DNA from: Hydra vulgaris
Lineage: Eukaryota > Cnidaria > Hydrozoa > Anthoathecata > Hydridae
Length of the DNA: 64,000 nucleotides
Assembly (NCBI RefSeq): GCF_038396675.1
Contig: NC_088932.1
Location: 30,733,501 to 30,797,500, forward strand
Direction: 5' to 3'
A program made the position numbers and the translations under genes. Below, piece after piece: positions 1 through 64,000 of this stretch. The stretch's first letter is position 1. Every line of letters starts with the position of its first letter. A model generated the notes under the pieces. It did not search any database and was not told the DNA's origin. It saw nothing but the letters and a program-made list of their open reading frames with translations.

Positions 1-31
1 ATACAAGGTGGGGGTGGCGGGTGTGGGAGGG

Positions 32-64
32 TATTCAAAAAAATGTAATACATTTTTTTGAATA
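32..64. repeat. Short perfect inverted repeat
   Basis: Two 16-base arms (32-47 and 49-64) are exact reverse complements around one base, inside a G-rich then C-rich stretch. The flanking sequence looks like the end of a degraded non-autonomous repeat. No coding potential is seen. Confidence 0.7.
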
Positions 65-270
65 CTCTCCACCTCCCTAAACACCTACGCTTTTAACCTA
101 CCTACCCAATATTTTATGATTTTAGTGTCTTTTTTTATTTTAGTGTCTCCTTACTCTGATAATTGATCCTCTGCCATCCTATCTCATATACGCCATTTGC
201 AGACAATTTTAGTCGAATAACTTATTACTCAAAGTAACAATTTTTTTTTTCAAATTAATTTTTTAGGTAA

Positions 271-430
271 ACCAAGAAGACCTAACAGTCTTGTCGCAAA
301 GCACCGCGAAAAAGCATTTAATTAGGAAGTTCACGCGTCCTTCCTTACCAATGGCGCGAAATATGTCGCTTCGAACCCAATTACAATACCCCAATCTACA
401 AATATTTGTTGTTGTGTCCACTACCTCAAA
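271..430 (-). mobile_element. tRNA-derived SINE relic (family B)
   Basis: Read on the minus strand, this matches two other places in the window (24838-24985 and the SINE split around 36826-37415). It has a box-B-like GGTTCGA, then 'TAAGGAAGG', then 'TTAAATGCT', then a 'GCGGTG' block ending in 'CTTCTTGG'. The box-A end (about 400-430) is worn. SINEs of this kind are transcribed by RNA polymerase III from tRNA-like promoters and mobilised by LINE enzymes. This copy is old and diverged. Confidence 0.6.
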
Positions 431-1458
431 CTATTTTAACTCCTACCCACTTCTATGAGAGTATTACTATAAACGCAGAATGTAATAGTTAATAGATTAT
501 TATGTGAACATATTTATTGCTTTCAGACAAGAGTGTTTGTCAATAACCGAAACTTGCAAAATTTACAAAGATGGCTTGATATCCGCATTTTTTAAATAAT
601 TTTACCAATACAAAATTTATTGAATAATACCTAACTGTTGGATAATAAAAAAACTTTCATATTTTTTTAGAATAATTAAATACTTAATAATTTATTTCAG
701 AGTAGAAAAAACACAGTTGGTTACGCAATGGTATATATAATATATAAAAATGGTGACGCAATGTTTTCTATACAAATGAGTACAACTCGATGTAACATGT
801 GTCAAGTCTCCATCTACGACTAAAATATGAGTGCCATTAATTGGACAATTAAAGTTCAATTAATTTATTTAATATTTATTTGATTAAATTAATTTTTAAC
901 AAATTGACTAAATTATTTATCAGGACTTTTTTAATGGCTGGAATGTACAGGCTGGTGAGCCACTGCACAAATTGCTTATCTTTCATCCATCTGGACGGAG
1001 ATATTGCGTATTCGGCATCGTTTGGACCACTTAAGCGCTAATTTTTGCACAGACGTTTATTTTATATAAAAATAATGTATGGCGCAAGACAATCTTGTGT
1101 TTGAACCACTGCCAATTGTTTCACCTATGTTGTTGACACGTCTATAAAAAGCTACTGCTACTGTTAAATGTAATAATTGAGCAGCTTTGTTAAGTGAATG
1201 GTTCGCCACTTTTTATTTTTGCTAATGCAAGCGCGACTTGATCTTTGGTTAGGCACTTCACACGATTTTACTATTATAATTATCCCTGGCTATAATTAAT
1301 ACCAAAGTACGTAGATAATAAAGGCGTTTTCAGAATGAATTTGGATAACTGGTTCTCAAGCTAAATTATTTTTATTGTTTTCTTTTTTACTAAAGAATCA
1401 AAGCATTCAGTTCTACAAACTATTATTCTCATATTGGGGGCCCCTAGGTAAGGATCTC

Positions 1459-1800
1459 ACTGGTCGTTTGCTCCATTTAAGACAATTGGATCAAAAGCTA
1501 TAAAAGCTTTGTTAAAACCTAAAAATTAACTTTAGTTAAAAAAAAGAGCTTTTTCAAATGGTCAGAGTGAACAAATTAAGTTACATTTATAAATATCAAG
1601 AAAATATATAAAAATCTCAGGGCTTGCTTCCCCCACTCAGCGCAATTAGGTCAAGAACAATCAAAGCTCTGTAAAAAGAATAAAAATTAATTTTAGTTAA
1701 AAAAAGAGCTTTTTCAAAATGTCAGAACGAACAAATTCATTTATATTTATAAATATTAGGTAAATGTGTAAAAATACACATGGCCCGTTGTCCCATTTCA
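1459..1800. repeat. Two-copy tandem duplication, unit about 160-170 bp
   Basis: The block around 1470-1630 recurs at about 1635-1800. Shared landmarks are a 'TTTAGTTAAAAAAA' run, 'GAGCTTTTTCAAA', 'GTCAGA.(C/T)GAACAAATT' and a 'TTTATAAATAT' stretch. The copies differ at many sites, so the duplication is not recent. Confidence 0.65.
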
Positions 1801-2308
1801 AACACACACACCAAAGTATGGTGTGTGTTTTTTTTTGCTTTTTTTGTGCGTAATCAATTATAAAAAAATTAATAAAAATTTATTGGTCATTTTAGACATA
1901 ATTATTTAACAAAAGCCCTATTTACCAAGCGAATATATTCCATTCAACCCCATAGTTAACCGTTTCCATTTTTAACTCATAACTTTTTACCGAAAATAAC
2001 AAATTTAATTTTGAAAAAATGGATAAAGATTGTCATAACTATTTCATTATATCCTCTATTTCATTCTATCCTCTATTTCATCCGCTTTTACTCTACTTTC
2101 TACAGATAACTTTATAAAAACACAGGTTTTAAGGTTTACATTTTTCCGTAATATTTCTTTATGTTTTAAAGCGTGTTAGTGCATTTTTTGACGTTAAAAT
2201 AATTAATTTAAAAAATTACGTTTTTCAAAAGAATTTTCCCAATAAAATCTTTAAATTGTTTATAGTATTGGCCCCAAGTTAAACTATCATTCTATTAAAA
2301 AAAAAACG

Positions 2309-2716
2309 TTCTGTAAATATTACGCACCGCTCAGGAGATCTATTAGATTTAGTAAAAAGTTCTGTAAATATTACGCACCGCTCAGGAGATCTATTAGATT
2401 TAGTAAAAAGTTCTGTAAATATTACGCACCGCTCAGGAGATCTATTAGATTTAGTAAAAAGTTCTGTAAATATTACGCACCGCTCAGGAGATCTATTAGA
2501 TTTAGTAAAAAGTTCTGTAAATATTACGCACCGCTCAGGAGATCTATTAAATTTAGTAAAAAGTTCTGTAAATATTACGCACCGCTCAGGAGATCTATTA
2601 AATTTAGTAAAAAGTTCTGTAAATATTACGCACCGCTCAGGAGATCTATTAAATTTAGTAAAAAGTTCTGTAAATATTACGCACCGCTCAGGAGATCTAT
2701 TAAATTTAGTAAGAGT
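2309..2716. repeat. 51-bp minisatellite, 8 copies
   Basis: Eight head-to-tail copies of a 51-base unit containing 'TTACGCACCGCTCAGGAGAT', starting at 2309, 2360, 2411, 2462, 2513, 2564, 2615 and 2666. The copies are almost identical. The one systematic difference is that copies 1-4 read 'ATTAGATTT' and copies 5-8 read 'ATTAAATTT'. The unit is a multiple of 3, but I see no sustained coding use. It is clearly more GC-rich than its surroundings. Confidence 0.95.
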
Positions 2717-2740
2717 TGCTCAACTAGCCCCGCCCTTTTC

Positions 2741-2840
2741 TTTGTTATAAATATAACTTGTAATGTAATTTGTTATAAATATAACTTGTAATGTAATTTG
2801 TTATAAATATAACTTGTAATGTAATTTGTTATAAATATAT
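2741..2840. repeat. 28-bp tandem repeat, about 3.6 copies
   Basis: Units of 28 bases ('TTTGTTATAAATATAACTTG' plus 'TAATGTAA') start at 2741, 2769, 2797 and 2825 (partial). Each contains the palindrome 'TTATAAATATAA'. It lies 24 bases after the 51-bp array, so two independent tandem expansions sit side by side. Confidence 0.9.
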
Positions 2841-3068
2841 AATAATGTTTTAAAAAAAAACTATATAATTTGTTTTTTAAAATAACTGTTTATTCAAGAT
2901 GCAACTAGCTTAATTGTTTATAACACAAAAGAGTTTTTAAATAAATTTAAGAATATTTATTTAAGAACAATAAAATAAATAAAAATTAATTATTACAAGA
3001 AGATACTTCCATATTTCATTTAAAAAATTAAGTTAAGGTGGTAGGTTTATGAAAAAATGGTGGTAGGC

Positions 3069-3690
3069 CTATGAAAAATCCAAACTTTCGTACATAAACA
3101 TCAACTTTTGAAAACATTCAGTTGTAATTCTGTTTCTCATTACATACAAATTGTTTAATGCGTCAAAGAAAAGGTCACATGCTGATTTTGGTGCTTGATT
3201 TATTGATAACTTAAATTTTTTTGATTCGATTGTCACCTTTTTAACTGGAACTATTTCATAAACTTTTTTTGTCAGATAAAAATCAGACAAAAATTCCTTC
3301 ACGCATTTAAAATATTTTTTTCCTCATACTTTAAAAAAAATTGAAAACTTTTATAATTTAGATCCAAAAAAGTGGCGCATAATAAAAACTAATTATTCTT
3401 TAATCCGTATCTGTGTAAGTTTGTAAATATTCTAACAAATGCAATTTTCATAGCACAGTTATATGAGAGGGTTTCGCCCGAAATTAATACGATTACTTAA
3501 TTGAACCTTGCTAATGCATTTACCGTTTTTTTTAAGTTAACAATTTCATCATCATCAAGCAAATATTTTCTCATGTATTTGTGATGCTGTTTCGAATTAA
3601 ATATATCTTTTACGTAGGAGTGAAGTTTAAGCATTCTTTCTTCCATTTGAAACGTGAAGTGCCAACGAGTTCATATCTTTAAATTTTTTT
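3069..3690 (-). pseudogene. hAT transposase remnant, C-terminal half
   Basis: Minus-strand translation in shifting frames gives hAT landmarks in order: 'TRWHFTFQMEERMLKL' (the family's TRWNST-type segment) near 3650, 'LCATFLDLNYK' (the ATFLDPRFK-type segment) near 3370, and at 3069-3200 the C-terminal dimerisation signature ending 'RNRITTECFQKLMFM'. Several stops and frameshifts show it is dead. The first half of the same transposase lies at 5796-6248, and a LINE sits between the halves. hAT transposases are RNase-H-fold DDE enzymes that cut and paste their element. Confidence 0.7.
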
Positions 3691-3889
3691 TTCATCTTCG
3701 CTTCCAACAAGGCTGCAAACAACCACTAATTAGAGTTGGAAGTTACTGGAAGAGAAAAGATAAAGATTCTAGAGCAAGATAACGATTGACAGACGACTTA
3801 AAAGATTGCAAATTATATGAATCAAATTATATGTAGCAGAAGTGAGATCCTTTTCAAGCTCAAATGCCCCCTCCAAGCAATCAGAGAGT

Positions 3890-4188
3890 GTTGGCTTCTT
3901 ATCACGACAAGAATATGGTAGTATCATCAGTAGATGTGAAAATATCTGGAAAATCTTTAATGTAAATTAAAAAGAGTAGAGGGTCAAGGATTGAACCTTG
4001 AGGAACCCCTGAATTTACAGAATAAGAAGAAGAGTGCTGTCTATCGAGGACAACTTTTATACTACAATTGGAAAGGAAGGGTTCAATAATCTTAAAGATG
4101 CCACCAGATACACCGTAAGAAGAAAGCTTATGGAAAAGACCAGCATGCCAAACTAAAGTTTGGCATGCTGGTCTTTTCCATAAGCTTT
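3890..4188 (-). pseudogene. LINE reverse transcriptase fragment
   Basis: On the minus strand the frame reads 'KVWHAGLFHKLSSYGVSGG'-like sequence (without its first residue), then 'GVPQGSILDPLLFLIYI' (RT motif B region), then a 'TDDTT' remnant of the catalytic YADD box. Motif A and everything N-terminal to it are gone. The usual Y/F-A-D-D is degraded and a stop follows soon after, so the enzyme is inactive. It is part of the LINE at 3688-5795. Confidence 0.75.
4123..4188. repeat. Perfect 32-bp inverted repeat at a LINE deletion junction
   Basis: Arms 4123-4154 and 4157-4188 are exact reverse complements separated by two bases. The left arm is RT coding sequence (VWHAGLFHKL on the minus strand). 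The right arm is the same sequence inverted and joined to the linker region. This looks like a snap-back or twin-priming junction formed when the element inserted or rearranged. Confidence 0.9.
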
Positions 4189-4508
4189 GTTATCTCAAGA
4201 GCCTAATTTTTGTGATGAAATACAAGATTTCATGACCTGAGAAGAGCGGACTTTGGCGTTAGACAAAACCTTTTTACAATGGTTTCTAGCAGTAATGAAC
4301 AGACGTCTGTTTTCTGGAGAATTGTTTTGCTAATAGATATAGAAGTAACAATTTCAATAGGAAATTGCAGCAGTACAATGTGAGGAAAACCATGGAAAAG
4401 AATGAGGCTTGACCTGAAATTGTTGATTGGGAATAAAAGATTCCATACCAGCCTGATTTGATGAAGTTATGTAAGAGGCGCATTTGTCAGCAGGAAGACA
4501 AAAGATTT

Positions 4509-5221
4509 CTACCTAAAGGCTGTCACGAAGAAAATCATGGAAGAGTTCCAATCAGCTTTAAGGTAGTTGTAAGCGGTACGATGATAGGGGGATTCAGATA
4601 AAGAAGAAGAATGAGATAACGTTTTTAGAGAGATCAAACCGTGATCCCAAGTACCTGAGGGTGAATGTAGAGAAACTGAGCACTGACTAGGATCAGAAAC
4701 AAAAAGTCGAGTAGAGAAAATAAATGATTCGGGTTGTCTGGAAAGCAAGTTGGAAAGTTGACTATTTGAGTTAGGGATTAAGAAAGACAAAAGTTGTGGG
4801 CTTTAATGCCTGCAAAGTCACTGACACTAAAGCTAAACCATTCAGTGTGATGAGCATTAAAGTCACCGACAACAACAATATTAGTTGATGGAAAAAGAAA
4901 GAGGGCTAGGTCAATTTGATCAGAAATAACATCAAAAAGAGTGCAGTCTTGAGATGAAGTAGAGCAGTATAGAAAAAAGAGAAAGACAGTAGAGTAACGT
5001 GCTGCTAAACGAATGCACATAAAAGAATAGTCTGTGGATTCAAACCTAGTTACCCTACAAAGGAGTAAATTCTTACGAATGTAAATGCTCAGGCCAAGCA
5101 TGTGACTATTAGAGTCTTTACAAATTAAAGGAAGAAAACCATCAACACTAAGATCACAAGATGAGACACCCAAACTCAAATAAGTCTCACAAAAAACAAG
5201 TATGTTTGGTGAACTTTGCAA
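4509..5221 (-). pseudogene. LINE apurinic/apyrimidinic-type endonuclease domain
   Basis: Two overlapping minus-strand frames (5221 to 4778, then 4790 to 4509) give the endonuclease that nicks target DNA for LINE insertion. The first frame holds 'VFCETYLS' near its start and the diagnostic 'NIVVVGDFNAHHTEW', in which GDFN is the catalytic/metal-binding motif. The second holds 'GTWDHGLISL', corresponding to the SDH-type end of the fold. The +/-1 shift near 4785 shows that the copy is broken. A host nuclease is unlikely given the linked RT fragment. Confidence 0.8.
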
Positions 5222-5795
5222 GAGATAAGACTCAACAGAAGAAAAGTTACTTCGAAGACCACGAATATTAGTGAATGATAGGTTTAGAGAACTTGGTTAT
5301 GACGATGGTTTTTTGTGTTTTACTGTTTTTGATACTTTATTCATTTTTAAATTTGTTTAAAGAACTTGACTCAAAACATAGATTGTACTTAGTACACTGT
5401 TTAATAGCCCAAACAATTGCCTCATTACTATTGATAAACCCTAAGCCGTAACAAAGGGCTCCAAATGTGGCCTTGGCAATACACACCGAAAGTACAAATA
5501 AGGATACCACCCATGCGCAACATAGCACTGTCAATATTTTGATATTTTTTAACTGTTAATGGAATCAGCCTCTCTGAGAGCTATCACAGAGTTCGGGAAA
5601 CCTGATTACCAGCCGGCCTCAGAACCATAAAACTGAGTTTTAGAGCTGTACTCTCATTAGGAGATAATAGAATGAGTTGCCTAGTCATAAAAACAGAGAC
5701 ACAAGCAAAACCCATGCATTGAGTCAAGAAGATCCAGCTTCAACATCCTAAACAAGAAACAATGTATTAAAAATACATCTGTCCCAGCCTGATAT
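5222..5795 (-). other. 5' part of the LINE, no intact frame
   Basis: The minus strand contains short frames only, for example 5337-5534, which reads 'LCYGLGFINSNEAIVW'. I do not recognise an ORF1 domain. The stretch ends abruptly at about 5795 where hAT sequence resumes, which sets the 5' boundary of this copy. Confidence 0.45.
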
Positions 5796-6248
5796 ATGAA
5801 GTATTTAAATGAAGAATTAAATGAAGGATGTAATTTTTTTCGACGCCTTTTTGTTTTGAAAGATTTAACATTTTTTCTGCACTTGATTAATATTTTTATA
5901 ATGAAAAAGAATTTAGACAAACTATCATTTTCACCTTCTTCAAGTAAATATATGGCATGTTTTACAACTAGTTGCAAACCATACCCCAAGCAACTTATTG
6001 GTTAAATGTTTAAACTAACTTTTAAAGAATTTAGACAGTTGGTCACGTTATTGGCGTTGTCGGATACTACACTTATTATTTTATCATCCACTTTGAATTT
6101 TTCAAGGTTTTTCAGCAAAGCCTCTTTTAAATTATCTGTTAAAGCAGAAAACCATTACTTCGAGGTTTTCATAAACTTTATCGTGTTGACAAATTTGTTG
6201 AACATAATAAAAGTTATGACAATTGAATCAATTAGAGAAGTTCATTAA
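5796..6248 (-). pseudogene. hAT transposase remnant, central part
   Basis: The minus strand reads 'FKVDDKIISVVSDNANN', the hAT segment with the second catalytic Asp in a TDNAAN-like context, then 'YGLQLVVKHAIYLLE', the CFAHTLQLVV-like segment. The frame then runs 'KTKRRRKKLHPSFNSSFKYF' up to the LINE boundary. Together with 3069-3690 this gives one hAT transposase in collinear order. Stops and a frameshift near 6005 show decay. Confidence 0.7.
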
Positions 6249-7120
6249 AACTAATTTAAATTAGAGAAATTTCAAAAAAAATTTATAATTTGTGACAATC
6301 AGGTAATAAAAATGTTTTGTTTGTACTTAGTATTTCCCTCGATTTTTTCTTATGAATTACTTAACAATCGATTTTTTAGCAGAATAACTCAGTCAAAAAC
6401 AGCTGATATTTTATACCGAATACATAATTAGTTAATATTACTTTATCTTTTGAAAGAAAAACAAAAATGGTAGTTTAATAAGATATATATTTAAACAATA
6501 TAAATATAATAAAAAACTTTAAATGTCTAGTTTATACAATCTAATTGCCATCAGTGTAAATATTTGCAATTTTATGATTATAAAACTAAATAATTTATGA
6601 ATTATTACATTAATTTTTATAAACTGATTTCCCATAAATATTTTTTATAAATTAATATCACTTCAATTATAAATTTAAAAACTCTTTCACCAAAAACCTT
6701 AAAAACAAATCTTAAAATTGATGCTCTTTAGGGACTGTTCAATAATTATGTAAACAAAATAGGGGAAGGGGTCTAACATTTTTCAAGGTGGAGGGGGAGA
6801 AGTCAAGACAAGTTGATGTCAACAATGTTACTTTTTAAAAAAAGTTTGCTTAATTTAAAAAATTTTTTTTTGCAGCGTTTGCAGTCCTGAGTTACACTCT
6901 CGTTCAACCTTTAATACTTGAATAAAGCTACTTATATTCCTATTTTTTAAAAACCGTGATGTGCTTTAAAAAGATCCAACACATACAGAATTAAATAAAT
7001 ACACATGAGATGTTTACACGTAACACTATTATATTTTCAAGGTTGTTGTTGGTTAGTCTTCTGTACAAATATAAGATTTGTGCAAGTACATGGTCTACAT
7101 TATATTATTTAAATGTTTAT
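6249..7120. other. No gene seen
   Basis: AT-rich sequence with stops in all frames. At about 6730-6820 there is a G-rich block of the kind seen at the ends of several degraded repeats elsewhere in the window. Nothing else can be supported. Confidence 0.5.
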
Positions 7121-7121
7121 A

Positions 7122-7200
7122 CCAGGGATCGGCAAGTAGCGGCTTGCAAGCTTCTTATAGTTCTTTCGATGTGAAGATACAGCTCTTTAACTCCGTGCAC
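7122..7200. mobile_element. hAT-like terminal sequence
   Basis: The sequence starts 'CAGGGATCGGCAAGTAGCGG', which resembles the CAGGGGTCGGCAA-type termini of hAT elements. No matching opposite end or 8-bp target duplication could be located, so it may be a solitary relic. Confidence 0.3.
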
Positions 7201-7304
7201 AAATATTATTATAATATTAAAATAAAGTTGTTGAAAGGTCTTTAAAAACTGTAATATTTTGTAAATTTTAACATTGTTTATGCAATTTTTTAAAAGTTTT
7301 AAAA

Positions 7305-7331
7305 ACTCATTGATAAAATTTATCAATGAGT
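7305..7331. repeat. 13-bp perfect inverted repeat
   Basis: Arms 7305-7317 and 7319-7331 ('ACTCATTGATAAA' and its reverse complement) flank a single A. Confidence 0.75.
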
Positions 7332-7379
7332 ATTAATTTAGTTAAGAATAGTAAAAAATTGATCAGGAAGCTGAATAAG

Positions 7380-7850
7380 TGCGAATTACATAAGTGCAAA
7401 GCAGTTGCAAAATCTGGCATAAGTGCGAATTGGCATAATTGTACCAAGAGTATTTGCAAAGATTAGAATAACTACGAATCCTATGTTAATGTTTTCGAAT
7501 TCGTTTGGGGCACTTATGCTAGTTTTTGTAAAATTTTTTGATGCACATATGCCAGTTCACACATATGGTAATTTATACTTTGCGCTAATAACAGTTTTTG
7601 CAACTGCTTCGCACTTATGCCAATGCTTGCAAATTCTTTCGGCGCACGTTATTTTTTCTAAACTGTTTTACACTTATGCCAGTTTGCACTTATGTTAATA
7701 TTAGCAAATTTTTATGCCGCATTTATGCCGATTCCAGTTTTTGTAACTGCTTTGCACTTATGCTAATGTTTGCAAATTCTTTTGGTGCGCTTATGGTAAT
7801 TCACAGTTATGCCAGTTTTTGCAACTGCTTTGCATTTATGCTAGTTCACT
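7380..7850. repeat. Degenerate repeat cluster with one inverted unit
   Basis: The motif 'TTTGCAACTGCTTTGCACTT' with 'ATGCCAGTTT' or 'ATGCTAATGTTTGCAAATTC' recurs about five times on the + strand between 7500 and 7850. The first unit (about 7380-7440) is the same motif in inverse orientation, so the cluster can fold back on itself. The open frames at 7423-7698 and 7598-8023 are by-products of this repetition, not genes. Confidence 0.65.
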
Positions 7851-7854
7851 CCAG

Positions 7855-8000
7855 AGTTGTTAACAAGGCCAAAAGTTTCAAGGTTATGGACAAAACTTTC
7901 AAGACCAAGATAAAGAGTTCTAAGGCCAAAGCCTACCCAAACATTTTCAAGACCAAAGACTTAAATTTTGGCCTTACGTTAAAGCCAATTATTAACAAAA
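7855..8000. repeat. Degenerate AAGGCCAA/CAAGA-rich repeat
   Basis: Purine-rich sequence with repeated 'AAGGCCAAA', 'TTTCAAG' and 'CAAGACCAA' words. The same word set recurs at 8520-8690. It looks like a drifting short tandem repeat. Confidence 0.5.
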
Positions 8001-8025
8001 CTGTAATAATTTCACAATTGTAATA

Positions 8026-8091
8026 ATTTCACAACATGTGGTTTCATTGTCACAGCAAGTGCTGTGACAATGAAACCACCTGTTGTGAAAT
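8026..8091. repeat. 32-bp inverted repeat (hairpin)
   Basis: Arms 8026-8057 and 8060-8091 are complementary with one mismatch and a two-base loop. The left arm contains 'GGTTTCATTGTCACAGCA'. It could be a miniature palindromic element or a recent snap-back event. Confidence 0.85.
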
Positions 8092-8430
8092 TAGACCAAG
8101 GTTGTGCTCAGAACTCTACGAAGTCAATAAGAAAATATACTTTTAGATAAAAATAAATAAATACTTTAAATAAATTATAATTTAAGTATGATAAAAACTA
8201 TTTTAATTCAAAAAACCTTTAAAATTCTGTTTCTAATTTTAAGAAAAAATCATGTGTTTAAATCTTATTTTAAATTTTGAAATGTTTTAACTAATAAAAA
8301 ATATTAAGATAAGTTAAATAGACGTAATAAATTCCCGTTAACCAATCATGTCATTGATTGTTGTTAAAACACAAAATTAAGTTATAAAGTTTTTAAGTAA
8401 ACAAAAATAATTCTTGTAAACAAAATCAAC

Positions 8431-8512
8431 TGTAGTAAAATTTTTAAAATACAAAAGAAAGTTCTGAATTCTGTAGTAAAATTTTTAAAATACAAAAGAA
8501 TGTTCTGAATTC
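8431..8512. repeat. 41-bp tandem duplication
   Basis: Copies 8431-8471 and 8472-8512 differ at one position (GAAAG versus GAATG). Each ends in 'GTTCTGAATTC'. Confidence 0.85.
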
Positions 8513-8519
8513 TTAATAA

Positions 8520-8690
8520 AAAGTGGATGGCCAAAGCCAAAACAAACAAGGCTAGGGCCAAAATTTTCAAGGCCATGGGCAACAGTTTTAACGTCAAGAT
8601 CAACGTCAAGATCAAGGTCTTACTTTTTGGCCTTAAGGCAAGGCTAAGGACAAGGTCAAGGCCAAGGACTAACAACTCTGGTTCGCTCTT
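8520..8690. repeat. Degenerate AAGGCCAA/GTCAAGATCAA repeat
   Basis: Repeated words 'AAGGCCAA', 'GTCAAGATCAA' and 'AAGGCAAGG' run through the stretch. It is related to 7855-8000 and open in more than one frame because of its composition. The predicted frames at 8382-8708 and 8527-8772 are therefore not credible genes. Confidence 0.5.
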
Positions 8691-8699
8691 AAACATATT

Positions 8700-9126
8700 T
8701 GCTGTCATGAAACTCGCACTTAATCAGTCACCTTTGATTGGGTTGTTTTTTTTTGCAAAGTGGATAAAATAATATCCAGTTTTCTTTTTTTTTTTTATTT
8801 GTTTTTTTTTTAAAAACCACGAACTATCAATAACGCTTTCGTATAATAAATCAAAACGTTTCCTTAATAAACTCCAAAACGGACTGAAAAAAACAGTTTT
8901 ATTGATAAATGGAACAAATTAATTGTTTCTTAATTTTAATTTGTTCCCTACAGTTTATAAAAAGAGTTGACTTTTTTTTTTTTTGCATATCCGTTTTGTT
9001 ATTATTTTTATACATATTGTGATTATATATTATGTAAAAAAAAAAAAAAAATTTTTATACTCTCAAACTAAATCTTATACACAGTTTCTTATACATACGA
9101 TTTTCATCTGTTACTATTTTCTAATA
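8700..9126. other. No gene seen
   Basis: Homopolymer-rich AT sequence leading up to the large transposon. The last bases before it are 'TCTAATA' followed by TTAA. Confidence 0.5.
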
Positions 9127-9130
9127 TTAA

Positions 9131-9779
9131 GAGCCGTTTTTTCTAAGAATCAGGCAAATTCCTGAAACTGTGGAAGTGACCTCCTCCAAATTGCTTGAAT
9201 TTTTTATATATTGATCAGAATATAGAAAAAACCTGTTGGGGAAAAAAAAAATTTTCAAAAATGTTTCGTTCACTCGGAATCTGGGCTTAAATTTTTGAGA
9301 TTTTTTTAAAAATTTTTAGAAATTAGTTTTTGCCACCTTTGAACCCATTTTTTTGGCAAGGCAAAAAGTTGCACATAGCTTTTGTAGTTAATATCAGACG
9401 TAACCCAAAAGCTCTCTCCAAAAAATATAAAAAAGTTGCGTGACACTGTGCGGTTGGCTAATTATCATAGTTCAAAAGTACAAAATCAATCAGTTTTGTC
9501 AACTTTTAATCGGAGTTAATTCTAGCGGCGAAGTGTTGCACACAATTTTTCTTTTAGGATTTGAAATTATCAAAGGTATTGAGTCTAAAAATGCAAAGAA
9601 AGTTATGTGATACCTAAGGCCTATTAATATATTAAGGCTTGAAATTGGAAAAAAATGTTTTAGTATACTTACAAAATGAACCATTACGGCAGAGGCGCTT
9701 AGTTTTGTAAAAATGTAAACATATCCAACTGTCAATACAAAAAGGTCCTAACATAATAATAAAAAAAATTCGTGTGATT
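9131..9779. repeat. Left terminal inverted repeat of the 6-kb transposon
   Basis: From 9199 inward this is the reverse complement of 14538-15117 with very few differences, for example near 9435 and 9505. The inner boundary is 'CGTGTGA' at about 9779. Bases 9143-9205 have no counterpart at the other end. The repeat contains a 78-codon frame (9735 to 9499) that reads outward, duplicated at the other end. Confidence 0.85.
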
Positions 9780-9983
9780 TTGTCACACGCATGATATAAC
9801 ATGAATTAAAAACTGAACAAAAATCTAACATCAAGATAACTATATTGCTAATTAAATAGAACATAAATCAAACATTTAAATGTTTTTCCATTTAAAAATT
9901 AGTTTTTCATTTATTAATAGAGTCATTTACACACATTATCCACCACATCACACATAATTTCTACTCTGCTGCAGTAAGTTTCT

Positions 9984-10184
9984 CTAAGAATAATGATATG
10001 ACTGTATATAGTCTTCTTCGGATAATGAATAATCGCCACAACCACTGATTAGAAAAGGAGCATTTACTAAACAGATAATTTTATCAGTTTGGTTATTTAT
10101 CTCCTCGGTAGTAACTGGCCAGCGAAAAGTATTCTTCTCTTGCCCGTTAATCATACAATTAACTCTGATCCCAGTTATAGATAC
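9984..10184 (-). CDS. Transposase-like gene, exon 4 (C-terminus)
   Basis: The minus-strand exon starts after an acceptor 'CTTTTAG' (10185) and ends at TAG (9984-9986). It gives 66 residues, about residues 1073-1138 of the model. It begins 'VSITGIRVNC', has 'NTFRWP' in the middle and ends 'LSEEDYIQSYHYS'. The join to exon 3 is in phase 0 at GAG|GTA. The F-R-W-P core followed by a loop ending S-L-S-E-E resembles the C-terminal module I recall from uncharacterised long proteins of fish, amphioxus and corals. That recollection was not checked by search. The exon is too short and too divided to be found by ORF length alone. Confidence 0.7.
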   Translation of the reverse strand, partial: VSITGIRVNCMINGQEKNTFRWPVTTEEINNQTDKIICLVNAPFLISGCGDYSLSEEDYIQSYHYS

Positions 10185-10393
10185 CTAAAAGTATTAGCGC
10201 AACATTTAAAATAATATAATAAAGAGTTTATGATTTGTTTAATTTTGCTTACATTCAATAAAACTTGTAAAGTCTTATATAATGTCATTCTGAAATTATT
10301 TTTACATTTTATTTATATTCCTTTTATTTTAGAGCACTGTTTTGTAAAACAAAATAAAAACTTGAAACTAATATATACTTTGAATAATATTAC

Positions 10394-10646
10394 CTCCACA
10401 ATATATCCAATATTCCATTGTTTTTCATATGCAACAGCAACCCAATCATTCACTTTCCATACAAGACAAATTTCTTTTGCAAGATTGGCGATGTCTTCCT
10501 CATATTTATTACCATCTTCATTGTCTCCTGCCAGATTAAAGTCATCATTTTCGCCATAAACTTCTTTGTTATCGTTAACCTGACTATTTTCATTATTTTC
10601 TGTTGTCGGTTCTACCAGCTTACCTTTTCTTTTCAGGTTACTAAAT
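10394..10646 (-). CDS. Transposase-like gene, exon 3
   Basis: Acceptor 'TTGTTATAG' lies just above 10646 and donor GAG|GTAATA just below 10394. The exon supplies one base to finish the split Arg codon (AG|A) of exon 2 and then 84 codons, model residues 989-1072. It starts 'FSNLKRKGKL', runs through an acidic Asn/Asp/Glu-rich linker and ends in a small aromatic module with 'VNDWVAVAYEKQWNIGYIVE'. That module has the look of a Tudor/SH3-like barrel strand pair. The phase match on both sides and the natural continuation of the upstream 'SLFSR' segment support the splice call. Introns 3 and 2 are 209 and 158 bases. Confidence 0.7.
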
Positions 10647-10804
10647 CTATAACAATATCAATTGTACATATTTTTAAACATATGTAAACAAACACACAAA
10701 ATTATAACTTTCACCTAAATTTTAATTTCATATTTGTAAAAGAACTATTTAACAGTCAGAAACATAATCTAATTTGCAAAAGTTTTGATAGCAACAATGC
10801 CTAC

Positions 10805-13611
10805 CTTGAAAATAAAGATCTTATCTGTTGGCTAGTTACATATTGATCAGGCGGAAGTTCTCTCCTCAGCTGCATGTGAACCTGCTCAGGGCTCATTTTA
10901 TTACCTGATTCTTCTCCACGAATAAAGTATTTATGCAACAGTTCTTTCTGCTGATTTGAAAATCTAAAAGAACTTCGAACTGGTAATGCCCAACCTTGCA
11001 ATAGAAAAATGTTCATGCAATGTGGTTTGTCTTTTACGGAAGCAATGTTAGAGGATGAAGAAATTGGCATATTTAGTTGTGAAGTAATTTTCATCTTATG
11101 AACAAACAAGTTGCGAACTTTATCCAATGATGTTAATGATTTCGGAACTGTATGAAGACCGGATAGCATGTGTTCTTCTAACTCAGCATCGCTTTCAAAT
11201 GATAAAGTACAATTCATTTCAGTGCAAAATCTTAATGAATATAATTGCCTGTCACTTCTTTTCTGTTTTTCCTTAAGTGACTTGTTACGCTTAATTGAAT
11301 TATCTGTTTTGCTATATGGCAACAACAACTTAATCGAGGGTTGAATTTTAAGATTTCCATACTCTTGTTCAATTCCCTCACCGATATTGAAATAACGCCA
11401 CATCTTCATACTTTTCTCACCAAACTCAAATGAGTGATAGTTGCTAATGTTCTTAATCTTTGGTCCAGTAACTACAGTTTTATCATTGCTAATTTGAGCA
11501 ACTGCTTCTTTTGCATCTTTAGCGCCAAAACTATAATGCATAGCCTTGTGTATATCTTCAGCAGTCAAAAGATTATTACCAGAGTCAACGTAACTCCTTA
11601 AAATTGTCTTTACAACTGCACTCTCCCTGTCACATTGATCTTTTCCACAACAGGGTTCATTATAATCATATCTCAGCAACTTTATATCTCTCTCTTTGCA
11701 TACATTGTAGATTGCTTCAGCTGAAAGATTTCCCTGATAGCAGCCGGCATTATCAGATTTGGTAAACATTTTCTTGATATGCGGTTGATCAATTCTGAAT
11801 TGGTCTAAAACTGCAGTGGCTAACGAAACAACATCACCTATTCCCTGATCACACCTATACATTGAAGTAAAGTAAACACGTTTGAATAACTTTCCTGCTA
11901 TTTTTATGAAGAATATATCCACATGTAAACTCATTCCTTTCTTGCCAAAATACTCTCTTTGGCCCTCTCTGTATCGAACCGGAAGAATTTCTTGACAAAA
12001 ATCTTTAAGCCAGAAAGCAGTTTCATCGTTTAATTGCTTAAAAGCTTCGATTTTTGCCTTTTTCTGTTGAGAATCTCTCATCAGGTGTTTTATGTAGTTG
12101 AATATATCCTTTACAGCAATTACCAAATCATAAATAGAATCAGCATCGTCAGAATTTTGAATTGTTAGTTCTTTGATCATCTCGATAGCTTTGCACAAAT
12201 CATAGCAATCGGCACATACCACTTCTGATATCTCTGTGTTGGATTGAAGATTTTTTTCAGATGGATCTGATAAGGCATGTTTTGAGCTATGAGAAGAAAT
12301 GTTTGAGTCATTGACACTACAATTGGTTTGATAACTTGTTTTCAAATACCTTTTTCCTTTTTCAAGGGCAGCTTCGAGAGATTAAGAACTAAATCTTTGT
12401 GCCAATTTTTGTAATGTTTAAAAACCATTCATGCCTGAAGCAGTAACATCATCTAATCCAGCTAAGCTTTTTCGACTTGAAGGTTTTATTGCATGCAATA
12501 CTTTCCACAAACTTGAATCAGATAATGGTATATAATTGTTTTCACTACAACTTTTTCGATAGAACATGATAGCGTGGCTATATTTTGTTGTCAGTATTGC
12601 ATGCACTATCTTTTGTTCTTCACCGCTGTCGTATTTTAATTTGGTTATTCCATAAGCAACATCATGCAAAATACCGCTTGTAAATATAAAGTCTAAGAAA
12701 TGTTCACACTTTGTTTGATCAAGACTAGATCGAACGAATACTTTCTTTTCTGGAAATGCCAACCCTTTATGAGATGCATGCCATTTTCTTGCTGTTTCTA
12801 TACGATGTTTGGTACACTCAAATGTGTTCATTATAAACTTTTTGGTATACTTGGTATGGTCTAATAATGAGAGGATAACTAACTTTCCCATGGAATCACT
12901 TTGCTTATATACTTTCTGAGCACGAATAATTTCAATTGGGAGAGGGCTATTTATTTCATCAACATTTTTACTGTTAAGAAAATCTATAAGTATTTCCTCT
13001 TGTCCAGGAGCAACAGCTACCGCAAATTTTTTCTTTAATAAGTTTTCTAGGCGAACATACTTGCGTTTTAACTTATCTTTAGTAGTATCTTCCAGATATT
13101 CGAACTTCCTTTTTAATCTAAATTTTATTGGACTTGCATTAAGAACCTCAGTTACACTCTCACGGCTTCTTAGAGATTCGTCCAAAATCTCCTGTGAAAC
13201 ATTAATTTCACCGGGATCAAATTCTTCATCTGGAGTAGCAGGTGTCATATATGTTTGTTCTTGTTGTGTTTGTGTTTCTGTACATAAATTGGTGTTTTCG
13301 TTGACTCTAGATAAAGCAGTTTCTTGCTTTAAATGGGTAAAACACAGCATTGCACCAACTGAAAATACTTCATTGTATCGCTTTGACATTGATATGACGA
13401 CATGTATTGGTGACGCCCTTAAAGCGGGAGATTTTTTTCCTTTTATATTTAGATGGTGAGGATGAAAGCATGTTTTTGGAGGACTCCATGCAATACCAAA
13501 CGTGTACCGGTGAAAAGCACATATTTGTTCATCCTTTTCAAGATTTCTTTTAAGTCTATTTGCAATAAGTCCATTTTCTTCCCAAATATTATTATCGTTT
13601 AATCGCATGAC
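10805..13611 (-). pseudogene. Transposase-like gene, exon 2 (DDE catalytic core), with two in-frame TAA codons
   Basis: The acceptor is 'GTTTTTAG' above 13611 and the donor is TCA AG|GTAGGC at 10804/10805. In one frame it encodes model residues 53-987 with TAA at 12418-12420 and 12382-12384 (codons 450 and 462). N-terminal Cys/His pairs follow 'EQICAFHRYTFG' and 'TCFHPHH', suggesting zinc binding. The catalytic region has 'GMSLHVDIFF' (Asp about 617), 'KSDNAGCYQG' (Asp about 672) and 'YDYNEPCCGKDQC' (Glu about 704), a plausible DDE triad. A C2H2-like finger (Cys 848, Cys 853, His 866, His 872) follows. The end 'SAEQ'-like helix 'VTSQQIRSLFSR' runs into exon 3. Sequence between the stops still looks coding ('TLQKLAQRF', 'SLEAALEKGKRYLK'), so point mutations rather than frameshifts are likely. 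Confidence 0.75.
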
Positions 13612-13908
13612 CTAAAAACAATTTTTTAAACAATTATTAAGTGTGTCATTTAAAGCATTGTTTATAATCTGACTCTTCACGAAAAATGTTTACAAGTTTG
13701 AAATACATTGTTGTTATTATTAAAATACAATATTGCAAGAGTGTGATTAATTTAGTGATTATTTATTAAAAGAGTGAGGAATTAATTAAAAGAGCTATTT
13801 TTTTTTGTTTAAAGAACTTTGTCTCAAAATCTTATTGCAGAGAAGTTATAAAGTATGTAATTATAAAAATTATATTACAGTCTGCGTAAATTTAAAATAC
13901 ATAATTAC

Positions 13909-14064
13909 CTTTAAGTTGATGAGGTGTTTCTTAACATCAACATCTCCCAGCTGATGAATGTAGAACATTTTGTTTATAATTTTATGTTTTTTGAATGATC
14001 CACAATTTCCTTTTGAAAAGCAACAACAGTTTTCATAAAAATATTTGTTTTGTTTCATACTCAA
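13909..14064 (-). CDS. Transposase-like gene, exon 1 (N-terminus)
   Basis: Fifty-two codons run from an ATG at 14062-14064 to the donor AAG|GTAATTATG. A second Met is the third codon. The sequence has 'NCCCFSKGNCG', a Cys cluster likely to bind zinc, then 'INKMFYIHQLGDVDVKKHL'. Joining to exon 2 at AAG|GTC keeps the frame (phase 0) and places Val before the 'MRLNDNN' start of the long frame. The intron is 297 bases. A zinc-binding N-terminus would fit DNA-end recognition, by analogy with other DDE transposases. Whether translation begins here or further upstream is not certain. Confidence 0.65.
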
Positions 14065-14537
14065 CTAAAAACAAGTTCTATTTATGCAGTACCTATTTCT
14101 CAATAGCAATGATAAAATATCTACTCTATTTATGCAAATTTTAAAGATCGTTAAAATAAAGTTAAGACATTTTTATGGTAAAGTAAACAACCGCCCACTA
14201 ACTTGTTTCTCCACAATCGTGATATCAGCGATTCTTCTTCCATTCGATCACCACAAGTTATTTGGTTATGACGTAAATTTAAATAATTCACTTCTGATCA
14301 TGTATTGTTTTTTATTATTATTTATTTCAATTGTTATGATTTCTATATCATAGTCAGAAACGCTTAAATTTTTTCTTAACATTACGCGCAATGTTTTGTG
14401 TAATGCTAAATGCTAATTTTGGATGATAGAAATTTTATTGTGAGCGAAAACCTCATCTGTGTGTCCAAAAAAATATCTCTTCGTACTTAATCATTTTTAA
14501 CAATTTGTACCTTTATTTTTAACTTAATATCTAAAGA
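14065..14537. other. Presumed promoter side of the transposase gene
   Basis: This is AT-rich DNA between the gene's first ATG and the right TIR. It should contain the promoter if transcription starts inside the element. No clear TATA box position can be defended because the whole stretch is TA-rich. The + strand frame at 14084-14353 has no recognisable content. Confidence 0.35.
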
Positions 14538-15121
14538 TCACACGAATTTTTTTTATTATTATGTTAGGACCTTTTTGTATTGACAGTTGGATACGTTTAC
14601 ATTTTTACAAAACTAAGCGCCTCTGCCGTAATGGTTCATTTTGTAAGTATTCTAAAACATTTTTTTCCAATTTCAAGCCTTAATATATTAATAGGCCTTA
14701 GGTATCACATAACTTTCTTTGCATTTTTAGACTCAATACCTTTGATAATTTCAAATCCTAAAAGAAAAATTGTGTGCAACACTTCGCCGCTAGAATTAAC
14801 TCCGATTAAAAATTGACAAAACTGATTGATTTTGTACTTTTGAACTATGATAATTAGCCAACCGCACAGTGTCACGCACCTTTTTTATATTTTTTGGAGA
14901 GAGCTTTTGGGTTACGTCTGATATTAACTACAAAAGCTATGTGCAACTTTTTGCCTTGCCAAAAAAATGGGTTCAAAGGTGGCAAAAACTAATTTCTAAA
15001 AATTTTTAAAAAAATCTCAAAAATTTAAGCCCAGATTCCGAGTGAACGAAACATTTTTGAAAATTTTTTTTTTCCCCAACAGGTTTTTTCTATATTCTGA
15101 TCAATATACAAAAAATGACTC
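14538..15121. repeat. Right terminal inverted repeat of the 6-kb transposon
   Basis: Reverse complement of 9199-9779. It ends 'ATTGATCAGAATATAG' complement, then 'AAAAAATGACTC', then TTAA. It carries the mirrored 78-codon outward frame (14580-14816), whose translation differs from the left copy only at the last residue. Confidence 0.9.
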
Positions 15122-15125
15122 TTAA

Positions 15126-16578
15126 CTGTAACAATCATAAAATCTTAAAACTAAAACTACTTTTTTTGCCTAAATTGAAGTGGTCCAATCATAAACATCC
15201 GGCAGTTTTTTACATTCTGACTTTCAAGGATCTTTTCTTTACTGGGAAAGTAATGATCCTAAAATTTTAGTACCCACTTTTTAAAAATTTCTTTGATCTT
15301 TATTAAATTTTTCAATTTTTATATCAAAAACAATTTTTTGTTTCACTATCAATGCAGAAATTTAATTATTTTTAAATAATTTATTTAAAAAATAAATCAT
15401 TAAAAAAAAGAAAAAAATCATTAAAAAAGAAAAAAATCATTAAAAATGAAAAAATTCATTAAAAAAAGAAAAAAATCATTAAAAAAGTATTGAATATCAG
15501 CTTTGATAGAGAATCAAAAAATTGTTCTTATTTATATCTTTTCAAATTGTGATCGACCGAAACAGAAAAAAAAGCCGAAACCGAAATAAACTGGGTACTC
15601 AAATTTGGTACCAAAACCGACATTTCGGCAAATTTTTTACCGAAACCGATACCGACATTTCGGCTAGTCAAAATTAATTTTATTAGAAAAATTTATTTAA
15701 AAATGCATTTTTACATTTGTTGTTTTTTAAACTCGTATTATGTTAGACTTAATTACACATGTATGCCAAATTGAGACTTAATACATAAGTTAGCAATATA
15801 AATTAATAGCGAAATTTAACAACTGGTAGATTTTCTCTGCAAAACAAGATTTTATCGAGGTATTTTGTGAAAATTCTCAATATTTTTGTAAAAATTCTCA
15901 AAATTTTTTGTGAAAATTCTAAAAGATAACTGTTTTTCTAAATTGGATAAAAATCGGTTTCCGGTATGCTTTTCAACCGAAATTTCGCTTTATACCGAAT
16001 TTATAAAAAGTACCGAAACCGAAATTTCGGTATCGGTGTCGCGTTAAATAAGGGGAGTTTCTGAAACGCCAAATTCTAAAAAGTCGAAACGCCGAAATGC
16101 CGAAAAACCTTCTTAACTGAATAAAAAACTGTGACTATAACTGTAAAAAATAGTGTAGCTATAAATTTTGTATTGGTATGGCATCTGTGTGTCGTATACC
16201 AAAATAAGAGGAAAATCTGTCACAAATGTTAAATATAAAAAGATAAAAATTTGTTATCACAGCAAGAGTAAGTAGTCAAATTTTTGTTGTTAATTTTTTC
16301 TATTTGTTTCCTTATTCTGTGCTAGTTGACACAGATTAAAGATTAATTAATCTGTGTTTTTTCAAATCTGTTTTAGTTAACAAATACTAATGCATTATAC
16401 TAGAATGGCCTAATTTTTACCAGAAAAATTTGAGATGAAAGAATTTAAAGTTTTTCATTTAGCTTTTTTAACTTTAAAGTTTTACTTACTTTAATATTAA
16501 GTGATCTTTAAAATATTGCTGTTTCAATAGTATGGTTGATCCGTCACTTTGACAAACCTCAAGTACTTTATCATACTA
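15126..16578. other. No gene; low-complexity and CCGAAA-rich repeats
   Basis: Bases 15400-15490 are a drifting 'AAAAATCATTAAAAAAGA' repeat. Bases 15550-15670 and 15950-16050 are rich in 'ACCGAAA', 'ATTTCGG' and 'GGTATCGGT' words in both orientations, so the ends can pair. This resembles the ends of a non-autonomous repeat. No supported frame. Confidence 0.45.
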
Positions 16579-16579
16579 G

Positions 16580-16768
16580 TAGCTAGACTACAAAATAAAT
16601 TAATGGTAACTAGTAACTAGACTACAAAAAAAGTTAATGGTAACTAGTAACTAGACTACAAAAAAAATTAATGGTAACTAGTAACTAGACTACAAAAAAA
16701 AATTAATGGTTACTAGTAACTATACTACAAATAAAAAAATAATGGTAACTACGAACTAGACTACAAAA
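16580..16768. repeat. 34-bp tandem repeat, about 6 copies
   Basis: Units built on 'TAACTAGACTACAAAAA' plus 'TTAATGGTAACTAG' run head to tail, with copy-specific changes in the A-run length and a few substitutions in the last two copies. Confidence 0.85.
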
Positions 16769-16770
16769 AA

Positions 16771-17283
16771 TTGGTAATCTTTGCAACTTATGCTTTTTCA
16801 AATTATTACCTTGTTAACTCATCTAAAGAACAACTAGAAATAGTTTGTAATTTTGGTGGTGGTATTGGTACAAATTATGGTTTGAAAAACATATTTAATT
16901 TTGTTGATCATAAGAAAGGTATCAAGAAAGTGGGTAATTTCAAGAAAGCTTTTGTCTGGAGACACATTGGGCTAAAAAAACTCGTCAATTATTGCAAATA
17001 TCCTGTGCAGAAATAAATGTGCTGGAAGCGAAGTACATATTGCTGACAACTTACCTCGTTGTACAAACTCTGAGAAATTTAGTTTAAAACTTTTTTTGTC
17101 TAATATTAATGCCAATGATTATGCAATTACGTTGCAAACTGCAAATACAAATGCAACATTGCTTTTTTGATTTTTAATATTTTTTGTTTTTCATTAATGC
17201 GTAATCTTTTTAAAAATTTAATGCAAATGAACGTGATGTTAAGTTATTATGCATAGCTTTTCTATAGAAAAAATTATAGAACA
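16771..17283 (+). other. Unidentified open stretch (81 codons), then nothing
   Basis: A frame at 16771-17016 begins 'MVIFATYAFSNYYLVNSS' and includes a Gly-rich 'NFGGGIGTNYG' patch and basic residues. No family is recognised. After its stop, a second frame carries Cys and Ala-rich sequence to about 17170. It may be a decayed fragment of a mobile element or of a host exon. I would not call it a gene. Confidence 0.2.
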
Positions 17284-17539
17284 TACAGTATCGGACAAAA
17301 CGAGTGCAACCAAATAATGCTAATTTAGTTTCTTTATATAAAAGTGCTGCATTTTTTCAATTTAGAGAAATAACTAGGTAACTGTTTAGAGACAAAGTTC
17401 TTCAAGTTTTATTTATCACAAAGTTCATTATTATAAAAAGTTGATTTCCTTCTGGACAAAACAAGTGCAACTCGAAAAAATGTTTACCAAGCTGTATTTC
17501 GCTATCAATATTTCGTGGCGAATCGTTTGTTGTCGATCA

Positions 17540-18492
17540 CAGCCTTGCATCTGAAACTTTGTAGAACTGCTGCCCAGGCCTTTTGGATTTGTTCAAACAG
17601 TTGATCCTTATTACAAACACCTTCACGATTAATTGACGATCTCCCACAGGTTCTCGATAGGGTTGAGATCCGGAGATTGAGGCGACCAATCCATCACCGA
17701 TAGGTGGTTGTCTTGAAACCACTGCTTGACTACTTTTGCAGTGTGTTTCGGATCGTTGTCTTGCTGAAAATCCTATTTTATTGGCATATTCCATTCAGCA
17801 TGAGGTAACATAACATCTTTCAGGATATTTTTGTACATGAAACGGTCCATTATTCCATCGTTTCGATGTATTGGACCTAGACCGTTAGCAGAAAAATACC
17901 CCCAGACCATTACATTGCCTCCACCATGCTTCACGGTCTTATGGCAGTAACGTAAATCGAGGCGTTTTCCGGCCGGTAGACGTACACGGCAAATGCCATC
18001 GCTCCCAATGATGTTGAACTTCGATTCATCACTGAACAGGACAGTTCGCCATTTCTGCACATTCCAGTCAATATGAGATGTAGCAAACAGGAGTCTTTTC
18101 TTCTGGTTTTTTAGTGAAATCAGCGGTTTCTTTGCAGGGCGTCGAGAAAACAATCCGGCTTCAACAGCACGTCGTCTGATTGTTCGATCCGATACAGGCA
18201 GCTCTAATTGCTTTTGTATCTCGACTGATAATATCCAGGGATCCTTCTTGACGGATCTGACGATCATAGAATCCTCTCTAGAAGTGGTGGAACGCGGTCT
18301 TCCACCTTTGTTATCTGCTGCCAACTTCCCCGTAGAACGATATTTGGAACATAGTCTTGATACGGTCCTTTTTTTTACGCGATATTTATCACAAATACTT
18401 TTTTGCGACATTCCACTTACGTAATCGCCAATAATTTTCTTTCTTAGTTCCAATCCAAGACTGTTGGGAGCCATTTTTGCACTTGAAGTCAT
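17540..18492 (-). pseudogene. Tc1-like transposase, one stop and one frameshift
   Basis: The reading starts at ATG 18490-18492. It has an N-terminal paired-type helix-turn-helix region ('GMSQKSICDKYRVKKRTVSR'), a second HTH with 'GRPRSTTSRED', and the DD34E catalytic core: 'VLFSDESKFN' (first Asp), then '[11 protein letters not shown]' (second Asp), then '[11 protein letters not shown]' (Glu). The frame is cut by a TAG at 17773-17775 where Trp is expected before 'DFQQDND'. It shifts by one base after 'LWEIVN'. The last segment in the new frame ends near 17520. Both lesions make it inactive. The rest is close to the family's usual length of about 340 residues. Confidence 0.9.
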
Positions 18493-18799
18493 AAAAATAA
18501 TAAAAATAAATAATCACGCTTCTCAAGGCTTTACCGTGTTACATTTACCTTGTGATGCTACAATAATGCTTTGTGGAACACAACGTCTTGGTTGAATGTG
18601 GACTGTATTGATGTAATGAAACACTTGTTGTATTTCACTTCTTGTATTGATGTTCTTCGATAAAACACTTTGATAAAACTCACTTCGATAAACTGTCTTG
18701 ATAATACTGACTGATTGACTTCCATATACTGACTGAATTACATGTCGATTTACATTTCTCTTATATAGTAAAATGAACCTGTGTGAACCTGTTCTGGAA

Positions 18800-18920
18800 G
18801 ATTCTAGATGCTTCTTTTCGATGCTTCTGGATGCTTCTGAATGTTTCTGGATATTTCTGGATGCTTCCAGATGCTTCTTCTTGAAACTTCTGCATGCTTC
18901 TAGAAACTTCTCGAAACTTC
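18800..18920. repeat. Degenerate 'GGATGCTTCTG' repeat in the Tc1 leader
   Basis: About eight imprecise copies of 'GATGCTTCTGGA' lie between the transposase start and the element's right end. They produce the repetitive translation (SRSIEKKH/EASRNIQKH) of the frame at 18523-19029, which is not a credible separate gene. Confidence 0.6.
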
Positions 18921-19549
18921 CTTTAATTATTAAAAAACTTCCGTGACGTTGACACTGACCAGACTTAAGAAAATGAAACAAACCAAAAAGTTGCACTTGT
19001 TTTGTCCGCTGCAAAATGGCACTTGTCAACGAAATTCTACCTGTGTGCTGCCACCTGTCAGCTGATTGCTCATGTCATGGCATGCTATGACTCCAGACTC
19101 CTGAACTGTTTGCTGTGGTAGTATAGTTCGTTTCGTTTTTAAGACATGTAAAATTAGGAACACTTTTTAGCATTGTTCGATGTTGGTTGCAAATGTTTTG
19201 TCCAATACTGTACGTGTTGTAAAAAAATTAACACCCTATTGTAAGTCTATTAGAAAAAGGTTTGTGAGCAATTTATACTGGTGATGGGAAAAATTCATCT
19301 GATATAGAATCATGGGAAATTAATGAAATAGAAAAATTATATTTAAATGTTGACAATGTTGACAAAAATCGAGATTTAGACAGTAGCGGAGCTAGAAATT
19401 TTGATTAAATATAAAAATAAATAAGGATTATAAAATTAAATGCAAATGTTTTATTTTATTTTAATTTTTGAGTTAAGATTGTATAACAAAAGTTAAAACT
19501 GTTTTCTTCTTGCTTTTTCTTCTTGTTATTTTTTCTTCTTTGCATTAGT

Positions 19550-19600
19550 AAAACCATTAATAAGTACTTCAATATTTTTAAAGAACTTATTAATGGTTTT
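19550..19600. repeat. 16-bp perfect inverted repeat
   Basis: Arms 19550-19565 ('AAAACCATTAATAAGT') and 19585-19600 with a 19-base loop. Confidence 0.75.
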
Positions 19601-19733
19601 TAATGGATAAAAAAATTTTCGCAACTTCTATATGCTCAATCGATAATAATGCAAGATCGTGTAATCGAGTTCGACCAGTTCCTTTTAACTTTTTTTATTA
19701 TTTTAAGTTTTTAATCATTAAACAAACTAAGCT

Positions 19734-19786
19734 AGTTGTTAGTGTTGAAAGATCATTAAGTTAATGATCTTTCGACGCTGACAACT
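19734..19786. repeat. 24-bp imperfect inverted repeat
   Basis: Arms 19734-19757 and 19763-19786 pair with three mismatches around a five-base loop. It lies 12 bases before a MITE-like element. Confidence 0.75.
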
Positions 19787-19798
19787 GTTACTGGCATC

Positions 19799-20003
19799 CA
19801 GTACCGTGGCTACTTGGTCCGAGGGCCCCTTAAAATCCATCATAAGGGCCCCGAAGTTATAAAAAATTTGCCATTAGCTATTACTAAAAAAAAAAATGCT
19901 CCTTTCATTTGCAAAAAGGATCCTAACTTTGCAATTGGGCCCTCTAAATTCGCTGCCCCCCCCCCCCCATTGGGATGTGTGGGGCAGTCTAGCCACGGCT
20001 CTG
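19799..20003. mobile_element. MITE-like element, 205 bp
   Basis: The ends are inverted: 'CAGTACCGTGGCTA' on the left and the complement of 'CAGAGCCGTGGCTA' on the right. The interior is G/C-rich with GGGCCC blocks and a run of C. Related G-rich relics occur at about 22330-22525 and 26964-27417. No transposase is encoded. The open frames here (19814-20137, 19840-20124) come from the unusual composition. Confidence 0.55.
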
Positions 20004-20139
20004 CTGACAACATTAACACAACGTATACTTCTGAAAATTCACTTTCTAAACAACCATATTTATTTAGAATTGAATCAAAAATTTGTCTAATAGAAATTGA
20101 AGGAGTCAAATCAATTTTTTCCAAAGAAGTTACATGAAT

Positions 20140-20650
20140 GTAAGAGTAGATGAACCTTCACGATATATATTAGGCCAATATTAGAGTATTGCTCCCCAGT
20201 TTGGTTGCCAAATCAAATTGAAAAAATAAAAACAGTTAAGAAAGTTTCACAAAAAAGTTCTAAGAAATTTAGCCTACTAGATCTGAGTTCTTTTTTGTTG
20301 ACAATAAACCAACACCCGAGTTTATACATGTAAGATGCGCGAACAATAATTTCGACTTGAAATTTGCAAATGTAGTTTCTTTAATCGAGTTGTTAACATT
20401 TTGAATCAATTGTTTTTTGATGTTAATTCCGATAATATCTGCATTTTTGAGAGTAAAATTAACTCATGCAATTTCGAAAAGTTAAGTTTGCGTTAACGGC
20501 ATATTTTATTGTTTTTTTGTTATATATATCTTTTTTTATGTCTTCTGCATATTATTTTAGACACGCTTTTAGAGTTAAGTAATATGGACCTGAGTGTCTT
20601 TTAGAACATGTATCATTTGTTCTAATAAATACAATTTAATTTAATCTAAT
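20140..20650 (+). pseudogene. LINE 3' end (RT C-terminal region)
   Basis: The plus strand reads 'YIRPILEYCSPVWLPNQIEK', the motif that follows the RT thumb in CR1/L2/Jockey-type LINEs. Further on, with frame changes, it has 'VNSDNICIFESKINS', a typical C-terminus. The sequence ends near 20640 in A/T-rich 'AATTTAATTTAA'. Several stops show decay. It is 5'-truncated, as is usual for LINE insertions. Confidence 0.6.
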
Positions 20651-20653
20651 GTA

Positions 20654-21475
20654 CTAACTTGGGAGTTGGTCAGAAACAATTTTAGAATATTTTTTTAAAA
20701 GGTTCTTACATTTTTCCAAAATATCTTTATCCGATAATTCAATAACGTTTTTTGTTTCGAGAAAATAAAAGAGGTTTCTTATATTTGCCATTCCTCTAAA
20801 TTGTTGAGTAATTTGGGCGTTAACTTTTTTCAACATGTAATAAATAAGTCAACTTTAAACTGATGCTCTCTATAACCTAATCGATCATACTGTGGTAGCC
20901 TCATTGAAATTAATTTGTTTAGCTTCCATCTTTTCTTCTTTTTTATTTGATTTGAGACCCATCTCACTCAGATAAAAAATTTTCCATATTAGTCGCAATG
21001 TGTTTAGCCTCTATCCTTTCTTGATTTGAGACCTATCTATTTCAAAATCTTTTAAATATCAACAAGTCTTATTTTAATGGCAGTAATAGAAATCAATCTA
21101 CAAGACCAACACTTCCAACTTTTTTTTTTAAAGTTACTTGTCACTTACCTGTAAACTTTGAAAGAAAATCCCATCTCTTTACGCTATTTCCAAAATAAGT
21201 GTAAATATTTTGGAAAATAATATAAAAAATGTAAAAAGACTTCACGGCGCCTATTAAGGCTGTCATTCACTATCAAATTCAAGTTATGGCAGTTGCTCAT
21301 ATTCCGCATTAGGTTGAATTTTTTTAAGTTTGTCTGAAGGTCTTTACATGCTCCACTCATTGCATAATATCCATCACAGCTTTGGTCATAACATTTTTCT
21401 ATAGCAATATTCATTTTTTTAAACATTTTTAACATATCATCATTCATTTTTCGGTAGATCAACCCTCTAGTTCAA
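20654..21475 (-). pseudogene. hAT-type transposase remnant related to ZMYM1-like proteins
   Basis: The minus strand from 21462 reads 'CYDQSCDGYYAMSGACKDLQ', the RGQSYDGAANMSG-like segment, followed by 'CHNLNLIVNDSLN' (HALNLVVNDS-like). At about 21130-21080 comes 'TLKKKSWKCWSCR' (LKRLSDTRWSCR-like). The last frame (20836-20654) ends with a C-terminal block 'QITQQFRGMANIRNLFYFLE'. The order matches hAT-derived transposases and their ZMYM1/TTF-type host relatives. Frames are broken at least three times. It is a different hAT lineage from the one at 3-6 kb. Confidence 0.65.
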
Positions 21476-21479
21476 AAAG

Positions 21480-22328
21480 TCCTAAAACAAATATCAATTA
21501 CTTGCTAACTAAGACAAAATAATGAAACAAATATTTGACATGTCTTCTGGTTCAATAAGATATTTAAAACCAACTATAAAAAATGAATTATTACAATTTT
21601 TAAAGCCCCCAAACACCTGTGATAAAAAAATTATTATTATCTTTCAAAAATTTATCACGGTGACCACAATAGGCTATTGAATTTTTTGCAAGTCTTCGAG
21701 TTATGCATTACAAATGTTCTAATACCATTTTGCAAAATGACGCCCTACAACATGCGATTTCTTCCGCCTCTTTATCAATTGTTTTGTTTTATTTCCATAA
21801 TTTAAAGACATAAACTAGTTTTTAAGATGAATCTGCTTTATTCACTGTGATAAATTTCTCTAATATCTTACTCCAGTGCACCACTGACTCTAAATATTTG
21901 AAAATAACTAATATGAACGGCAATTTGCAGCATCAAAAACATTGAATAACACAATAATATGCATGGAACGGGCCATTTATATTTGTAGAAGAATAATAAA
22001 ACTTGCTAAAATCTAATATTTTTGTTGGCGTCATTAGGAAAAGATCCATTTAATTTATTATAATTCATTATCAAAAATATTTGAAATATTTTTGTTTAAA
22101 AAAAAGTTCCTAGATCAAAAGATTTTTTTTCGGTTTTTCGTCCATTTTTTATTGATTACCTTATTTATGTCAATATGTTTGTTTTTCGAACTTTTATTTT
22201 GTAGAAGTACTTGCCTCAGGTACATGACAATTTTCTTCATTATGTCTTTTTATTACAGTCACAAAACTGTCAAGCTCAGTAATTTTTTTAAATTGTTTCT
22301 TTTTTGATTTATTTTTGTTTTCTATTTT
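21480..22328. other. No gene seen
   Basis: AT-rich. The frame at 22092-22307 is Phe/Leu-rich with no motif and begins in a run of A. I do not consider it coding. Confidence 0.45.
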
Positions 22329-22329
22329 G

Positions 22330-22525
22330 TGTCCCACTTTGAGCCTTGGCTCACACAACCCAATGGGGGGATGGGGGAAGGGGGAGGGGGTATTTGTAAA
22401 GATAGGAGCTTTTTTTTTTGTAATAACAAGTGGAAAAAATTGTTTTATTTTGGGGCCCTCATTACAATTTTTTTTTTTCTTTGGGGAGGATGGGGGAGGG
22501 TCTTCAAACTACTAGCCACAGCACT
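22330..22525. mobile_element. G-rich MITE-like relic
   Basis: The sequence runs from 'GAGCCTTGGCTCACACAACC' through GGGG-rich blocks and 'TTGGGGCCCTCATTA' to 'CTAGCCACAGCACTGGCTC'. It resembles the 205-bp element at 19799-20003 in inverse orientation. Composition-driven open frames overlap it in three phases. None is a gene. Confidence 0.45.
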
Positions 22526-22529
22526 GGCT

Positions 22530-23984
22530 CCACTCATAAAATTTATTTCTTTATCCATTTAAAAAGCACTTCTTTTTCTTTTTTTTTATCTGTTAATATT
22601 ACTTCTAGAGAAACTTTTAATTATAAAGAAACTCTTTATAACTAAGAGGCTTTAATTATAAAGAAGTTCATAACATCAAATTGATTTTTTTTGGTAAATT
22701 AAATGTTTAAAATAGAGATTTTTGAGCTGTAATTCGATTTTATGCTTTTGTTAGATTCTATTTAACTCAATACTTAAGTATTTTTAACGACCTAAAATTT
22801 GTTTATAGTCGTTCTTCCAAGAATAAATATCACAAGAATAATTTTTTTAATGATAAATACTATAATGTTCTTTTTAAGTTTAAAACCAACTTGAAATAAA
22901 TGAAAGATTCACGAAATTCCAAAATTGGGTTGCTATTAATAATTAAACATAGCATTTACTCCTCAAAACATAAAAATAAATGTAATATGCGATGTCACAT
23001 ATTGCATGTTTCATGAACTTAATTAATATGCAATATAAACAGAAAGGAGCTCAAAGAAAGCATGGGTGATAAGACTATTACCTCAACCTATTCATAGAGT
23101 CCTTAATTGTCTTGAATTTTGATGAAATAATTTAATAACAAATTGTAAAAACTAAACATAACATATTCTTTAATTCTTGTCTTGAAAAAATTATGGCGCA
23201 AAATAATCAAAGTTTTATGTTTAATTTAAGGTTGATTACCCCAAATTGTCGATCGAACCATTATATCTACAAAACCATTGCTCAAAAGTTTGAATTATTT
23301 AATAGTCAAAATTTTAAATTACCGAACCAGAATTTAACTAAATGAGGGAGCTGCGCAGTAACCAATAGTTAGCAAAATTATCTTAATAACTTATCTTAAT
23401 AACTACTGTATGTATTATAATTGAGTCAATTTTGAAATTCTTCTTATCAGATTAAGGTATTTCTTATCATGTAAGCACATTTAAGTCATCAAACTTAAAT
23501 GGAGGGTGGAGGGGTGGAGGTCTTCGAAAAACTCCGAAAACAACGTTTCCTCACTCCCTCCACTTTTAGATATTTAGATATAGATCTAGACGAGAATACT
23601 AAAAATGTTGACAATAAAGTTCTATGCTTTGTACTTTATAGTTATAAGTCTTTTAAGTTAGTTTTTTAAATAAAAAGAATATTAAATCAAGAAAAAAAAA
23701 CTTTAAAAAAAAAAAGACTAATTTCAACTGTAGTGGTCCAAGAAGCTTTTGAGTAGTGAATTTTGAAAAATCTTGCCCTGTAACAGGAAAAAAGAAACTT
23801 TACTAGGTTGATCGAACTTTAACAGATTGTTTGATAAAATGAAAAACCTGTCGATGAGTTTAAATTTAGTATAAGTTTAAAAAAAAGTATATATTAACTT
23901 ATTGTCCTCACATTAGGGGTAGAAGTAAAACGCCGTTTTTTGCAAAACACTATTTTTTGACTTAAGCATGAACTTAAATTTAGA
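22530..23984. other. No gene seen
   Basis: AT-rich with scattered homopolymers. At 23500-23570 there is a G-rich/C-rich block similar to the one at the window start. No supported frame, RNA or clear repeat boundary. Confidence 0.5.
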
Positions 23985-24830
23985 GCCTACACATTGTAGT
24001 ATTTAAAGATTTATCAAAAGCATTTGATACAGTGGACCACTGCATCTTCTTAGATAAGCATTGCGAAATAAAATGTGCTATTGGGTTAAAAGCTATCTTA
24101 CTAATAAAAAACAATATGCATGCAATGTCCATTCTAGAGTATTAAATTTTTTATGTGGAGTCCCTTAAGGATCACTTCTTGGTTCTTTCTTATTTTTAAT
24201 TTTGTAATCTCTCCTAAAGACTGAATTCAGTCATACTTGCCGTTGACATCTGTTTCTTAATGATTTCAAAAAACTATTTGTAGATATGAATATTAAACTA
24301 AATTAAATAGTAAATACTTGGTTTAGGGCTAACAAACTCTCACTTAACGTCGAAAAAACGAGCTATTATTGTTTCATAAAAAAAAACTAAAATTAAACTA
24401 AAAAAAGAAAATCTTTCTCTTAAGTTGCCCGATATTATCTTAAATGGTAAATTAGTTAAAAATAAGTCAGTATAAGATTCTTTTTAAATCTTGTTGATAA
24501 ACATATATATCCTTTCTGATATAAAATATATCCAGACTTAAATCACCTGAATTTTTAGTATAATGTATTGAATTTGTTCAAACGTTAATTAACAGCCTCA
24601 AACTAATATATTTTGGGGTAATTAATTGCTTTATTAGCTTTGCAAATAAAGTTTACAGTCTACAAAAACATGCTTGCAGAATTATTTAAAATAAGAACAG
24701 ACATGCTAAAACTTTTATTAAAAGATGTGAAAATGATGGATGTATTTAAAATAAATATCAATCAGCATTTGGTTTTATGTATATGTTCAACAATAATTTC
24801 TCTCCTATAAAGCTTAATATTAATTTAAAA
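23985..24830 (+). pseudogene. Decayed LINE reverse transcriptase
   Basis: Plus-strand frames give RT landmarks in order: 'DLSKAFDTVDHCI' (motif A with catalytic Asp), remnants of the PQGS/LGP-type motif B near 24160 ('GSLLGS'), 'NTWFRANKLSLNVEKTSY' (region after motif C) and 'LQKHACRIIKN' (thumb). Stops in every frame show long decay. The subfamily is CR1/Jockey/L2-like and cannot be fixed by eye. Confidence 0.65.
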
Positions 24831-24837
24831 GAAGCAG

Positions 24838-24985
24838 TGGTGATTTGCTTTGGCCTCAGAACTGGAGGTCCGTGATTTAAAGTCAGTTCTAGCCATAAAT
24901 GCAAGATTGTTAAGGAAGGAGGGTTGAACTTCCTGGTTAAATGCTGATCTGTGGTGCTCTCTGATATGACCGAACTAAAAAAATA
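24838..24985 (+). mobile_element. tRNA-derived SINE (family B)
   Basis: The copy begins 'GCAGTGGTGATTTGCTTTGG' (box-A side), has 'GTTCTAGCC' at the box-B position, then the diagnostic '(T)TAAGGAAGGAGG', 'TTAAATGCTGATCTGTGGTG' and 'TGATATGACC'. It matches copies at 271-430 (minus) and 36780-37565 (split). It follows directly on LINE sequence. Confidence 0.65.
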
Positions 24986-25105
24986 AGAATAGTAATATAA
25001 TTAACACATACTAAATTTTTCTTTCTTTTTTTCATTATTTTATTTATATGTTTTATTTGCTGTATAATATTATTTACAGTAAGATTTAAAATATTATATA
25101 GGCAG

Positions 25106-25643
25106 TAGGGTGTCTCAGCAGCCCATTATATTCTAAAAAAGATCTGTTAATATTCTGAAAACTTTCTATTGGTTCTCACAAGCAATTCGGTTAAATTTTT
25201 TGAGTTTTTTTGGATTTAGGGGGAGCATAATACCATTGAACACTTACCGGATCCCTAATATTTTGAAAAAAAATGTTTTTCAGAGGTATGTCATTTTTTT
25301 TTTGGAATTATAATTAAAAAAAAACACATTTTTCGTTTTTATTAAAAAAAGGGTAATTTGCTGAAATAAACTCTAAAATAATAATTTTTAAAAAAATGAT
25401 TATTATATTTAAAACTTTTATATAGTTTCGCTTTTTTTGTGACCCAACATGATATACTTTTAAAAAAACTTTTTTTTTTTATAATATTAGGAACCGGTGA
25501 GTGTTCAAGGGTCTTGTGCTGCCCTTAAATCCAATAAAAAATTTTTGAAAAAATTTGACAGAGTTGCTTGTGAGAACCGATCAAAAGTTTTCAGAATATG
25601 AACAGATCTTTTTTAGCATATAGGGGGCGGATGGGTAACCCTA
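25106..25643. mobile_element. Fold-back element with arms of about 200 bp
   Basis: The left half (from 'TAGGGTG') and the right half (reverse complement from 'TAGGGTTACCC') pair for most of their length. Strong blocks are 'AAAAAAGATCTGTT', 'ATATTCTGAAAACTTT', 'GGTTCTCACAAGCAA' and 'ATTGAACACT'. The interior includes 'GTATGTCAT' and 'TAGTTTCGCTTT', shared with the 590-bp fold-back at 36826-37415. Flanks 25098-25105 and 25644-25651 agree at five of eight bases, a possible worn target duplication. Confidence 0.7.
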
Positions 25644-25649
25644 ACGAGC

Positions 25650-26200
25650 AGGACTTCAAGAAGATCGTAATGACCTTTTCACGATGCCCTTAACAATATA
25701 AAACTCTATTTTCTTCTTCAATAAAAATATCTATATACCTTATAAAATAGATATATACAAAAAATATATAACCACAAAATATATCATAAATTTAATACTC
25801 TACATACTTCAAAAGTAAAACTCACAATAAAACAAAACAAATCAATATGGAGTATAGCAACTAAAAATAATCAATATGGAGTTTAGCAACTAAAATTTTT
25901 TTTTTTTAAATAATAATAAATTAAGAACACTTTTTGTAGAAAAAATAATTTTTAATATAGATTGGAACAGGTCAATTCAGATGAAAAAACAAAATTAGGC
26001 CGCACTATTCTAGAGAAAAGGTCCAAGATAAGATATACAAAATTGAGCTTTTTTATTTTTGCAAATATTTTTTTTAGAATGCCATTATTACGTAGCACTA
26101 GTGCTAAGTAAAAAAAATTAATGAAAATGGTGTACTAAAAAAATTCCACTTATGGCCACTTTTTGAGTTTTTCGCTTTATAGTGCACTATATAAATACAT
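25650..26200. other. No gene seen
   Basis: AT-rich. A short direct repeat 'AATCAATATGGAGT(A/T)TAGCAA' occurs at about 25838 and 25868. Nothing else. Confidence 0.5.

Positions 26201-26871
<671 letters not shown>

Positions 26872-26962
<91 letters not shown>
26872..26962. repeat. (TA)n microsatellite, about 45 uninterrupted units
   Basis: Pure TA array ending directly at a MITE-like element. It resumes on the far side of that element at 27418-27439. Confidence 0.95.
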
Positions 26963-26963
<1 letters not shown>

Positions 26964-26964
<1 letters not shown>

Positions 26965-27417
26965 AGAGCCGTAACCACAATTTTAATATTAGCGGGGGGG
27001 GGGGGGGGCTGGAGTTTCTTCGATTGAAAAAAAAAGGGGGAGGGAGAGTTATGATCAAGAACAATTTGAAAATAATAACTTATAATAACTAAAACAAACC
27101 TTTTGAAATTGGTTTTAACAATAGAATACTGATAATAGTTCGAAAAAAATGTTAATAATAACATTTTTCGCTTTGACAATCGAATTGTGATAAGTAAAAA
27201 CCTCACGTGTATTACAATAAATACTTTGTTTTTTGCAACAAAATGCAGTATCGAGAAAATGTTAGGTTTTCGTAGATTTTAAGTTTATCTCAAGAGAATA
27301 AATGCTATAGAAATAAAGTCATTCTATATATTTTACAATAGATTTCTTAACAAAAAAAATATTTAAAAAAAACTATTGGGTAGGAGACCCCCCTGGCCTC
27401 CGGCGGTTATGGCTCTG
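26964..27417. mobile_element. MITE-like element inserted in a (TA)n array
   Basis: Inverted ends 'CAGAGCCGTAACC' (26964-26976) and the complement of 'CAGAGCCATAACC' (27405-27417), followed inward by a run of G on the left and a C-rich block on the right. TA repeats abut both ends. It has no transposase. The end sequence resembles the element at 19799-20003. Confidence 0.65.
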
Positions 27418-27499
27418 TTATATATATATATATATATAATGTTTATAAGAAATTATATCTAAAATGTTATTCAAAATTAAAATATTTTTTTAAAATATT

Positions 27500-27752
<253 letters not shown>

Positions 27753-27755
<3 letters not shown>

Positions 27756-28479
27756 CATAGATTTAATTTACAATTAAAACTCTGGTAAATAAATTTAGAA
27801 ACTAAAGACAATACAGAGAAAAAATTAACGGACAAATAAACTTGTTACAAACCAATTAAAAATTATATTACAAATTATGACAAAATAAACTTCCTAATAT
27901 TAAAATATTAATAATAATAATAATATAGTAAGTTAGATAGATAAATTTATAATATAATGAGATGTTTGTTTATTTAAAGAAGGATTTTCCCATTTAATAT
28001 GAAGTGCTTCTTTTATTTTTAATTTGTGAATGGTAGAGGCAGTATCTAAAATCTGAAAGCAATCATAATTAGTTAGTGTTTTACAATTAATGGATGAGTT
28101 TAAATGTTTTAAAATATGCGATTGCTTGTCACTCGTAAGGTGCTCATTTATCCGTGTTGTCAAATGTCTGGAGGTTTCTCCAATATAACTGGCGTTACAG
28201 CCAGCACAAGAAAATTTGTAGACAACGTTAGATTTAAGCATCTTAGGAAGTGGATCTTTTATGCAAAAATTGTTTTTTAATTTATCGGTTGTGAATATAA
28301 ACTTGATTATTACATTTTTACTATACTTTTTAATAATTTTATCAATTTTAGTTTTAGTGAAGTTTGAGTAAAATCCAATAAATGGAAGCTTAAAATATCT
28401 TATATTAGTATTATCAACAGTATTTATAACAGGTGGATTAATTTTCTTTTCAACATATAATTTAATTTCAGTGTCGATA
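27753..28479 (-). mobile_element. Penelope-like element, 5'-truncated inverted copy
   Basis: A minus-strand copy nearly identical to the 3' part of the + copy (about 31454-32185). It includes the GIY-YIG endonuclease (28241 to 27933: 'YKFSCAGCNASYIGETSRHL', then the Arg/Glu-containing 'TRINEH') and the 3' untranslated region. Coding is intact from about 28470 to 27933. It faces the + copy head to head at 28479/28480. Partial inverted copies joined to a longer copy are a known outcome of Penelope-like element integration. Confidence 0.85.
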
Positions 28480-28499
28480 ACTTTTTTTAAAAATTTAAA

Positions 28500-28969
28500 G
28501 AATTAAAAGATGATCCAACTATAAAAAGAGAAGTATCTTTACAAGGGTATCTTAGAAAACTTTAAAAACTTAAATGTTTTGAAAAAGACATTTACAATAA
28601 AATTTATCCTGTTGGTTCACAAACAGCAAGAATTTATGCTCTACATAAGATGCACAAACTTAGTAAAGATTCTTCTCTACCATCTTTTCGACCCATTATT
28701 TCAACAATTGGCACATATAATTATAAACTTGCTAAACATCTTTCAGATTTATTAACTCCATATTTACCAAAACGTTATACCACTTTTGACTCATTTTCAT
28801 TCGTTGAAGATTTAAAACAAGTTGACGTAACTAACAAATTTATAGTTTCTTATGATGTTGAAAACTTATTTACTAACATTCCACTTAATGAAACTATAAA
28901 TATAGCAACAGAATTGTTTTTTAATGATTAAACTCGCTCAAAATATTTTTCTAAAACTCATTTCAAAAA
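28500..28969 (+). pseudogene. Penelope RT, N-terminal part
   Basis: Frames include 'ELKDDPTIKREVSLQGYL', then a stop near 28565, then 'KIYPVGSQTARIYALHKMHK', 'FRPIISTIGTYNYKLAKHL' and motif A 'FIVSYDVENLFTNIPLNET' with the catalytic Asp. A TAA at about 28929 follows 'LFFND'. The frame then continues 'TRSKYFSKTHFKK' to the LINE insertion. At least two stops plus the insertion make the copy inactive. Confidence 0.8.
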
Positions 28970-30905
28970 ATTTTTTTTTTTTTTTTTTTTTTTTTTATAA
29001 AATAATAAATATTTACAATTTTTTATAACATTATCTACGGTTTTATGTTTTTACAATGTATGGTTTTACACTTTTTCTTAGATATATACATTTTCTGTTT
29101 TATAACTTTTATTACATAATTTTTGTATTTTTTTTATTTTTTTGTGTTTTTTTGATTTTATATTTTTTTTTGTGTTTATTGGTTTTATATTTTTTTTGTA
29201 TTTTTTTGTTTTAAATTTTTTTGCCGTTGTGCGGAAAGATATCAAGAGTTTAGATTAAGTTAAAAAAAGAAGAAATTTTAAAATAGATTAAGGAAAGGTT
29301 CATAAGGTAAAAAGAGTGATTTATATGCAAAAAAATTAAAAAAGGAGTTACAGGACTTTTACATAAACATTACGTTACGAAAATTTTAGATAAAAAAAAA
29401 ATTTTTGTGTTAAAATAATATATCATAAAATAAAGGCTGGCAGTGATTTGCTTGTTTTTTATAATAATAAGTTTGTTGTATAACATAAAAAAAATTGCAA
29501 GAGGGAAGGAAATCTTTACTAAACATACAACGAGCCGTTGTTTTAATTTAGCTCATATGTTTAGTTTCAGACTTCCATTCTCTACTTGACAGAAAACATT
29601 TTTAATACAAAAATACTCACAGAAAATATCCGTAGTGTTTCTACGGACATGATAATTATATTTTAAGGTAATAATATTCCTGATGTTCCTGATTATTACC
29701 CTGATCACTGCCATTGGGTCAATTTTTTTGTTACTAAACATGTGGTGGCATCTACTGTTCCATATTGCACTCATTATGGTTTGAGTGAGTGTCAACAGCA
29801 GCTGCGAAGTGGGGTTTTTCTCCGATAAATTCGCTGTTTCAATTGAGAAGATCGAATTTATCGGAGAAAAGTTGTTTTGGGATGTCAAGGAGTTATATAC
29901 ATGTTTAAAATACTCCCAAATTTCAACAGAAGGAGGACAGTAGGCAAAGATATGCATGTTGTCCTCGATTTTACCACAGGTTTTGCATTTGTTATTTTTG
30001 ACGATCTGCTGCCTTGTGCTTTTGGCTAGCAAGGCCGCAGAAGGTAAACTGTTGTGTAAAAAACGAAAGAGGATGTTTTGAGTTGGTCCGCATGCGTGGG
30101 AGGTGAAGTTTTTTTTCCAAATTTGGGTCCACGGCATTGTTGTTTTTGTTGAACCGTTCCAGAAAAGTTCTGCTGGCACAACTGTCTTTTTGTTTTTTGC
30201 CACTTCTAAGTAAAAATTTTTTGTTGTTTTTAGGGGGATGTTAAATAGGGACCCGTTTTTGCCTAATATTTCTATTGTTGTTTTGTAGTACTGAGACGTT
30301 TTGTTGTCCCAGTGTTTTGGAAAATTGTTCTGCTTTAAAAAGTTCCAGCTTTGGTTTTGGTTTGCAAATTTTATAAGTGAACTCGCCAACCAATACTTTG
30401 AAAAGTAGTAATAATCGTGAGCTTTGTCCTCTTCGCATTCTTTCAGTTGAAAGAGTGTTTTGAGGCGAAGTGCAAGACTTTGCTCCTTCGGTGATAAAAT
30501 TCCGAGACCCCCGCTTTTGACGGGTAAGAAAAGTGTCTCTCTCTTGACCGGATTGTAATTGGTCTTTTGCCACAGGTTTTCGAAAATGGCTTTGTGCAGA
30601 CGTTCTATTACCCATTCGGGAACGGGTAGCACGTTTGCCAGAAACCACACTTTTGACATTGCTAACGTATTTGTCAACGTAGTCTTTCCCCTAAGTGACA
30701 AAGTACGTAGTCCCAGAAACTTGAGTTTTTTCTCTATTTTGTTTAGAGTTACTAACCAGTTGAAATTGGTAGTATCGCTCAGTCTGGTGTAAAAAGTAAC
30801 ACCTAATATTTTGAAACCGGTGTTGTTGTTCCACTCTATGTCGTCCAATTCTGGGTACATTTTAGGATCAAAACCCCCAAGGGCGAGACCCTTGGTTTTT
30901 TTCAA
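28970..30905 (-). mobile_element. 5'-truncated Tx1/L1-like LINE inserted in the Penelope element
   Basis: A minus-strand LINE with a run of about 26 T (poly-A on its own strand) at 28972-28997, a long T-rich 3' untranslated region (29000-29550) and RT C-terminal coding sequence to 30905. The host sequence 'TTCAAAAAATT' stands on both sides (about 28960-28971 and 30901-30913), a target-site duplication of about 11 bp. Removing the insert restores the Penelope reading 'FKKLLQISTSG'. Confidence 0.85.
29553..30905 (-). pseudogene. Tx1/L1-like LINE RT C-terminal region (450 codons, open)
   Basis: An uninterrupted 450-codon frame, the longest intact frame of any LINE in the window. It begins after the RT palm ('FKILGVTFYTRLSDTTNFNW'), runs through the thumb and linker ('KSGGLGILSPKEQSLALRLK') and carries a C-terminal zinc knuckle 'CKTCGKIEDNMHIFAYC' of the C-x2-C...H...C kind found in L1/Tx1-clade ORF2. 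It lacks the endonuclease and the catalytic YADD region because of 5' truncation. The frame simply enters Penelope sequence at its upstream end. The lack of stops suggests a young insertion. Confidence 0.8.
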
Positions 30906-31998
30906 AAAATTACTTCAAATTTCAACGTCAGGTTCTCATTTCTTATTTAACGGAAAATTTTATGATCAATTAGATGGCGTTGCAATGGGTTCTCCTTTAG
31001 CACCAATTTTAGCTAATATGTTTATCGGTTTTCATGAACAAACGTGGGTTAATAATTGCTCTTCCTCCATACCGTTTTTTTATAAACGTTATGTGGATGA
31101 CATAATAGCAATTTTTAATTCAGAGTTTGAAGCGCAAGAATTCTTTAAACATCTCAATAGACAACCCAAAAACTTAAGATTTACTATGGAAAAAGAAAAA
31201 GACAACCAAATTCCATTTTTGGATGTTCTTATTAATAAGTCTAATTCACTCTCTACATCAGTTTATCACAAAAAAACATACACGGGTCTTTTACAAAATT
31301 TCTTTAGTTTTGTCCCTTCATGTTACAAAACTGGTCTTATACGTTGCTTGATTGATCGAACATATAAAATTAACAACACGTGGTTTGGATTTGATAAGGA
31401 TATAAAAAATCTTTCTTTAGTTTTAAAAAATAATCAATTTCCGCAAAAAGTTATCGACACTGAAATTAAATTATATGTTGAAAAGAAAATTAATCCACCT
31501 GTTATAAATACTGTTGATAATACTAATATAAGATATTTTAAGCTTCCATTTATTGGGTTTTACTCAAACTTCACTAAAACTAAAATTGATAAAATTATTA
31601 AAAAGTATTGTAAAAATGTAATAATCAAGTTTATATTCACAACCGATAAATTAAAAAACAATTTTTGCATAAAAGATCCACTTCCTAAGATGCTTAAATC
31701 TAACGTTGTCTACAAATTTTCTTGTGCTGGCTGTAACGCCAGTTATATTGGAGAAACCTCCAGACATTTGGCAACACGGATAAATGAGCACCTTACGAGT
31801 GACAAGCAATCGCATATTTTAAAACATTTAAACTCATCCATTAATTGTAAAACACTAACTAATTATGATTGCTTTCAGATTTTAGATACTGCCTCTACCA
31901 TTCACAAATTAAAAGTAAAAGAAGCACTTCATATTAAATGGGAAAATCCTTCTTTAAATAAACAAACATCTCATTATATTATAAATTTATCTATCTAA
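30906..31998 (+). pseudogene. Penelope RT C-terminal part plus GIY-YIG endonuclease (open to the natural stop)
   Basis: Following the LINE the frame reads 'LLQISTSGSHFLFNGKFYDQ', motif B 'DGVAMGSPLAPILANMF', catalytic 'YKRYVDDIIAIF' (YVDD) and 'IPFLDVLINKSNSLSTSVY', then a Lys-rich linker. The GIY-YIG domain 'VVYKFSCAGCNASYIGETSR', with a Cys pair, comes next, and the frame ends 'SHYIINLSI' and TAA. It is open for about 360 codons. The enzyme nicks target DNA and primes reverse transcription. It is called a pseudogene because its N-terminal half is separated and mutated. Confidence 0.85.
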
Positions 31999-32223
31999 CT
32001 TACTATATTATTATTATTATTAATATTTTAATATTAGGAAGTTTATTTTGTCATAATTTGTAATATAATTTTTAATTGGTTTGTAACAAGTTTATTTGTC
32101 CGTTAATTTTTTCTCTGTATTGTCTTCAGTTTCTAAATTTATTTACCAGAGTTTTAATTGTAAATTAAATCTTATGAAAATGTAGATTCTAAATTTATTT
32201 ACCAGAGTTTTAATTGTAAATTA

Positions 32224-34245
<2,022 letters not shown>

Positions 34246-34601
34246 TATCTTCCTTGTATATTGATAATACTGAAATAAAGAGAGCTAAAGTTACTAATTT
34301 TTTGGCTGTTTACATTGATGAAAACCTCACATGGAAAAATCATGTTAACAACCTAAACAATAAAATTGCTAAAAGTATAGGAAGCTATACAAATCAAGAT
34401 CTTTTTTAAATAAATATACTTTAATTCAATTATATTACTAATTTATTCATTGTCATATTAATTATGCTAATCTTGCATGGGGTGGTACAAATAAAAGTAC
34501 ACTAGAACTTCTTTATCGTCAACAGAAGCATATTCCACGTTTTATAAACTTTAAAGACCGTTTTACTCATGCCAGGCCTCTTTTTCTTAAAATGAATACT
34601 C

Positions 34602-34661
34602 TTAATGTATGTCAACTTAATGTATATTAACTTAATGTATATCAACTTAATGTATATCAAC
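34602..34661 (+). repeat. 15-bp minisatellite, left block (4 copies)
   Basis: Four copies of 'TTAATGTATATCAAC' (first two with substitutions) within the LINE frame. It continues at 35894-36068 beyond the inserted element. Confidence 0.9.
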
Positions 34662-35895
34662 AAGCGGTGGTAGATCACTATTAAAAATCGAAAAAATCGT
34701 TTTTTCAATTTTAAAGTTTTTAAGTAATATAATTATCGTAGATTACGATTTTCATATTAGTTTTATATAAAAATAAAGCTAACCCTATTAAAAGTCAGTT
34801 TTTAATAATGCGGTTTAGGCATTTTAATAAATTTGTCCGTAGCAACGGATTGTTTATTTCGTTGCTATGTAGCAAAAAAGGAAGTTATCCAACAAAATAC
34901 CTTAAAATTAGGACAAAAAAACTTTATTTGTGGTGACTGCTACTCTAAAACTACTTTTTGTTTATTATTGAATGCTTTTGGTGCAGTGTGTTACATGGTT
35001 TTTAACGGATTTCTTCAGTAAATGTCTAATTACTTTACAACTTTCTTCGGCTAATTTTCTGTCTTCTATACTTTGGTTAAATAATAACTGAAATAATGGG
35101 AAATAAATATAAAAGAAATAAAAAAAAGGTATAGCAAGAAACGCAGACTCTTCAGAGGAAACCAACATAAATCATCAAACGTTGTAACTAAAAAAAATCT
35201 ATCTAATTTATAAGAATTACAATTCAAATGTAGCTCTGCAAAAAAAAAAAATGAAGATATTGTCATCCTGTCAATTGTCACTTTTTACTTATTTACTATA
35301 AACAAATATTTAATTAAGTTGATAAGAGTTAAAATTGAAACAAAATTGCAAATCAAAAGAAAAACTTTTTTTTTCATGTGTTTTTTTAAATGTGTTTTTC
35401 TCCGTTCTTTAAAATTTACGACTTTGCGGTAATTATCTCTTGATTCTCTTAACTGATTTTGATAAAATTTTCAGGAGTTGTTCCTTTAGTTAGTATGGAT
35501 GTCCCCTACCACTTTTATTGCATTATGATAACTCGATAAAAAGATATTAAAGTCCAAATATGATCAAAAATGCCCATTTTTTGTTATCGAAGTTTTTTTT
35601 TTATTTAAAAAAAAACTGTTTAATGTTTTTCTTTTATTTTGGTACAGGATCTTTTTCATTATATTAAAAGCAAGTTTGAAAAATTTCAAGTTGATACCAT
35701 ACCTAGTTTTTGAGATATTCACCGCAACAAAATAACCCTATTTTGGGGTTTTCGGGACCAAATTTCTTAAGCCATTTAATAATCAAAAAAAAAAAAAAAT
35801 TGTCATTAAAATGTAAATTTTAATCAACTTATATAAAAATAATTTCTAAAATGTAATTTTTGAAGGATATTTTTTTATTAGTGGTCTACCACCTT
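34662..35895. mobile_element. Non-autonomous DNA element, about 1.23 kb
   Basis: The ends form short inverted repeats, 'GGTGGTAGATCACTATTAAAAA' on the left and the complement of 'GGTGGTAGACCACTAATAAAAA' on the right, with only a few mismatches over about 25 bases. It sits inside a 15-bp minisatellite, whose copies stand on both sides. Inner frames (for example 34833-35021 and, on the minus strand, 34965-35168) have no recognisable domain. I cannot assign a superfamily. Confidence 0.65.
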
Positions 35896-36068
35896 AATGT
35901 ATATCAACTTAATGTATATCAACTTAATGTATATCAACTTAATGTATATCAACTTAATGTATATCAACTTAATGTATATCAACTTAATGTATATCAACTT
36001 AATGTATATCAACTTAATGTATATCAACTTAATGTATATCAACTTAATGTATATCAACTTAATGTATA
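35894..36068 (+). repeat. 15-bp minisatellite, right block (11.7 copies)
   Basis: Perfect tandem copies of 'TTAATGTATATCAAC'. Fifteen is a multiple of three, so the LINE frame stays open as (LNVYQ)n on the + strand. On the minus strand it reads (YIKLI)n. Confidence 0.95.
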
Positions 36069-36779
36069 TAATATTTTTTGCTTTATGTATAAATGTAAAA
36101 CTAATACTTCTCTTTTTATTTTTATAATTTATACATAAAAAAAAAAAAAAAAAATACAAAATTTTGGTAAATCTTGTATCTCTTATTGAGGAGCTTTTTT
36201 ATGGAACAAAATAGTTTTGAAATATTTTGAATTTACTCAAGAGTGGAATTGCAACACATTTAAAAGAAAACTTAAACTTATTTTATCTATCGATAACGTA
36301 CTCTTATATTTTTAATTTTTATAAAGTAAAATTTTTAAAATTCAATTCTTAGTATTTACATATATGAATGAAATATATCTTTTACGTTTATTTATTTTTA
36401 CTTTCGACGAGAATATTATATATATTAACACAATAAATGTAATGATAAGTTTGAAAAACAAAGCGGTTCTTGACGACAAGACCTTAAGGTCTTCTACGAG
36501 ATCCTGCGTTCTTCTTTATTCAAACTTAATTAATTTTGTAATCGATCTATTATATTATTGAAATTATTATAATTGTAAAACAACTAATAATGTAAAACAC
36601 TTAAAGAAAGACCAAAAAATTAATAATAATAAAAAATAAAAAAATCATCTTCTTGGGTGAGGGGGGCGGGAGAGGATGTCACACCCTCGACACCCCTCCG
36701 TAAAATCGCATTTGCCTTTTGCAACTGCTTTTAAAGTTATTTTAAATCTTTAGGATAATTTTAACATGTTTTCAATACC

Positions 36780-36825
36780 TAACAGCAGCCGTGATGCAGA
36801 GGCTGTAACGCAGTGGTTGCGCACT
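36780..36825 (+). mobile_element. tRNA-derived SINE (family B), 5' part
   Basis: Box-A-like 'GTAACGCAGTGGTTGCGCACT'-type sequence interrupted after TGCGCACT (36818-36825). The 3' part resumes at 37416. Together they read like a tRNA head ('CGCAGTGGTTGCGCACTTG'). Confidence 0.7.
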
Positions 36826-37415
36826 AAGGTGCGGTCAATTTTAATTTTTTTTAGGACTCATTTAGCCTGGGTGTGCAAAAGTTGTCCATTCATTTCAGAA
36901 ACACTTTGGAAAAATATCAATGCTCTAAGAAATTATCTTGAGGTGCCCCAAGACATCTGAAAGTTTAATGGGTCCCTAACATTAAAAAAAAAGTTGTTCA
37001 AAAGTATGTCATTTTGTGTCTCAAAAGAAGCGAAATTATATAAAAATTTCAAAAACAACAATGATTCTATTAAAAAAATTATCATTCAAATTTTTTTGGA
37101 ATTATTATAAAAAAAATACACTTTTTTCATTTTTAGTTAAAAAGGCTGTTTTTTTAATATTTTTCTGAAATATGCTCTAACATAATAAATTTTTATATAA
37201 TTTCGCTTCTTTTAAGACCCAACATGACATACTTTTGAACAAATTTTTTTTTCTAATATTAGGGACCCATTAAATTTGCAGAGGTCTTGGGGCACCTCAA
37301 GATAATTTCCTTGAGCATTGATATTTTTGCAGAGTATTTCTGAAATGAATGGACAACTTTTGTTCACCCAGACTAAATAAGTTCTAAAAAAACATTAAAA
37401 TTCACCGCACCATAT
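36826..37415. mobile_element. 590-bp fold-back element with arms of about 235 bp
   Basis: The two halves are reverse complements over about 235 bases each. They share 'CAAAAGTTGTCCATTCATTT', 'TATCAATGCTC', 'AAATTATCTTGAGGTGCCCC', 'TTTAATGGGTCCCTAA' and 'AAAAGAAGCGAAATTATATA', around a spacer of about 110 bases. A perfect 8-bp duplication TGCGCACT flanks it (36818-36825 and 37416-37423), as for hAT-type insertions. It encodes nothing. It is related to the element at 25106-25643. Confidence 0.9.
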
Positions 37416-37565
37416 TGCGCACTTGCCTCGGAAACAAGGGATCCCTGGTTCAAACCCCAGCTCTGAGCAGGTTTAGCAACATCGCTTAGGAAGGAGGAGA
37501 GAACTTTTAATTAAATGCTCATCCGCGGTGCGCTGTGATAAGACCTTAAGGACTTCTTGGGGCAC
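37416..37565 (+). mobile_element. tRNA-derived SINE (family B), 3' part
   Basis: Begins TGCGCACTTGCCTCGG, has a good box B 'GGTTCAAACCCC' at about 37449, then 'TTAGGAAGGAGG', 'TTAAATGCTCATCCGCGGTG', 'GTGATAAGACC' and 'CTTCTTGGGGC'. It is the best preserved of the three copies in the window. Confidence 0.75.
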
Positions 37566-37649
37566 CTAAAATAAAATTAAAAAAAAAATGTTTTCATTTT
37601 TCTTATTTAAAAGAAAACGAGTTCAAATTCAAGTTTCAATTTTAAGTAA

Positions 37650-37810
37650 TGCTCGAAATGGAGAAAATAAATTAACGGAATGATTTTCAGTAAATTAAAT
37701 ATGCCATCACGTCTAATCAATTTTATATTTGGAGACTTGTAAAAAGAATGCAGGATGGTTTATACTTTATAAAAAGGTGATGGGATGGCATCTAGCCCCA
37801 CTTCGAGCAC
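37650..37810. mobile_element. MITE, about 160 bp, family shared with 59902-60074
   Basis: Ends 'TGCTCGAAATGG' and the complement of 'TGTGCTCGAAGTGG'. The interior has 'GCAGGATGGTTTATACTTTA' and 'AAAAGGTGATGGGATGG', which occur in complementary form in the element at 59902-60074. No coding sequence. Confidence 0.6.
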
Positions 37811-38109
37811 AAGTTTTAAATGTAAACTGAAATTGAAAACTGTATATTATTTCTGTATACGCAGGTGGGTACAAAAGAATTTTCGGATTAGATAAACATT
37901 GCATAAAAATTTTTTCTGCTGCGCTTTCTCTAAAGGAGAAAAGAATTCAATGTTTCATGCTATGTAAGGAACCAAATCCCTATAGTCCTTCCATTCCCTC
38001 TCTCTATTTTAACTATTGGTATTATTTTGTTTGTAAATTCTCATAAAGTACGCTGACCATTTTCGCATTAACTTTCCTTCCTCCAACTATAAAAAATAGA
38101 AAATCCTGA

Positions 38110-38145
38110 TTTACATCAACTTTTTTTAAACAAAGTTGATGTAAA
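38110..38145. repeat. 14-bp perfect inverted repeat
   Basis: Arms 38110-38123 ('TTTACATCAACTTT') and 38132-38145. Confidence 0.75.
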
Positions 38146-38189
38146 TTTTTTTATATATATTTTTTTAATTAATGGCTTTTATGATTACT

Positions 38190-38402
38190 AATTAATTATA
38201 TTAATCATAAAAATTTAATTAGTAATTACTAATTAATTAGTAATTACTAATAAATTAGTAATTACTAATTAATTAGTAATTACTAATTAACTAGTAATTA
38301 CTAATTAATTAGTAATTACTAATTAACTAGTAATTACTAATTAATTAGTATTTACTAATTAATTAGTAATTACTAATTAATTAGTAATTACTAATTAATT
38401 AG
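38190..38402. repeat. Palindromic satellite-like array
   Basis: About ten repeats of the self-complementary word 'TTAGTAATTACTAA' joined by 'TTAA' or 'TTAACTAG'. Every unit is its own reverse complement, so any two units can pair. Minor variants (TTAACTAG, TAAATTAG) mark individual copies. Confidence 0.9.
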
Positions 38403-39992
38403 AGTATTTTTTAGGTTAATATCAAGCTTATTCTCTTATTGATAGAACAAGGTAAATTTTTTTCTTTTTATGGTTTTTATTTACCGTAAAAAGTATAAAA
38501 AAAAAAAATGCGTAAATGCTTGAAATTTTACAACATAATGGAACTTTTATAAAAAGAACTTTGCAAAGACGGGTTCATCCAGATCCCCTTTAGTTACGAC
38601 CTTTACCGTGTGTTTATCAATAAGCGTGTTGTTTAATTATGTTTAGAAAAACGCATAGACAATTTAAAATTCTTATCGCATTAATTTAAGTATATAATTT
38701 TTAAATATATAAAAAAACTTTTTTATTTCATCTTTTATTAAAATAGTTTTTGTTTAAAAAGACAGTAAACCATTAATTAAGTTGAAAAATGTTTCAAAAA
38801 AACTTTTTGAATCGTTTTTCTGTAAGGATGGTTTAGCGACTTCCGAGAATGGTATCACTATTATAGTATTTTCAAGATTGCTCCCAAAAAACTAAAATAC
38901 TCCATTTATTGAAATTTCCGCAGATACCGACATATTAAACATGAAGAACATATGTTGCTATTACTTAATTTTTAATTGTTTAAAAATTAATTATCTAAAC
39001 CACTTTTAACATTCAATTGGCACGTGAAACCCTTAAAACTGAATTAAAAACCGCAAATTTTTAAATTCTTTTTTAAAGCTGTTAACCATGTAAACACGGT
39101 TAAACAGTTTGTCTCGAGAAACCGTAAAAATGATGATAAAAACTTCGTTTTTTGTAACTAAAATTGATGTATTTTTGTAAATTATTATCTAAATTTCTTC
39201 ACTTCCACAAGATAGGTGTAACAGTAGCTCACAAATTTAGTACTTTAAACACCGAGCGTATCCTGGGGGCTAGGGAGGTTATCAAACTACCAGGTTTATC
39301 ATCCAAAAAATTTATATTTCTTCCAAAAAAGTGTTTTTATCAACAAAAAAATATTGATTTTTATACTTTTATTAACTAATTTAAAGTCCAGAACTATTGA
39401 CAGGTTTAAAGGCTTTTAAAAACAAATTTTAGGGTTATCTTGTAGTCGGTTTTAAAAGTCAAAATAATTTTTTTATAAATTTCCATAAAAATAAAATTTA
39501 TTCAAATATCTATTTATTTTTAATTGTTATTAATCATAATTGCAGTTAGCCAAACTAACACCACGTAATACCACATAATTAACACCACTATTTTGTAATT
39601 CTTTTAACAGTCTACTAAAAAGTTTTAACTATTAGTACGCTTACTACTGTGTCATTTAATGAAGCAATTTGATTCTGATTATAAACTTTTTCTTCTTGCA
39701 ATAAATTAGAGACTTCTTTTAAAACTGTAATCTAGTTTGCCAACAAAAACAAGGGGACAATTAAATAAAAGATTATTGTTGTTCCAGATCATATATTTGT
39801 ATCTTTAACAATGTTAGATTTCTATAGATATAGTAACGATAAATATCAACAACAGTAACAAAATAATCCATGTATATTATATGTAACTATAACACCTATA
39901 ATATTAGTTATTGTAAAAAATAAATTATATTATACTTCTTCATCCCTTTCCATACTTTTGAGTGTTAATGAATATAAATATATTTCTCAGAT
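38403..39992. other. No gene seen
   Basis: AT-rich. The frame at 39164-39379 has no recognisable motif. Nothing else can be supported. Confidence 0.45.
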
Positions 39993-40600
39993 TTATTTTT
40001 TTAATTCGTCTAACGTCATCGGTTTTCCAGATTCTGGTTCATAAAATTTTTTTGGAATGCGTAGCCTCATTGATTGCTTCAAAACTTGACTTCCTCTGAC
40101 TTTGGTATTCAAGAACTGTAGAGTTGGTGGAGACGCTGGGTTTGTTAATGGGAAGTTGTTAAACTGACGCCCATGTTACTGATGCTTTTGTTAGCGGTGG
40201 TGATGTTGATGGAAATGCAGATGGTGGAAACGGTATCACTATAACGGTGATAATGATGCAAACTTCGGTTGAGATGGTGTAAATTTGTTGTTACCCTCTG
40301 AGGCGTACTCTTTAAATTGTGGCAAATTGAGGGAATAATGGTGATCAAAGCTTGTACATTAAAGTGTTCAAACTATAACTTCAGTTTCTTGTGACTGAAA
40401 AATGGTTTCTGAAATTTTAGCAAAATTTTGTATTTCTTACAGTTAGTCAACCTGTTCCTTCAACTTTAATGACGCATTGATTTTTTTCTCTGCTTTCAAC
40501 AACTTTTCCACAGTATTTATATTTCTTAGGACGGTTCCCTTCAAGATTCTGTATGAAAACACTCCATGATGTAGCAGTGGTTAAAAACGTGTGTGTTTTC
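39993..40600 (-). pseudogene. gypsy integrase C-terminal region
   Basis: The minus strand near 40560-40440 reads 'VFIQNLEGNRPKKYKYCGKV', followed by a 'KVEGTG' and 'LTVRNTKFC' block. This matches the chromo-like/GPY region of gypsy integrases (IQN..G..PKKW..tG.VV and DGSGR.TLRNR.FL). The final frame reads 'MRLRIPKKFYEPESGKPMTL' and stops at 39993-39995. Frameshifts separate the blocks. Confidence 0.6.
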
Positions 40601-40870
40601 GAAGAGATTTAAAGGTCTTTGTGTATCTTGTTTGTAATGCTTCTTCTTTAGTTAATTATGCATCTCACCATGTTTTTAGAAATTATTCCTTATTAAACAT
40701 TACAACTCTTTTTATTCTGCGCATAGCATCACTAACCAAATGGCCCTATATAATTTTTGAGCAGGGGCAATAACTTGCAAATGGGATCCATCGTGTTTCT
40801 AATTGTTAGCTCTTACAAAAACGTAATTATTGAAATCATCATTTGGTCCCACATTATTACCTAAGAAACA

Positions 40871-40927
40871 TTTTGTTGATTTAACAGCAAATTCGGCTCT
40901 ACCGAATTTGCTATTTAATCAACAAAA
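40871..40927. repeat. 26-bp imperfect inverted repeat
   Basis: Arms 40871-40896 and 40902-40927 ('TTTTGTTGATTTAACAGC' etc.) pair with a few mismatches around a five-base loop, between the integrase blocks. Confidence 0.7.
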
Positions 40928-41166
40928 GAATTATAAAGAAGATACGTTAGATTGTGGGTAGTGAGCAAGGGGTTATTCCTCATTCTTGTAAAAATTCTTA
41001 TCGTTGCTGACACTTCTTTGTGGGCTGAGAGCAGTAAATCCAATATACTATTCAGTAATATGGTTGAGACTCTATTATTGTATGTTATAACCCCATTGGA
41101 AACTATCAAGTCATTTGGATATTCCCAGAACGGTAACAGATTTGGTTTGAGACCCCCAGCTAACAC
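40915..41166 (-). pseudogene. gypsy integrase N-terminal region
   Basis: An 83-codon minus-strand frame reads 'KPNLLPFWEYPNDLIVSNGV', then 'YNNRV', then 'LDLLLSAHKEVSATIR'. This is the gypsy sequence preceding and entering the H2C2 zinc domain (LLPFW..RD.L...DGVI.Y..RVV and L..LHSAH.GV). The conserved Cys pair is lost. The upstream end meets the small palindromic element. Confidence 0.65.
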
Positions 41167-41229
41167 AAAACGTTCAAGTACGTTCGACGAACGTTGCGAA
41201 CGTTTGTTGAACGTTTTGTGTTAGCTGGG
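41155..41229. mobile_element. 75-bp palindromic miniature element
   Basis: Perfect 23-base arms 41155-41177 ('CCCAGCTAACACAAAACGTT' plus CAA) and 41207-41229. The 29-base centre contains several AACGTT/ACGTTCG words ('GTACGTTCGACGAACGTTGC'). It is GC-richer than the surroundings and lies exactly between gypsy integrase sequence and a fold-back element. Confidence 0.75.
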
Positions 41230-41234
41230 CCATT

Positions 41235-41806
41235 CTGATTTTAGACATTTATACGTTTATACTTATGTCAAATAAGGATGCTTTGCAAAAAATTGCGATG
41301 ATTGGAACTTGGGAGCAAAAAAGGCTCTAAAAATTTAGCCCAACCTGCCCTAAACGTGAGAGCAACAAGTTGATGAAATATTTTTTGTATTATTTTCAAC
41401 TAGACTTACATTCATTGATAAATTTTAAGTTTCATAGTATTATCTTTCAGAGTTCAAAAATTATGACAATATAAATTTTGCAACCCCCTCAAATTGAGGG
41501 GGGTTTAAACTTTATATGATCATAATTTTTGAACGCTAAAATATTTTACTATGAAATTCAAAGTTTATCGATGAATATAAGTCTAGTTGAAAATAATACA
41601 AAAAATATTTTATCGACTTGTTGCTCTCACATTTGGGGCAGGTGGGGCTAAACTTTTGGGGCGTTTTTGTTCCCAAGCTCCAATCATCGCAATTTTTTGC
41701 AAAGCATCCTTGTTTAACATAAGTATAAAGATATAAATGTTTGGAGTTTGCTCTATGTCTGGAAGTTTGCTATCTCAAAGACCAAAAAATGCTTTAGGCG
41801 CCCCTG
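41235..41806. mobile_element. Fold-back element with arms of about 245 bp and a hAT-like end
   Basis: Left arm about 41245-41496 and right arm about 41500-41742 are reverse complements with few mismatches. They meet at a C/G-rich centre 'CCCCCTCAAATTGAGGGGGG'. Shared blocks include 'CTTTGCAAAAAATTGCGATG', 'GAGAGCAACAAGT' and 'TTTTTTGTATTATTTTCAAC'. The right end continues to 'GGCGCCCCTG' (41798-41806), the complement of a hAT-type CAGGGGCGCC terminus. The left terminus is missing. Gypsy RT sequence resumes immediately to the right. Confidence 0.75.
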
Positions 41807-42059
41807 CTTGTAATAACCATTCTGTGACACCATGTTGTAGGTTCACCTAAAGATACCTTTTTAATAAATTCTAGACTTATTAAAAAAGTATCTCCATTGC
41901 CATTAGATTTTTATAGTGACTAGAGTAAATGCTGCAACTAGTTCGGCGTTTTCTTGAATAAAAATACTATATAAACGGCCAATGCCAATCTCTTGAAAAT
42001 CTTCAGAGATGATACCTTGTCTGGGTCAGTGCTTCTTTAGGCTTTAAAGTCTAAGGTTT

Positions 42060-42110
42060 ATCCCATTCCCTCTTATTATACCATTTTGGTGTAACAAGAG
42101 GGAATGGGAT
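42060..42110. repeat. 17-bp inverted repeat
   Basis: 'CCCATTCCCTCTTATTA' at 42061 pairs with 'TAACAAGAGGGAATGGG' ending at about 42108 (one mismatch), inside gypsy-derived sequence. Confidence 0.65.
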
Positions 42111-42619
42111 GCTGAATGCGTCATAATCTGCTTTGTTAGTAGTCATACGCAGCCAAATTGTAGAATGAACAAGTGATAGATCCATGAACTATCCATTAGG
42201 CGCAAATACTTGATGGTTTATTTTGGTTTTGTTTAAATAGATGTAAGACTTCAAGCAATCAGGACATTCAGGCTGTACTATTAGTCTCTTTATTGCAGTG
42301 TGTATTGCTCTTGCTTTGTTTCCTAAAAGTTAGTACATTTGCTGTTGCTGAACTTCAACCTTGACCATTGTGCTATCTTCTTTAATAATTTTTTTAATTG
42401 AGGCTGTATGAAAAAACGACCGATCCGAGCACATGTTTACAGATGTGGATCCCTGGCAGCCCAGCAATAACAATGTTTTGTATGATGACATTAGTAAAAT
42501 TAATAGTTTTTGTGGTTGATAATTACATTGCACAGCGTAGTTGCAAGTAGTAGCTTTTCCCTTCATTTTTGTATAAAATGACCAAATATTTTTGCCATAA
42601 CCCTGTCTCAATTAAAGAA

Positions 42620-43930
42620 GTGCAGCACTCCTTACACTAATTACCACTGGGATAACAGTCAGCTTTTTTTATTGCTTTTAGAAACATCTCATCAAAATTA
42701 ATTTTTATCCTTAGTTCTTTTTCATAATTTGATTTCCGAGTTCATCTTCACAGCACTAAAATAATTGTACTATCATTTCATCTTGTCGAATGTCTGCGCA
42801 TTGCTTGAATAGTGTTCATACATATATTTAAAGTGTAAAACATAAACGACATGTTATTTATATTTTACACTAACAAATTTATTAATATCATTAGATTAAA
42901 GAAATTTTACAAATCTAGTACGTGGCTGTACAATTACATACTAACTAAAATTTATTTTGCTTACATTCCGATTGATATTTCAAATTGATACGTAAATTGA
43001 GATGTAATTAGGTCTCAATTAATTTCTCTCTTTATAAAAAGTAGACGTAATATTACGTCTTAAATTGAGACATTAATTGAGACGTAATGTTACGTAAGAA
43101 AATCTATATTTAAGTCCAAATGAAAATCTCGTTATTTTTACGTTAAACTACGTCTTAATTGGTTATACTTTTGTAAACTATTCGGCTTTTAAAACTGTTA
43201 CTATTTGAGACGTAATGTTGCAAATAAAAATATTTTTTTTTGTGACAAAGTAACCAATTAAGACGAAGCTATTTTACAATAAAAAAATGAATAAAACTAG
43301 ATGAACAACAATATGTTAACAACAAACAAACATTTAGTGCGATATCAAGTTTATTTAATAAATATTAAATAAAAAATAAGAGAGTTTAATCTTGTTACCA
43401 ATTGTAACCGATTAAAACTTAACGTAATATTTTATAGGGGAATAATAACCTTGCATCCTAAAGCTTAAAAATTTAGGCTAATTGTGGATATCTTGTGAAA
43501 TAAATAATGGTTGGCAAAATCCTACCTTACTGTGTACGAATCTTCAATTAAAATAACGTCAACAAAATACAAGTTCAAAACACAAGAAGATTTTATCAGT
43601 AAAATCCACGATATAACAAATACATTAAGAAACTAAAATAAACAATAGTTTTGTATTTTTTGGAATCATTTTAGAACTTTTGATAAACATTTCTGGTCAA
43701 ATCAGTTGAGATCTTTAATGCAAAAGAAACCTCAGGCTTCAATAACATTTTCAGCTTTAAATTGCGATTTATGAAAAAAAAATTACGGCTTTTTTTACGG
43801 CGACATAGAAAATTTGTTTCTATGGAAATAAATAAATACGATTCCAAGAAAAAGAAAATAGCTCTCCAAATGAGTCAAAAATTTCTTATATTGTTACAAA
43901 AAATATCCAATTTAATAATTTTGTTTTTTA
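42620..43930. other. No gene; GACGTAAT-rich repeat
   Basis: Between about 42960 and 43270 the words 'GAGACGTAAT', 'ATTACGTCT' and 'TCTCAATTAA' recur in both orientations (for example 43046-43058 'GACGTAATATTACGTC'). This suggests a small inverted-repeat element whose borders I cannot fix. The frame at 43762-43947 has no motif. Confidence 0.4.
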
Positions 43931-43933
43931 AAA

Positions 43934-44069
43934 GATCGTATACTTAGTATATACTCATATACTACAATACTATCGTATACTTAGTATACGATAGTGTTGT
44001 AGATCGTATACTTAGTATATACTCATATACTACAATACTATCGTATACTTAGTATACGATAGTGTTGTA
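43934..44069. repeat. 68-bp tandem duplication, each copy holding a 27-bp palindrome
   Basis: Copies 43934-44001 and 44002-44069 are essentially identical. Each contains 'ACTATCGTATAC' and its complement around TTA, as well as direct repeats of 'GTATACTTAGTATA'. Confidence 0.9.
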
Positions 44070-44206
44070 ATATATGTAATATATGAGTATTATATGAAAA
44101 GTAGTATATAAAAGTAATTTTAAAATTATATAAATCTTTTAACGAATACAAAACCTTTTAAGTACCTTGTAAGTACAAAAACATCTATCGATGTTCTTAA
44201 CTTAGG

Positions 44207-44237
44207 AATGAAATGCTTAAGACTTAAGCATTTCATT
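44207..44237. repeat. 15-bp perfect inverted repeat
   Basis: Arms 44207-44221 ('AATGAAATGCTTAAG') and 44223-44237 around a single A. Confidence 0.8.
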
Positions 44238-44441
44238 GTAATTAATACTTTCAAAGCTGTTAAACTTCGATAAAACTTTCAAAACAATAAAATTTTGTCA
44301 TAATTATTTTTATTTAGACTACATATACCGAAAAGATTTATTTTTTATCTCTATCTTTTCTTTTTGGATCCTTGAATGTTTTAAATAACAAGTACACTTT
44401 AATTTTCAATATAAAATCCACTTATTTATTTAAAGGTTAGA

Positions 44442-44530
44442 GAAATATTCTATAATTATCTTTTGGAAATATTCTGAAAGTTCACATGGTTCTGAAAGAA
44501 TATTTCCAAAAGATAATTATAGAATATTTC
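44442..44530. repeat. 34-bp perfect inverted repeat
   Basis: Arms 44442-44475 and 44497-44530 match exactly, with a 21-base loop. 'ATTCTGAAAGTTCA' also occurs as a direct repeat at 44471 and 44531, showing that the sequence arose by an inverted copy. Confidence 0.9.
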
Positions 44531-44619
44531 ATTCTGAAAGTTCATCTTAGTATTGGATTCCAACAAGATGGATCTAGAAAATTAATTTTAATTATTCAGA
44601 AAACACCATTAATCAAATT

Positions 44620-44672
44620 GTTTAGATCTTCAGATTTTGTTTACTTCAAAGTAAACAAAATCTTAAGATCAA
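44620..44672. repeat. 23-bp inverted repeat
   Basis: 'GATCTTCAGATTTTGTTTAC' pairs with 'GTAAACAAAATCTTAAGATC' with one mismatch around TTCAAA. It is the fifth strong hairpin in 750 bases. Confidence 0.8.
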
Positions 44673-44941
44673 AGTTAGTTAAGAAATGTCTAACTGATCT
44701 CTGACTGTCCAACTTAAAACTTCACTTCCATGGAAACTTCCTTAATTTGTATTTTATATATTTTATTAAAATAATATATTTTTTACTGAAATCATATTTT
44801 TATTGAAATCAGATTTTAATGTTGTTATCTAGAATGGTACACCTTACACCATAAATAACATACTATACACAAATATATAAGGTTTTTGTGTAACAATTTT
44901 TTACATGTTTACTCCTAATAGTTTGGTGTTGTCAAAAAAAT

Positions 44942-45097
<156 letters not shown>

Positions 45098-45114
45098 TAA
45101 TTAGTTTATTGCAG

Positions 45115-45335
45115 ATTTTCAAAATGGGGCTTAAATTACTACTACTTTGAATCTCAGCATAAAAGATTGTATTGGACAGTCAACTTATTAGATGAATTAT
45201 CTACTCAAAGTGAACCTTCAGACACAGCATTTGAAATTGTTAATGGACAGTTATACATAACAAGAAATCTAACTTCAAATATGAAACATTGTGCAAAATG
45301 GAATGAAAATTATTATTTCAAATTTTTAAAAGTTG
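45115..45335 (+). CDS. TSR-domain gene, first recognised exon
   Basis: Acceptor 'TTTATTGCAG' and donor GTT G|GTAAGT bound a 221-base exon. The frame that agrees with all downstream exons reads '[20 protein letters not shown]', then '[20 protein letters not shown]', then '[20 protein letters not shown]'. It contains one N-glycosylation sequon (NLT) and one Cys. I do not recognise the domain. The aromatic, beta-rich look suits an extracellular module. No signal peptide is present, so the true start must lie upstream. The exon ends in phase 1. Its upstream phase also fits a phase-1 acceptor if one base is donated by an unseen exon. Confidence 0.65.
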
Positions 45336-46005
45336 GTAAGTTGTGCATTTTATTACATGTTTTGTTTTAGTATGACACATGAAATATAATATAGTAAAAC
45401 ACACATACACCACACATTGTGTGGTATATTTGTAATGTACTAATTATTTGACATATGAGATGTTAATTTTTAAATTAGAAAAAAAATACTTCTGCTTATT
45501 GGGACTTTAGCATTGTTTCCTCAACTTTTAGTTTCCTAAAATAAAAATATGAGCTTTATAAAAGTTAAAACTTCATTTTTAAGTGTCTTAATGGCTTTTA
45601 ATTTGGAGATTGACATTCCCTAAAAATTTTAAAGTGAATAGAAAACAATTTTTTTAAGAATGTTATGCCTGCAAGCCACAAAAATAACGTTTTATTAGAG
45701 TGTTCTTCAATTGCTTTTGCAGAAGCATTTTTAAAACAGAAGCATTTTTTAAAAAGCATTTTTAAAAATTTTCAAAAAGCTTTATGTATGTATGTATGTA
45801 TGTATGTATGTATGTATGTATGTATGTATGTATGTATGTATGTATGTATGTATGTATGTATGTATGTATGTATGTATGTATGTATGTATGTATGTATGTA
45901 TACATGCGTGTGTGTATGTATACATATTTATATATGCCTATTTGTATATACATCCTCTTATTAATTTATGTTGTATATTACCATCTATATGTTATTCTTA
46001 ATAAG
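45336..46005 (+). other. TSR gene intron with tetranucleotide array
   Basis: Intron of 670 bases holding a (TATG)n array at 45783-45902. No other feature is supported. Confidence 0.6.
45783..45902. repeat. (TATG)n microsatellite, about 30 units
   Basis: Pure tetranucleotide array followed by a degenerate TACATGCGTGTGTG tail. Because the unit is four bases it is open in several frames as (YVCM)n or (YIHT)n. These are not genes. Confidence 0.95.
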
Positions 46006-46131
46006 ATATCCAAAACAATGAGTGCAGCTCTATTGGAGGGATATTACCAAATGGTGTTTGCTTTGATAAGTACTCATCTTTAATTATTCAAAGCAGGTTA
46101 TGTGCAAGTATAGGCTACAAGTTATTTTCAT
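46006..46131 (+). CDS. TSR-domain gene, cysteine-rich exon
   Basis: A 126-base exon (42 codons) lies between acceptor 'CTTAATAAG' and donor TCA T|GTAAGT. Spliced to the previous exon (G|AT) it reads 'DIQNNECSSIGGILPNGVCF', then 'DKYSSLIIQSRLCASIGYKL', then 'FS'. The three Cys suggest a compact disulphide-bonded module. Both ends are phase 1, like the other exons of this gene. I do not recognise the family. Support comes from the exact phase fit on both sides and from Cys content typical of extracellular proteins. The acceptor lacks a strong pyrimidine tract, so confidence is moderate. Confidence 0.5.
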
Positions 46132-46634
46132 GTAAGTTTTATCTTTTTTGTTAAATTATTATTTATTTTTTTGCATTGATCAAGTTTTGATTAATTAACT
46201 GATATTAGTTAATCAAAAAAATTTTATCAAGAAAAATGCTAACTAATAAAAAAATGTATCAAGAAAAACGACATTTTCGATAATTTTTTAATATTAATAT
46301 TAATTAATATTAACTGATTTAAAAAATTTTATTTAAGTGAATTATAATTTTGACAATATTATAATGATAATAATTTTGAAATGTTTTCTTCTTTTTAAAT
46401 TTTGATAAATGATTTTGATATAAATTATTAAAGTATAAAAACAATTATTAAAGTTTCTTAAACATAATTAACATAACTGACAAGGTTATTTGTGTCTTGA
46501 CCTGAAAGATTTTGTATAGTTTTTATAGTTTTGTTTTTATTTTGGGTCTTTACACAGAATTAATATTTTGAAAATAAATAAAGTAGAATTCTCTAGATCC
46601 AAATCCAATAAAAATTTTTATCTGCAATTAATCT

Positions 46635-46685
46635 CCCCATTTTTAATAAGTTAAAGGTAGAGCCTTTAAATTATTAAAAATGGGG
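46635..46685. repeat. 23-bp inverted repeat
   Basis: Arms 46635-46657 ('CCCCATTTTTAATAAGTTAA' plus AGG) and 46663-46685 pair with one mismatch around five bases. Confidence 0.8.
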
Positions 46686-47790
46686 TGATTGAAACCCACT
46701 ATAAACTAGATTTTAGAGGTTTTAGAAATAATTAATGAATACCAAGTAAATACTTTTGTTTTTATCTTTTGCTAATTTTGGTTTTTAATAGTCTAGTTTA
46801 ATTGCAGAGATTAAAGTTAACTACTTTATACTGCTTTGAAGTTTAAAAATTGTTTTTTAAAAACTTATCAATAAATAGTTATTATAAAGCTAATTAATAT
46901 AAACTAAAGTTGTGTACAGCATTTTTAGATTTAGATGTTCTGTAGTATAATGTGATGCTTATGAAACTACAGGACATTTTTAAAATTAAGCTCAATATAT
47001 ACTAATATAATGACAAAAAAAAAGATAGTATTTAATTTCTATATACCGATAGTTAGTGCCATACCCAAAATTAGTTTTGGAGATATACTGATACCCAACA
47101 TAACTATTTATGCAAATTATTATTTCTCTCTCCTTATTGTCGGAATTTATGACTTCAATTTTATAAGATTTTTAGTTTAAGCACTTTAGTTTGGGAACCT
47201 ACTGGTCAAATTATATTGGATTACGTCTGGGTATAGCACTAATACTATTATATTATAGTTGATTTTTAATTTATTGAGACATTCAATTTATGTTGCACAC
47301 TTTTAGTTTTTTTTTTACATTTAGAAATGACTTATAAAAATGTAATAAAATGTTTAAAAAATCTTGAAATAAAATTTTTAGAATCCTTTTTTATAAGTTT
47401 TTGTAATCAATTCTTGGAAGTATCTCTGATTAAAGTAAAAGATATTAAGTCTCTGAGTAAGATATAATAAATTATTGGATTGTGTAGATAACTTGTCACA
47501 AGAAGCTCTAATCAAGATATATAAAAGAATTGTATGAATTGAAGTGTACAACTGACATTGAGGTCTGAAAAGAGGTCTTTTTTTAATCAAAAAATAGATG
47601 TTATATATAAATTTATATACAAGTTATATTAAAGTTATTCATCTTTTTAATATAAATCTCTCTGCCTGACTCATAATAATATACACAGCTTTTAATTTTG
47701 GTTAGATTTAAGACTTTTTCTACAGCCTAGCCAAAATAATGCAATCAGTGCATCACTAATGTAACATTAGGCTACTTACGCTTTGGATCA

Positions 47791-48020
47791 TGCGGTAGTG
47801 GTGTAGTGGTAAAGCGCTCGCCACATAAGCGAGAAGTCCCTAGTTAGATCCCTTCCACATCCCTGATAGTACTACCCTCAACTTGTTTCTCCGCGCAGCA
47901 GCCTTGTTCATCAAGGTTTGTGTTTCAGAGTTATAAAGTTGAGAGAGGGTTGTAACCACATCTTAATTAGCCTTCCTGACTGTAGTGGTGTTCATGACCT
48001 TGGGAAGGTGAATTGAAATT
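47791..48020 (+). mobile_element. tRNA-derived SINE (family A), copy 1
   Basis: The tRNA-like head 'GTGGTGTAGTGGTAAAGCGC' (box-A side) is followed by 'AGTTAGATCCC' (box B position). The body runs 'CCACATCCCTGATAGT', 'ACTTGTTTCT', 'GCAGCCTTGTTCATCAAGGT', 'GAGTTATAAAGTTGAGAG' and 'GGTTGTAACCACA', and ends 'GGGAAGGTGAATTG'. It matches copy 2 throughout. The head could be mistaken for a tRNA gene, but the acceptor stem and 3' end do not close. Confidence 0.7.
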
Positions 48021-48305
48021 AGAAATTGGTTATTTTATTTTCCTTTACTAATTTTAATGAACCAGTGGCATGCTGGCAAAGGTTTATGCAGATGATTCTA
48101 AAATAATTTATTGATTTTACATTCATTGATTTTAATTGCTTACATGTTTGAACTTGAAGCATTGTGCAACTAAATTTATCATACTGCAACACATTTAATA
48201 TCCATAACAAGGCTAAAAAAGGTATTAATAGCAGTGACAAGTTTCATTTTTCAAAGTTGCAATTTGGACAGAGGCTCAAGCATGGCAGCTAGAATATGCC
48301 CAACA

Positions 48306-48544
48306 TGCCGTAGTTGTGTATTGGTATAGTGCTTACTTCATAAACAAGCAGTTTTGAGTTCAATTCACACCACATCCCTGGTAGTGTCTTAACTTGTTTC
48401 TTTAAGCAGTCGCCTTGTTTGCAAGGTTTGTGTTTTGGAGTTAAATAGTTGTAAAAAGGTTGTAACCACAATAATAAAAAAAAGCCTAATTCACTGTAGA
48501 GGTCTCCTTAACTTTGGGGAGGTGAATAATATAAAAAAATAAAA
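48306..48544 (+). mobile_element. tRNA-derived SINE (family A), copy 2
   Basis: Same order of blocks as copy 1 and same orientation, more diverged: 'TAGTTGTGTATTGGTATAGT', box B 'GAGTTCAATTC', 'CACCACATCCCTGGTAGT', 'GCAAGGTTTGTGTTTTGGAG', 'GGTTGTAACCACA', 'GGGGAGGTGAATAA'. It has a longer A-rich tail. Confidence 0.7.
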
Positions 48545-48559
48545 CAAGTACATAAACAA

Positions 48560-48640
48560 TACCTTTTTGGACCTTTTCTAAAAGAGAAAGGTCATTATTA
48601 GAAGAACTATTTCTAATATTACAATAGTATTCCTAACACT
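48560..48640 (-). pseudogene. LINE RT scrap (CR1/Jockey-like family)
   Basis: The minus strand reads 'EYYCNIRNSSSNNDLSLLEK', corresponding to 'EYCCHIWGRSYNDALSLLEK' of the copy at 59095-59313. Only this short block remains, next to the SINE tail. Confidence 0.5.
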
Positions 48641-49443
48641 TATTTCTTCTCATCGGATTCAAATCAAGTTTTATTCCAACCCATTGTTTCCATAGTTTTC
48701 TTTTTCTTTTTGCAGATCACTAATAATAGTCTTTTTTTTTTTTAAAAAAAGAACAATTATCCAAAAATTAAATTATTGGATGAACCATAAAAATATCTTT
48801 AATTGATGCTGTATTGGATTAGGTGGCTGTGAGTATCAATGGGAATATTTCAAATAGGGGTCATCTTAGGCTAAAGACTAGTTTTAATATGATTTTTCTG
48901 ATGATTGTACAAAGTGTAAAAACTGCAAATGTATTAAAAATTCATGTCACCATGTGGAAGATTTTTTCCATTTGTTGCATCTATAATTACTTTGCAACAA
49001 ACCATTGTAAATTATTGTGTGATGAAAGTTTTCATATCAAATTAAACATAACTTTTTTTTAAAATTAACTTTACCTCCCAAAGAGCTCCAGAGGGGACCA
49101 CTTCAACGAAGAGTGTTACTTTTTTTTAATTAAAAGTTGTATAATTTTTTAGTAAAAATAAAAAATTATTAAGTTGCAAATTTCACTTGTTCTTGTTAAT
49201 AGCTTGCAATTTGGTTCTAAAACCATTTCATACATCACAGCATACCATACAGTTCTAAATATAGAGTTACTTTAGAGTTCACCGAAATAATGAAGTTACT
49301 CAATAAGGCATTTTGGGACTGATGTTCAGACAAAGACATTTTGAGAAGTGACTAAAATAGAATGCTATTGAAAATAATTAAAAATCTTAAATAAATACCA
49401 ATTTTGAACAAAAGTATAAATTTATACTTTAGTATAGTTATAG

Positions 49444-49445
<2 letters not shown>

Positions 49446-49530
<85 letters not shown>

Positions 49531-49535
49531 GTATA

Positions 49536-49585
<50 letters not shown>
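49446..49585. repeat. (TA)n microsatellite
   Basis: TA array with two short interruptions near 49522-49545. Confidence 0.95.
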
Positions 49586-49588
<3 letters not shown>

Positions 49589-50554
49589 TCTTATATATAA
49601 TATATAAAAATAAATACATAAACTGAAAATGCAGAATTTGAATCTTAGATTAAATTCAGGGTTTGAATTTACTTTGTGTTTATTTTGTTATGAGCATTTT
49701 TTTTTAACTTACATTACTTTTTGCATAATTCGAATAACTAATTAATTAAACTGTAAAATTTTAATACTTAGAAAAATTAAGCTTTATAGAACTTTAATAA
49801 AATTAGGTTTTTAAATAACTATTTAATAACTTTTTGTTGTTAGATAACTTTCAACTGTTAGATAACAAAATTTACTTTTTTGAAGCATACTTGCACTACT
49901 TGAGAAAAATTGTTTGAGTGATCCAAGTTAATGATATATTACCATGATGTGTACAGTTTTTCAAAGTCTAATCACTATAAACTAAAGTCTATCCACTAAA
50001 AACTTTTATGGTTGTGCAATATTTCTATAACATCCTAAAGAACATCATTAATGGCCCCTTTATAAATTTATCAACAAAAAAAAAGAAGTTATACACTTTA
50101 TGTCTGATTTTTAAAGTCATTTGATATGGGAAAATTTTTGCCAATATCCAACGTAAGTTGAAGATTATAAAATATACTAAGAAACAAACGAAGAAATCAT
50201 AAAAATATTCAAAGTTGAAAAAACATATCGAGTTAGGTGCATCATTTCTTAAGTTCTTGAAAAGGGTGCATCAAACTTTTTCTTGAAGAAACAAAACACT
50301 TTAATTTAAATTCAAAGCAAATTTCATTTTCACATTAGCTTTTTAATGCTTTTTTTTTCTTTTATGAATGTTTTAAACTAAAATTATTTTTGGTTAAACT
50401 TTTTTGAACCTCATGTGATCTATATTTAGTTCAATGTGGTCTACATTTGGTATAGAGTAGTCAACATTTAGTTCAAGTTTTCTACTTTTACTTCAAATTG
50501 TCTACTAGTTTTTAAATTCAATTATTTCTTATATTTCTTTCATTTTATATTTAG

Positions 50555-50704
50555 CACCGGTACTTACTGTTAAAATGAAAAATCATTCAGAGTATAGAAT
50601 TTTAGAAAAAGATATTGTTTCTACTACACCAATTGTTCCAACTTCAGTCTTTAAAATGGAAACCAAAGAAGCAAACGATTCATTGGAAACGAGCCCTAAT
50701 TACG
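50555..50704 (+). CDS. TSR-domain gene, Ser/Thr-rich linker exon
   Basis: A 150-base exon between 'TTTATATTTAG' and TAC G|GTATAA, phase 1 on both sides. It encodes 'PVLTVKMKNHSEYRILEKDI', then 'VSTTPIVPTSVFKMETKEAN', then 'DSLETSPNYG' with the next exon. It carries two N-glycosylation sequons (NHS, NDS) and a Thr/Pro/Ser-rich stretch that could be O-glycosylated. There is no Cys. It reads as a flexible extracellular linker before the TSR domains. The exact phase match with exons 10 kb downstream supports it. Confidence 0.6.
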
Positions 50705-51309
50705 GTATAAATTTTAATTGTGTACTGATTTTTTATTAAGACAGTTTTGAGGTTTTGAACACAGGTATTGGTTACCACCAAACCATGTACTAATAATTTC
50801 AAAACAACCGAATGCTGAGACTAATTCTGAGGGCTGGGATGTTTAGAATTTAAACACTCTAAAAATGAGAAATACAAGTTGCAAACTTAAATAGTTTTTT
50901 CAAATTTGTATTAGAAATTTCAAGTTACAGATTTTTATTTAATATTTTAGAAACTGCTAATGGTCTCTTCCAATGGAATATTAGTGAATAAACTTTCAAC
51001 ATCAAAAGATATTAGATAGTTATTACTGAAATTGTTTTAATACTTCAAGAAAAATAAAGGGATTTTTTTGTGTTAAATCAATACTTTTTGACTAAAGTAC
51101 TTAAATATTTAGCTAACTTTTAATTCTAGGCATTAACAGACGAAATAAGTCTGAAGTTGTATTTTAATGGTCTTTTTAACCTGTTGTAATAGATATTATC
51201 ATAGATTTTATACAAATATTTAATTAAATTGTGCTTAACAAATCATTTAGCAATGACCTGTTAAGCAAAATTAGTAATGGAACTGTAAAAGCATGATCTG
51301 TTGATGTTG

Positions 51310-51500
51310 ATTGCCTAGTTTTTCCCCCCACACTTCAACTCTTTGGAACTCTCTCCCATCTTCATGTTTTCCTGATTCATACAACCTTCAACTTTTCAAG
51401 TCTTCTGTCAACTGTTTCCTTGCTCTATAGCTTTATTCTTTTTTTCTAGCAACTCCCGAATTAATAGTGGTTGCTTGCAGCACTAAAAAAAATTAAAAAA
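51310..51500 (+). pseudogene. LINE 3' end (CR1/Jockey-like family)
   Basis: The + strand reads 'TSTLWNSLPSSCFPDSYNLQ', then 'LFKSSVNCFLAL' and a stop, then 'CTAGCAACTCCCGAATTAAT'-type 3' untranslated sequence and an A-rich tail. The same C-terminus and 3' end occur on the minus strand at 3700-3830 and 58690-58990. Confidence 0.65.
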
Positions 51501-51539
51501 ATGTATGACATTTTTGCTACTTTTCCCTCAGAAAACCAC

Positions 51540-52420
51540 GCATTTTTATTATTGGATTACATCAACTAAAAACATTCATCAATATCTTTACCATGGAAAA
51601 GAAAAAAAAGTCAAAAATATATTTTTTGGACATAACTATATGTATGTCAAACAGTTCAACAATTACAACAGCTTTTCATAAAAAAACCTTCACTGAATTA
51701 TACACAAACTTTTACAGCTTTACTTCATTTTTATTAAAAATAAATCTTATGAAATGTTTAATTGTAAGAACTTTCAAAATTAACAATACTATTCTTGGTC
51801 TTCATTAAGATATTAACAATTTATCAAAAAATAGTTGAAATTTAAAGTTCTTAAACATAATATGTAACCATCTTGGATAATAAAAAAATCCACAACTCTT
51901 ACCTAAATAAAGATAATTATGATGTTCCCTTACTGTCTGAAGACCAAACAATCTCTAGCTATTTTAAACTCCTTTATATTGGTAAAATATCTGAGCTAAC
52001 GAACAAAGGTTACATGCAATTATTATAAGACATTGAATGTCGGTTACCATAAGAGTAGTATTTACTTTACTAAAATTGTCTAACCTTTCTTCATCTAAAG
52101 ATCATCTGCCTGTAGATTTTAAATCATTTGTTGTTATCAAATTGGTTTGTGCAGAATGTAAATCTTATTGTTTTGGCAAAACTACTCACCACTTAAAGAC
52201 ATAAATGGTTTAAGACTACAGAAGAGATAAAAACTCTCTTATTTATAAGCATCTTCACTCAAAAGAAAAATATTTTACTAATTATAGTGATGAATGAATG
52301 AAAATGAATGAAAGTTGAAACTTTAGATTGTGATAATTACAAAATTGAATTAAAAATTAAAGAAAGTATTCATATAGGATGGGAAAAACACAAATAAACA
52401 AGTAAATTACGTTAAAATGA
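51540..52420 (+). pseudogene. Penelope-like element relic 1
   Basis: The RT part reads 'MEKKKKSKIYFLDITICMSN', then 'TTAFHKKTFTELYTNFYSF' and 'MKCLIVRTFKIN' (51593-51808), parallel to the 'IPFLDVLINKS' region of the copy at 30906-31998. About 320 bases on, 'VIKLVCAECKSYCFGKTTHH' is a degraded GIY-YIG domain, followed by 'YKHLHSKEK'. Stops and lost residues show it is old. It is a diverged lineage, not a copy of the young element. Confidence 0.65.
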
Positions 52421-53825
<1,405 letters not shown>

Positions 53826-53970
53826 ATGTAGGTAGCTTAAATTTTTCAATGCTAAGATTAATATTTGTATAGGAATGCTATTTGGCCCAGTGCTTTTTTT
53901 AGGGTTTATACTGGATATATAATCATTTATTTCTTGTTTTAACTGATGATGACTACATGTGGTCAAAACA
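53826..53970 (-). pseudogene. LINE RT N-terminal scrap
   Basis: The minus strand from 53966 reads 'HHQLKQEINDYISSINPKKS' then 'TGPNSIPIQILI', the conserved segment just before the RT fingers in CR1/Jockey-type LINEs (I..INP.KS.GPN.IPI.IL). It is cut off by the microsatellite at 53825. Confidence 0.65.
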
Positions 53971-54039
53971 TGTCTTTAATTTAAATAATTTTTTAATAAA
54001 ATTAAAAGAATTGTCTTATTTTTAAAGTCTTTTCACATT

Positions 54040-54690
54040 TTGTGCTGAGAAGAAGTTTTGGAAATATATAAACGTGGTTAAAAGAATGTGAATAGGAATA
54101 TCCTACTAATGTTATTGAAAAAGCTTTTCTCAATGCAAAACTCCTAGGACCAGCTCCCCAAAAATCAGTCTAGTAAAATTTTTTGAAACAACTTTTCATT
54201 GCAGAGTGGCAACAAACTTAAAGTCAAGATAAATGTCAAAGAATTTATAGGTTTTTCTTATGATTTGTGTATCATGGAAGTGTTGTGTTTCTCTAAAGAA
54301 GACTTATGATGTTGAATACATAATGAAATGTGCAGAACGCAGACTCAGTTCCATCAGAACTTTTTTTTTTAAATCAAAAATTACAGGTTTTTACTGCTAA
54401 TCTTTTGTTACTGATACCAACCTTTTGCTTAATCTATCTTAAATGAAAGAGTGAAATTTAATCTACTAGGAAAACTTGCTTCTGCAAAAATTCAATTTAC
54501 CAATGAAAAAGTAGGATTATATAAATGTAAAGATAATTGTTGCATAATATGTAAATTTTATCTTCTAGAAGTTAAAACATTTACAACATCAAATGATACT
54601 ATATGGAACATAAAAAGCCATATTACTTGTAATAGTAGGATTGTAATACGCTTTAAAATGTTATCATATAACAAGAAAGCAACATAACCA
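54040..54690 (+). pseudogene. Penelope-like element relic 2 (different lineage)
   Basis: The + strand includes 'WLKECEYPTNVIEKAFLNAK' with 'LLGPAPQ' near 54090-54160. At 54451-54687 it reads 'FNLLGKLASAKIQFTNEKVG', 'LYKCKDNCCIICKFYLLEVK' and 'NIKSHITCNSRIV'. That is the Cys-rich RT-to-nuclease linker (CKD..C..C...F....I.S.I.CNS) I know from cnidarian RT/GIY-YIG proteins. The nuclease itself is not visible. The family assignment rests on recall, not on a search. Confidence 0.5.
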
Positions 54691-55127
54691 GAAAAACAAT
54701 GAATTTAAGTATTTAAGGTGCATTGACTAAACTAGCATTGACTAATCTAAAACTTTGAGAGATATGTATATAATGATAGACATGTGTATAATTGTCAATG
54801 TTTAATTTAATTGCTTATAACATAAAAAAATTGAACTCAGATTGAACCCAATAATTCTCATGCAACGAAACATGTTCATAATAGCATTTATAGAACCTTT
54901 ATTCCAGATCTTTGTGTTTTTAAATCTCAAAAGTTAAAAAAATTTAATATCCTATGAAGAAGTTCAATGCAACTAAAAACGCAATACTTTTAATTGACAT
55001 TTCCTGTTAAAAATTATGACAAATAGTTAATAGTAGTTACTAATAGCTACAAATAATAATGAGTACTGTTTTAAAAATCTTCTTTGAGCACCCTAATAGC
55101 TACGAAATAAAAAAGTAAATATATATA
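54691..55127. other. No gene seen
   Basis: AT-rich intronic DNA with no supported feature. Confidence 0.5.
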
Positions 55128-55228
<101 letters not shown>

Positions 55229-55499
55229 TGCAAAAAAAATAACCGTACACTTAAAAAAAAATCATAATTTTAAATATTGCATCAAAAAAATGAGTTTTCT
55301 GTTAGAATATTTAAAAGTTTTTTTTAGATATCTTATCAAGTATTGTTTTAAGAATTTATTTGTGTATTGGTAAATTAATTGCTTTTCAACCTACTGAGTT
55401 TTACACAATTGATCTAATGATGCATAAAATTGACTGCAAAAAAAATAATCGTGCAGTTCAAAAGTAATGTCAAATTGATCAAATTCCATGAAAATTAGT

Positions 55500-56361
55500 A
55501 TCAAGTAGAGCCACCTTTAGCCTTGATGGTCTCATCTAGATGGTTTGGCATTGAGTTGATCAAATTTTGGGTCTCTTTTGTTGTTATATTATCCCATGCC
55601 CTCATTATAGTTTCTTTCAAGTTGTCTTTGCGTCTAAATGCTCGGTCGCTCGATTTTTCTATCCAAAATATACCACAAATTTTCTATTTGATTCAAGTCC
55701 AGACTTTAAGATAACCATTCCAAAACTTTGATGTTATTTATGTCAAAGTATACCTTCGTTTTCTTACCGGTATGTTTTGGATTGTTATCCCCTGCTGGAG
55801 TATGAAATCGCTTCCCATTCTCAATTTTTAAGTATATGGTTGCAAGTTAGCTTTGAGAATTTCACAATACATTGAAGCATCCATTTTGTCATCAATAAAT
55901 GTAAAATTTCGCCACTTCAACTCATGCTACTCCAAACCATCACATTTCTTTCTCCATGCATTACACTACCTCGCAAACAGCTCAATTTATAAGCTTCTGC
56001 TTTTTTTCGCCACACTTTTTGGACTCCATCAGATGAGACAAGATTGTATTTTGACTCATCTGACCACAACATTTTTTTCTGATATGATATCAGGATTTTA
56101 AGTACTTTGATGAAAATTCCAATCGATGTTTCATTTTATTAGAAGTTAAAAAAGGTATATTTTGAACTACTCTACCTTTATATCCTTATTTCTGATTGTT
56201 TGAGGAGTCACTGTGATGTTATGATCTTCTTGAATTTTTAAAGTTAATTTAGTTGCCGAGACAAATCTACTTTTCTTCCCATTAATGATGACATTAATGA
56301 TATTTTGATCAATTGCACTAGCGGTCTTGCATTTTCGTTCATCTACCAGCCACACTAGCAA
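55500..56361 (-). pseudogene. Tc1-like transposase, decayed
   Basis: The minus strand from 56361 gives 'RKCKTASAIDQNIINVIING' and 'ITVTPQTIRNKDIKVE' (second helix-turn-helix). The middle is broken, with a DDE remnant on the reverse of 'TTTGACTCATCTGACCACAA' (CGQMSQ.. in place of SDESKF-like). The C-terminus near 55700-55500 is 'SLDLNQIENLW'-like, then 'AWDNITTKETQNLINSMPN'-like after single-base corrections. Catalytic Asp/Glu positions are partly lost. It is unrelated in detail to the Tc1 at 17-19 kb. Confidence 0.65.
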
Positions 56362-56369
56362 TGGCTCCG

Positions 56370-56657
56370 ATCAGATTATGCTTCTTAACAATTGAGAAAA
56401 TGAAGTTATGTTTTGATACAAATAACATCAGTGTTTGGAATGGCTGTATCAAATTCTGGACTTGAATCCAATAGAAAATTAGCGGGTTTTTTTGGACAGA
56501 AATATTGGCAAACGCGCATTTAGACGCAAAGACAACTTGAAAGAAACCATAATGAGGGCATGGGATAATATAACAACAGAAGAGACTCAAAATTTGATCA
56601 ACTTAATGTCAAATCATCTAGATAAGATTATCAAGGCTAAAGAAGGCCCCACTTAAT
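56370..56657 (+). pseudogene. Second Tc1 transposase C-terminus, inverted
   Basis: The + strand carries the same C-terminal segment as the neighbour: an ESSRIKF-type stretch, '[17 protein letters not shown]'-like sequence, and 'ETIMRAWDNITTEETQNLIN' followed by 'NHLDKIIKAKEG' and a stop at 56655. One frameshift is needed to follow it. It reads away from the first copy, so the two C-termini point outward. Confidence 0.65.
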
Positions 56658-56687
56658 ACTAATTTCATTGGACTTAATACTAATTTC

Positions 56688-56691
<4 letters not shown>

Positions 56692-56728
<37 letters not shown>

Positions 56729-56757
56729 TATTTATACATATATATATATATATATAG
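56692..56757. repeat. (TA)n microsatellite
   Basis: Short interrupted TA array on the far side of the Tc1 composite. Confidence 0.9.
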
Positions 56758-56841
56758 ATCTATAGTTTGTTGGCTTTGGGAAGAGCGGAAGGAAAAAAGT
56801 GATTCTTACGCCAACATATACGTCACTTTTAATTACTTTTA

Positions 56842-56875
56842 ACTTTCGTCCAACATTTCCGTGTTGGACGAAAGT
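56842..56875. repeat. 14-bp perfect inverted repeat
   Basis: 'ACTTTCGTCCAACA' (56842-56855) and its complement (56862-56875) around six bases. Confidence 0.75.
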
Positions 56876-56949
56876 AAAAACCATTAATTTAATTACAAAT
56901 TAATCGTTTTTTAAAAAAACCACAAAAACGCAAATTTAATTGACCAGAA

Positions 56950-57395
56950 TGTTTTAAAAACATTGTGAATGTTTTTAACAATATAAACAATGTTTTTTTT
57001 TTATTTTTTTTAATAAAATGTTTTTATTTTTATTTTTTTTAATAAAATGTTTTTATTTTTATTTTTTTTACTGTAAATCATGCGCGGAGTGTTGCTACAT
57101 CGACTATCTTATAGCCTGACTCGCAAGGGAGTGCTGCTACATCGACTGACAAATAGCCTGACTCGCAAGGGAGTGCTGCTACATCGACTGACAAATAGCC
57201 TGACTCGCAAGGGAGTGCTGCTACATCGACTGACAAATAGCCTGACCCGCAAGGGAGTGCTGCTACATCGACTAAGGGTTTGGTTGGGGCAGGCAGTCTA
57301 TCATTATTAAAAAAAAAAAAATTCCGGTCTTGCATTTTAATTTTTACTTTTTGTCAACAAAATATCGAAAAAACTTTCGGACAACATCTAAGGGT

Positions 57396-57396
<1 letters not shown>
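56950..57396. mobile_element. Repeat element with internal 42-bp minisatellite, copy 1
   Basis: Shares its full plan with 59380-59817: a 'GAATGTTTTTAACAATATAA' lead, two or three 'AATAAAATGTTTTTATTTTT' blocks, five copies of a 42-bp unit (57085-57275; 'GGGAGTGCTGCTACATCGAC' plus 'TGACAAATAGCCTGACTCGCAA'), 'GGTTTGGTTGGGGCAGGCAG', an A-run, 'TTTTTGTCAACAAAATA' and a (TA)n tail. The unit length is a multiple of 3 and both strands are open. The + strand gives (GVLLHRLTNSLTRK)n. I see no domain and think it non-coding. Confidence 0.75.
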
Positions 57397-57471
<75 letters not shown>

Positions 57472-57490
57472 TATATACATACATATATAT
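57397..57490. repeat. (TA)n microsatellite tail
   Basis: TA array directly at the end of minisatellite element copy 1. The same arrangement is seen at the end of copy 2. Confidence 0.95.
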
Positions 57491-58029
57491 GTAAGGCTTG
57501 GGCTGAGATAGCAAAGGTTTTGTCATTATTTTTTGTTTTCTTCTTTTTCTAAAAAAACTGTATAGGTTATTAACTGTATAGAAGTCAAAAAAAAAGTGAT
57601 AAAATATATATTACTATTATTATTATTATAAATATATTTCAGATAACAGGCATATTCAATTTAAGTGCCAGGCTCATATTTTTTAAAAGAAAATTTTTAT
57701 TTTAAAATTTGATTAGGGGAGTGCATGGAATTATTCACTAACACGCAAGCCATCAACTGTTTACAAAAAACATGTCTGTAGTTTAAGATAGTTATATAAA
57801 AAGATGGTAATCTGTGCTCTAAAAGTATGAAAGATGAACTATCATACTTGTTGTAACCAAAAAACATTTTAGCACATTTGTTGTAGCACTACTGAAGGTG
57901 TGCCAATTTTTTTATGATTGTTATTTTGCCACAGAGGAGCGCCATATTAACAATTGCAATATGATTTAAACAATTTAACTTTTACTCTGTTAAGGCATAA
58001 ATGAAAGCGTCTACTTAGAATATTCGTAT
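57491..58029. other. No gene seen
   Basis: AT-rich intronic DNA. Nothing supported. Confidence 0.5.
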
Positions 58030-58420
58030 GTGTGTAAAGACTCTTCTCCTCCTTGTTTATATCAAGATTACCCATTATCTAGTAATTTTTGAAACAACAG
58101 CCAGTAATTGACACTGTCAAATGTTTTATTAAAGTCTATGAAACAAGCAAATACATGGCTTCCTTTAGGTGTATAGTACTGCACAGTCTTTTTAAAATAG
58201 TTTGAGCACAACATTGTTGAGTGGTTTTGTTTAAAGCCAAATTGGTAATCATCATTTTTATTAATGTTATACATATTGATTTTCTGCAATAAAAAACTCT
58301 CAAATATTTTTGGTTACAGGAAGATTAAGTGCTCTCTTCTTAACACTATCTGACATCAATGGTCACTCTGTTTATTTAATGGTATATCAATGTACTCTGT
58401 ACCAACAAGAGGTAGATGAG
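58030..58420 (-). pseudogene. LINE reverse transcriptase fragment (second family)
   Basis: The minus strand reads 'KIFESFLLQKI', then 'YQFGFKQNHSTMLCSNYFKK' (QFGF....ST segment) and 'GSHVFACFIDFNKTFDSVNY' (motif A with catalytic Asp), then 'LLFQKLLDNG'. This motif order is standard for CR1/RTE-type LINEs. Motifs B and C are absent. The family differs from the 3.7-kb LINE. Confidence 0.7.
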
Positions 58421-58429
58421 ATAAATTAA

Positions 58430-58660
58430 TAGCATAAAAATATGGTAATATATTTATTGGGTCTAAAAGCAGCTTTAGCATATCTTCTACAGTTTTTTTG
58501 CATTTATCATTTCCATTTCTTTTTACCAAGTGTTTATCTGGAAGTAGTAATTATGGCTTTAGCATCAATTATTTTCTCCTCCTTGTAAAAGTCACAAATA
58601 ATTTGAACATTGTTATTAAAACTTAAAGCATCTAATTTATTTTTCAAGAAACACAGTAAC
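58430..58660 (-). pseudogene. LINE ORF1-like fragment
   Basis: The minus strand from 58660 reads 'LLCFLKNKLDALSFNNNVQI', 'ICDFYKEEKIIDAKAIITTS', then after a stop 'KRNGNDKCKKTVEDMLKLLL' and 'YAINLSHLPLV'. I recall this layout from first-ORF proteins of cnidarian and mollusc LINEs (C..I..A.K......R.GK..K...DM...L, then LP.F.A.NL.RLP). It has frameshifts and stops. It is probably the upstream part of the LINE whose RT lies at 58030-58420. Confidence 0.45.
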
Positions 58661-58671
58661 TTGTTTTGCAC

Positions 58672-59320
58672 ATTTTTTTTTTTTTAAACGACTTTGCTTT
58701 CAACAAGGCTGCAAGCAATCACTAATTAAAGTTGCTGGAAGAGAAAAGATGAAGATTGTAGAGCAAGATAACGATTGACAGACGACTTAAAGGATTGCAA
58801 ATTATATGAATCAGAAAAGCAAGATGAAGGAAGCAAATTTCAAAGAACTGATGTTCAAGAAAAAAAAACAAGACAAGTAAACGTCTTTGGAGCACTTAGG
58901 AACAGTCACAGAAAAAGGATGAGACTTAATTGTATGACGAGTAACACGAGAATGAATTTTAGTAGATGGTACAAGAGACACTAGCTCTTTAGAGCAGTGC
59001 CCATTATAGTATTTGTAGAAAAGAGAAAGAGAAGCAACATTACGACGAAGTGATAATGTTTGGAGGTTGGCTGCAAGAGCAGGTCAAAATATGTTTACAT
59101 GCGTTTTCGCACCTTCTCTAAAAGAGAAAGGGCATCATTATAAGATCGGCCCCAGATATGGCAACAGTATTCCATACAAGGCCAGATTTGAGATTTATAG
59201 AAATAGAGAATAGAATCCGAAGTAAAAAAGTGTTGAGCTCGATAAAGAGATGCAACCTTAGCAGATGCTAATTTTGCCACTAATTTTGAACATTGCATTG
59301 TTATCAGTATCATCTGTAGT
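58672..59320 (-). mobile_element. 5'-truncated LINE, same family as 3688-5795
   Basis: The 3' end is marked by a run of T at 58672-58685. The 3' untranslated sequence 'TTTCAACAAGGCTGCAAGCA' matches 3706-3726. The minus-strand RT C-terminus (59313 to 59095) reads 'KLASAKVASLYRAQHFFTSD', 'SILYFYKSQIWPCMEYCCHI' and 'DALSLLEKVRKRM'. The last block near 58850 gives 'SSCFSDSYNLQSFKSSVNRY'. Stops are present. Confidence 0.75.
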
Positions 59321-59344
59321 ATTCATAGTTGTACAAATTTTTTA

Positions 59345-59380
59345 AAAACATTCATATATATATATATATATATATGAATG
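59345..59380. repeat. Palindrome with TA core
   Basis: 'AAAAACATTC', then (AT)n, then 'GAATGTTTTT': inverted arms around about ten TA units, at the start of minisatellite element copy 2. Confidence 0.8.
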
Positions 59381-59814
59381 TTTTTAAAAAAATTCTGAAT
59401 GTTTTTAAAACATTCTGAATGTTTTTAACAATATAAACAATGTTTTATTTTTATTTTTTTTAATAAAATGTTTTTATTATTATTATTTTAACTGTAAATC
59501 ATGCACGAAGTGTTGCTACATCGACTATCTTATAGCCTGATTTGCAACAAAGTGCTGCTACATCAACTGACAAATAGCCTGACTTGCAACAGAGTGCTGC
59601 TATATCGACTGACAAATAGCCTGACTCGCAACGGAGTGCTGCTACATCAACTATCTTTTAGCCTGACTCGCAAGGGAGTGCTGCTATATTGACTGAGGGT
59701 TTGGTTGGGGCAGGCAGTCTATCAATTAATAAAAAAAAAATTTCCAATCTTGCATTTTAATTTTTACTTTTTGTCAACAAAATACAGAAAAACTTTCTGA
59801 CATCCAGTTAAGAG

Positions 59815-59817
<3 letters not shown>
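59380..59817. mobile_element. Repeat element with internal 42-bp minisatellite, copy 2
   Basis: The same architecture as 56950-57396, diverged by many substitutions, with five 42-bp units at about 59505-59695. It ends 'TTTTTGTCAACAAAATA' and (TA)n. In this copy the minisatellite + frame is also open to 59692. Confidence 0.75.

Positions 59818-59901
<84 letters not shown>
59818..59901. repeat. (TA)n microsatellite
   Basis: TA array, continued at 60075 after a MITE. Confidence 0.95.
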
Positions 59902-59903
<2 letters not shown>

Positions 59904-60074
59904 GTGCTCAAAGTGAGGCAGGATGCGACGGGATATCATCCCATCACCCTTTTATAAATTATAAACCATCCTGTCACCTTTTAATAAATTTCTATATACA
60001 ACAATGATTAGGCAGGATGGTGTTTTTAATTTTCCGAATACCATTCCATATTTTTTCTCCACTTTGAGCACTGT
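59902..60074. mobile_element. 173-bp MITE inside a (TA)n array
   Basis: The ends 'CAGTGCTCAAAGTG' and the exact complement of the same 14 bases face each other. TA repeats adjoin both. The interior has 'GGCAGGATG' words in two orientations and 'CATCCTGTCACC'. Related to the element at 37650-37810. A TA target duplication cannot be resolved because the surroundings are TA. Confidence 0.8.
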
Positions 60075-60413
<339 letters not shown>

Positions 60414-60803
60414 ATGCAAATATAATGCAAAACCCAAATAACTTAATTGTAAAGTTTTTTTTATAGGAAGAGGCATCTCTTAAATCTTCCTAATTAAATA
60501 TAAACATTTGATAGCAAACAGAAAACACTATTACTGTATTAGTATATATTGAACCTAATTATACTCAACCCACTACATATTTTCTTGAAATATTCTCATA
60601 AAGTATTTCTTGGTTTAACATTGTAACACATTCCCTTATTTTTTTTTTTTTTTTGGTTTCTTTAATCGATATCTTGTGTTAGTAAAAATGCTATTTATAA
60701 AAATTTTAATAATATTTCTAATATCATATCAATAATTATTTTTATTTTGCATAAATTTATTTTATTCCTCTAGTGTTCATGTTCATTGAATTTTTTTTTG
60801 CAG

Positions 60804-60950
60804 AAAATTCGGTGTTTACTGAATGGTCTTTTTGGAGCTTTTGCTCAGCAACTTGTGAAGGCTTGTCACAAAGGCAAAGATTTTGTGTTGACATGTATTG
60901 CATTGGAGAAAAAGTTCAAAAAAAAGACTGTGGTGTTGAGAGATGTCCTA
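60804..60950 (+). CDS. TSR-domain gene, thrombospondin type-1 repeat exon 1
   Basis: A 147-base phase-1/phase-1 exon (acceptor 'TTTTTTTGCAG', donor CCT A|GTAAGT) encodes one complete TSR. It opens 'NSVFTEWSFWSFCSATCEGL', continues 'SQRQRFCVDMYCIGEKVQKK' and closes 'DCGVERCP'. Six Cys give the three disulphides of the fold. WSFW is a C-mannosylation motif and CSATC an O-fucosylation motif. TSRs are about 50-residue extracellular modules that bind other matrix or receptor proteins. The domain matches the exon exactly, as in shuffled modules. Confidence 0.9.
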
Positions 60951-61456
60951 GTAAGTAATAGTTAAATAAAAATATAACTTTTATTGTAATTAAATGTCAC
61001 ATTATTATTGTTATTATATGTCTTGCTTTGATTGCAAAAAAATTAGAAAAAAATTATCTTTGTACACACACCAACTTTCTATACAACCTTAGTTGGGTGA
61101 TTTTACTTCTACAACAAGACTTTTAACTTTCAAATCAATCTTGGTTGTTTTTATTTTCATATCCACCTAAATTAATTTGACTTCCAAAAAAACAATAAAG
61201 TCTAACAGAATGTAAATGAAACAACATTCAAGTCTGACAGAATGTAAATATAACAACAGTTAAGTCTCACAGAATGTAAACTAGTCAGCAGTTAAGTCTA
61301 ACAGAGTGTAAATTAAATAACAGTCAAGTCTAACAAAATGTAAATTTTACACAATGTAAAATGAGTAAAGTATTTTGATTGCTAATTTATCTTTGTTTAA
61401 CTCTTAACTTATTTTTAGTTATTTTTAATTACTCATTAATTTTATTATGTTTTTAG
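60951..61456 (+). other. TSR gene intron with a 32-bp tandem repeat
   Basis: A 506-base intron holding five copies of a 32-bp unit at about 61198-61360. Confidence 0.75.
61198..61360. repeat. 32-bp tandem repeat, about 5 copies
   Basis: 'AAGTCTAACAGAATGTAAAT' plus about 12 more bases recurs at 61198, 61230, 61262, 61294 and 61326, with exact 32-base spacing and several substitutions per copy. Confidence 0.85.
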
Positions 61457-61627
61457 TTCATGGTGGTTTTTCAAAATGGAGTGAATGGACTTTGTGCAGT
61501 GTATCGTGTAATGGTGGAGAGAAAGTGCGAACTAGAGATTGTAACAACCCTTCACCTCAGTACAGTGGCTTTCTCTGCCTTGGTGAGACATTTGAAAAGC
61601 AAATATGTAACTCACATTTTTGTCCTA
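61457..61627 (+). CDS. TSR-domain gene, thrombospondin type-1 repeat exon 2
   Basis: A 171-base phase-1/phase-1 exon (acceptor 'ATGTTTTTAG', donor CCT A|GTAAGT). It reads 'GGFSKWSEWTLCSVSCNGGE', then 'KVRTRDCNNPSPQYSGFLCL', then 'GETFEKQICNSHFCP'. It has six Cys, the WSEW C-mannosylation motif and CSVSC, a good O-fucosylation site. The 'RTRDCNNPSP' core is the most canonical of the three repeats. An ATG just upstream lies in the intron and is not a start. Confidence 0.92.
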
Positions 61628-62971
61628 GTAAGTACTAACATTCTGAAGTTTAGATTTTATAAAAATTATCTAAACTAAAACTTCTTTTTATAAAACTCAA
61701 AAAAACAACTTTGGGGTTCTGATTTCCAGAATAACATTGTTTTTTTCTAACATTAACAGTTTGATCAGTAAATAACAATGAGTATATTTATTAAAGTGTG
61801 ATGTATTTTTACATTATGCAGAAAGTATTAAAGCGAAAACAGTAAATCTTAGTATTTACTAAATTAATTTAAATATTGAAGAGTAAGAAAAATCTAGTTG
61901 CAAATTCAAGTAATGTAACTTTATAGACATTGACATTTGATATCTGCACATTATGTTTTATACAAGTTCTTGTGTCATTACCTATGAAACTTCTTGGAAA
62001 ACTTTAAATAAAATTTAATTAAAACTACCTTGCGGTTACTTATATAAACCATGAACAATATCTATAAAACATGCAGGCTCATCAACATCAGACATTTTTT
62101 CTTGCAACTCTTACATGTTAACATAATTTTTTAGTTTGTTGTCTAACAAATCTGCCAACTTACAGTTGAGCAATGAAAAGTTTCCAAACATCTGAGATAT
62201 ATGTTTGAATCTTTCACCTCATTGATTTAAAACCTTACCAAATTGTGTCTAATTGGCCATTCTTTCCCCAAAGTAAGTGCTGTTCAGTAGCTTTTTTGTA
62301 GCTTTACTATAAACAAATAAAGTATGAATAACTTGTAAAACCAGATTGTAAACTCAAAAAAAATCTAAAAAACTCAAATTGTGTAAAACTGTTATAATAG
62401 AAAATGGTATGCTTGGATATAAATTAGAGTTGTTCTTTGACTTTTTGTTTTTTAAAATATTTACCATTCAATACTTACCATCCAATAGTAATAACTATCA
62501 TGATGGTTAGTCGGTTCTCCCCAAAATATTTAGTTTGCAAAGACACAGAGTTTCGAATTCTGCACAGCCATCTAGAGTTAATCTACAACTGTCACAGTAG
62601 TAATGTGGTTCCTGCTATTCCTGATCACTTACTCTTATTCTAAAATATGCATGATATGCTAGATAATATTGTGACATTTTGTGAGATATGATGACATGCT
62701 CTAGGTGAGTTGACATATAAATTAACATTGAATTGAACTCTGTTGTATTCTGGTGAATCAACATGAAATCAACTTATTAAAAAAATATTATTACACTGAA
62801 TTTAAGCAATTATAGAACTTTTCCACTAAAATACCTATACTAAAATACCTATACTAAATCACTCTGCTATAATACCTCTAATCACTCTACCATTATACCT
62901 ACATGCCATGAAAAAATATAAGTGTTTTGAAATTTTCATAGTTAAAGTATTTTTATGTAATAAAATTTTAG
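61628..62971 (+). other. TSR gene intron, nothing else seen
   Basis: 1,344 bases, AT-rich, with a short 'ATACCTATACTAAA' repeat near 62830-62890. The frame at 62437-62643 has no recognisable content. Confidence 0.55.
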
Positions 62972-63136
62972 TTGATGGTGTTGTCTCTGAATGGTCTCCC
63001 TGGTCAGGATGTAATAAACCATGCAATAATGGTACAATGATGCGTAAAAGATTATGCAAGCAACCTTTATATGGAGGAAAATCTTGCCCAGAAAATTTGC
63101 TTGAGATCGTTTCATGTAATCTACATATATGTTCAG
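62972..63136 (+). CDS. TSR-domain gene, thrombospondin type-1 repeat exon 3
   Basis: A 165-base phase-1/phase-1 exon (acceptor 'TAAAATTTTAG', donor TCA G|GTAATT). It reads 'DGVVSEWSPWSGCNKPCNNG', then 'TMMRKRLCKQPLYGGKSCPE', then 'NLLEIVSCNLHICS'. It has six Cys and the WSPW C-mannosylation motif. The O-fucose site is absent, because the CxxS/TC position is CNKPC. The donor ends in phase 1, so at least one more exon is expected beyond the window. Confidence 0.92.
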
Positions 63137-63649
63137 GTAATTAATTTTAAAATAAAAAATTTTAAACTTTAAATAATTTTAAATACTTTTAATTACTAAA
63201 GTTAAACTACTATTTATTATTTTATTTTTTATTTGTTTGTTTGTAATTAGGAAAATTAGATCTAGTTGTATTTTTAATTATTAAATATTTGGTTTATGAC
63301 CTGGTTTTATTTATATACTATTATTAGGTTAGTTAAAAAATTTCACAAAACTTTATTCCCTTGTCAAGTTGCTTAAAATACAATAACAACTTGAAATAAA
63401 AACTGTGTGTGCTGAGTATATTTATAGAGGTAGAGAAAATATAAAGATCTAATAAAACAAGAATTTACTCTAAATATTACACAAGAATGTACACACAATT
63501 GTTAAATGTTCTGCTTGTTAAATTGACTGGTCAAGTTTGACTAGTCAATTTAACAAGCCGACACCAAGACTAGATTGTTAAGTGTTTTTTTTGTTTTGCT
63601 ATATTTTTTTTAAATATTTCTAATTTTAAAAAAGTGGTTAAACTCATTT
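63137..63649 (+). other. TSR gene intron, one hairpin
   Basis: AT-rich. A perfect 16-base inverted repeat lies at 63513-63528 and 63543-63558 ('GCTTGTTAAATTGACT'). Confidence 0.55.
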
Positions 63650-64000
63650 TTTTTTAATATTGATATATCAAAGGCTTTCAATAAAATATGTCATGCTGTT
63701 CTTCTCCATGAGCTCACTTCATATAGTGTAACTAGGAAAGTTATTAAAATTATTGAGTCTCTTTTTTAACACAGTATTAAAGTTATGAATTAATATCTCC
63801 TTTATTTCCAATAAAATTTTCAATAACTTATGGGGACCCATCAGTTTTCATTCTTAGTCCTATGTTGTTTTTCATCTATATTATTGATTTTCTTGATAAT
63901 CTTACATCTCTTACATCTTACATTTCATCTACATCTTACATCTAAAATAGCTCTATCAATGATACATCTATTTCAAAACTCAAGCTGCTGTCAAGCAACT
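63650..64000 (+). pseudogene. LINE reverse transcriptase relic, running off the window
   Basis: The + strand reads 'DISKAFNKICHAVLLHELTS' (motif A, catalytic Asp), then 'VIKIIESLF', then in another frame 'GDPSVFILSPMLFFIYIIDF' (motif B region, PQGS lost). It resembles the RT of the 3.7-kb LINE ('KVWHAGLFHKLSSYGV', 'GVPQGSILDPLLFLIYI'). Stops and shifts are frequent. Confidence 0.65.

Follow-up and report, generated by a model that had tools for sequence, protein, structure and literature searches.

The element described here comes closest to three known groups of transposons, Sola, Kolobok and piggyBac. Sola3 elements insert at TTAA and have termini that start with GAG. For the Sola superfamily as a whole, passages of one published account give a DDD transposase, a 4-bp target site duplication (TSD), terminal inverted repeats (TIRs) of 11-1124 bp and a length of mostly 2-9 kb (PMC10741241), and a passage of another reports Sola-3 copies in Acropora corals (PMC12314368). 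Kolobok elements, in the portions of the sources used here, have a TTAA target and 5'-RR/YY-3' termini, with a zinc finger between the second D and the last E in almost all of their transposases (PMC9587614); these transposases usually contain a THAP domain, and the frog elements have AG termini (PMC6004289). The portion of the piggyBac description that we draw on gives CC[C/T]T termini and TIRs that are generally 12-19 bp long (PMC2872659). The parts of the texts that our literature search covered do not say which target or termini Sola3 has.

We turn to the locus in the window, by which we mean the whole 64,000-nucleotide stretch of Hydra vulgaris DNA that was analysed. With high confidence, the element in it can be read as a broken member of a young, TTAA-targeting family of cut-and-paste DNA transposons. 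The family has fixed ends, a duplicated 4-bp target (TTAA, rarely TTAC), TIRs of about 650 bp and a recent, star-like multiplication, and its spliced gene is predicted to have a reading frame of 1,144 aa. The features are given below, where family 1 is the family of the window copy and families 2 and 3 are related families in the same genome.

9131..15121, transposon, lying between TTAA 9127-9130 and TTAA 15122-15125
9127..9130, no strand, left target site duplication TTAA (TTAA in 19 of 21 copies, TTAC in 2 of 21; one TTAA in empty sites)
9131..9781, plus strand, left terminal inverted repeat, starting GAGCCGTTTTTTCTAAGAATCAGGCA (from repeat search and copy comparison)
9131..9156, plus strand, 26-bp terminal box with the pattern GAG...TT.T.T...A.A...AGGC., partly common to the families
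14534..15121, minus strand, right terminal inverted repeat; a private deletion of 54 bp has shortened it and removed the inner part of the terminal box with AGGCA
15122..15125, no strand, right target site duplication TTAA (from sequence and terminal motif match)
13909..14058, minus strand, exon 1, 50 codons, with Cys cluster (gene model)
10805..13611, minus strand, exon 2, 2807 nt, with probable catalytic core, C2H2 finger and a module ending RSLFSR (gene model; private stops)
10394..10646, minus strand, exon 3 with VNDWVAVAYEKQW module (gene model)
9984..10184, minus strand, exon 4 with NTFRWP module, final residues changed by a private frameshift
11152..11226, minus strand, C2H2 finger CTEMNCTLSFESDAELEEHMLSGLH, present in family 2 too
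11629..11919, minus strand, stretch holding the proposed DDD triad (HVD, KSDN, QCDR), which family 2 and those parts of family 3 that can be read retain; its catalytic role is putative

The element starts with GAGCCGTTTTTT and ends with AAAAAATGACTC. Within the window copy, positions 9199-9781 and 14534-15116 form inverted repeats of 583 nt with 99% complementarity; the outer part of the TIR is left without an alignment because the right TIR lacks 54 bp adjoining the terminus (counted on two compared sequences), which were apparently lost by recombination between two T runs. The outer 15 bases of the right terminal box remain, and the inner part with AGGCA is lost. Full copies have TIRs of about 650 bp; those of copy L009 are 652 and 643 bp long and 97.5% identical. 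The terminal motif TTAAGAGYCRTTTT is found with 0 mismatches at 9127-9140 (plus strand) and 15112-15125 (minus strand); allowing one mismatch yields no further site in the window. Shuffled windows give a mean of 0.53 matches at up to one mismatch, and at least two matches in 10 of 100 shuffles, so the motif is weak by itself and the proof of the ends comes from the repeats and from the other copies.

The genome that was searched for such copies contains 911,502,276 bases on 15 contigs. With the first 1001 bp of the element as the query, all 40 scored matches (the window included) are 99-100% identical, out of 632 candidates in the genome; with the 526-aa frame, all 82 scored matches are 97-100% identical, out of 1376 candidates. 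Twenty copies, drawn from the best matches, were fetched for comparison, and 15 of them align without a break across window positions 9127-15116. The left terminus is common to all 20, with one changed base in two of them. The right terminus, GAGTCATTTTTTGTAAGAATCAGGCA when read inward, is common to the 18 copies in which a right end is recognised (the other two have no recognised right end), and 14 of these 18 elements, which have both ends, are 6040-6049 bp long. The flanks differ between copies, so the element boundaries are real. Inverted repeats therefore stand at fixed ends in many copies, as in a TIR-type cut-and-paste transposon.

Among the 18 copies with both ends, the flanking tetranucleotides are TTAA/TTAA in 16, TTAC/TTAC in one and TTAC/TTAA in one. 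The TTAC/TTAC copy shows a duplicated variant target. Copy L018, which has TTAA at both ends, belongs to the left-end count in the feature list, where the 21 copies are the window copy and the 20 fetched ones. We also joined the flanks of five insertions and searched the genome with them; for three (L026, L021, L022), the joined sequence matches elsewhere across the junction (40 scored matches). Five empty sites for these three insertions were read, and in each the two flanks meet without a gap at a single TTAA. The TTAA is thus host sequence that is duplicated on insertion and lies outside the element, and a target site duplication together with empty sites is what a cut-and-paste transposon leaves. 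An earlier note on this DNA, made from the window alone, had proposed a DNA transposon ending exactly at 9131 and 15121 and targeting TTAA, and the many 97-100% identical copies, their common termini, their differing flanks and the empty sites bear it out on each of these points. Two of the checks that it suggested, to examine the flanks of other copies for TTAA and to align full copies for the termini, are the ones reported above. Its very long TIRs are real as well, while the length of nearly 600 bp that it gave them is an effect of the deletion.

One gene on the minus strand occupies the interior, with four exons (14058-13909, 13611-10805, 10646-10394 and 10184 to the stop) and GT..AG borders at all three introns. 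The same four exons had been traced in the earlier note, with a spliced protein of about 1,138 codons; the two full frames that we find in the family have 1,144 residues, and the window copy has two stops and a frameshift. Counted over the whole protein, the in-frame stops fall at codons 447 and 459; they are private to the window copy, being absent from all 19 copies readable there among the 20 fetched. Another private defect, one base missing near 10006, shifts the frame and alters the C-terminal residues: exon 4 of the window copy has 66 codons, and a 74-codon ending is found in 17 of 19 exon-4 sequences (the window is among the 19). With the 54-bp deletion in its right TIR added to these, the window copy is defective, although recently inserted, and the description of it as complete-looking was wrong as to function.

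Intact frames are found elsewhere. Exon 2 is intact in 28 of the 82 scored matches, with a stop-free frame of 936-938 codons. The full 1,144 codons are present in 2 of the 14 copies (the window included) in which all exon borders were found exactly; the other 12, the window copy among them, fall short of the full frame, and 7 of the 21 copies were left out of this count since an exon border was not found exactly.

How recently the family has spread can be read from the differences among the 21 copies. There are 369 private substitutions against 27 common to two copies, and the mean divergence is 0.43% from the majority sequence and 0.85% between pairs. Since the sample consists of the best matches, this estimate favours young copies, and the family as a whole may have a greater age. 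The private changes in exon 2 comprise 62 silent, 164 replacement and 19 stop changes, near the neutral fractions of 0.22, 0.72 and 0.06. Private, star-like substitutions with a near-neutral spectrum in exon 2 point to a recent burst from one or a few sources, followed by unconstrained decay.

The protein gives less direct information about its kind. A Pfam search found no transposase domain in it, and at E up to 10 only sub-threshold, unrelated matches appeared (NAD_binding_6 at 0.027, Herpes_UL73 at 0.13 and CEP19 at 0.072); a PDB sequence search with the protein returned no match. What can be proposed comes from comparison with the related families. The segments HVD, KSDNA and GKDQCDRE are common to families 1 and 2 and also occur in those pieces of family 3 that can be read. 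The aspartates of HVD, KSDN and QCDR (residues 155, 210 and 251 in the numbering of the 526-aa frame) are a probable catalytic triad, as judged from their conservation across three families within a single genome, and the D in GKDQCDRE is the proposed third acidic position. In families 1 and 2, 175-176 residues separate the second D from the C2H2 finger that comes after it.

Family 2 consists of L043 and six end pieces. It is identical to family 1 at 423 of 901 residues (47%), its TIRs are about 675 bp long at 94%, and TTAA followed by GAGCCATTTTCTG stands at both ends in all four copies examined. Family 3 (L057) was found through the pattern YDYNEP which, when allowed other codons, occurs at 81 places against 32 in the control and led to L056 as well as L057. 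L056 was rejected as a new family, being a stop-ridden relative of family 2. The pieces of family 3 are 33% to 73% identical to family 2 (37-50% for the long pieces). In L057, a decayed relative of the gene lies beside an end at which GAG adjoins TTAA; this right end reads TTAA and then GAGCTATTGTCTGAG, and a left end of L057 was looked for and not found. A search with the right end of L057 gave ten more ends in six places, known from their end sequence; TTAA adjoins nine of the ten and TTGA one, and seven of the ten start with GAG. The flanks of L058 are like those of L062, and the flanks of L059 like those of L063. Two of the six places may thus go back to a single insertion that was later duplicated, in which case the ends are not all independent.

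The motifs GAG and AGGC, along with several positions held by T or A, are common to the terminal boxes of the three families. Over the 26 bp, families 1 and 2 agree at 19-21 positions (20 for the two left boxes) and families 2 and 3 at 20-22, and families 1 and 3 at only 15-16. Random pairs of 26-mers from the TIRs agree at 7.5 positions on average and at 18 at the most in 20000 pairs. Scanning neighbouring pairs turned up a further match of 20/26 between families 1 and 2, inside the TIRs about 500 bp in. Two further searches for families added none: DNAGCY with other codons occurs at four places (one in the control), all inside already listed family matches, and the pattern GKGxCDRxA gave no match.

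The next question is to which superfamily these elements should be assigned. We regard the family as a real cut-and-paste transposon lineage, broadly familiar in type and not categorically new, and it may already be named in Repbase. Judged by anatomy, Sola is the likeliest home, with a chance somewhat above even; a group without a name and Kolobok would each have a minor share, and any other superfamily is very improbable. The anatomy fits the Sola superfamily best (in particular group 3), beside which we set the element by description, as a candidate member. It has a 4-bp TSD, TIRs (652/643 bp in L009) and a length (about 6 kb) that are within the Sola ranges, a DDD core that is only probable here, and the TTAA target and GAG termini of Sola3.

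The alternative that survives best is a TTAA-targeting transposon group of its own outside any named superfamily, which we hold to be doubtful but worth stating. In its favour stand the related families with a common target and the outcome of the searches: no Pfam or PDB match is convincing, and scans of prokaryote and viral collections with short peptide patterns, taken from the 526-aa frame and the two-family alignment, confirmed no relative. (One viral contig, L055, matched DNAGCYH; it was judged a chance match, with no long similar frame around it.) The Sola features given in the passages of the published description (4-bp TSD, DDD, TIRs of 11-1124 bp, mostly 2-9 kb; PMC10741241) are, however, all compatible with the element. 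It is rather unlikely that these families represent a TTAA-targeting animal superfamily apart from piggyBac, Kolobok and Sola, one whose marks would be a core with three aspartates, termini of the form GAG...CTC and a protein of 1,144 aa built from several modules, and which would probably still be active in this genome. The earlier note had offered a separate group, or a place near Kolobok; since the anatomy fits what is described of Sola (PMC10741241, in part), the former is not demonstrated.

A place near Kolobok is not supported, and we consider it unlikely that the element is a diverged Kolobok with TTAA, RR...YY termini and a catalytic glutamate located downstream, beyond the C2H2 finger. 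The TTAA duplication and the GA...TC termini do match the published description as far as its passages go, and the zinc finger, which comes after the second D, has the placement described there for almost all Kolobok transposases (PMC9587614). Yet C/DxxH between the second D and the last E is not conserved in the two families compared here, whose last acidic residue is itself putative: no C/DxxH after the second D is common to both, the family-2 stretch has none, and the only one in family 1 stands 241 residues downstream. Moreover, a THAP domain, which is usual though not universal in Kolobok, was not found by Pfam in the N-terminal 186 aa with matches up to E 10 admitted, and the GAG termini are unlike the AG reported for the frog elements in the passages available (PMC6004289).

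That the element is a non-autonomous passenger, its gene a captured or domesticated host gene, is highly improbable, for although there are stops in the window copy and 12 of the 14 readable copies are short of the full frame, in family 2 the gene recurs (47% identity), again enclosed by TIRs that adjoin the same target, L057 has its decayed relative beside an end with GAG next to TTAA, intact frames occur, and most changes after insertion are private and of a neutral type. piggyBac, which has the TTAA duplication in common with the element and which the earlier note had already set aside, is excluded by termini (GAGYCR here, CC[C/T]T there) and TIR length (about 650 bp against generally 12-19 bp), and Pfam finds no piggyBac match in the protein.

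Returning to the reading as a TTAA-targeting cut-and-paste transposon with its own gene, a mechanism can be outlined. The gene product would be a transposase that binds the terminal box (GAGYCRTT...AGGCA in family 1), and perhaps inner sites of the TIR too, through its Cys/His and C2H2 modules. An RNase-H-type core with the three aspartates (HVD, SDN, QCDR) would then cut both ends, the excised DNA would be joined to a 4-bp staggered cut at TTAA, and repair would yield the duplication. The window copy would be mobile only with protein supplied by an intact copy, and because its right end is without the inner terminal box, even such mobilisation is doubtful. Given the recent multiplication and the intact sister frames, the element could realistically be active and could, as piggyBac does, serve as a gene-transfer tool with a defined target.

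Finally, there are long uncharacterised proteins of corals, molluscs and fish that may be relatives of the transposon protein; if this kinship is true, a group of long uncharacterised animal proteins would be explained. The earlier note had likewise placed proteins of this look in fish, amphioxus and corals. The HVD aspartate is absent from an animal-like query of 204 aa, which counts against the first D of the triad if the query is true to those proteins. This query, a composite and not a database record, matches the family with a best E of 9.7e-29 and about 30% identity.

A second 26-bp stretch is shared by the TIRs of family 1 (the TTAA-targeting ~6-kb DNA transposon) and the related family 2, with 20 of its 26 positions alike, as seen by comparing window ~9635-9660 in the left TIR with L043, the gene-carrying copy of family 2. 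In both elements this stretch lies ~504 bp inward of the left terminus, and, judged from the sequence, it is perhaps a candidate inner binding site within the TIR.

On contig C5 of the Hydra genome, two copies of the transposase exon of family 1 lie in opposite orientation (32967150-32968727, plus strand, and 32969914-32971491, minus strand). The ~1.2 kb between them is insufficient for two full 6-kb elements, and this is therefore a nested or rearranged pair. Two elements of family 3, both on C1 (at 70.53 Mb and 71.83 Mb, among the places with family-3-type ends, L058-L063), have flanks that appear similar on both sides, as if they came from the duplication of a chromosome segment.

The window also holds other repeats and frames. 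The open frame at 17773-18513 (minus strand), with a helix-turn-helix and a VLFSDESKFN stretch, presumably resembles a Tc1/mariner-type transposase. Two further minus-strand frames, 29553-30914 and 4778-5296, are taken by us to resemble parts of non-LTR retrotransposons (reverse-transcriptase C-terminus and endonuclease). Within an inverted pair of 737 nt (27759-28495 and 31436-32172, 99% identical) lie two frame ends that are almost identical; both include a YIGETSRHL stretch, and we assume that they resemble the GIY-YIG end of Penelope-like elements. The tandem-repeat frame at 2255-2791 (plus strand) consists of eight units of KFCKYYAPLRRSIRFSK. Among the 25 longest of 242 repeat pairs is a dispersed repeat of ~160-280 nt, with the following copies:

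26188-26431, 27447-27669, 44944-45106, 53528-53826 and 60104-60411, both orientations, dispersed repeat
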